Of a stretch of 38,988 nucleotides of DNA, positions 1-38,988 are shown piece after piece; the first letter of the stretch is position 1, and each line of letters opens with the position of its first letter. The stretch spans positions 1 to 38,988 of the forward strand of contig JADGRE010000026.1 of the NCBI GenBank assembly GCA_017881185.1, in the 5' to 3' direction. The position numbers were made by a program, and so were the translations under genes. The notes under the pieces were generated by a model. The model was not told the DNA's origin and searched no databases. It saw nothing but the letters and a program-made list of their open reading frames with translations. Source of the stretch: Pseudomonadota bacterium (GTDB taxonomy: Bacteria > Myxococcota_A > Polyangia > Polyangiales > JAFGIB01).

Positions 1-2
1 TC

Positions 3-44
3 GCGCCGGCGCAAGGCGGCAAACCGGGCGACTTGTTGCGCTGA
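3..44 (+). CDS. C-terminal tail of an upstream gene (partial)
   Basis: An open frame enters from the left edge and ends at a TGA at 42-44, giving a short tail ending in Gly-Asp-Leu-Leu-Arg. Only about 13 residues are visible, so no function can be given. It is on the same strand as the next gene, which begins about 50 bases later, and could be part of the same transcript. It may also be a chance open frame. Confidence 0.25.
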   Translation, partial: APAQGGKPGDLLR

Positions 45-95
45 GCCGAGGCGACCCGCCATGACAGTCGCGCTCGCAGGCAGTAGCATTTGATC

Positions 96-728
96 ATGAC
101 CGTGGATCCGATCGAGCTGTGCATGCGCGAGCTGCCCGTGCGCTTTGCGCAGGCGAAGATGGAGTTGGAGGCGCAAGCGAGTGGCGGCGACAAGCGTGCA
201 CAAACGCGCTTGGCCGACGCGCGTGCGTCGCGCGTAGCTGCGCGCCTGGTCTTGGAGGGTGAGGGCGGCGGCGAGCTGTTCGTGGTCAACGAGCGCACCG
301 TGCTAAGCGTGTCGCGCGAGCGCCCAGCTGCGCCAGCCGTGCACTACGCGCTCGGGGTCTCGGCGGCTGCGGCCACGCGCGCGCTACACATGCTCGAGCG
401 CGGCGCCGTGACGCTCGATGCCGAGGATGGGCAGCCACATCGCCTCGGCTCCGCCAAAGCCGACCAGTTGTTCACTATGTACAAGTTCGGCTTCGAGCTG
501 CTCTTGCTGGGTTTGCCTGAGTTGGGCGATGTCAGCCTGCGCATCGGGTTGGGGCGCGACCTGCCCGCGGTGGCGGAATTTCGGCTGAGCGTTGGCTATG
601 CCGACCTGGCCCTGCTGCGCGAGCAGCGCACGGGGCCCCAGGAGCTGTTCTCTTCGGGTAAGCTCACCATTACCGGCGATGTCGCGAAGGCGATGATGCT
701 CGGCATGACACTCGCGCAGCTGCGCTGA
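96..728 (+). CDS. SCP2 sterol-binding-like domain protein
   Basis: A protein of about 210 residues. The last 60-70 residues resemble the end of the SCP2 (sterol carrier protein 2) fold: a hydrophobic strand, then Leu-Phe-Ser-Ser-Gly-Lys-Leu-Thr-Ile-Thr-Gly-Asp and an Ala/Met-rich final helix. SCP2 domains bind lipids or acyl chains; no ligand can be read here. The N-terminal part is charged, helical and unassigned. There is no signal peptide, so it is probably cytoplasmic. The ATG at 96 is preferred; an in-frame TTG at 90 would add two residues. Neither has a strong ribosome site. The gene lies 10 bases before the next one and is probably cotranscribed with it. Confidence 0.7.
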   Translation: MTVDPIELCMRELPVRFAQAKMELEAQASGGDKRAQTRLADARASRVAARLVLEGEGGGELFVVNERTVLSVSRERPAAPAVHYALGVSAAAATRALHMLERGAVTLDAEDGQPHRLGSAKADQLFTMYKFGFELLLLGLPELGDVSLRIGLGRDLPAVAEFRLSVGYADLALLREQRTGPQELFSSGKLTITGDVAKAMMLGMTLAQLR

Positions 729-738
729 GGCGACCGAC

Positions 739-1188
739 ATGAACACCGACATTCTCGACGCGCTCAAAGAGCTGATGGAACCGGAGCTGAGCGAGCTCAA
801 GGTCGAGGCCGCGACGATGCAGTGCGTGCTCGACGTGCGCTACGCGCGCCTCACGCTCTGGTTCGACTTCGATCCGCAAGCCGAGTCGATTCGCATGTAC
901 GTGACGGTGCCGCCCCCAGCTGGCGCCGGTCCCGAGTTCCTGGTGTGGTGCCTCTCCACCAACACGCTCTACTGGGACGTGAAGCTCGGGCTCGACGCCA
1001 ACGGCATGCTGCTCGTGCACGCTGACGTGGATCTCGATCAGGCCGATCTCACCAGCACCGCCCGCGTGCTGCTGGAACGCGTGGCGGCCATGCGCGAGCT
1101 GCTCGACGACGAGCTGGTGCGCTATCTGGTCAACCACAAGCTGGGCACGCCCCCGCAGCTGGAACGCTGGCTCACGCGTGAGAGTTGA
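739..1188 (+). CDS. Small acidic protein of unknown function, possibly YbjN/secretion-chaperone-like fold
   Basis: A 149-residue acidic soluble protein with no signal peptide or membrane segment. The order of elements is an N-terminal helix, several strands (through Phe-Asp-Phe-Asp and Val-Thr-Val-Pro), and a long C-terminal helix pair rich in Leu, Arg and Glu. This alternation resembles the YbjN / type III secretion chaperone fold, but that is a guess from secondary-structure pattern, not a recognised family match. It follows the SCP2-like gene by 10 bases, so the two probably form a pair. It converges with lysA, whose stop lies 19 bases away. Confidence 0.6.
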   Translation: MNTDILDALKELMEPELSELKVEAATMQCVLDVRYARLTLWFDFDPQAESIRMYVTVPPPAGAGPEFLVWCLSTNTLYWDVKLGLDANGMLLVHADVDLDQADLTSTARVLLERVAAMRELLDDELVRYLVNHKLGTPPQLERWLTRES

Positions 1189-1209
1189 GCCGCGTGTCAG
1201 AGACTCTCA
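1179..1209. terminator. Possible shared terminator hairpin between convergent genes
   Basis: TGAGAGT at 1179-1185 and ACTCTCA at 1203-1209 form a perfect 7-bp inverted repeat with a 17-base loop. It spans the stop codons of the two convergent genes. There is no T-run on either strand, so it would be at best a weak bidirectional terminator. Confidence 0.3.
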
Positions 1210-2517
1210 GTCGTCGCGTTCGTGACGCCACAGGTCTTCGATGCTCTGGCGCGCGCGAATCACTCGGAAGCCTGCGCCATCGGCCAGCACCTCGGCGGCG
1301 AACGGTCGGCTGTTGTAGTTGCTGCCCATGACCGCGCCGTAGGCTCCGGCGCCGCGAATTACGAGCAGGTCGCCGCGGGCGATGGGTGGCAGCGAGCGAT
1401 CTTGCGCGAAGAAGTCGCCGGACTCACACACCGGACCGACGACGTCGGCGGGAGATTCGGCCGCGCCTTTCGGATCGTTCACCGGTACCACGGCGTGATA
1501 GGCATGGTAGAGCGCCGGGCGGATGAGCTCGGTCATGGCGGCGTCGACGATCACGAAACGCTTGCCGCCTTGCTCCTTCACGTAGACCACGCGCGTCAGC
1601 AGCACACCCGCATCGCCCACGATCGAGCGCCCCGGCTCCACCACGAGCGTCAGGCCGAGGCGGTCGGCGCCGCCGCGCTGCATGCCGTCGATGATGGCTT
1701 GGCCGAACACGGAACGTGCCTGCGCGTCGCGCTCCTCGTTGCCGTAGAGGATGGGCCAGCCGCCGCCGGCGTCGAGGGTGCTGAGCTTGGCGCCGGCCGC
1801 CACGCACTCGCAGGCGAAGCGCGCGGTGATCGCCACGGCGTCGCCGATGGGCTCGGGCGAGAGCACCATGGAGCCGATGTGGCAGGCGACGCCTTCGAGC
1901 TGCAAATGCGGGCTCTTGATCAAGCGCGGAAGCAATTGTCGGGCGGTGTCGAGCTCCAGGCCGAACTTGGTCTTGTGCAAGCCGGTCGCGATGTACGGGT
2001 GGGTCGCTGCGTCGACGTCGGGGTTCACGCGCAGCGCGATCTTCGCGACCACGCCGCGCTGCTTCGCGATGGCTTCGATGGCGTCGATTTCAGGCGCGCT
2101 CTCCACGTGCAGGCTGCGGATGCCCGCCTGCAGCGCGGCGTCGATCTCCGGGTCGGTCTTGCCGACGCCGCTGAATACGATCTTCTCCGGAGCAAAGCCC
2201 GCACGCAGCGCACGCGCGAGCTCGCCACCCGACACGATGTCGGCGCCGGAGCCGAGGCGGCACAGCTGTGACAACAACGCCAGGTTGCCGTTGGCCTTGA
2301 CCGCGTACGCGATCATGTGCGGCACACTGCTGAGTGCGCTGTCAGTGCTGCGATACGAGTCGGTTACGGCTGCGCGGCTGTACACGTAGCTCGGTGTGCC
2401 CACGTGTGCGGCGATCTCGTCGAGCGGGACCGACTCGGCATGCAGCACGCCTGCGCGGTGGACGAAGTAGCTCGAGGTCGGGATGCGTTGATGCGCTGAC
2501 GCTGATGACACTGACAC
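1207..2517 (-). CDS. lysA: Diaminopimelate decarboxylase
   Basis: Converts meso-diaminopimelate to L-lysine plus CO2, the last step of lysine synthesis, using pyridoxal phosphate. The 436 residues match the family length. Visible motifs are Tyr-Ala-Val-Lys-Ala-Asn, with the PLP lysine near residue 74, then His-Ile-Gly-Ser, the Gly-Gly-Gly-Trp-Pro loop, Glu-Pro-Gly-Arg-Ser, Cys-Glu-Ser-Gly-Asp supplied across the dimer, and the C-terminal Tyr-Asn-Ser-Arg-Pro. The first possible start is a GTG that directly abuts the argH stop codon; a second in-frame GTG lies 6 bases further in. Stop-start contact implies translational coupling with argH. The coupling places arginine and lysine synthesis steps on one transcript. 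Confidence 0.96.
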   Translation of the reverse strand: MSVSSASAHQRIPTSSYFVHRAGVLHAESVPLDEIAAHVGTPSYVYSRAAVTDSYRSTDSALSSVPHMIAYAVKANGNLALLSQLCRLGSGADIVSGGELARALRAGFAPEKIVFSGVGKTDPEIDAALQAGIRSLHVESAPEIDAIEAIAKQRGVVAKIALRVNPDVDAATHPYIATGLHKTKFGLELDTARQLLPRLIKSPHLQLEGVACHIGSMVLSPEPIGDAVAITARFACECVAAGAKLSTLDAGGGWPILYGNEERDAQARSVFGQAIIDGMQRGGADRLGLTLVVEPGRSIVGDAGVLLTRVVYVKEQGGKRFVIVDAAMTELIRPALYHAYHAVVPVNDPKGAAESPADVVGPVCESGDFFAQDRSLPPIARGDLLVIRGAGAYGAVMGSNYNSRPFAAEVLADGAGFRVIRARQSIEDLWRHERDD

Positions 2518-3951
2518 TCAGGGCTCCGTGATCACGCCGAAGCGTGTGGCGATGGCTTGGCTGTCGACGCCGCGCGCCTGCAAGCGGTCGCGAAGCGCGC
2601 TGATCTCGGCGCTAACCATGCTGCGGGCAGGGCCACCCGGCAAGGCGCGTCGCTCGACGGCGACTTCCGGGTCGAGCGCGAGGTAGACGTCGGCTTCGAA
2701 CGCGGCGTGCTCGGCGCGTAGCTCTTGCAAGCTCAGCTGCGCAAGGGTCTTGCCGGCGTCGAACGCCGTCTTCACCAGACGTCCGGCCACGTGGTGCGCG
2801 CTGCGAAAGGGCACGCCCTTGGCGGCCAAGTAGTCGGCAAGCTCGGTCGCGTCGACGAAACCTTCGCCCAGCGCCCGACGCATGCGCGCGGCATCGAAGC
2901 GCGCGCTGGCGATGGACCCTGCGAGCACGGTCAGCGAAGCATCGACCGTGTCGAACGCGTCGAACACCGGCGGCTTGTCTTCTTGCATGTCGCGGTTGTA
3001 CGCGAGCGGCAGGCCCTTGAGCATGACCAGCAGGCTCACGAGATCGCCGACCACGCGCCCCGTCTTGCCGCGCACCAGCTCGGCCATGTCGGGGTTCTTC
3101 TTCTGCGGCATCATCGACGAGCCCGTGGTGAACGCGTCGCTCATCTGCACGAAGCCGAACTCTTGGCTGCTCCACAGCACGAGCTCTTCGGCGATGCGCG
3201 ACAGGTGCACCGCACAATTGGCCAGTGCCGCGACCGTCTCCACGAGAAAGTCGCGGTCGCCCACGGCGTCGAGCGAGTTGTGCGTGACGCCATCGAAGCC
3301 CAGTTCTTTCGCGCTCTGCGCGCGATCGAGCGGGAAGGTGGTTGCCGCGAGCGCGCCCGAGCCGAGCGGCGAGAGGTTCATGCGCCGGGCGGCATCCTGC
3401 AGACGGCCGCGGTCGCGCTCGAGCATCTCGCACCAGGCGAGCAAATGATGCGACAGGCGCACGGGCTGCGCGCGCTGCATGTGCGTGTAGCCTGGCATCA
3501 GCACCGAGAGGTGTTGTTGCGCGCGCACGCACAGCACGCTGAGCAGGGCATCGATACGCGCGCAGCTGGCGTAGCAGGCCTCGCGCGTCCACAGCCGCAT
3601 GTCGGTCGCGACCTGGTCATTGCGGCTGCGGCCAGTGTGTAGGCGCGCGCCGGCTTCGCCGATGCGCTTGGTGAGCGTGGCCTCGACGTTCATGTGCACG
3701 TCTTCGGCAGCCGGGTCCCAGACGAACTGACCGGACTCGATCTCGCTGGCGATGGCCGTCAGCCCGCTGACGATGCGCTCGACGTCTTGTGCGCTCAGCA
3801 CACCGCGCGCGCCCAGCATGCGGGCATGCGCGATTGAGCCGCGGATGTCCTGCGGCGCAAGGCGTTTGTCGACGTCGACGCTGGCGCTGAAGGCTGCTGC
3901 CTGCGCGTCCAGGTCCTGCTCGAAGCGTCCACCCCAGCTCTTCTCACTCAT
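2518..3951 (-). CDS. argH: Argininosuccinate lyase
   Basis: Cleaves argininosuccinate to arginine and fumarate, the last step of arginine synthesis. The 477 residues span the whole fumarase/aspartase-superfamily fold. The N-terminus Trp-Gly-Gly-Arg-Phe is typical, followed by the Ser-Arg-Asn-Asp-Gln substrate loop and the signature [11 protein letters not shown] around residue 280. The ATG start lies 12 bases after the stop of the P1B-ATPase-like gene and the stop abuts the lysA start. The three genes therefore look like one transcript running leftward. Nothing degenerate is seen. Confidence 0.97.
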
Positions 3952-3963
3952 GCGTATTCCACC

Positions 3964-6198
3964 TCAGGTCCACGCGGGAAGCCTTAGCGCGATTCGGTGC
4001 AGAAGTCGCGCGCCCGCGCGTACGGCATAGGCGTCGACGGCCACCGTGAGCACCGCTGCGATGCCTGGGTCGATCAGGCCTGCGGCTGCTGCCGCGACCA
4101 CGGCGGCGAAGGCCGCGGCGGCGAGGCCCGTGGCGTTGAGCGCACCTTCACGGGCTGCCTGCGCTATCCACAACGCTGCGGCGGCATCGCGAACGTCTTC
4201 GCTCACGAGCGCCACGGCCTTCTCGCCCGCGGGGCCGCCGGCGGCGCCGAGCGCGATGCCCACGTCTGCGGCCGATAGCGCGGCGTCGTCTTCGACGGGG
4301 TAGCCGATGACCGCCACGCGTCCGCCGGCTTCGCGCAGGCTGCGCACCTCGTGGCCCCGCTCCTCGGGCAGCAACTCGGCCTTCACGTGGGCGATGTCGA
4401 GCCCGGCGGCCAGCTCTTCGATCGGCCCGCGCTGATCGCCCGTCAGCAGCACAACCTCGAGGTCCATGTCGAACATGCGCTGGATCGCCGCGCGCGCGCC
4501 GACGCGCAGGTGGTCTTGCAGCGTGAGCACCGCGCGCACCTTGCCAGCGACGCTCACGAAGATCGCGGTGCGGCCTGCGGCTTCGGCGCGAGCAGCATCC
4601 GCGTCGGCGGTGGCGATGCTCACGCCGTGGTCGAGCTGCAAGCGCCGGCTGCCGATGACCACTTCTTCGCCGCCCGGAGCAATGGCCGTCACGCCGCGCC
4701 CAGGCACGCTCACGGCGCGGCGCACATCGATCGGCGGCACGCCCTTGAGCGCAGCGAAGCGCACGATGGCGCGCGCGATGGGATGCTCGCCGGCGGCTTG
4801 CTCGGCGGCTGCAACGACGGTGAGCAGCTCGCCGGTGTCGCCTTCACCCACCATGTGGACCTCGACGACCTCCGGCTTGCCTTCGGTCAACGTGCGGTGC
4901 GGCGACATCGCGACCAAGGTTGCATGGCCGGCGAGGTCGAGCGCTGCACCGCTCTGGAACACGATACCGCGCGCGCCCGCAGTCGCAGCGGCGGCCACGC
5001 TCGGCCATTCGACCGCACGGCGCAACGCGAGCAGCGGCGCGGCGATCAACACGGCGCAGGCGGCAGCGATTGGCCCGGACGCGCCGCGATGTCCAGCTAG
5101 CACGACCACTCCGAGCGCAAGTCCGAGTACGACGAGGCCACCCCAACGCTCGAGCTCCGCGCTCGCGCGCACCAGAGGCGCAGCATCGCGTTCGCTGGCG
5201 CGGCCGAAGCGCGCTACGCGTACCAGCGCACGGTCGTCGCCCACGCGGGTGGTCAGCACGCGCACGGCGCCCTCGACGACGGTTGCGCCTGCGAGGATGG
5301 GGTCGCCGATGTTGCGCCGGATGGTCGTGGTGGCGCCAGGATAGGGCAGCACGTCGGCCTCGCCGGCTTGCACCACACCGTCGACACCGATCACGTGGCC
5401 TTTCATGCCGATGACATCTTCGCCCGTGCGGATCTTGCTGGTCTCCACCCGTTCCACGGCCGTTGTCAGTGCGTCGCTGGCGTCGCGCGTGGGCACGTGT
5501 ACTTGGCGCGGCAGACGCGTCAGCAGTGCGGCCACCGCTTGCTCCACGGGCAAGCGCGCTTCGGCGTCGAAGTACGCGCGGCCCAGCATGGCGGCGGCCG
5601 CGAGTGCTGCGCCGAACAACGCGAACGAGCCAGCTTCGCCGTGCGCGACCGCCCAGCGACCGGACCACGCCGCCGCCGCCGCACCGAGTGGGCCCAACGC
5701 CCAGCCCAGACCGCCGACCACCTCGATGGTGTTTGCGCTCAAACGCAGCGCGCACAGCGCGGCGGCCGTGGTCATCAGCGCCGAGGCCAGCGTGATCTCG
5801 CGCGCCGTGAACAGCGACAGCAGCATCGCCAAGCCGACCGCGCTGCCACCTGTCCACAGCCAGCGCGCTTGCTCGGGGTTCAGTGCGTCTTCGGGCGCAG
5901 GTGCCGGCGGCGCGCTGAAGGGCAACTTCGTCTTCGCCACGCCACCCGGCGGCGTGCGTAGGCTGGTTGGCCGCCGTCGGCTGCGCACGCCCTGGCGGTA
6001 GCTCTGCTTGCACGCCTCACCGCACAAGAAGCGCACGCCGTCTTCGAACGCCAACACGCACGGCGCACGCAGTGGGTCGACGTCGGCGCCGCAGGCAGCG
6101 CACGGTTCGGCAGGCACGACTGGCCGGTCCGCCGGCAGCGTCGCCAGTGGAACCAGACGCCTAGCGGCGGAAGCGGCCGGAGTCTTTTCGGTCGACAC
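3964..6198 (-). CDS. P1B-type ATPase-like protein lacking catalytic motifs (probable pseudo-ATPase)
   Basis: The 744-residue protein follows the layout of a heavy-metal P-type ATPase: N-terminal metal-binding-like segment, membrane helices from about residue 112, actuator domain near 255-320, further helices near 350-395, a phosphorylation/nucleotide domain and C-terminal helices. Yet the key motifs are changed. The phosphorylated Asp of DKTGT is Ser432 (Ser-Pro-His-Arg-Thr-Leu-Thr), the membrane CPC is Ala-Pro-Leu at 387-389, TGE(S) is Pro-Gly-Ala-Thr at 287-290, and GDGxND is Gly-Tyr-Pro-Val-Glu-Asp at 632-637. The His-Pro at 472-473, Thr-Gly-Asp at 586-588 and overall fold remain. Cys33, 36, 47, 59 and 63 form a TRASH/YHS-like zinc site. 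The GTG start has an AAGGT ribosome site about 9 bases upstream. It cannot work as a normal pump; a metal-sensing, scaffold or structural role is conceivable. Confidence 0.85.
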   Translation of the reverse strand: MSTEKTPAASAARRLVPLATLPADRPVVPAEPCAACGADVDPLRAPCVLAFEDGVRFLCGEACKQSYRQGVRSRRRPTSLRTPPGGVAKTKLPFSAPPAPAPEDALNPEQARWLWTGGSAVGLAMLLSLFTAREITLASALMTTAAALCALRLSANTIEVVGGLGWALGPLGAAAAAWSGRWAVAHGEAGSFALFGAALAAAAMLGRAYFDAEARLPVEQAVAALLTRLPRQVHVPTRDASDALTTAVERVETSKIRTGEDVIGMKGHVIGVDGVVQAGEADVLPYPGATTTIRRNIGDPILAGATVVEGAVRVLTTRVGDDRALVRVARFGRASERDAAPLVRASAELERWGGLVVLGLALGVVVLAGHRGASGPIAAACAVLIAAPLLALRRAVEWPSVAAAATAGARGIVFQSGAALDLAGHATLVAMSPHRTLTEGKPEVVEVHMVGEGDTGELLTVVAAAEQAAGEHPIARAIVRFAALKGVPPIDVRRAVSVPGRGVTAIAPGGEEVVIGSRRLQLDHGVSIATADADAARAEAAGRTAIFVSVAGKVRAVLTLQDHLRVGARAAIQRMFDMDLEVVLLTGDQRGPIEELAAGLDIAHVKAELLPEERGHEVRSLREAGGRVAVIGYPVEDDAALSAADVGIALGAAGGPAGEKAVALVSEDVRDAAAALWIAQAAREGALNATGLAAAAFAAVVAAAAAGLIDPGIAAVLTVAVDAYAVRAGARLLHRIALRLPAWT

Positions 6199-6259
6199 GG
6201 GCGGCTACCTTACAACGAAACGGTCGCGCAGGGTGCAGGGTGGAGGTGGGCTGGTCGCG

Positions 6260-6775
6260 TCAGAACTGCAGCTTCGGCGTGACCGGGTGCGGGCGGTAGA
6301 GGATCACGGTGTGACCGATGACGCCGCACAGCGCGGAGCGCGTCTCGGCGGCGAGCTGCTGCGCCATCCCGCGCTTGTCTTGCGGCTCGTACAGGCGGAC
6401 TTTGATGAGCTCGTGGTCGAGCAGTGCGCTGCTGACGGCCGTGACCACCGTGCTCGTGACGCCCGAGTGTCCCACTTGCACCAGAGGCTCGAGGTGATGC
6501 GCGAGTCCGCGCAAGTGCCTGCGGTCGCTGCCGCTGAGCACGGGCGCGGGCTTGGTCGCCGCGCCTTGCACTGCGGCGGTCGTTGCCGCCTTGTTGGCGG
6601 CCGCAGCGCGCTCCTTGCGCTGGTCCGTCGCTCGCCTGACGCGCTTGTTGCGCGAGACCGAGCCGCTACCGCCTTTGCGACCCGGTTTGCGAGTGGAAGT
6701 GCGAGTTGATTTGCCAGTGCTCTGGTTGCCGGTGCTCTGGTTGCCGGTGCTTTGGCGCGTGGGTCGGTCTGTCAC
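6260..6775 (-). CDS. yhbY: CRM/YhbY-family RNA-binding protein
   Basis: The last 90 or so of the 171 residues form a CRM (YhbY) domain, an RNA-binding fold linked to the large ribosomal subunit and, in E. coli YhbY, to ribosome assembly. It begins at Leu-Ser-Gly-Ser-Asp-Arg-Arg, continues through the Val-Gly-His-Ser-Gly-Val turn (the place of the family GxxG loop) and ends with the Ile-Leu-Tyr-Arg strand. The first 80 residues are a basic, low-complexity tail including a short Ser-Thr-Gly-Asn-Gln repeat. The frame is open further upstream, but the GTG at 6775 overlaps the TGA of the preceding gene by four bases (GTGA) and is the natural start. It is cotranscribed with the dehydratase-family gene. 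Confidence 0.82.
   Translation of the reverse strand: MTDRPTRQSTGNQSTGNQSTGKSTRTSTRKPGRKGGSGSVSRNKRVRRATDQRKERAAAANKAATTAAVQGAATKPAPVLSGSDRRHLRGLAHHLEPLVQVGHSGVTSTVVTAVSSALLDHELIKVRLYEPQDKRGMAQQLAAETRSALCGVIGHTVILYRPHPVTPKLQF
6721..6757. repeat. Short 15-bp tandem repeat inside the CRM-protein gene
   Basis: A 15-bp unit (TCTGGTTGCCGGTGC) occurs twice in direct tandem at 6721-6750, followed by a partial third copy. On the minus strand it encodes the Ser-Thr-Gly-Asn-Gln repeat in the disordered N-terminal tail of the CRM protein. A multiple of three bases, it can change in copy number without shifting the frame. Confidence 0.7.
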
Positions 6776-8244
6776 TTCTCCGCCTTGTCTTGGCTCTCGT
6801 CCACGCCCGCCAGCTTCTTGGCGAGCGACTTCTTGTGTTCCAGCTTCATCAAGCGCTGGATCTGCACGCGCTGCGCCTGCGGTGAGCCTGCGCCGTGCAT
6901 CGATTCCGTCAGGTAGCCGACGGCGTTGCGCCCGAGCGTCATGTTCTCGATCAAGCGCAGCACGCGCCGCCGATTGTCGACGGACACGCCCGGCCGGCCC
7001 GCGAGGTACTTGCGCAGAATCGGTCCGGTCGTCGGGCTCTGGAACTCCTTGTCCGACGGCAAGGTGACCATCAAGCCGCCGGCGAGGTCTTGTGCCAATC
7101 GCGCGAGCTCGTACGGGAAGCGCGTCACGTTGTGCTTGCACACGTTCGCGAGCATTTCGTCGCACTGGTAGTTGCCCGCGGCCGTGGGCTTGGACTCGTG
7201 CGACGCAGCGATGCCGGCGCCGTAGATGGTTTCGTTCAAGTGCGCCATCTCCACCAGCTTGTCGCGCACGTGTGAAGCCTTGGCGACACCGTTGTAGTCG
7301 GCGATGGTTGCAGCTGCGCCGATGATGACGTCGCCGAGGCCCGTCTTACACACGTACGAGCGCCGGTGGTACGCGGTGAAGCGCTCCACCAGCGTCGCGG
7401 CGAAGTCGGTCTCGCCGTTCATGAAGATGTGCGCGTTGGGAATGAACACGTCGTCGAATACGATCAGGGCTTCTTGGCCGCCGAATTGCGCGTTGCCTTG
7501 ATCGATGTCGCTGCCCTCGAGCGCGCGCGAGTCGCAGCTCTGGCGGCCGTAGATGTAGCTGATGCCCGGGTCGTCGACGGGAACCGCGCCGGCGATGGCG
7601 TAGTCTCTGTCTTCCGCAGTCATGCGCATGGTCGGCATGACCAACAGCCAGTGCGAGTTGATGCAGCCGGTCTGGTGCGCTTTGGCGCCGCGCACCACCA
7701 CGCCGCTTTCGCGTCGCTCTACCACACGCAGGAACATGTCAGGGTCGACCTGCTCGTGCGGCGCCTTGCTGCGGTCGCCCTTCACGTCGGTCATCGCACC
7801 GCCGATGACGAAGTTCTCTTCCTGCATGCGCTGCACGAACGCCTTGAAGCGCTCGTGGTAGCTGGTGCGCGCGCTGGGCGAGTTGGCGTCAATGTCGAAG
7901 GTCGTGGAGTAGAGCGAGTTGATCGCGTCCATGCCCACGCAGCGCTGAAAGCAGGTGCCGGTGCGCTGGCCGAGCCTCCGCTGCATGCGGTTCTGCATGA
8001 CCACGTCGTTCGCGCTCTGCGTCACGTGCAGAAAACGGTTCACGCGCTTGCCAGTGAGTGGCGACTGCGCAGACGCCAGCTCCGGGTCTTCTTGCGCCAG
8101 CCGATAGGTGTCGGCGACCGCGTTGATCGAGGGCCGGATCACGGGGTGATCGACCGGCTCGGCCACCAGCTCACCGAACAGATATACCTTGAGCTTCCGA
8201 GCCCGTAAGCTCTGGATGTACTCATCTGCGGTGCGAATCGGCAT
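6772..8244 (-). CDS. 4-Hydroxybutyryl-CoA dehydratase / vinylacetyl-CoA isomerase family protein
   Basis: A 490-residue member of the HpaB/AbfD flavoprotein superfamily, the same length as AbfD. The iron-sulfur ligands of AbfD have counterparts: Cys98 and Cys102 in Cys-Phe-Gln-Arg-Cys-Val-Gly, His293 and Cys299 in Tyr-His-Arg-Arg-Ser-Tyr-Val-Cys-Lys. The flavin monooxygenases of the superfamily lack these cysteines, so a [4Fe-4S]/FAD dehydratase or related isomerase is the better call. AbfD removes water from 4-hydroxybutyryl-CoA to give crotonyl-CoA. The ATG at 8244 has an excellent GGAGG site 8 bases upstream; an upstream in-frame extension is ignored for that reason. The stop overlaps the CRM gene start. 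No CoA transferase or other 4-hydroxybutyrate gene is adjacent, so the substrate stays open. Confidence 0.82.
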   Translation of the reverse strand: MPIRTADEYIQSLRARKLKVYLFGELVAEPVDHPVIRPSINAVADTYRLAQEDPELASAQSPLTGKRVNRFLHVTQSANDVVMQNRMQRRLGQRTGTCFQRCVGMDAINSLYSTTFDIDANSPSARTSYHERFKAFVQRMQEENFVIGGAMTDVKGDRSKAPHEQVDPDMFLRVVERRESGVVVRGAKAHQTGCINSHWLLVMPTMRMTAEDRDYAIAGAVPVDDPGISYIYGRQSCDSRALEGSDIDQGNAQFGGQEALIVFDDVFIPNAHIFMNGETDFAATLVERFTAYHRRSYVCKTGLGDVIIGAAATIADYNGVAKASHVRDKLVEMAHLNETIYGAGIAASHESKPTAAGNYQCDEMLANVCKHNVTRFPYELARLAQDLAGGLMVTLPSDKEFQSPTTGPILRKYLAGRPGVSVDNRRRVLRLIENMTLGRNAVGYLTESMHGAGSPQAQRVQIQRLMKLEHKKSLAKKLAGVDESQDKAEK

Positions 8245-8293
8245 GTCGGCGACCTCCGTGGCCCGACGCCATAGCACACTTCCGACCTGCAAC

Positions 8294-9892
8294 TCAGGGC
8301 GTGATCACCACGAAGGTGCCCAGGTTGTCCTTGGTCGCGTTCACGCCATGGAAGCCTGAGGGCAGGTTGGGCGTGGTCCAGTCGAACAGCCAGTGTGCGT
8401 CGGCTGGGGCGAGGTTCACGCAGCCGTGGCTGCGCACGCGGCCGAAGCGCTGGTGCCAGAAGGCTGCATGCAGGGCTACGCCGCCCGAGAAGTACATCGT
8501 CCAGGGCACATCTTCGATGCTGTAGGCCTCGTCGGTGCCGGCTTCGCCATCCATGGTGGTGGAGACGTGCTTGCTCTGGATGCGGAAGATGCCCGTGGGG
8601 GTGGGGTGCTCTTCCTTGCCGGTCGAGACCAGCGTCGCGAACACGGGCGTCTTTCCATCGTAGGCGACCAGGGTCTGCGTCGAGAGCTGGATCGAGATCC
8701 AGCGCGCGCGCGGCGGTACGAAGGGCGGTCGGTCAGCGTGCTCGATCACGCGCAGCGCGTCTTCCGGCACCACACTGCCATCGCGCGCCACGCGGTAGCG
8801 CCGCGCGCCCTCGCTCACGACTTCGTCCGTCAGTGCGAAGGGCTGCATCAGCGCAAGCGAGCCTGCGGGCTCGAGCGCGCCGCTCATCGGATTGCGGTGC
8901 ATGCGCGTCAAGCCAGCGCGGTACACGAGCCCCAGCGGCAGCTGTGCACCGGCCGGGAGCTGTGTGCCGTGCAGGGCCGAGATGCTCACGGGTGTGAGAC
9001 CCTCCGCCCGCACATAGGCGCCACGCACGGTGCGCGCGAAGCTACGTCCTTCGCTTGCCTCTTGGCTGTCGACGCTCACGTAGAAGCCGGGGCGCATCAG
9101 CATGCGCACGTTCGCGGGCAGCGCTTCGGCTGCTTGCTCGCTCGCTTGCTTCGCAGCCTCGCTGCTCACCGCAGCGGGCTTGGCGACGGGGTGTTGCGCG
9201 GCGCTCGCTCGCAGCGCAGCTTGCGACGCCGTCTCTTCGCTGCGGCTTGGAAGCTGGTAGTACTGGGGTGCGTCGGCCTGCAACGTCTTGCTGTAGGCAT
9301 AGGGCAGATCGTCGTGGACCGTGGCGGGTGCCGCGGCGTCGGCGAACACTTGCGGCGTGCTGCCAAACATGAAGCCTCGGCCCGCGCACACGAAGCCGCC
9401 ACCCTCGATCTCGTGCCAATGCGTGTTGCAGCCTTTGCCGCGCACGCCCGCTTTCGCACGCAGCTGCCCGCCGCGGCGGAAGTAGCCGGTGACCTCGGCC
9501 TTGTCGGAGGGCTCGGCGAACACCTGCGCCTGCACGTGGAACGCCACGCCGTACAGCGGGAAGTCGCGCTCTCGGCTGCGCTCGGCGTCGAGGCGTGGGT
9601 CGTGGGGCAGGTCGTGAGATGCCTCGTGCGGCGTGGGCGCCGCGACCACCGGGGCCGCCGCCGCCGCCGCCGCTGCCGCTGCCGCTGCCGCGACCGGTCG
9701 CACCGGCTTGTCCGCGGCCAGTACGCGCTCGCCGCGCTGCGCTAGCCCGGCTGCGTTGGGCCCAGGCATGCGCGCCGACAGCGCCAAGGTCGCCGCTTGC
9801 GGCTGCATGCGCTCGGCCTCACCGCGCAGACCGCCACACGCGAGCACGAACATGAACGCGAGCACACACAGGTGGCGCAGGCTGCGGCCCAT
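8294..9892 (-). CDS. L,D-transpeptidase (YkuD domain) lipoprotein
   Basis: A secreted 532-residue protein. The start shows a lipoprotein signal with Val-Leu-Ala-Cys as lipobox (Cys19). A 13-Ala run follows in a low-complexity linker. The middle has an SH3-like segment near the word 'Lys-Gly-Cys-Asn-Thr-His-Trp'. The C-terminal YkuD domain starts at Trp-Ile-Ser-Ile-Gln-Leu and carries the catalytic pattern His-Ala-Ala-Phe-Trp-His ... Ser-His-Gly-Cys-Val-Asn-Leu with the nucleophile near Cys491. YkuD enzymes make 3-3 peptidoglycan cross-links or attach proteins to peptidoglycan. The ATG at 9892 is chosen because the signal peptide begins there; a GTG 15 bases upstream is possible. It leads the leftward run of genes. 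Confidence 0.9.
   Translation of the reverse strand: MGRSLRHLCVLAFMFVLACGGLRGEAERMQPQAATLALSARMPGPNAAGLAQRGERVLAADKPVRPVAAAAAAAAAAAAAPVVAAPTPHEASHDLPHDPRLDAERSRERDFPLYGVAFHVQAQVFAEPSDKAEVTGYFRRGGQLRAKAGVRGKGCNTHWHEIEGGGFVCAGRGFMFGSTPQVFADAAAPATVHDDLPYAYSKTLQADAPQYYQLPSRSEETASQAALRASAAQHPVAKPAAVSSEAAKQASEQAAEALPANVRMLMRPGFYVSVDSQEASEGRSFARTVRGAYVRAEGLTPVSISALHGTQLPAGAQLPLGLVYRAGLTRMHRNPMSGALEPAGSLALMQPFALTDEVVSEGARRYRVARDGSVVPEDALRVIEHADRPPFVPPRARWISIQLSTQTLVAYDGKTPVFATLVSTGKEEHPTPTGIFRIQSKHVSTTMDGEAGTDEAYSIEDVPWTMYFSGGVALHAAFWHQRFGRVRSHGCVNLAPADAHWLFDWTTPNLPSGFHGVNATKDNLGTFVVITP
9654..9692. repeat. GCC/GCT trinucleotide run coding for poly-alanine
   Basis: Thirteen consecutive GCC or GCT-type triplets on the plus strand are read as an alanine run in the linker of the L,D-transpeptidase lipoprotein. 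Such runs change length easily by slippage without shifting the frame. Interpretation as a flexible or helical spacer between membrane anchor and folded domains is inference. Confidence 0.75.
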
Positions 9893-9967
9893 GCCTGTGC
9901 TGTGCACGCCTGCGCCGCTGGCGTCCAGAAATCGGCAGAGACCGCGCCGGCTACGCGGCGGCCCGCG

Positions 9968-11236
9968 CTACTGCACGACAGCTGGGCAGCCGAGCACCAC
10001 GTCCACGCGCCCGCCGGCGTCGTCGTGCACGGTCTTGCAGATCGCTCCGCACAGCCGGATCTTGGTGCTGTTCGCGCTGTACTGCCAGCCGTTCGCCCCG
10101 CTGTCGCACGGCTTGCCCGAGTCCTGCAGCAAGAGCGAGGCATTGCCGCCGCTGGGCGTGTAGATCACGTTGACCAAGCCCAGATCCAGCGTGCCCTTGG
10201 CAGGTTGCGGCACCGACAGCTCGCAAGCGTTGGTCTGGCCGGCAATCTGGGTGAGCGCCGTGGCGAGTGCCTTCGCGAGGTCGGTCTCCATGGTCATGTC
10301 GAAGTGGCAGTTGCCCTTCACTGGGTCGCAGCCGGCCTTGCCGGTGCCGCCCTTTTGCGCGATCTGCGAAAGCACCGTGCGAGCCGGCTCGGACCCCGGC
10401 ACGCCGATCGCGAAGGTGCGGATCCCCACGCCGTTGCCTGCAGCCTTCGGCACTTCCTTGTTGATGAGGAAATCGGTGCACTCCTTCGCGGTGCTGCAGG
10501 TGCCGGGGTTACTGCACTGCTCACTCTGCTGGCCGTCGGTGATGAGCACGACGAACTCGTTGCCGGTGATGTCGCCTGCGAGCGCGGCCTCGTGCATGTG
10601 CTTGTACGCGAGCACCGTGGCCCCCACGAGCGGCGTACCGCCTGCCGGCATGATGTTCGTCAGGCTCGCGCTGATCGTGCTCTGCTGGGCCTGCGTGTTG
10701 GGATGCATTGGCACGCTCGGCGTGGAGTTCACGCCGCAGTTGTCGTCGTTGCTGAAGTAACTGATGCCGATCGTCGCGTTCGCGGGCAGCAGCTTGATCG
10801 CGTCCACCAGCGCGTTGGTGGTGACTTCCCACTTCGAGGGTGCCGCAGCGTTGGCGCGCACCGGGTTCGTCTCGCACGCCGGCGAGGCCGTGGTGGGCGG
10901 TGGGTTGCACGCCATCGAGCCGCTGCGGTCGAGCACGAACAAGATGTTCGAGGGCAAGAGATTGGACTTCACCGTGGTCTTGGCGCAGCTGCCCTTGAGA
11001 AGCGCGTCGACGTTCGGGCCGGGAGCCATGTTGCTGCCAGCGTCGAGCGTGGCCGCGCCGCCCGAGCTGCCAGCCGCTGCTGGGCTGCCCGAATCGACGG
11101 TCGCGCCGGCCGTGCCAGCTGCGCCAGCTGCGCCCGTGCCGGAGCTGCCTTTGTTGGCTTTGCTTCCGTCAGCTGCACATGCGCAGCACAAGGCGATCAG
11201 GCACAGCAGGAGTTGTGACGATAGCTTGTGACTCAT
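9968..11236 (-). CDS. Secreted von Willebrand factor A domain protein
   Basis: A 422-residue exported protein. An N-terminal hydrophobic segment ends in Cys-Cys-Ala-Cys (Cys20), a poor but possible lipobox. A Gly/Ala/Ser-rich linker follows. The VWA domain starts near residue 97, with the metal-binding MIDAS Asp-Arg-Ser-Gly-Ser at 103-107 and a later Leu-Ile-Thr-Asp-Gly-Gln. Many cysteines are spread through it, fitting a disulfide-rich outer-surface protein. VWA domains bind protein ligands through a divalent metal. The ATG at 11236 overlaps the stop of the upstream lipoprotein gene by four bases (ATGA), so the two are coupled. The C-terminal 140 residues are unassigned. The ligand is unknown. 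Confidence 0.88.
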   Translation of the reverse strand: MSHKLSSQLLLCLIALCCACAADGSKANKGSSGTGAAGAAGTAGATVDSGSPAAAGSSGGAATLDAGSNMAPGPNVDALLKGSCAKTTVKSNLLPSNILFVLDRSGSMACNPPPTTASPACETNPVRANAAAPSKWEVTTNALVDAIKLLPANATIGISYFSNDDNCGVNSTPSVPMHPNTQAQQSTISASLTNIMPAGGTPLVGATVLAYKHMHEAALAGDITGNEFVVLITDGQQSEQCSNPGTCSTAKECTDFLINKEVPKAAGNGVGIRTFAIGVPGSEPARTVLSQIAQKGGTGKAGCDPVKGNCHFDMTMETDLAKALATALTQIAGQTNACELSVPQPAKGTLDLGLVNVIYTPSGGNASLLLQDSGKPCDSGANGWQYSANSTKIRLCGAICKTVHDDAGGRVDVVLGCPAVVQ

Positions 11237-11976
11237 GGTGTGTAGCTCGCTGTCCACGGCCCGCGGCAGCTGCCAGCCCCGGCCTTGAGTGCCCATTCGC
11301 CTTTGAGCGTGAGCGTTTGCGTGTCGAACATCCCGATCAAGGAGCCATCGAAGGTGCCCAGCGGCAACAGCCCCCCGAGCGCATACGAGCCCATCACGGC
11401 CTTCGCCGAGAACTTCAGCGTGGTGCAGTCGAGCCTGCCCGACAGCATCGAGCTGAAGCTGATCACGCCCATCGCCACGCCATCGAGCTTGCCGTCACTG
11501 ATCTCCAGGAACTCGCCGCTCATCGACTTCTGCAGCGTCAGTGTGACTGGGCCGGACACCATCGCGATCACCGAGGCGTCGGGTGCCGCGCCCCCGTCGG
11601 GCCCGTCCTGTTTGTAGTCGCACATGAACGTGCCGGTGTACTTGCCGGGCTTGCACGTGCCTTGCCCGGGCAGCGACTCCGTCCAGTCGAACTTGGCCGT
11701 CTTGTCCAGGTCGCTGCGCGGTACGAACATGCCGACCGCGCCATCACTGCTCGCGCTGCCGACTGCACCGTCTCCGCTCGCGCTGCCGGTCTTGCCGCCG
11801 TCAGCTGCAGGCGAAGCTTGCGCTCCCGCGTCCGGACTGGCTGTGCTGCCGCCGCCCGTGCCCGCGCTGCCTTGGCCCTGGCGATGCGTGGTGTTGCTCG
11901 CCGCGCAGCCGCACAGGCCGAGCACTAGCCCGGCGCAGAGCAGCGTGGCGTGGTCTGTCCGACGTCCCGGATTCAT
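11233..11976 (-). CDS. Lipoprotein of unknown function, paralogue of the next gene
   Basis: A 247-residue lipoprotein with a clear lipobox Leu-Cys-Gly-Cys (Cys24), then a Gly/Ser/Ala linker. The folded part begins at Phe-Asp-Trp-Thr-Glu-Ser-Leu-Pro-Gly-Gln-Gly-Thr-Cys and ends with a strand-rich region in which a Gly-Thr-Phe-Asp-Gly segment recurs in the paralogue at 12134-12802. I do not recognise the family. The ATG start has AGGGG about 8 bases upstream. It overlaps the VWA gene by four bases, which suggests a partner at the envelope. Three 10-bp tandem repeats lie just upstream. Confidence 0.75.
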   Translation of the reverse strand: MNPGRRTDHATLLCAGLVLGLCGCAASNTTHRQGQGSAGTGGGSTASPDAGAQASPAADGGKTGSASGDGAVGSASSDGAVGMFVPRSDLDKTAKFDWTESLPGQGTCKPGKYTGTFMCDYKQDGPDGGAAPDASVIAMVSGPVTLTLQKSMSGEFLEISDGKLDGVAMGVISFSSMLSGRLDCTTLKFSAKAVMGSYALGGLLPLGTFDGSLIGMFDTQTLTLKGEWALKAGAGSCRGPWTASYTP

Positions 11977-11990
11977 GGCTCATTCCCCTT

Positions 11991-12020
11991 CGTGCACTCG
12001 CGTGCACTCGCGTGCACTCG
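11991..12020. repeat. Three tandem copies of a 10-bp unit
   Basis: The unit CGTGCACTCG is repeated three times without interruption, followed by a degenerate CGTGCGTCGC. The array sits 14 bases upstream of the lipoprotein start on the minus strand, in its 5' leader or promoter. GTGCAC inside each unit is a palindrome. One helical turn per unit would put repeats on the same face of the DNA. Confidence 0.85.
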
Positions 12021-12133
12021 CGTGCGTCGCGGGGAGCGGATCCACGTGGACCCAGCCCTGCGCACGCAGGTTCATACACGCACCGCACACTCGACTCGCC
12101 CACAGTGTTTCGGTTGCGGGAAAGAAGCTCGCG

Positions 12134-12802
12134 TCACTGCGCCGCGCTCCAGGTGCCCTGGCACTGCGCGCCGTTGTCCGCCGTCAAGGTGATCGTCCCG
12201 CTGAGCGTAAGCGCCTTCGCGTCGAAGGTGCCTTGCAGCTTTCCTTTGGGCGGGTTCCACGGCGAGCCCAACACGGCGACGGTCGTCGCGTCGAACGCGC
12301 CGCTGCCACACATCAGCTGGCCGTCGAGCGACGCCGACCACAGCGGCGTCGGTCCGTCGCCGAAGCCGATGATCTGTGTCTGGCTCACCATCAGCGTCTG
12401 TGCCTCGGACGCAGCACCGAGCGTGAGGCTGATCGAGCCCTGGATCGCACCGACGGTGCTGGTGCCCGCGAACTTGCAGTCGAATCGGCCGGCGAATCGG
12501 CCGCCGCTGCACGTGCCTTTGCCGGGCAAGGTCTCGGTCCAAACGAAGCTCGCGTCGGGAATGCCGTCGGGGCCCACGATCGCCGAGCCGCCGCCGTCCA
12601 GCTCCGCCACGGACACGCCGGTGTCGGATGCGGCGGGGCCGGCGTCCATGACGATGCCTGTCCCGGAGCTTCCTCCGCTGGGCACGGCGACCGGCTGGGG
12701 TGGCGTGAAGAGCTGGTTTTGGGACGGCGTGCACGCCGCGGCGCTCAGCAGGAGCCAAGCGGCCCCCCGGAACCTTGCCGCACGGCGCGAGCCCGCTCCC
12801 AT
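12134..12802 (-). CDS. Lipoprotein of unknown function, paralogue of the preceding gene
   Basis: A 222-residue protein with basic n-region, hydrophobic stretch and Ser-Ala-Ala-Ala-Cys (Cys24) resembling a lipobox. The folded part starts at Phe-Val-Trp-Thr-Glu-Thr-Leu-Pro-Gly-Lys-Gly-Thr-Cys and aligns over its whole length with the lipoprotein at 11233-11976: shared Phe-x-Trp-Thr-Glu-x-Leu-Pro-Gly-x-Gly-Thr-Cys, Gly-x-Phe-Asp-Ala-Lys-Ala-Leu-Thr-Leu and the terminal Cys-x-Gly-Thr/Pro-Trp. The start was chosen for the signal peptide; the frame is open to 12907 and no site has a good ribosome site. It is divergent from the sigma factor gene. Function is unknown. Confidence 0.7.
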   Translation of the reverse strand: MGAGSRRAARFRGAAWLLLSAAACTPSQNQLFTPPQPVAVPSGGSSGTGIVMDAGPAASDTGVSVAELDGGGSAIVGPDGIPDASFVWTETLPGKGTCSGGRFAGRFDCKFAGTSTVGAIQGSISLTLGAASEAQTLMVSQTQIIGFGDGPTPLWSASLDGQLMCGSGAFDATTVAVLGSPWNPPKGKLQGTFDAKALTLSGTITLTADNGAQCQGTWSAAQ

Positions 12803-12955
12803 GTGCGCAGCGTAACCGAACTGGGGCATCACTGCCCGCTGCGTTCCACGAATTCCGTACGAGAAATGCACAGTGAGCGCTGACTTGGATTCGACGCGCT
12901 TGCTCATGAGCCGTTTGGCGAATTCGCAGCCACTATCGCTTCTGAAGCCCCAATC

Positions 12956-13543
12956 ATGTCGCCTTCACAACCACAGTTGCGCTTAATCGACGGTAAGGTC
13001 GGCGGGCAGGTTGAAGGCAAGCTCGACCCGAGCATGCCGGCGCAGCCCGTTGCGCCGCTGTCCGACACCGAGATCTTCCAGCGCTACGCACGCTACGTGG
13101 CGCGCATCGGCCTGCGTCTGCTGGGCCGCGAATCCGACGTCGACGACTTGATTCAAGAGGTGTTCCTGGCAGCGTTCCGCCAACGCGAGCAGCTGCGTGA
13201 CGCCGGTGCCACCAAGAGCTGGCTCGCGACCATCGCGGTGCGCACGGCGCGTCGTCAGCTGCGTCGGCGTCGGCTGCGACAGTTCGTGGGCCTGGATACG
13301 GGTGTGCCCGCGCTGGAGCTGCGCGACCCGGGCATGTCGCCGGAAAGGCGCGCGTTGCTCGCGCGCATCTATGAAATTCTCGACGCGATGCAGGTGGAAC
13401 AGCGTCTGGCATGGACGCTGCGTTACGTCGAAGGGGAAAAGCTCGAGCAAGTGGCCGAGCGCTGTGGTTGCTCGCTGGCAACGGCCAAGCGTCGCATCGC
13501 CGCAGCTCATGCGCTGTTGCAAGCGGAGATTAGCGATGGATGA
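12956..13543 (+). CDS. ECF-family RNA polymerase sigma factor
   Basis: A 195-residue group IV sigma factor. Region 2 runs from about residue 38, with Asp-Val-Asp-Asp-Leu-Ile-Gln-Glu-Val-Phe around the core-binding helix, and continues to the Arg-rich 2.4 region near residue 100. Region 4 begins near 130 and holds the helix-turn-helix: Val-Glu-Gly-Glu-Lys-Leu-Glu-Gln-Val-Ala ... Cys-Ser-Leu-Ala-Thr-Ala-Lys-Arg-Arg. It directs RNA polymerase to alternative promoters. The next gene overlaps its end by eight bases and encodes a FecR/TPR membrane protein, the likely regulator. The ATG at 12956 is the only good start. Confidence 0.93.
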   Translation: MSPSQPQLRLIDGKVGGQVEGKLDPSMPAQPVAPLSDTEIFQRYARYVARIGLRLLGRESDVDDLIQEVFLAAFRQREQLRDAGATKSWLATIAVRTARRQLRRRRLRQFVGLDTGVPALELRDPGMSPERRALLARIYEILDAMQVEQRLAWTLRYVEGEKLEQVAERCGCSLATAKRRIAAAHALLQAEISDG

Positions 13544-14735
13544 GCTCGCACGAGAGCTGGACATGCTGCGCGATGAGCTCGCGCCGGCGTGGGATGAGGC
13601 ACGCAGCCAACGGTTGCTGGCCGGGGTGGGTCGTCTGCGCCGCCGTCGTCAGGTGCAACGCGCCGCGCTTGGCGCCTGCGCTCTGTTGCTGACGGTCGCC
13701 GCTGCTTGGCTGGGGACGCACGCGCACGGTGTGCAGCTGATGGCTGCACATGGCGCGACGCACGCTGCGCCTGTGACTGCGGCGCCGGTCGCTGTGGCTG
13801 CGCCTGTCACTGCGACGGGTACGCCGGTGGTCGATCGTGTCGGGCCCGGCCAGGCCTTGCGCTTGGCCGATGGCTCGCTCGTGCAAGTGTCTGCCGATGG
13901 GTCGCTCGAGGTCGCGAGCAATCAGCCGGGGCACATCGCGCTGCGGCTGTTGGCAGGTGGCGCGCACTTCTCCGTGATCCCCGATCACGAGCGACAGTTC
14001 CTCGTGGACGCCGGCAACGTGCAGGTCGCCGTGCTCGGCACCGTGTTCGACGTGGAGCATGCGGTGGGTGCGGGCGCGGCACGCGTGCGCGTGGCGGTGG
14101 TCGAAGGTCGCGTGCAGGTCACTGCTGCCGATGGCGTGCACTTCGTGGGCGCAGGTGAAGCTGCTTGGTTCGGCGATGCCGGGGTGTTGCCGGTAGAGCC
14201 AGAGGCCGTCGCCGACGAGCATGTGCGTGCGCCACGTTCGCATCGTGCGACGCACAAGGATCTAGGTGCGCTCGGCGCCAAAGCCTCGTGGCGCTCGCTC
14301 AGCCAAGAAGGCGACTACGAGCTGGCCTACAGCTCGCTGTCCTCGGGTGCGGTCGTCGAGGACGACCCAGCGGCCTTGATGGACGCGGCGGACGCAGCGC
14401 GCCTGAGCGGACATCCCGCGGCCGCCATCGGCTACTTGCGTCGCGTGGTGCAGAACCATCGTGTCAGCCCCGTGGCCCCGCTCGCGGCGTTCACGCTCGG
14501 CCGTGTGTTGCTGGAGCGGCTCGGCCAACCGTCGGAAGCGGCGCAGGCGTTCGCGCAGGCGCGCGCGCTGGCTCCGCACGGCTCGCTCGCGCAGGACGCC
14601 CTGGCCCGTGAGGTCGAAGCGTTGTCCAAGGCTGGCAACGCACACGAAGCGTATCTGCGGGCGCAAGAGTATGCGCAGGCCTATCCGGCCGGTCGGCGCT
14701 TGCACGCGGTGCGCCTCTACGGTGGGCTAGATTGA
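13536..14735 (+). CDS. FecR-domain protein with TPR-like C-terminus, probable anti-sigma or sigma regulator
   Basis: A 399-residue protein with one membrane helix at about residues 43-60, separating a charged cytoplasmic N-terminus from a periplasmic part. The FecR domain lies near 100-215 and contains Asp-Gly-Ser-Leu-Val-Gln-Val and the typical Val-Leu-Gly-Thr-Val-Phe-Asp-Val strand. The last 150 residues are alpha-helical with TPR-like features (Ala-Ala-Ile-Gly-Tyr-Leu and Ala-Ala-Gln-Ala-Phe-Ala). FecR proteins sense an outer-membrane signal and control an ECF sigma. The ATG at 13536 overlaps the sigma gene by eight bases, giving translational coupling. The longer open frame upstream is out of phase with the sigma gene and ignored. 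Confidence 0.9.
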   Translation: MDELARELDMLRDELAPAWDEARSQRLLAGVGRLRRRRQVQRAALGACALLLTVAAAWLGTHAHGVQLMAAHGATHAAPVTAAPVAVAAPVTATGTPVVDRVGPGQALRLADGSLVQVSADGSLEVASNQPGHIALRLLAGGAHFSVIPDHERQFLVDAGNVQVAVLGTVFDVEHAVGAGAARVRVAVVEGRVQVTAADGVHFVGAGEAAWFGDAGVLPVEPEAVADEHVRAPRSHRATHKDLGALGAKASWRSLSQEGDYELAYSSLSSGAVVEDDPAALMDAADAARLSGHPAAAIGYLRRVVQNHRVSPVAPLAAFTLGRVLLERLGQPSEAAQAFAQARALAPHGSLAQDALAREVEALSKAGNAHEAYLRAQEYAQAYPAGRRLHAVRLYGGLD

Positions 14736-14827
14736 GCACGAGCTGAGCACGAGCTGCGCGGGACGGCGCGGCAGAGGCCGGAACGCGAGTTGGGTTCGCG
14801 GGGCGCTCACGCTAACCTGGGCCCGTC

Positions 14828-15886
14828 GTGCGTCGGGTCGGTTCATGCATCGTTCGGGTGAGCTGGCTGTCGTGGCTGGTCGTGCTGTCGTGGGCGTGCA
14901 CTGGTTCGCTTGCGCGAGCGCAACAGACGGGACAGGCGCCGGCGGTCACCACCGTCGTCGACCCCTGCGTGCCGGTCGATCCGGAACAGTTCGACCGGGT
15001 GCTGGCGATCGAGCTGGGCACCTCCATCGACTACCGGGACAGCGACGCGCCGCCGCCCAGCCTCACGCGTGTGCAGCTGTCATGTAGCGAGCAAGGCATC
15101 GAGCTGCGCTTGCAGGACGACGTCACCCGCAAGTCGATGGTGCGCGTGCTCGACATCTCGCGTATCGAGCCGGCCTCGCGCACCAGGTTGCTCGCGCTCT
15201 CGGTCGCGGAGTTCGTGGTCGCCAGCTGGGTGGAGCTGCGCATCGCAGACAGGCCGGCGGTCGAGCCCGCGGGCCCAGCGCCCAATCCCGCAGCGCAGCA
15301 AGCCGCGGCAGGCGTCGCCAGGCGCCACGTCGTAGCCGAGCCTGAGCCTGGGCCCCGCGTGGACCGCAGCGAGCCCAGCGCGCCGTGGGAGCTGTTCGGT
15401 GTGTTTCGTCTGGAAGGTTGGTCCGGCGATCCCGGCCTCATGCCGGTGGCTGCGCTTCGCGTCGGACAGCGGCCCATCGGCAACGTCGCATTCACCGTGG
15501 GTGCCGACTTCGGCGCCACGCGCATGTCGGTCGACTTGGGGCAGGTCGACCTCGGCACCACCTCGGTGATGGGCGCGCTGCTCTTCGTCGTGCGCACACC
15601 ACGTGCCGAGCTCTATGCGGGCGGCGGTGGTCGTTTCGGTTTCGTGCACATGTCCGGCGTCGCGAGCGATGCGCGCGTGCGCGGCCGCAGCTTCGTCGTC
15701 CCCTACGGTGGTGCGCTCATGCTCGGTCGCGTCGCGTACCACATTACTGGTGGCTTGCGGTTGATCGCCGAGATCGAGGGCGGCATCGTGACCTTGCCAG
15801 CGGAAGGTCGCAGCGGTCCGCGCCTGGTGGTCGATCTCAGCGGCGCCTGGCTGTCGGCGGGTGCGGGCGTGGGGTGGTCGTTCTGA
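14828..15886 (+). CDS. Exported protein, possible outer-membrane barrel
   Basis: A 352-residue exported protein. The signal peptide (Trp-Leu-Val-Val-Leu-Ser-Trp) ends at Ala-Arg-Ala before Gln-Gln. The N-terminal half is a soluble domain, a Pro/Ala-rich linker follows, and the last 150 residues alternate polar and hydrophobic positions with many Gly and aromatic residues, ending in Gly-Val-Gly-Trp-Ser-Phe. A terminal Phe is a common outer-membrane insertion signal. It is 92 bases downstream of the FecR/TPR gene and may be its cell-surface partner. The start is GTG at 14828. No family was recognised. Confidence 0.72.
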   Translation: MRRVGSCIVRVSWLSWLVVLSWACTGSLARAQQTGQAPAVTTVVDPCVPVDPEQFDRVLAIELGTSIDYRDSDAPPPSLTRVQLSCSEQGIELRLQDDVTRKSMVRVLDISRIEPASRTRLLALSVAEFVVASWVELRIADRPAVEPAGPAPNPAAQQAAAGVARRHVVAEPEPGPRVDRSEPSAPWELFGVFRLEGWSGDPGLMPVAALRVGQRPIGNVAFTVGADFGATRMSVDLGQVDLGTTSVMGALLFVVRTPRAELYAGGGGRFGFVHMSGVASDARVRGRSFVVPYGGALMLGRVAYHITGGLRLIAEIEGGIVTLPAEGRSGPRLVVDLSGAWLSAGAGVGWSF

Positions 15887-16078
15887 AGCGGGTGCGGTTG
15901 CAACTGAACGGACTCAGCTTGCGCTTGCTCGCGCTCTGCTGGCGGCCAAGCTGGTGTCGAGTTTGCGTGCCACGCCACGCACCTCGCAGTGCCGTGGCCG
16001 GACTGTCCATGCCTCGCAGGCCGCAAAAGGACCGCGGCGAGGCGCAGGGCTACATTGTGGGAAGAGTGCCGGCGCGCT

Positions 16079-17281
16079 TCACCCGGCGCAGACGCTCCGT
16101 ACGGCGTTCTCCAGCGTGCGAAGGTGGTGTTCCAGACTGAAATGCTCCAAGAAGTGGGCGCGCAACCTCAGCCCGGTGTCGCTGCCTACCAGGGCCATGA
16201 GCGCGGCCGACGCGAGCTCCGGTTCACGCGGGGGTGTGAGCCCGGGGTAGTCAGCTGGCAACATTTCCGGGATGGCGCGCCAGTGCGTCGCGACGATGGC
16301 CAGGCCGGCGGCCATGGCTTCGAGCACGACGACCGGAAAGCTCTCGGCCTCGTAGTACGTAGGAAAGAGCAAAATGTCGGCCTGTTCGAAGAGCGTGGTC
16401 TTCTGCTCGCCGGAGACGAAGCCGTGATAGCGGTACAGATCGTTCCACTCGGGCGCGCTCACTGCCGCGTCGAGCTCGGCGCGTTCGGTGGCGTCTCGGA
16501 ATCCGCCGGCGACGTGCAATTCGAAACGCAGGTCGCTGGCGTTGGTTGCCAGCTGTCGATTCGCAATGCCGACCGCTTCGATCGCATCGAAGAGCCCCTT
16601 CTCGCGCGTGCACAGCGCGATGAAGAGCACACGCACGCGTGTGGTGCCAGGCCCTTTGCGCTGTATCGCGCTCGTGTGGTTGCCGGCACGCGCCTGCCGA
16701 AGCGGGCCCAGGCGCGTGGAGAAGTCAGGCCAAGGATCAGGAATACCGTGCTGCACCACCGCCACGCGCTTCGGGGCCAGAAGATGCGCATCGTGCTCGC
16801 TCGAGGGCGCAAGCACGATGCTGAGGTCCGCATGACCGAGGGCATGTTGAGCCAGTAGGCGCAGCCACGCCGGTTGCTCGCGCAGCCACTGCCCGAGACC
16901 TGCCGCATGCCAGTGCAGTATCAGCCGAGCAAAGAACGGTCGCAGCAGCGTCAGCGTCACGATGTCGCGGACGACCGGCACAGTGCGCGGTGGAGCCGGC
17001 ACGAAGTACAGTGCGTTCACGCCATGCCGCAAGCGCAGCCACACGGCCTGACCGCAGTAGCCGAGCAGCGCGAGCGCCTTGTTGACTCGCAATCCACCGA
17101 TGTCTTCGGTATCGCGAGAGTAGCGTGCATCGACATGCCAGCACTCGATCGGGGCAGCCGACGCAGCCTCCGATGCGTTTGCGCAGCGCGCGCGTGCCGC
17201 GAAGCCCTGGAGCATGAGCTCGACCATGTAGCTCTGCCCGTGGTGCGGCGGAGGAACGTGGGCGAACACGAGCAGCTTCAC
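16079..17281 (-). CDS. Glycosyltransferase family 4 (GT-B fold)
   Basis: A 400-residue GT-B glycosyltransferase, probably cytoplasmic or membrane-associated. The N-terminal Rossmann domain begins Lys-Leu-Leu-Val-Phe-Ala-His, with a Pro-Pro-Pro-His-His-Gly loop. The C-terminal donor-binding domain shows the family EX7E element in Glu-Ser-Phe-Pro-Val-Val-Val-Leu-Glu-Ala-Met-Ala-Ala-Gly. It transfers a sugar from a nucleotide donor; donor and acceptor cannot be read. The GTG at 17281 is preferred over an upstream extension because AAGGAA precedes it by about 9 bases. No other polysaccharide genes adjoin, so it looks like a lone enzyme. Confidence 0.88.
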   Translation of the reverse strand: MKLLVFAHVPPPHHGQSYMVELMLQGFAARARCANASEAASAAPIECWHVDARYSRDTEDIGGLRVNKALALLGYCGQAVWLRLRHGVNALYFVPAPPRTVPVVRDIVTLTLLRPFFARLILHWHAAGLGQWLREQPAWLRLLAQHALGHADLSIVLAPSSEHDAHLLAPKRVAVVQHGIPDPWPDFSTRLGPLRQARAGNHTSAIQRKGPGTTRVRVLFIALCTREKGLFDAIEAVGIANRQLATNASDLRFELHVAGGFRDATERAELDAAVSAPEWNDLYRYHGFVSGEQKTTLFEQADILLFPTYYEAESFPVVVLEAMAAGLAIVATHWRAIPEMLPADYPGLTPPREPELASAALMALVGSDTGLRLRAHFLEHFSLEHHLRTLENAVRSVCAG

Positions 17282-17408
17282 AGCAGCGTTCCTTTGACAG
17301 CGACGGGGCACCGATCCGTTCGCCGGCTGCTGCGCCGGCAGTGCCTGGCTCCGCTCTGCGCATAGTCTCCTGGCACGCGAGGGGGTGCAAGGCCGCGGTC
17401 ACGGCGGC

Positions 17409-17437
17409 GCACATCGCGCGCAGCGCGCGCGATGTGC
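17409..17437. terminator. Strong perfect hairpin between two leftward genes
   Basis: GCACATCGCGCGC at 17409-17421 and its exact complement at 17425-17437 enclose an AGC loop: a 13-bp perfect stem. It begins 5 bases past the stop of the esterase gene (minus strand), so it is well placed to end that transcript. No T-run follows, so it would be a tract-less terminator or a transcript-end stabiliser. Confidence 0.55.
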
Positions 17438-17441
17438 CGGC

Positions 17442-20264
17442 TCAGCGTACGAACAAGCGCGGATCGTCCGGCCGCACGTCGACGTGGAAGTGGTCGCGGT
17501 GGCCGACGTTGTAGTTCGGCGTGAGCACGGAAGAGAAGCGATGCGTTTCGGCGAGATCGCAAGCGATCTCAAGCAGCGCACGCGCCTTCGTGTTGGTGGC
17601 TGCACTGGCCGGTGCGGCGCAGGTCTCGTGATCGTGGTCGATGACGAAGTCCGTCTTCACCACCAGCGGCCCGTCGGCGCCATCGAAGCGCGACATGTCG
17701 AGCGCGAGGCCCAGCGTATGGAAGCTCGGGTAGGGGTGATCTCGGTACGCGCTGAGCACGTACACCGTGTGAATGCCGTGCTTCTTCATCACGTGCGCGA
17801 CGTCGATCATGCGCGCCGCAAGCTCGCACGAGACCACGCCGCCGGGCCCTGCGTGCATGATCTGGAAGGTGACGCCCTCGATGGGCGCCGTCACGCGCAC
17901 CGGCACCGGCACGGGCGTGGTCAGTGCGCCGTCCCAGTGTCTGACGTGCACGCCCTGCGCTTGCAGGTCCGCGAGGCAGTCGGACTCGTCGCGCACCGAC
18001 CAGACCTGCGTGTCGTCGATGCGCCAGGTCGCGCCGGGGATCTTCGATCGGTAGTTGGTGAAGGTCTGCACGCGCCGCGCAATCTCGCGCGCGGCCTTGC
18101 CCGCTGGCGAGTCGGCCGATGCAGCAAAGTGTTGCGGTGGCGGAGGCAATCCGGGCGCCGGCGCGACCGGGAGCTTGGAGTGCGACACGTCGTGCTCGGC
18201 GCTCTCGGGGTCGTTGCCGTCGTTGGGCGCTGCGGGTTGTCGTGCGTCGTGGTGCTTGCTGGCGGTCGCGTGAGCAGGATTGCCCGCGCGCGGTGCGGGC
18301 ATGCGCACGTGGCTGCCATCGAGCTGCCAGTGGTTGTCGAAGTAGCCGATGGCGAGCGGTGGCTGCGCATCCGAGAAGAGCAGCCGCTGACGCTGCGCGG
18401 TGGTACGCGCGTCGTAGACGGCATAGTCGGGCAAGAAGTCCGGCAGGTTGTTGCCGTCGTCGACGGCATCCGCCGTGGGTGCGCTCTGCACGATGACGTA
18501 GCGCCCCGGCGCCAGTGGGTTCGGATACACGAAGCGCACGCCCACCCCTGCGCCGGCGAACAGGTGATCGCCCACGCGCACGCCTGCGGCCGTGGCACGG
18601 ATCGGCAAGCGCGCCTCGATCTTCGACAACACTGCGTTGCTGCCAGGCGTGGCGTAGAGCACGACGTGGTTGTCGCGCAGCTGCTGGTCGGTGAGCTCCG
18701 TGTCGGCCACCACTTTCTGATCCACGCGCCACAGCCACAGTGGCCAGCCCCTGGCGCCGTGCTCGGCCGCCTTGCGCAGCGTGGCCGTGTCGGCTGCGTT
18801 CTGAGTGCCGTACACGTGCACGACCGAGTCGAAGTACGCGTCAGTCAGCGGCCCCGCGCTGCCGGCTTGCTTCACCGGGTGCTCCGCGCTGCCGGCGCTA
18901 GGCGTACCCAGCTGCCAGCGACCGGTTGCGTTGCGGGCGAGCGCCAGGTTGGCACCGAGCGCGCTGCGTGCGCCGTCGAAGACCACCTGTCCATCCACTT
19001 CGAGCGCGAGGTGGGTCGCCGTGCCCAGCGGTGCGTCGCTCAACGTGAGCAAGAGGCCCGCCGTGTTCGTGGTCTCGACCCGCAGGCGTTCGCGATCCAC
19101 CAGGGCGCGCACACGCGCCAAGCTCGGCAAGCGCTCGATGCGCGTCACCGTCACCCAGTGCTGGCGATTGGCGCGGTAGTCACCCGTCACCACCCGCACT
19201 TCCTTCGGATGCGGGTTGCGTACGATCGTCTCGAGCTTCTTGTAGATCGACCCGTACTGGTGCACGAGGTACAGCAAGTCGTGCCCGGCGTCATACCACT
19301 GCTCGTGGAAGGGCACGCCGAGCTGAGCGATTTGCTTGGTGAACGCTTGCACATATGCTGGCCGCATCGGGCCCGGGTCGAGCCGGCCGTGGAAGTAGCG
19401 GAAGTCCGTGTTGATGGCGTTCTCGGCGAGTGACATGCCGGACAGCGGCGCGAGCTCGTCCGTTTGCATCGTGTCGGTGCGGCCGCCGGCGTACTGCAGC
19501 CAGCTCGGCGCGCCCGAGATCGCGAGCACCGCGCTGAAGCGCCAGGCGTGTCGTAACCCAATGTTGTAGGCACCAACGCCGCCGTTCGAGAGCCCGCACA
19601 GCACGACGCGGTTGTCATCGACGTGGTAGTTGTGCTGCACGTCGTCGAGCACGTCGAGCAGGTCTTGCTCGCCCATCCAGCGCCACATCACCTGACCGAA
19701 GCCATCCGGCGCGACCACTATCCATTCTGGTGGCCAGCGCGGCGTAAACTCGTCCCAGAGGTGCGCGTCGTACTGCTTCCAGTTCATGTTGTTGCCGAGC
19801 ACCACGCCCAGGAACAAGTTGCCGTTGGCGGAGCCGCCGTGCATCACCAGCATGAGCGGATACGCGCGCGCAGGGTCGTAGTCCTTCGGCACGTACACGG
19901 CGTAGCCTTGGCGTACGCTGGACACGCGCGACATGTAGCCGCGCATCACAATCTGCCCGCGTTGCGCGACGACCGGGTCGCTGCCCTTCGCCGCCAAGTC
20001 GAGCCACTTGCTTGCCCGCGCTCGCCACGCCACCGCCTGCTCCGGATAGCCGCGCTCGATGCGGTCCGCCACATCGAGCTGGTACGCGATGCTCTCGAAA
20101 GCGCTCTGCGGCAGCCGCCCCGCTTGCTCCGCGTTCAACTTCGCGAGCCTCGCGCGCAGCTCCGGTGCGCTGCTCTGCGCCTGCGCCGGAGCGAAGCTGA
20201 GCGCCGCACACAGGGCCGCGAGCCAAAATGCGAAGGTGGCGTGGCGCGGGTGCCGTTGGGTCAT
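17442..20264 (-). CDS. Secreted esterase-like hydrolase fused to an extensin-like/M15-type C-terminal domain
   Basis: A 940-residue exported protein. The signal peptide ends near Ala-Gln-Ala at 27-29. A hydrolase core follows: oxyanion loop Met-His-Gly-Gly at 141-144, nucleophile Gly-Leu-Ser-Asn-Gly-Gly with Ser226, and a candidate His in Ala-Gly-His-Asp-Leu. This is like feruloyl-esterase or PHB-depolymerase-type alpha/beta hydrolases. A long middle region and a Pro/His-rich linker lead to an extensin-like C-terminal domain at about 759-940. It carries [10 protein letters not shown] (His849, Asp856) and His-x-Asp-His-Phe-His (His922, 925, 927), the zinc-ligand pattern of the VanY/M15-like fold. 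The start at 20264 is chosen for the signal peptide. Substrates are unknown; the pairing suggests cell-wall or polymer breakdown. Confidence 0.8.
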
Positions 20265-20420
20265 GTTGGGGTCGGGTGGATCTGTAGCGCGCCGCTCGTG
20301 CCTTTCCAATCGTGGCGAGCTTTGGCAGTTGCCGCCCTGGGTGTGCTCGTGGCGGGTTTTGTGGCACACTGCCGACCCCGCAGGCCGCACCGCGCGCCGT
20401 GGGCAGGAGAGACAGTCGTC

Positions 20421-21815
20421 ATGGCTACGCGCATTGAGACCGATTCCATGGGCCCGATCGAGGTCCCGAGCGATCGTTACTACGGCGCTCAGACGGCCCG
20501 CTCGATGATCCACTTCAAGATCGGCACCGAGCGCATGCCGCGCGAGATCGTCAAAGCGTTCGGCATTCTCAAGCAGGGTGCCGCGCTGGCCAACCGCGAG
20601 CTCGGCCTGCTCGACGACAAGACCTGCTCACTCATCTGTCAGGCGGCGACCGAGGTCATCGACGGCAAGCTCGATGATCACTTCCCGCTCGTGGTGTGGC
20701 AGACGGGCTCGGGCACGCAGTCGAACATGAACGTCAACGAGGTCATCAGCAACCGCGCGATCGAGCTCGCCGGCGGGCAGATGGGCGGCAAGAAGCCCGT
20801 GCATCCGAACGACGACGTCAACAAGTCGCAGTCGAGCAACGACACCTTCCCCACGGCCATGCACATCGCAGCCGTGATGCGCGTGGAGTCGTACTTGCTG
20901 CCGCGCATCAAGCACCTGCGCGACACGCTCGCCAAGAAGAGCGACGCGTACATGGGCATCGTGAAGATCGGTCGCACTCATTTGCAGGACGCGACGCCCA
21001 TCACGCTCGGGCAGGAGATCAGTGGCTGGGTCGCGCAGCTCGACAACGCCACCAAGACCATCGTCGCGAGCTTGCCGCAGCTGCGCGAGATCGCGCTCGG
21101 CGGCACCGCGGTGGGCACGGGGCTCAACACGCACCCGCGCTACGCCGAGCTGTCGGCCGCGAAGATCAGCGAGCTCGCCGGCCATCACTTCGTGTCGGCA
21201 CCCAACAAGTTCGCCGCGCTGGCGTCGCACGACGCGTTCGTGGCTACCAGCGGCGCGCTCAAGCAGTTGGCGGCGGCGTGCATGAAGATCGCCAACGACG
21301 TGCGTTGGCTCGCTTCCGGTCCGCGCTGTGGCATCGGCGAGATCATCATTCCGGAGAACGAGCCCGGATCGTCGATCATGCCGGGCAAGGTGAACCCGAC
21401 GCAGTGTGAAGCCATGACCATGGTGTGCTGCCAGGTGTTCGGCAACGACGCCACCATCGGCTTCGCCGGCAGTCAGGGCAACTTCGAGCTCAACGTGTAC
21501 AAGCCCGTCATGGCGTACAACCTCTTGCAGTCCATCCAGCTCTTGGCGGATGCGTGCGAGAGCTTCGAAGAGCACTGCGCCGCCGGCATCGAGCCGCATC
21601 GCGAGAATATCGAGAAGAACCTGCGCAACTCGCTCATGCTCGTCACCGCGCTGAATCCGAAGATCGGCTACGACAACGCCGCCAAGGTCGCGAAGCATGC
21701 GCACAAGACCGGCGGTACGTTGCGCGCGGCTGCCATCGAGCTCGGCCTGCTCAAGGGCGAAGAGTTCGATGTCGCAGTGCGGCCTGAAGACATGGTGGGG
21801 CCTCTGAAGCTTTAG
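20421..21815 (+). CDS. fumC: Fumarate hydratase class II
   Basis: Interconverts fumarate and L-malate in the citric acid cycle, iron-free. The 464 residues match the family. Landmarks: the start ([11 protein letters not shown]), the [10 protein letters not shown] substrate loop, the [10 protein letters not shown] segment and the signature [12 protein letters not shown]. The ATG at 20421 has a GGAGA site upstream. The frame is open far further upstream, but that part is antisense to the esterase gene. It is divergent from the esterase and probably has its own promoter. Confidence 0.97.
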
Positions 21816-21852
21816 TTCGCGACAACCGCGACCGCATTAGGAGTGGGGTGAC

Positions 21853-22983
21853 ATGGCGATCGAGATTCGACAGCATGCGCCGGGCAGAGACCTCGGCGAC
21901 TTCATCAAGGTTCCGTACCTGATCTTCAAGAACGATCCGAGCTGGATCGCCCCGCTCGACTTCATGGTCAAGGAGCAGCTATCGCCGAGCAAGAACGCGT
22001 TCTTCGAGCACGCTGAGGTCGCGCTGTTCACGGCCTGGAAGAATGGCGAGCTCGTCGGCCGCATCTCGGCGCAGGTGGATCAAGAGCACCTCAAGAGGTG
22101 GAAAGACGACGTCGGCTTCTTCGGGTTCTTCGACACCATCGACGATGCGGAAGTCGGTAAGGCGCTGATGGCGGCGGCCGAAGGCTGGCTCAAGCAGCGC
22201 GGCGTCAAGACCATGCGTGGGCCGATGTCGCTGTCGGTGAACGAAGAGCTCGGCACCTTGGTCGAGGGCTTCGACACGCCGGCCATGGTGATGATGAGTC
22301 ACCACAAGCCGTATCAAGGTGCGATCGTCGAGGCCTGTGGTCTCACGAAGGTGAAAGACCTGTTCTGTTGGCGCTACGACGTGGGCGAGCTGCCGCCGCG
22401 CGCGCTCAAGGCCTACGGCGAGATCAAGGCCATGCCGGAAGTGAAGCTGCGCACCATCAGCCTCAAGAACATCGAGCAAGAGCTGAAGCTCGTGCTGGAA
22501 ATTCAAGACGACGCTTGGCGCGACAACTGGGGCCACGTCTCGCTGACGGAGACCGAAGCAAAGAAAGCGGTCGAAGCGCTCAAGCTAGTCGTGATGCAAG
22601 ATCTCGCGATTCTTGCAGAGATCGACGGCAAGCCCGCCGGCATGTGCATCGCGCTGCCGAACTTGAACGAGGCTGCGCGCGATCTCCATGGCAAGCTCTT
22701 GCCACTCGGCTGGGCGAAGCTCTTGTACCGCTTGAAGGTGAAGAACCCGTCCACTGCGCGCTTGTGCCTGCTCGGCATCAAGAGGGAGTTCCGCAGCGTC
22801 AAACGCTACGGAGCGCTCTCGCTCGCCATGGTCGCCGAGATTCAGCAGCGCGGCCGTGCCATGGGTGTGAACTGGGGCGAGCTGTCGTGGACGCTCGAAG
22901 ACAACGCTCCGGTCAACCTGCTGATCCGCTCGATGAAGGGCAAGCTGTACAAGAAGTACCGCGTCTACGAACGCGCGCTATGA
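21853..22983 (+). CDS. GNAT-fold (acyl-CoA N-acyltransferase-like) protein of unknown substrate
   Basis: A 376-residue soluble protein of the type often annotated as hypothetical or N-acetyltransferase. The N-terminal half resembles an acyltransferase fold: Ala-Leu-Phe-Thr-Ala-Trp-Lys-Asn-Gly-Glu-Leu-Val-Gly-Arg-Ile is a typical GNAT strand pair, followed by Gly-Phe-Phe-Gly-Phe-Phe-Asp. The C-terminal half repeats the pattern (Leu-Ala-Glu-Ile-Asp-Gly-Lys-Pro-Ala-Gly), suggesting a tandem GNAT arrangement. It is 37 bases downstream of fumC on the same strand. Its last six bases overlap the tail of the convergent kinase gene. The substrate is unknown. Confidence 0.75.
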   Translation: MAIEIRQHAPGRDLGDFIKVPYLIFKNDPSWIAPLDFMVKEQLSPSKNAFFEHAEVALFTAWKNGELVGRISAQVDQEHLKRWKDDVGFFGFFDTIDDAEVGKALMAAAEGWLKQRGVKTMRGPMSLSVNEELGTLVEGFDTPAMVMMSHHKPYQGAIVEACGLTKVKDLFCWRYDVGELPPRALKAYGEIKAMPEVKLRTISLKNIEQELKLVLEIQDDAWRDNWGHVSLTETEAKKAVEALKLVVMQDLAILAEIDGKPAGMCIALPNLNEAARDLHGKLLPLGWAKLLYRLKVKNPSTARLCLLGIKREFRSVKRYGALSLAMVAEIQQRGRAMGVNWGELSWTLEDNAPVNLLIRSMKGKLYKKYRVYERAL

Positions 22984-24894
22984 ATCGTGTGAAGTGACCA
23001 TGCCTTCGATGAGCGCGCGCAGCGTCTCGAGATCGAAGGGCTTCTCGATGCGTGGGCTGCGGATCTCGGCGAGAAAGCGGGCGGCGCGCTGGGTGAAGGC
23101 GCCGCCCGTCATGAACACGAAGCGCTCGGCGAGCTTCGGGTGGCGCTCGAGTGCGTACGCGTGCAGATCCATGCCCGACTCCACGGGCATCACCAGGTCG
23201 CACAGCACCACGTCGTAGTCGACATGGCCGTCGAGCGCGGCGCGTGCGGCTTGGCTGGTGGTGGCGATATCGACGTCATGCTCGTCGCGCAGCGCAAAGT
23301 GCAACGACTCTGCGACCGCGCGCTCATCATCGACGACGAGCACCTTGCCGCGTCGCCGACCGGTCCCCGTTTCTTGTGCTGGTTCGGCGTGCACGCGCAG
23401 CATCACGCTCACCGTCGTGCCTTTGCCGTCGTCGCTCTGCACGCTGATGCTGCCGCCCAGGTCGTCGACGATGCGGCGTGCGATGGGAAGTCCCAGGCCC
23501 GAACCGACCCCCAGTGGCTTGGTCGTGAAGAACGGCTCGAAGGCGCGCTGTAGCGTGTCGCCCGACATGCCGCAGCCATTGTCGGTGACCTCGACGGTTA
23601 CGAAGCCCACCGGCCCGTCGTTGATGGAGATGCGGATCAGATTGCGTTCCTGATCGGCGTCGGTCAGGGCGTGTGCGGCGTTGACGAGCAGGTTAAAGAA
23701 CAGCTGCTCGAGGCGCGTGGCGTTGCCGGTCACGCACGGTACCTGCTTGAAGCTGGTCTCCACACGCGCCCGCTGGCGTATCTCGTGACGGGCCATATGG
23801 AGCGCGGCGTCGATGACCTGATCGAGCTCGATGGGCCCGCGGATGTTCTCGTCCTTGCGCGTCAGCGCTTGCAGGTCGCGCACGATCGCTCGCACACGCT
23901 CGGCGCCCTGGCGGGTATCGACGAGCCTGCGTTGCATGGATTCGGCGCGCTCCGGCTCGATCTGCAGCTCGCGTAGCTCGCGCGCGAGGAATTCCAGGTT
24001 GAGCAGCACGTACGCCAACGGGTTGTTGATCTCGTGCGCGACGCCAGCCGCGACCATGCTGATTGCGGCGAGCTTGTCCGCCTCGATCAGCCTCGTGAGC
24101 ATCTTGTTGCGGTCGGAGACGTCGCGGGCGAACGACAGGATCGCGGGCTGCCCCTCAAACTCGATCGGCATCGCCGAGATCTCCACCCAGAACTCCCGCC
24201 CGCCGGGGTTCTTGCCGCGGTACTGCCGCGGCGCGCCCGGGCGCTCGCCGTGCTTCTGCATACGATTGATGCGCTGATCGGCGATCCCGACCTCATCCTC
24301 GACCATGCGCTCGGTCAGGTCGATCCCAACCGCGTCTTGCGGGCTGTCGACGTCGAGCAGGCGGGCACCCGCGCGGTTGGCGAACACGATCTTGGGCCAG
24401 CGCAGGATGAAGATGCCATCGGGTGCGCCGCTGATAGCCTGCTTGAACAGCTCTTGCGAGCGAGCAAGCGCGGTTTGCGCTTGGTCCCGCGCCGTGGTGT
24501 CCACGATGAAGGCCACGGCGCCCTGCTCGCCATCGAACACGACGCGCCCGACTGAGATCTCCACTTGCACGCGCTGTCCGGTCTTGTGCAGTAGCGTCGT
24601 CCGGAAGCCGACTGGCATCTCGCTGCCCGTGGTCCGCGCGCGAGCAAGGGTCTGAACTTGCGCGAGCGATTCGGGAGCGACGTACGACCACACTCCGTGC
24701 GCCGCGATCTCGGCCCGCGACCAGCCGAGCAGACGCTCCACGGCGTCGTTCATGTACACGAGCTGGATCTCCAGATCGGCCCCCACGCGCGTAACCACCA
24801 CGCAGACGTTGGCCTGGCTTGCGGCCTCCGTGATCGCATGGAAGAGCACTTCCGCGCGGGTCTGCTCGCTCGAGGGTCGGTCGTCGGTGGCCAC
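22978..24894 (-). CDS. PAS/PAS histidine kinase with C-terminal receiver domain
   Basis: A 638-residue hybrid kinase with no membrane helix, so probably cytoplasmic. PAS domains lie near 20-140 and 150-265. The dimerisation domain holds the phosphorylated His287 in Val-Ala-His-Glu-Ile-Asn-Asn-Pro-Leu. The ATPase domain has the N-box (Phe-Asn-Leu-Leu-Val-Asn-Ala-Ala), Asp-Asn-Gly-Cys-Gly-Met, and Gly-Ser-Gly-Leu-Gly-Leu-Pro. A receiver domain follows with Val-Val-Asp-Asp-Glu and the acceptor Asp566. No output domain or separate regulator is adjacent, so the partner is elsewhere. The start is GTG at 24894. The 3' ends of this gene and the GNAT gene overlap by six bases. Confidence 0.93.
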   Translation of the reverse strand: MATDDRPSSEQTRAEVLFHAITEAASQANVCVVVTRVGADLEIQLVYMNDAVERLLGWSRAEIAAHGVWSYVAPESLAQVQTLARARTTGSEMPVGFRTTLLHKTGQRVQVEISVGRVVFDGEQGAVAFIVDTTARDQAQTALARSQELFKQAISGAPDGIFILRWPKIVFANRAGARLLDVDSPQDAVGIDLTERMVEDEVGIADQRINRMQKHGERPGAPRQYRGKNPGGREFWVEISAMPIEFEGQPAILSFARDVSDRNKMLTRLIEADKLAAISMVAAGVAHEINNPLAYVLLNLEFLARELRELQIEPERAESMQRRLVDTRQGAERVRAIVRDLQALTRKDENIRGPIELDQVIDAALHMARHEIRQRARVETSFKQVPCVTGNATRLEQLFFNLLVNAAHALTDADQERNLIRISINDGPVGFVTVEVTDNGCGMSGDTLQRAFEPFFTTKPLGVGSGLGLPIARRIVDDLGGSISVQSDDGKGTTVSVMLRVHAEPAQETGTGRRRGKVLVVDDERAVAESLHFALRDEHDVDIATTSQAARAALDGHVDYDVVLCDLVMPVESGMDLHAYALERHPKLAERFVFMTGGAFTQRAARFLAEIRSPRIEKPFDLETLRALIEGMVTSHDS

Positions 24895-25054
24895 GGCTGT
24901 GCGCAGTGTATCGCGGGAGGTCGGCTGTCCAGAGCTTCGTAATTGAGGCTGCGCAGGTGTTCACTGTGCTGCCGAGCTTGTGCTTGGTGTGCCTGCTCAC
25001 CGGTCGCTCACGGGCGGCATGCGTGCCTTCCGCCGCCAATAGCGGCAGAGCGAG

Positions 25055-27412
25055 TCACCAGCGGCTGACGCGCAGCTCTGAGCCGTCGGTCGTCACCGTC
25101 ACGCCACCACTGGTACCCAGGTCGATGACGCGCGCGACGCTGCTGCGCAGGCGCGTCATCACCTCCGCGTGCGGGTGGCCGAACGGGTTCACGGCGCCGG
25201 CGCTGACAATCGCGAGCTCGGGTGCGACGGCGCGCAGCAGCTCGGGACTGCTCGACGTGCGTGAGCCGTGATGTGGCACCTTCAGCACGTCGGCGCGCAC
25301 CCGCACGCCCGAGCCGACCAGCGCCTGTTCGGTGTGCGCTTCGATGTCGCCGGCGAACAGCAACGCCCGCCGGCCATACTGGATGCGCACGACCAGCGAG
25401 TTGTCGTTGGCGTCGTAGCCCGGGTCGTAGCTTGGGCACGGCGCCAGCACTTGCAGCAAGGCGCCGCCGAATACGCGTGGCTTCTGGCACAGCTCGCTGG
25501 GGCGTAGCACGCGCGTGCCATGCGCCTGCAGCGCCGCCATCAGCTGCGTCGCTGCTCGCGAAGTGCCGGCCAGATCGCCTTCGGCGCTGGCTTGGCCGTT
25601 GTCCCACAGCTCCGTGACGGGCACCTGCCCCACCAGCGCCGCGAGGCCGCCGTAGTGGTCCGGGTGTGGGTGCGAGAGCACCACGAGGTCTAGATGGTCT
25701 CGCCGGCGTGCTCGCAGCAGTGGCAGCAGCACGGCGCTGCCCGGGTCCGCTCCGCCGTTCGGGTTGCCACCGGCGTCGATCAGCATGCAGCGGCCATCGG
25801 GTAGATCGACGAGCGCCGCGTCGCCTTGACCCACGTCGAGAAAGGTCGCACGCAGCATCCCGGTTGGCTGTTCTGCATGGCGCAGTCGCCACTCGAGCAC
25901 GAGCAGTAGCCCGAGCATGGCGAGCACGACCCAACAGAGTGAACGCCAGCGCTTGCAGTACAGGCACGCGCACACCCCGAGCACCAGGGTCGCGCCCTGG
26001 CAGACGTCGGGCGGCGGCCAAGTCACGCCCGGTGCCAGCTGCGCGAAGGCACCACACGCTTGCAGGAATGCGCGGCTGAAGAGTATGAGCGGCGCTCCGC
26101 TCAATGCAGCCAACGGCGGCACGACCACGGCCAGCAGCGCATGCAGGGCCGCCAGTACGAGCAGGCCCGAGCCCACGGGCACGAGCAGCAAGTTCGCGAA
26201 CACGCCGACGATCGGCACGCTGCCGAAGGTCCACAGCACGATCGGCGCAGTGGCGAGCGAGGTGCGCGCGCTCAGCCCGAGCGCGCCCAGCCACAGGCTC
26301 TGCAGGTCGCGCGCCGGGGAGTGGGGAGCAGCCACGATTGCAGCCGTCGCTGCGATGGACAAGAGGAACGCGGGCCGCATGGCTTCGCTCGGCTGCACCG
26401 CACCGAAGCCGAGACACGCGAAGGCGCTGACGGCGGCAGCGTTCGGGCGCAGGCCGCACGCCACGAGCAGCCAACACAGCGCCGTGGTGATCGACGCGCG
26501 CCAGCCGCTGGGTGCACCGCCCGTCAGCGCTGCAATCGCCAGTGCCCACGGGATCCCCAGCGCGACGGCGATGCGCCGAGCCTCGTAGCGACGCGCCAGC
26601 GCAGGCCACAGCAACAGAACCCGCGTCAGCAGCAACACGCCCAGCCCGGCCAGCAGCGTCACGTGCATGCCGGACACGGCAAACACGTGCGCCATGCCGC
26701 TGCGGCGCACGGAGGTCGCGTCGTCATCGCTCAAGGTGTCCGGGTCGCCGAGGATCAGTGCGCGTGCAACTTCGCTCACGTCGACCGGCAGCGTGGCCTC
26801 GAGCGCACGGCGTAACCGGACGCGCACGCCATCCAGCCAGCGCGCCGGCCAAGGATGCTCGAGCACACGGTACGCGTCGGCCGCCGCGAGCTTCGCGCTG
26901 CCCTGCGTAGGATGCGTGTTCGGCAGCGGCGGGTGCGGCGATGGATTGCGGAATGGCACGTGCGGCGACAGCGTCGCGAGCAAGCGCAGGCGGGCGCCTT
27001 CCGGCAGCGGGATGGGCCCTGCCCAGAGCTCGGTGCCTGCTGCGATGGGCGCGCTGTCGACCAGCCGCGCGCCCTGCGTGACGCGGATGCGCGAGCGCGC
27101 CTGTCCATCGCGGCCGAAGCGGGTCTCCTGCACCCAGCCTTCGATGCGCGCAACACCGGCTGGCGGTAGCGTGTTGTTGGCGGCGAGCGCTGGTCGCAGG
27201 CACAGCCCTGTGCCCAGTGCCGCAAAGACCAGCAACGCGGCGGTCAACAGCTCGACGCGACGCGACACTTGCAGCCCGCCAGCAGCGGCACCAGCCAAGC
27301 CGACTGCCAAGCAGCCGAGCGCAAGCGTGGTCCCCGCCCACCCGGGTTGATACGCCGCGGCCAGGGCCAGACCCAACATGAACGCGGCGGCAAGGACGAC
27401 CGGGTTGTGCAT
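25055..27412 (-). CDS. comEC: DNA uptake channel protein ComEC/Rec2
   Basis: A 785-residue inner-membrane protein that carries single-stranded DNA into the cytoplasm during natural transformation. An N-terminal soluble segment between helices (about 60-200), then the multi-helix Competence core with the loop Val-Phe-Ala-Val-Ser-Gly-Met-His-Val-Thr-Leu-Leu, then a C-terminal metallo-beta-lactamase-like domain with Leu-Asp-Val-Gly-Gln-Gly-Asp, Ser-His-Pro-His-Pro-Asp-His and His-His-Gly-Ser. This nuclease-like domain is intact. The ATG start is clear. No comEA or pilus gene is adjacent. Whether this organism is naturally competent is not shown by this gene alone. Confidence 0.94.
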   Translation of the reverse strand: MHNPVVLAAAFMLGLALAAAYQPGWAGTTLALGCLAVGLAGAAAGGLQVSRRVELLTAALLVFAALGTGLCLRPALAANNTLPPAGVARIEGWVQETRFGRDGQARSRIRVTQGARLVDSAPIAAGTELWAGPIPLPEGARLRLLATLSPHVPFRNPSPHPPLPNTHPTQGSAKLAAADAYRVLEHPWPARWLDGVRVRLRRALEATLPVDVSEVARALILGDPDTLSDDDATSVRRSGMAHVFAVSGMHVTLLAGLGVLLLTRVLLLWPALARRYEARRIAVALGIPWALAIAALTGGAPSGWRASITTALCWLLVACGLRPNAAAVSAFACLGFGAVQPSEAMRPAFLLSIAATAAIVAAPHSPARDLQSLWLGALGLSARTSLATAPIVLWTFGSVPIVGVFANLLLVPVGSGLLVLAALHALLAVVVPPLAALSGAPLILFSRAFLQACGAFAQLAPGVTWPPPDVCQGATLVLGVCACLYCKRWRSLCWVVLAMLGLLLVLEWRLRHAEQPTGMLRATFLDVGQGDAALVDLPDGRCMLIDAGGNPNGGADPGSAVLLPLLRARRRDHLDLVVLSHPHPDHYGGLAALVGQVPVTELWDNGQASAEGDLAGTSRAATQLMAALQAHGTRVLRPSELCQKPRVFGGALLQVLAPCPSYDPGYDANDNSLVVRIQYGRRALLFAGDIEAHTEQALVGSGVRVRADVLKVPHHGSRTSSSPELLRAVAPELAIVSAGAVNPFGHPHAEVMTRLRSSVARVIDLGTSGGVTVTTDGSELRVSRW

Positions 27413-27502
27413 GACCCGGCCCTATCAAGAGCCGTGCCGCGGTTTCAGCAGGCCAAGTAGCTGAAATGATGAACAAAGCACCTGGCGGCCGCCGGCGCCC
27501 GC

Positions 27503-27533
27503 TTGACATCGCCAGGCCTCGCGCCTAGATATT
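27503..27533 (+). promoter_or_regulatory. Candidate sigma-70 promoter for the isc operon
   Basis: A perfect TTGACA at 27503-27508 precedes either TAGATA (17-base spacer) or GATATT at 27528-27533 (19-base spacer, 4 of 6 matches). The 19-base spacing is what MerR-family proteins act on. It faces the MerR and isc genes. It is an inference from sequence match only. Confidence 0.45.
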
Positions 27534-27548
27534 GCTCGAAGCACAACC

Positions 27549-27564
27549 CTTACGCATACGTAAG
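27549..27564. promoter_or_regulatory. Perfect palindrome, candidate operator of the MerR-type regulator
   Basis: CTTACG-CATA-CGTAAG, a perfect 6-bp inverted repeat with a 4-base centre, lies 33 bases upstream of the preferred MerR start. It is AT-richer than its surroundings. Relative to the candidate promoter it would lie downstream of the transcription start, unlike a classical MerR operator in the spacer, so another promoter or repression by occlusion is possible. Confidence 0.5.
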
Positions 27565-27596
27565 AGTTCGAGTTGAGCCGGTCGTACCACCCCACC

Positions 27597-28148
27597 ATGT
27601 CCGTGCAGCTGCCAGTTCTCAAGGACTTCGGTCCGCTCGTCCCTCCCTCCGACGGGAGCGGGGGCCGCAGCGGCCTGCTCGTGCGCACGCTGAAGGTGGG
27701 CGAGCTTGCGCGTTTGGCCGGCAAGACCGTGCGTGCGCTGCACCTGTACGAAGAGCGCGGCCTGCTCGACCCCATCGAGCGCTCGAAGGGCGGCTATCGC
27801 CTCTACGCGCAGGACGCCCTCGTGCGCGTGCGTTGGATTTCCAAGCTGCAGGAGATGGGCTTCTCGCTCACCGACATCCAAACCATGTTGCGGCAGTGGG
27901 AGCGCAGCGGCTCGGCCCCCGACGCGATGTTGCGCGTGGGCGATCTGTTGAAAGACAAGCTGCGCGAGACGCGCGAGCAATTGGCGCGTCTGTCCGAGCT
28001 CGAGGCCGAGCTGCGATCGAGCCTCGAGTACTTGGAAACCTGTCCCAGCTGCAGCCCCAAGCAAGAGCTCACGGCGTGTACCGCCTGCGAGCTGCACGGC
28101 GAAAGCGAAGCGGCACCCGACTTGGTCGCCGGCTTCCACGCTCAGTGA
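27597..28148 (+). CDS. MerR-family regulator with a CxxC-x8-CxxC tail, putative isc regulator
   Basis: A 183-residue MerR-type transcription factor. After a 25-residue Pro-rich extension the winged helix begins Leu-Lys-Val-Gly-Glu-Leu-Ala-Arg-Leu-Ala-Gly, with Val-Arg-Ala-Leu-His-Leu-Tyr-Glu-Glu-Arg-Gly-Leu and Gly-Gly-Tyr-Arg-Leu-Tyr. A long coiled-coil dimerisation helix follows. The tail holds Cys149, Cys152, Cys161 and Cys164, two CxxC pairs eight residues apart, able to bind a metal or an Fe-S cluster. The gene heads the isc operon, 33 bases before iscS, in the place of IscR, which is absent from the cluster. An upstream TTG at 27573 is an alternative start; neither has a strong ribosome site. 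Confidence 0.88.
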   Translation: MSVQLPVLKDFGPLVPPSDGSGGRSGLLVRTLKVGELARLAGKTVRALHLYEERGLLDPIERSKGGYRLYAQDALVRVRWISKLQEMGFSLTDIQTMLRQWERSGSAPDAMLRVGDLLKDKLRETREQLARLSELEAELRSSLEYLETCPSCSPKQELTACTACELHGESEAAPDLVAGFHAQ

Positions 28149-28181
28149 TCCCGGAAACGAAGACTCGAGAGACCACCTGAC

Positions 28182-29408
28182 ATGACCTTGAAGCTCCCCA
28201 TCTACATGGACAACGCGGCCACCACGCCCTGCGATCCGCGCGTGGTCGAGACCATGCTGCCGTACTTCACCGAGAAGTTCGGCAATGCGGCCAGTCGCTC
28301 GCACGCGTTTGGGTGGGTGGGCGAAGAAGCGGTGGAATACGCGCGCGAGCAAGTCGCGACGTTGATCGGCGCCGGCAGCGACAAAGAGATCGTGTTCACC
28401 TCGGGCGCAACCGAGAGCGACAACCTGGCCATCAAAGGCGTCGCGAACTTCTACGCCAGCAAGGGCAACCACATCATCACTTGCAAGACCGAGCACAAGG
28501 CCGTGCTCGATACCTGCAAACGCCTCGAACGCCAGGGCTTTGCGGTGACGTACTTGCAGCCCGATCAGCAGGGCCGTGTCACGCCCGACGACGTGCGCAA
28601 GGCCATCACCGACAAGACCATCTTGGTGAGCTTGATGCTCGCCAACAATGAAGTCGGCACGGTGCATCCCATCGCCGAGATCGGCAAGGTCACGCGCGAC
28701 AAGGGCGTGCTGCTGCACTGCGACGCCGTGCAAGGCGTGGGCAAGATCGAGTTCGACGTGGACAAGATGAACGTCGATCTCGCTAGCATCTCGGCGCACA
28801 AGATGTACGGGCCCAAGGGTGTGGGCGCGCTGTATGTGCGGCGCAGCAAACCGCGCGTGCGCATCGTGGCCGAGATGGACGGCGGCGGGCACGAGCGTGG
28901 CATGCGTTCGGGCACGCTCAACGTCCCGGGCATCGTGGGCTTCGGCAAGGCTTGCGCGCTGGCGCAGAAAGAGTGGCGGCAAGACGCGGCGCATGCGCTC
29001 GCGCTACGCAACCGGCTGCGCGACAAGCTCTGGAGCCAGCTCGAGATGGTGCACCTCAACGGCGCGCCCGATCCCGAGCGCGTGCCGGGTAACCTCAACG
29101 TGTCGTTCTCGTTCGTCGAGGGCGAGGCCATGATCATGGCCATCAAAGACGTGGCGGTGTCGTCGGGCAGCGCCTGCACCAGCGCCAGTCTCGAACCGAG
29201 CTACGTGCTGCGTGCGCTCGGTGTCGACGAAGAGCTGGCGCACAGCTCCATCCGCTTCTGCCTCGGCAAATTCAACACCGAAGAAGAAGTCGACTACGTA
29301 GCGGAGCTCGTGGTTCGTCAGGTCGTGCGGCTGCGCGACATGTCACCGCTGTACGAGATGCACAAAGAAGGCATCGACATCAAATCCATCCAGTGGGCTG
29401 CACACTGA
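28182..29408 (+). CDS. iscS: Cysteine desulfurase IscS
   Basis: PLP enzyme that takes sulfur from cysteine and passes it to IscU. At 408 residues it has the length of housekeeping IscS. PLP is bound by Lys207 in [10 protein letters not shown]; the persulfide Cys332 lies in Ser-Ser-Gly-Ser-Ala-Cys-Thr-Ser. The N-terminus reads [10 protein letters not shown]. It starts 33 bases after the MerR gene and its ATG is followed by an unbroken frame. It is the first enzyme of the six-gene isc cluster. Confidence 0.97.
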
Positions 29409-29431
29409 AACAAGTTACCAGAGCAAGCACC

Positions 29432-29884
29432 ATGGCCTATTCAGACAAAGTCATCGAACACTACGAGCACCCGCTGAACGTCGGCACCTTAGACAAGGAG
29501 GACCCCACTGTGGGTACGGGCCTGGTCGGCGCACCCGCGTGCGGCGACGTGATGCGTCTGCAGATCAAGGTGAACCCCGAGACCAACGTGGTCGAAGACG
29601 CCAAGTTCAAGACCTTCGGCTGTGGCAGCGCGATCGCGTCGTCGTCGCTCGTGACCGAGTGGGTGAAGGGCAAGACCATCGACGAAGCGATGGCGCTCAA
29701 GAACTCCCAGATCGTCGAAGAGCTGAACTTGCCGCCGGTGAAGATCCACTGCTCGGTGTTGGCCGAGGACGCCATCAAGAGCGCCATCGCCGACTTCCGC
29801 AAGAAGCAAGAAGAGCGCAAGGCCCAAGCGTCGGGCGTGGCTGGCAGCACAGCAGCCCAGCCGAGCGTGCAACCGCAGAAGTGA
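29432..29884 (+). CDS. iscU: Fe-S cluster scaffold IscU
   Basis: Scaffold on which [2Fe-2S] and [4Fe-4S] clusters are assembled. Ligands Cys37, Cys64 and Cys107 and the release residue Asp39 are present in Ala-Cys-Gly-Asp, Gly-Cys-Gly-Ser-Ala-Ile and His-Cys-Ser-Val-Leu. The Leu-Pro-Pro-Val-Lys at 100-104 is the HscA recognition site. The ATG at 29432 is chosen because the family begins Met-Ala-Tyr-Ser-Asp-Lys; the frame is open 39 bases earlier into iscS. A 20-residue tail rich in Ala, Ser, Gln and Pro is longer than in E. coli. Confidence 0.97.
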   Translation: MAYSDKVIEHYEHPLNVGTLDKEDPTVGTGLVGAPACGDVMRLQIKVNPETNVVEDAKFKTFGCGSAIASSSLVTEWVKGKTIDEAMALKNSQIVEELNLPPVKIHCSVLAEDAIKSAIADFRKKQEERKAQASGVAGSTAAQPSVQPQK

Positions 29885-29903
29885 GCTGGCGCGAGAGTTA
29901 CCG

Positions 29904-30320
29904 ATGTCGTTGACCACCTACAGCGCAAGCAGCCGCAAATCCGACCCAAGCGAGCACGTGCCCCTTCTGGCGGCGAACGTCGCCGATGCCCAGAGCAGCG
30001 TGCAGCTGACGAAAAAGGCCATCGAGATAGCCAAGCAAGCGCTGGTGAAGCGCGGGACGCCTGACGCGGCGTTGCGGCTCGGTGTGCGGGGCGGCGGCTG
30101 CTCCGGTGTGTCGTATGCCATCGAGTTCTCGGACAAGATCCGCGAGCGCGACAACATCTACGACTTCGATGGCCTCAAGGTGATCGTCGATCCCAAGAGC
30201 CTCGTGTATTTGCGCGGTTCGGTGCTCGACTACGAGGTCAAGCTCATGCAGCACGGCTTTCGTTTCTTGAACCCGAACGAGAAGGCCGGCTGCGGTTGCG
30301 GCGAGTCGTTCTCGATCTGA
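29904..30320 (+). CDS. iscA: A-type Fe-S carrier IscA
   Basis: HesB/IscA-family carrier that hands on iron or clusters. The three conserved cysteines are Cys66 (Gly-Gly-Gly-Cys-Ser-Gly) and Cys130/Cys132 (Cys-Gly-Cys-Gly) near the end. At 138 residues it is about 30 longer than E. coli IscA because of an N-terminal extension (Ser-rich, then Pro-Leu-Leu-Ala-Ala-Asn) before the family core at Val-Gln-Leu-Thr. It begins 19 bases after iscU. Confidence 0.95.
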   Translation: MSLTTYSASSRKSDPSEHVPLLAANVADAQSSVQLTKKAIEIAKQALVKRGTPDAALRLGVRGGGCSGVSYAIEFSDKIRERDNIYDFDGLKVIVDPKSLVYLRGSVLDYEVKLMQHGFRFLNPNEKAGCGCGESFSI

Positions 30321-30341
30321 CGGTTCAGGGATCCGTCAACC

Positions 30342-30878
30342 ATGGACCCGTTCGCCACCCTTGGGCTCGTGCCCCGCTTCGATCTCGACCAGGGCGAGCT
30401 CGAGTCGCGCTACCGCGAGCTGCAAAAGGCTTTGCACCCGGACAAGCACACGGGTGCGCCGGCTTCGCAACGCCGCATGACCTTGAACAAAGCCGTGGAG
30501 GTCAACGAGGCCTACCGTACGCTGCGTGACGACATCAAGCGTGCGCAAGCGCTGCTGGCGCTGCATGGCAACGCGCAGGCCAGCGGCGAGCGTGAAGTGG
30601 CCGATCCCGAGTTGCTCATGGAAGTGATGGAGCTGCGTGAAGCGCTCGGCGAAGCCAAGGTGCGGCGTGATCTGACCGAAGTGAAGGCGCTGGCTGCGCG
30701 CGTCGATGCGCTGCGTGCCGGGGTTCGCAGCGGGCTCGTAGCTGCATTCGCTGCGCTCCCAGCGTCGGCAGCCGCAGCGCAGCTGTCGCCGCTCGCGGCG
30801 CAAGTGTCGCGACTGAAATATTACCAGCGCTTTCTCGACGAAGTGAGCGCGATCGAGGACGAGGCCGAGGCTTCGTAG
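30342..30878 (+). CDS. hscB: Co-chaperone HscB (J-protein)
   Basis: J-domain protein that delivers IscU to HscA. The J domain occupies about residues 1-75 with His-Pro-Asp-Lys at 32-35; the second half is the three-helix IscU-binding domain. Length 178 residues is typical. Begins 21 bases after iscA and ends four bases before hscA starts. Confidence 0.93.
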
Positions 30879-30882
30879 TCCC

Positions 30883-32799
<1,917 letters not shown>

Positions 32800-33159
32800 A
32801 TGCCCAAGGTCCGCTTCATCAAAGAGAATCTCGAGGTCGAAGTGCCCCCCGGCACCACGATTCTACAAGCCTCGCGCGCCGCCGGTGCACCCGAGGGCGA
32901 CCGCTGCGGCGGCGTGTGTGCGTGCTCCACCTGCCACGTGTACGTGGTACGCGGCTTCGACAACACCTCGGAGATCGAAGACGAGGAGTTCGACATCCTC
33001 GACAAGGCCACCGACGTGCGCATGAGCTCACGCCTGGGTTGCCAGGCCAAGATCCAGGGCGACATCGACGTGGAGCTGAGCGACGAGAGCTTCGAAGCCT
33101 TCTGCGACGAGCACCCGGATCAGAAGGAACGCGCGAAGGCCCTGCGCAGCCGCGCCTGA
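32800..33159 (+). CDS. fdx: Isc-type [2Fe-2S] ferredoxin
   Basis: Adrenodoxin-like ferredoxin that gives electrons to cluster assembly. Cluster ligands are Cys36, Cys42, Cys45 and Cys81 (Cys-x5-Cys-x2-Cys ... Cys); an extra Cys40 is also present. The 119 residues are typical. Its ATG follows the hscA stop without a gap. No iscX follows; the operon ends here and tRNA-Arg begins 49 bases later. Confidence 0.96.
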   Translation: MPKVRFIKENLEVEVPPGTTILQASRAAGAPEGDRCGGVCACSTCHVYVVRGFDNTSEIEDEEFDILDKATDVRMSSRLGCQAKIQGDIDVELSDESFEAFCDEHPDQKERAKALRSRA

Positions 33160-33208
33160 CCCCGAAGCTTGCGCGGCCGGCTGGCCTGCGATACAGAGTC
33201 CAGCCTCT

Positions 33209-33282
33209 GCGCGATTAGCTCAGCTGGATAGAGCGACGGCCTCCGGAGCCGTAGGTCGTGGGTTCGAATCCCCCATCGCGCG
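33209..33282 (+). tRNA. tRNA-Arg (anticodon CCG)
   Basis: A full cloverleaf: acceptor stem GCGCGAT/ATCGCGC (7 bp perfect), D stem GCTC/GAGC, anticodon stem ACGGC/GCCGT around CTCCGGA with anticodon CCG at 33243-33245, and T loop TTCGAAT. It reads CGG arginine codons. The T stem (GTGGG/CCCCC) has one U-C mismatch at 50-64. The discriminator is G and CCA is not encoded, so CCA must be added after transcription. Its 3' part is crossed by the tail of a gene on the other strand. Confidence 0.95.
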
Positions 33283-34044
33283 CCGCAAGAGCCACAACCC
33301 GACCACGCACAGCGTCATCAACGAGCCGATGACGGACAGTAGCTGGAAGTTGTTGAGCACCACGAGCATGCCAAGCGCCACGAGCGCCAGCTGCAACGCC
33401 AGGCGCGAGGGCCATAGGGGTAGGGTGGCGAGGAAGATCTCGATGCCTACGACCGTGCGCGAGTAGAGCGTGGCCGCGTAGCGTAGCTCCGCCGCCGTCA
33501 GGTGCCCGCGCAGCCAGGCAAAGCTCCAGTGTTGGCGTTTTTCGAAGTAGATGCGGTAGAGCACCGAGCCGTCGAAATAGCCGGGGGTGAGCTTGCCGAG
33601 CGCTCCGCCGAAGAACAGTAGGGCGACGATGATTTGCGCGAGGAATGCAGCGCGCACACCGAGCTCGGTCGCGTCACGTGTACTGGCGTGCAGGTACCAC
33701 AAGCCCCAGAGCGAGGCCCACAGGCTGGTGACGAAGGTCGCGTCGTTGTAGCTGCCTTGGTGCAAGTTGAGCACGAGCGAGCCTGTGCAGAACGCGGCCA
33801 TGCTGGTGCGCGCGAATAGCGCGCTCGGGCGCACGAACATGACGAACGCGATCAGGATGGGCACGCAGAACGCGGTCACGAGCACGCTGAGGTTCTGGAG
33901 TGGCTCGGGGAAGAAGGGGTCGTGCAGGGGTGTGTGCGCGTACACGGCGGGCGCACCTGTGAAGAAGCGCCACTTCCAGGTCCACGAAGCGACGAGGCCC
34001 GCGCACAGCCAGCGGATCGGTTGCAAGCGCTCGCGTTCAGTCAT
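33220..34044 (-). CDS. Multi-pass membrane protein of unknown function, 3' end overlapping tRNA-Arg
   Basis: A 274-residue integral membrane protein with about six hydrophobic segments. Features such as Leu-Asn-Leu-His-Gln-Gly-Ser-Tyr-Asn-Asp after an early helix are reminiscent of HTTM-type proteins, but I am not certain. The ATG at 34044 overlaps the stop of the upstream gene (ATGACTGA), so the two are coupled. The last 21 codons (Gly-Asp-Ser-Asn-Pro-Arg-Pro-Thr-Ala-Pro) are the reverse complement of tRNA-Arg. The frame has no earlier stop, so the protein as written ends in tRNA antisense. Confidence 0.68.
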   Translation of the reverse strand: MTERERLQPIRWLCAGLVASWTWKWRFFTGAPAVYAHTPLHDPFFPEPLQNLSVLVTAFCVPILIAFVMFVRPSALFARTSMAAFCTGSLVLNLHQGSYNDATFVTSLWASLWGLWYLHASTRDATELGVRAAFLAQIIVALLFFGGALGKLTPGYFDGSVLYRIYFEKRQHWSFAWLRGHLTAAELRYAATLYSRTVVGIEIFLATLPLWPSRLALQLALVALGMLVVLNNFQLLSVIGSLMTLCVVGLWLLRRAMGDSNPRPTAPEAVALSS

Positions 34045-34570
34045 CGCTCGCTCCCAAGCGTCGCACCGTTGCGGAACGCGGTGCGGTTGCGGAGCCGCCT
34101 TCGACATCGACGACGTACGCGGTGAGCACCGTGGCGGAGCGATAGCGGCTCTCGAGATAGAAGTAGTGCAGGCCGGCGTCGCGCAAGAGACGTGGGCGGT
34201 TGTCGGCGAAGGTGAAGGCACGCGCGGACTGGTGGTTCACCTGACGCATGAGCACGTCGGGCGGCGGGTCGTCGAGCTCGGCGCGCGACAGCGGCCGGCG
34301 GCTGGCCCAGTAGCGATTGTCGAAGTTGTACATCCACGGTCCGGGCTGGAAGAGCGCCCACGCTGCGAAGCTCTGCGTGCGCAGGTGGAAGCGGCCCATG
34401 AAGAAGCGGGCGGTGTTCGGGTCGAGCGCACACACCACGCTGGACAGTGCGTACGCGAGGATCAGCGCGCAGAGCACGGCAGCCGGGCGATCACGGCGTC
34501 GGCGGATGGCGCCGAGGAATTCGACGGCAGGTGGTGTCCACGACGGACGCGTGCGCTCGGGCTGGGCCAT
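34037..34570 (-). CDS. Small protein with one membrane helix, coupled to the multi-pass protein
   Basis: A 177-residue protein of unknown family. One membrane helix near residues 30-48 (Ala-Val-Leu-Cys-Ala-Leu-Ile-Leu-Ala-Tyr) follows a short basic N-terminus. The rest is soluble, with many Tyr, Arg and Trp and a beta-rich end. The ATG at 34570 is chosen; AGAGG lies about 12 bases upstream. Overlap with the next gene by eight bases suggests that the two proteins act together in the membrane. Confidence 0.6.
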   Translation of the reverse strand: MAQPERTRPSWTPPAVEFLGAIRRRRDRPAAVLCALILAYALSSVVCALDPNTARFFMGRFHLRTQSFAAWALFQPGPWMYNFDNRYWASRRPLSRAELDDPPPDVLMRQVNHQSARAFTFADNRPRLLRDAGLHYFYLESRYRSATVLTAYVVDVEGGSATAPRSATVRRLGASDD

Positions 34571-34630
34571 CGGCGTGCAGGCCTCTGCTAGGCCGCGTGC
34601 AGTGTACAACGCGCGCCAGGAAGTGTATCT

Positions 34631-34864
34631 GTGACCCGCATGACGGTAGAGCCGCAGGCTACGGACGGTGCGGGCGAGAAGCCGAGCGTCGCCGGGCGCG
34701 TCGCCAAGGGCTGCGGCTGCGTGGTCGCACTCATCGCACTGGGCGGCGGCATTCTATGGATCGGCGGCGGCGATTCCGGGTCGTGGGCTTCGGCGTTGCT
34801 CGGGCTGCTGGTCGCCGTGTTGGTGTTCGGATTGTCGGGCGTGAACGGCTGGTGGGAACGTTGA
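34631..34864 (+). CDS. Small two-helix membrane protein
   Basis: A 77-residue protein with an acidic N-terminal tail, a Cys-x-Cys just before the first helix (Val-Val-Ala-Leu-Ile-Ala-Leu) and a second helix ending in Val-Asn-Gly-Trp-Trp-Glu-Arg. The GTG at 34631 is favoured over the ATG at 34640 because AGGAAG lies seven bases before it. It is transcribed away from the pair at 34037-34570. Function is unknown. Confidence 0.55.
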   Translation: MTRMTVEPQATDGAGEKPSVAGRVAKGCGCVVALIALGGGILWIGGGDSGSWASALLGLLVAVLVFGLSGVNGWWER

Positions 34865-34878
34865 CCGCCAGGCCGCGT

Positions 34879-35883
34879 TCATAGCGCGAGCCGCAACGTG
34901 ACTGGGAAGTGGTCGGAGACTTGCTGCGTGAAGCGCGGGTAGCGTTGCTCCAGCGCCGTGCGCAGCACCTGCACCGAGCCGGGCACGATGGCGCTGGCGA
35001 GCTCATCGCTCACGATGATGTGGTCGATGGTGCTGCCTGTGGCGTACGAGGCGGTGGCGGGGTCGAGCTGGAGCGTGGCGACGTCGTAGTGGGAATCGTC
35101 GACGAAGCCTTGGTACGGTGAGCTCGCGCCGTGCGTGATGGAGCCGACGAGCTTGTCGTTGAAGTCGCCGAGCAGCACGCAACGCTCACCCGGGTGCATG
35201 CTGTCGAGGTAGCGCTCGAGCGCGCGCGCGAGGCCGACGCGCTTGTCGTACGACGCGACGTCGGCTTGCGCCTTGGCGTGGATTACGATCATCACCAGCG
35301 CCTGGCCTGTGGCCTTGTCGCGCAGGCGCACCTCCAGCGGCGGGCGCCCTGCGTCGTCGAAACCGGAGATCGCGCGCGCCTGCTGTAGCTCGAAGCGCTG
35401 CGCGTGCCAGAGCAACGCTGTGCGCTGGGTCCATGCATAGCCGGAGAGCACTCCGCCGTAACCGGGCAGGTCGTGCAGCAGCGTGTCGAACGCAGGTTCC
35501 GAGCTCAGCTCTTCGAGCGCCAGCAGGTCGGGCTGGTGGCTGGCCAGGATCTCACGCACTGCGGTGTATTGGGCGGCGTCATCGGCGGGGCCTTCTTGCG
35601 GATCTTGAAACCAGTCGAGGTTCCAGGTCATGAGCGACACGGTGGGCAGTGGGCGGTCGGCGCCGGCATCGCGCGCGTCGCTCGCGCTTGCGGTGGGTGA
35701 CGCCTGGGTGGCGGGCATCGCGCAGCTGGCGTCTGCCTGCGCGCGAGCTTCGACCGCAGGCGTCGCATCGCCGCTGGGCCCGAGCGGGAAGCTGCAGCCT
35801 GCGATTGCGCAGCCGCAGCCGAACACGAACGCGCGCCAGTGGCTTGCGAGTGCAGCGACCATGATTGCACGGGCTCGGCTCAT
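34879..35883 (-). CDS. Endonuclease/exonuclease/phosphatase-family lipoprotein
   Basis: A 334-residue protein with a lipobox Ile-Ala-Gly-Cys near residue 30, so probably anchored in the envelope, then an Ala/Ser-rich linker. The EEP (DNase I-like) fold starts at Leu-Met-Thr-Trp-Asn-Leu-Asp-Trp and shows Ala-Leu-Glu-Glu-Leu, Leu-Leu-Gly-Asp-Phe-Asn-Asp and Ser-Asp-His-Phe-Pro-Val, the catalytic metal-binding motifs. Substrate may be extracellular nucleic acid or a phosphoester; it cannot be chosen here. The start is the ATG at 35883; a longer frame is open. Confidence 0.85.
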   Translation of the reverse strand: MSRARAIMVAALASHWRAFVFGCGCAIAGCSFPLGPSGDATPAVEARAQADASCAMPATQASPTASASDARDAGADRPLPTVSLMTWNLDWFQDPQEGPADDAAQYTAVREILASHQPDLLALEELSSEPAFDTLLHDLPGYGGVLSGYAWTQRTALLWHAQRFELQQARAISGFDDAGRPPLEVRLRDKATGQALVMIVIHAKAQADVASYDKRVGLARALERYLDSMHPGERCVLLGDFNDKLVGSITHGASSPYQGFVDDSHYDVATLQLDPATASYATGSTIDHIIVSDELASAIVPGSVQVLRTALEQRYPRFTQQVSDHFPVTLRLAL

Positions 35884-35980
35884 GGCGAAGGCTTCGGCCC
35901 AGCCGTCACGTAGTTGCGCACACGCCCGCATTCCGCGCGCGCATCACTCGCAACGCGCGCTACACTGAGCCCAGCGCTGT

Positions 35981-36703
35981 ATGCTCGAACGTCTGGTCGT
36001 TGCGTTTCTTGGCGTGCTGCCGCCGTTCTTGATGCTCTGGTACGCCGAGAGCTTCGAGCGACGGGTGCGCGAGCCGCAGCGCGACTTCCGCTACCGCGTG
36101 CTCGTGGCGGTGGCCGTGGCCTCCGTGCCCATAGGCTGGTTCGAGCATGCGCTGGGCGCTGTCGCCGCGAGCGTCGCCGAGCCCAGACGTAGCTTGCTCG
36201 AAGCCTTCGTGGTCGCTGCCGCGACCGAGGAGAGCGGCAAGGTGCTTTGCTTGTACGTGTTGACTCGGCTCTCACTTGCACCGGGCACGCGCTATGGCGC
36301 GTTCCTCTACGCGCTACACGCAGCTGCGGGCTTTGCGCTGATCGAGAACGTGGTGGCGCTGTGGGACGCGCCAGGCTTCGCGTCGCTCAGCGTGCGCTTC
36401 GTGCTGCGTGGTTACATGGCGAGCCCCATGCACCTGTTCGCCGGCGGAGTGGTGGGTTATCTGTGGGCGCGCAAGCGCTTCGACAAGGGCGTGATCGGTC
36501 TGCCGGGCGGTCTCGCGCTGGCCGTGCTGATTCACGGTGGTTACAACACGATGTTGTATGGTGTGGAGCGCTTGCCCATGACGCGCTCCGGGCTCATCGT
36601 GGCGTGCGCGGTAGGTGCCATGCTGGTTCCGTTGCTCGGCGTGGTGGTGCTGCGCCTCTTGGCAGGCATTCTGCGCCGCGACGACGCGCGCGACGGCCGC
36701 TGA
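35981..36703 (+). CDS. PrsW-family intramembrane protease
   Basis: A 240-residue multi-helix membrane protein. Family motifs are present: Glu-Glu-Ser-Gly-Lys (the EExxK site), Gly-Phe-Ala-Leu-Ile-Glu-Asn, and histidines in Met-His-Leu-Phe and Leu-Ile-His-Gly-Gly-Tyr-Asn. PrsW of Bacillus cleaves the anti-sigma factor RsiW. No anti-sigma gene lies beside it here, so the target is unknown. It ends seven bases before the convergent acyl-CoA dehydrogenase stop. Confidence 0.88.
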   Translation: MLERLVVAFLGVLPPFLMLWYAESFERRVREPQRDFRYRVLVAVAVASVPIGWFEHALGAVAASVAEPRRSLLEAFVVAAATEESGKVLCLYVLTRLSLAPGTRYGAFLYALHAAAGFALIENVVALWDAPGFASLSVRFVLRGYMASPMHLFAGGVVGYLWARKRFDKGVIGLPGGLALAVLIHGGYNTMLYGVERLPMTRSGLIVACAVGAMLVPLLGVVVLRLLAGILRRDDARDGR

Positions 36704-36710
36704 CGCTGTT

Positions 36711-37859
36711 TCAGCCCAAGCCCAGACGCCGCGCGATGATCAGCTTCATGATCTCGTTGGTGCCCGCGTAGATGGTCTGCACGGCGGCGTCCGCGTAATC
36801 CATGGAGATGGGGTACTCGAGCATGAAGCCGTAGCCACCGAACAGCTGCAGGCATTCGCTGGTGAGGCGCTTCTGCAGATCGGTGACCCAGTACTTCGCC
36901 ATGCTGGCCTCGGTCGCCAGCGCTTGTCCTTGCGCGTGACGCACGATGAGTTGATCCACGAAGCTCTGGCCGATCTCCACCTGTGTGGCGAGCTCCGCCA
37001 GCTTGAACTGCGTGTTCTGGAAGCTGCCGATGGCTTGGCCGAACGCGCGGCGCTGGCGCACGTAGTCGAGCGTGTCGTCCAGCGCTCGCCGGCACGACGC
37101 AATGCTGCTGATGGCGATGGTCAGCCGCTCTTGCTGTAGCTGCGTCATCAGGTATTTGAAGCCCATGCCCGCTTGACCGAGCAGGTTGTGCGCCGGCACG
37201 CGGCACTGGTCGAAGAACATCTCGCTGGTGTCCTGGCCACGCAGCCCGAGCTTGTCGAGCTTCTTGCCACGCACGAAGCCTGGCGACGAACAAGGTACGA
37301 GCAAGAGTGAGATGCCTTTGTGCGGCGGCACCGCGTCGGGGTCGGTCTTGGCAACCACAATCACGAGATCGCAGTTCTGCCCGTTCGAGATGAAGGTCTT
37401 GGCGCCGTCGATCACGAAGCTGTCGCCGTCGCGGCGCGCGCGGGTCTGCACGTTGGCGAGATCCGAGCCTGTGCCCGGCTCGGTCATGGCGATGGCCAAG
37501 AGCAACTCGCCGCTGATCGCAGGCCGCAGGAACTGCTGCTTCTGCTCCGGCGAGCCGTAGTGCAACAGGTACGGCATGCAGATGTCGGTATGCAATGAAG
37601 TCTGCAACGCGTGCGCACGCAAGTAGGCGAGCTCTTCCAACACGATGGCGTCGTACAAGAAGTCGCAGCCACCGCCGCCGTACTCGGTGGGCATGTTCGC
37701 CCCGAGGTAGCCGGCCTCGCCCATGGCACGCCAGCTCGCACGGTCCGAGATACCGGCCGAGTTCCACTGCGCGATCTTGGGCTCGATCTCGCGCTTGGCG
37801 AAGCGCTTGAAGCCTTCGCGGAAGAGCTCGTGCTCCGGGCTGAAGATGTCGCGCTTCAT
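36711..37859 (-). CDS. Acyl-CoA dehydrogenase, long-chain-like
   Basis: FAD enzyme making the trans-2 double bond of an acyl-CoA in beta-oxidation or a related pathway. The 382 residues cover the whole family. Motifs: Ala-Met-Thr-Glu-Pro-Gly-Thr-Gly-Ser-Asp and Arg-Gln-Arg-Arg-Ala-Phe-Gly-Gln. The end reads Ile-Tyr-Ala-Gly-Thr-Asn-Glu-Ile, lacking the Glu of the medium-chain enzymes at that point; Gln-Gln-Glu-Arg-Leu offers the alternative base used by long-chain and isovaleryl enzymes. The ATG start is clear. It precedes the aldo/keto reductase stop by 40 bases on the same strand. Confidence 0.93.
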   Translation of the reverse strand: MKRDIFSPEHELFREGFKRFAKREIEPKIAQWNSAGISDRASWRAMGEAGYLGANMPTEYGGGGCDFLYDAIVLEELAYLRAHALQTSLHTDICMPYLLHYGSPEQKQQFLRPAISGELLLAIAMTEPGTGSDLANVQTRARRDGDSFVIDGAKTFISNGQNCDLVIVVAKTDPDAVPPHKGISLLLVPCSSPGFVRGKKLDKLGLRGQDTSEMFFDQCRVPAHNLLGQAGMGFKYLMTQLQQERLTIAISSIASCRRALDDTLDYVRQRRAFGQAIGSFQNTQFKLAELATQVEIGQSFVDQLIVRHAQGQALATEASMAKYWVTDLQKRLTSECLQLFGGYGFMLEYPISMDYADAAVQTIYAGTNEIMKLIIARRLGLG

Positions 37860-37875
37860 GGTAAGGCTCTCCGAC

Positions 37876-37905
37876 GGCTCGGTGCTCAGGGCTCAGTGCT
37901 CAGGG
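37876..37905. repeat. Imperfect 15-bp tandem duplication
   Basis: GGCTCGGTGCTCAGG is followed directly by GGCTCAGTGCTCAGG, one base different. It lies between acyl-CoA dehydrogenase and aldo/keto reductase, and the second copy holds the reductase stop codon. It looks like a recent small duplication. Confidence 0.7.
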
Positions 37906-38988
37906 TTCGTGCAACGCACGATGCGTCTCGCGCAGCATGCCTAGCACGTCGATGTCTCGCGGCAGGGCGCTTCGATCGACTTTGGCGAGATGCTCGTCGT
38001 CCGCGAACGAGCCGCCATACCAGTGGTCCGGCTGCTTCAAGCAGTTGTAGCGGTACTTGGCGAACCCGAGCATGTCGTAGTACTTCCACATGCGTCGCAA
38101 GCGCAGCAGCTCGGCGATTTGGATGCCCGAAGCGTCGGGTGCAAGCTCGTCGCCTTCGTAGCGCGCGTTCGGGTCGGGCGGCAGTCGCGCATCGAGCGCA
38201 GCCAGGATGCGCGTGCTCTGTGGATCCAGCGGCACGCTGGCGGGTAGGGCACCAGCCATCTGCTCGAAGTGTGCGGGCGCCGTCATGCCGAAGGTCAAGG
38301 TGTGTACGTGCGGCGAGCGGAGGCAGAAGCGCGCGTTCCACTGAATCGGCGTGAGCGGTGCCGTCAGCTCGCGCAGCAGCGGCGGCGGGTCGTAGAGCCG
38401 CCCGCCCTTGTCGTTGGGCGAGATGATGAATACGCCCATGTCCTTCTCGGCTGCGCGTGCGATCACCGGCGCGTTGCGCTGGAAGAAGTAATAGTAGTGC
38501 AGGTTGACGAACGCGAAGAGGTCGGTGTCGAGCGCCTGCACGATGAGCTCGCGCGGCGCGTGCGTGCTGAAACCCACCTCGCGAATCAGGCCCTGCGCCT
38601 TGAGCGCGTGCAGCGTCTCCACGGGGCCGCCCTTGGCGAGCGCGGTCGCTTGCAGCTCGGCGTTGTTCACGCCGTGCCAGGCGTAGAAGTCGACGTGGTC
38701 GGTGCGCAGCGCGGCCAGCTGCTCGTCGACCATGCGCTTGGTCTCATCGGCGGTCTTCGGCGCGCCCTTGGTCATCAGGTGGTAGCTGCTGCGCGGGAGC
38801 TTCAGCTCGTCGGTCAGCACGCGCCCGTAAACGCGTTCGCTCTTCACGTAGCCGTACGCAGTCTCGAAGTGGTTGATGCCATGCGCCAGCGCTTGCTGCA
38901 CGCAGCTGCGGCAGTGCTCGATGGTGTCCGTCGGCAGCTGGTTGCGCGGGCGGTCCCAGCCGTGCACGAAACGCATGCCGCCCAGCGT
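37900..38988 (-). CDS. Aldo/keto reductase family protein, start outside the window
   Basis: NAD(P)H-dependent reductase with a TIM-barrel fold; 362 residues are visible. Motifs: His-Gly-Ile-Asn-His-Phe-Glu-Thr-Ala, a Tyr in Tyr-Gly-Tyr-Val-Lys-Ser-Glu, Lys in Met-Thr-Lys-Gly, and Ala-Trp-His-Gly-Val-Asn-Asn. Ser-Pro-Asn-Asp-Lys-Gly-Gly follows later. This fits a broad group with an acidic Glu where others have Asp. An ATG at 38976 is in frame, but codons before it read Thr-Leu-Gly-Gly, which is the usual lead-in to this family, so the true start is beyond the right edge. Substrate unknown. Confidence 0.88.
   Translation of the reverse strand, partial: TLGGMRFVHGWDRPRNQLPTDTIEHCRSCVQQALAHGINHFETAYGYVKSERVYGRVLTDELKLPRSSYHLMTKGAPKTADETKRMVDEQLAALRTDHVDFYAWHGVNNAELQATALAKGGPVETLHALKAQGLIREVGFSTHAPRELIVQALDTDLFAFVNLHYYYFFQRNAPVIARAAEKDMGVFIISPNDKGGRLYDPPPLLRELTAPLTPIQWNARFCLRSPHVHTLTFGMTAPAHFEQMAGALPASVPLDPQSTRILAALDARLPPDPNARYEGDELAPDASGIQIAELLRLRRMWKYYDMLGFAKYRYNCLKQPDHWYGGSFADDEHLAKVDRSALPRDIDVLGMLRETHRALHEP

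Follow-up and report, generated by a model that had tools for sequence, protein, structure and literature searches.

Gene order and family assignment

The window (the whole stretch of DNA analysed, 38,988 nucleotides) carries on its minus strand a gene for a P1B-ATPase-like protein, here called the pseudo-pump, directly followed by argH and lysA. An earlier reading made from the letters alone (the sequence-only reading) had placed the gene in a run with these two and had described its frame as intact; both points stand, the frame opening with GTG and running for 744 codons with no internal stop, and the stop codon lying 12 bp before the argH start. GC content by codon position is of the coding type. 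The genes and the main domains of the protein are:

3964..6198, minus strand: pseudo-P1B-ATPase gene, 744 aa (family models, AlphaFold model, orthologs)
2518..3951, minus strand: argH, argininosuccinate lyase, 12 bp downstream of the pseudo-pump, a conserved neighbour (Pfam Lyase_1 and ASL_C2; TIGR00838, 609 bits)
1207..2517, minus strand: lysA, diaminopimelate decarboxylase, a conserved neighbour (Pfam Orn_Arg_deC_N and Orn_DAP_Arg_deC)
5518..5877, minus strand: helices MA, MB, M1 and M2 (residues 108-227), poorly conserved (AlphaFold secondary structure)
5209..5517, minus strand: A domain (residues 228-330; Pfam E1-E2_ATPase and model)
4519..4863, minus strand: N domain (residues 446-560; model), conserved more than in normal pumps
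3982..4194, minus strand: helices M5 and M6 and the C-terminal helix (residues 669-739; AlphaFold model)

The nearest solved relative by sequence is the A. fulgidus CopA (1e-43), and Pfam recognizes E1-E2_ATPase (5.9e-12) and HAD Hydrolase (3.7e-10) domains. TIGR01525, the model for heavy metal translocating P-type ATPases, matches at E = 2.1e-68 with 231.6 bits, below its curated cut-off of 346.25. In an AlphaFold model (40 sequences; mean pLDDT 89.8, pTM 0.82) the elements follow the P1B order of finger, MA-MB, M1-M2, A domain, M3-M4, P-N-P and M5-M6, so that the A, P and N domains and eight helices are all in place, and the top Foldseek match of the model is the CopA structure 7r0g (E 6.6e-35). 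The P1B fold is thus predicted to be intact, as the sequence-only reading had supposed; it had also pointed to His-Pro 472-473 and TLTEGKP, both of which are retained. By its sequence the protein is a descendant of the P1B-ATPases, and filing it as a working member is unwarranted, since it lacks the features that define one. Elsewhere in the source genome are P1B genes whose CPC and DKTGT motifs are normal (L001, L006).

Motif loss and selection across a clade

The family as compared here comprises 57 non-redundant members, namely the source gene and relatives at about 29-75% identity from one order. The positions at which the catalytic motifs are replaced are:

4885..4905, minus strand: SPHRTLT (432-438) in place of DKTGTLT, with Ser432 at the phosphorylated Asp; Asp in 0/57 members
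5029..5040, minus strand: APLL (387-390) in place of CPC (alignments); CPC in no member
5329..5340, minus strand: PGAT (287-290) in place of TGE, in a loop shorter by two residues (alignments)
4288..4305, minus strand: GYPVED (632-637) in place of the GDGxND hinge loop; the first Asp in none of the members, the second in 52/57

The alignments bear out the sequence-only assignments of Ser432 (codon 4903-4905), PGAT and GYPVED. That of CPC to APL (387-389) holds for the absence of both cysteines, and its exact counterpart depends on the alignment, being APL if the prolines are matched and PLL (388-390) if no gap is introduced. DKT, CPC and GDGxND are found in none of the 57 members, source gene included; the Glu position of TGE holds Ala, Ser or Gly in every member with a residue there, and the phosphorylation site, which holds Cys, Leu, Ser, Ala, Val, Pro or Gln, offers no acceptor shared by the members. 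Missing throughout the clade are the motifs of phosphorylation, of dephosphorylation, of the Mg loop and of the membrane metal site. P-type pumping by its known chemistry requires the Asp. Because all 57 lack the Asp, the motif loss in the source protein goes beyond chance. Close homologues whose DKTGT and CPC motifs are normal would, according to the sequence-only reading, mean decay of this copy, and they were looked for: every clade homologue carries the losses, and a member with intact motifs was found neither among the 57 nor in L120, a strongly diverged protein from another order of the same class that keeps the finger and lacks the motifs.

A gene of this type occurs in at least 46 of the 57 genomes searched (the source genome and 56 relatives), though one of these has no more than a C-terminal fragment. 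The named relatives are metagenome-assembled genomes labelled Sandaracinaceae, Myxococcales, Polyangia or Deltaproteobacteria. A quick-method tree with 33 members and 19 normal P1B pumps, in which L120, L097, L080 and L094 have long branches, places the members on a single branch apart from the normal pumps (SH-aLRT 100). The best family-profile matches inspected outside the order are ordinary pumps with DKTGT and CPC, save for one exception at the first Cys. The simplest reading is a single loss event early in the Polyangia. A DNA-level search for the finger pattern in 284 genomes of the phylum, too strict for counting the family, found it in nine, eight of them inside the order; the ninth (L093) holds no relative of the pseudo-pump. 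Among the matches listed in a plasmid search there were only ordinary P-type ATPases of low identity.

Estimates of dN/dS by NG86 for close pairs are approximately 0.06 (L020/L022), 0.13 (L071/L072), 0.16 (L075/L076 and L062/L069) and 0.22 (L053/L061), reaching approximately 0.3 in a few more distant pairs; YN00 values, for the pairs with such an estimate, are similar or lower. Ratios well below 1 argue against decay, in agreement with the sequence-only reading, and a decaying single copy is ruled out by orthologs that share the losses together with these ratios. The catalytic losses are common to orthologs under purifying selection, the pattern of a pseudoenzyme. It is well supported by these comparisons that the gene is kept by purifying selection in an order of Polyangia and, equally, that the clade is both transport-dead and conserved.

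Conserved finger and nucleotide pocket

Conservation has shifted to two cytosolic features:

6010..6102, minus strand: N-terminal finger C33-x2-C36 ... C59-x3-C63, with VDPLRA after the first pair; four Cys in 54/54 members, the number that reach that far N-terminally
4645..4803, minus strand: nucleotide-pocket residues E466, H472-P473, G500-x-G502 and G516-x-R518 (member alignment)

Both Gly of the pocket GxG and the Gly and Arg of GxR are invariant (57/57), E466 is found in 49/57, H472 in 44/57 and P473 in 53/57, and the Asn of the G-N-R motif in only 20/57; we count the N-domain pocket (E, HP, GxG, G-N-R) as retained. The finger matches the Pfam family DUF7576 weakly in 21 of 40 members (best E 1.1e-4), zf-FCS weakly in one and TRASH_HVO_1752_C weakly in two. 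It resembles the TRASH/YHS-type fingers in being a short N-terminal Cys finger (CxxCG..VDP...FCSxxC) at a place where many P1B pumps have a YHS domain, but its four Cys do not follow the YHS pattern and its zf-FCS and TRASH matches are confined to one or two members. No member matched the YHS profile, and its identification as a YHS domain is unsupported.

The membrane region has gone the other way. M4, the CPC-bearing helix, is where normal pumps are most conserved, and it has drifted in the pseudo-pump members (entropy 1.12 bits in 19 normal pumps versus 2.08), and the other membrane helices are likewise looser, whereas the N domain (1.87 in normal pumps, 1.67 in members) and the finger (2.22 and 1.75) are tighter; since the two sets differ in divergence, rank within each set weighs more than the absolute values. 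Among the members, helices MA-M4 and M6 contain no column conserved at 90% or above, and the membrane part no conserved metal ligand. With its helices drifted and its metal ligands gone, the membrane part looks like an anchor, and constraint appears to act on the cytosolic pocket and finger. Since the membrane metal site has been lost, the Cys4 finger would be needed for any metal sensing. The Cys4 finger, the retained pocket and a second arginine setting, described below, go beyond the sequence-only reading.

Arginine genes and possible function

In 30 fetched loci argH lies 3' of the pseudo-pump on the same strand, at a spacing that ranges from an 8-bp overlap to 336 bp and is most commonly 10-25 bp, and lysA is usually the next gene after argH in these loci; this is the arrangement of the majority of members. 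The adjacency persists down to approximately 30% identity (L097, L077, L078). The remaining flanks vary, with YhbY and HpaB genes at the source locus and a fumarase-like lyase and ComEC in L070. In a second sub-clade (f12) the pseudo-pump stands directly behind argD or argD-argF in nine loci (L081, L082, L083, L085, L087, L089, L091, L094, L095); the argD-argF form is found in L083, L087 and L089, with Aminotran_3 and OTCace identified by Pfam in L089. The argH of the f12 genomes examined lies elsewhere, without a pseudo-pump (L151-L154). An argB-argD-argF-dnaJ-dnaK run on another contig of the source genome (L133:1903-8549) likewise has none. The pseudo-pump therefore keeps the company of arginine genes in two settings. 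A third sub-clade (f6-type: L071-L076, L084, L086, L088, L090) has no arginine neighbour, nor do L080 and some Sandaracinaceae (L044, L052, L067). All-against-all clustering of neighbours was dominated by shadow frames and served as a lead only.

Several other arrangements were seen. In L058 (3801-8581) argH-lysA is inverted relative to the pseudo-pump, the sole such case; the f6-type gene of L088 (4348-7390) adjoins a ribosome recycling factor gene; and the diverged member L120 (4690-8300) has a TrkH potassium-transport gene as its neighbour, with overlap between the two open frames. A YkuD L,D-transpeptidase gene (8294-9907 at the source locus) is a frequent second neighbour and is oppositely oriented in some relatives (L047, L067, L080). 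Downstream of lysA are two genes on the other strand (90-1188), of which the first matches SCP-2 (sterol transfer); close relatives (L039, L040, L079) also carry this pair next to argH-lysA.

ArgD works in both the arginine and the lysine pathways in some bacteria. Such a dual-pathway enzyme would fit both settings, which we offer as a lead only. One ancestral arginine cluster, later split, would also explain the neighbourhoods without any present function.

Three other accounts of the gene were weighed. That it is a metal-pump gene in decay, as the loss of all main catalytic motifs might suggest, we regard as next to impossible given its open frame, coding-type GC by codon position, dN/dS of approximately 0.06-0.3 and the recurrence of these losses in 57 members whose assemblies are independent. 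It is improbable that the protein works as a transporter or enzyme by some unusual chemistry, being phosphorylated on a different residue or transporting passively through its membrane part: the fold and nucleotide pocket are retained, and the atypical pump ERMA functions without GDGVND and TGES, but the Asp is still essential in ERMA (PMC13322241), and the 57 members share no acceptor at the phosphorylation site and have neither a column conserved at 90% or above in MA-M4 and M6 nor a conserved metal ligand there.

It is a serious possibility, though on balance we doubt it, that the protein is a conserved pseudo-pump unrelated to arginine, serving for example in zinc or redox sensing through its finger, or in regulating a normal P1B pump as its partner, with the arginine genes as old neighbours kept by chance and shared transcription. 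The invariant Cys4 finger, the co-occurrence of normal P1B pumps in the source genome and the members without arginine neighbours (L071-L076, L084, L086, L088, L090, L080) all favour such a role. Against it, same-strand adjacency to argH or argD/argF recurs in approximately 39 loci at 30-75% identity while other flanks vary, and the arginine genes concerned belong to two different runs.

The reading we prefer, while evenly divided as to its truth, is that of a transport-dead zinc-finger protein, anchored in the membrane and binding nucleotide, which acts as a sensor or scaffold in connection with arginine (and lysine) synthesis, its new job being probably a regulatory one; a non-transport job, with metal sensing, assembly or scaffolding as alternatives, had been put forward by the sequence-only reading and fits the conservation pattern. 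What we infer in this reading is the binding of nucleotide and the role in arginine synthesis. The membrane part would act only as an anchor, the cytosolic part would bind ATP or a related nucleotide without turnover, and the finger would bind zinc. Binding could shift the relative placement of the A, N and P domains, a rearrangement that a partner protein may read. Since the gene occurs within arginine-biosynthesis runs in two distinct settings, the likeliest partner or target would be an arginine (and lysine) biosynthetic enzyme or a regulator of that synthesis, on which the protein would act through sensing or membrane scaffolding. H472 is replaced in 13/57 members and E466 in eight, so nucleotide binding may not be universal, and conservation of the pocket can serve folding alone.

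The members are like the P1B heavy-metal ATPases (CopA, ZntA; TIGR01525) in fold, domain order, helix pattern, the N-domain HP, GxG and GxR and the order of the HAD segments, but differ from them in lacking the DKTGT Asp, CPC, TGE and GDGxND, in their drifted membrane region and in scoring below the TIGR01525 cut-off. A 2023 review of the P-type ATPase superfamily gives the phosphorylated aspartate as its signature motif (PMC10654040). Degenerate P-type domains that keep the fold while their motifs are degraded occur in alveolate guanylate cyclases (PMC6592433); those are P4-type, eukaryotic and fused to a cyclase, whereas the pseudo-pump is P1B-type, bacterial and free of any enzyme fusion. 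The atypical Mg2+ P-type ATPase ERMA/TMEM94 also has GDGVND replaced and TGES absent, but retains the Asp that is essential for its transport (PMC13322241) and that the pseudo-pump lacks. The open-access literature searched yielded nothing relevant on inactive or pseudo P-type ATPases in bacteria or on a link with argH, and no report of a bacterial stand-alone family of degenerate P-type ATPases.

For members of this clade the label "heavy metal translocating P-type ATPase" would mislead. The clade offers a natural test of the role of the N domain without P-site chemistry, and an old bacterial clade maintained by selection without the Asp would demonstrate that a pump scaffold can persist in a non-pumping role. 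More tentatively, the pump fold may have been recast, across an order of Polyangia, as a membrane-bound sensor of nucleotide or zinc, a dedicated regulator that governs or organises the synthesis of arginine and lysine.
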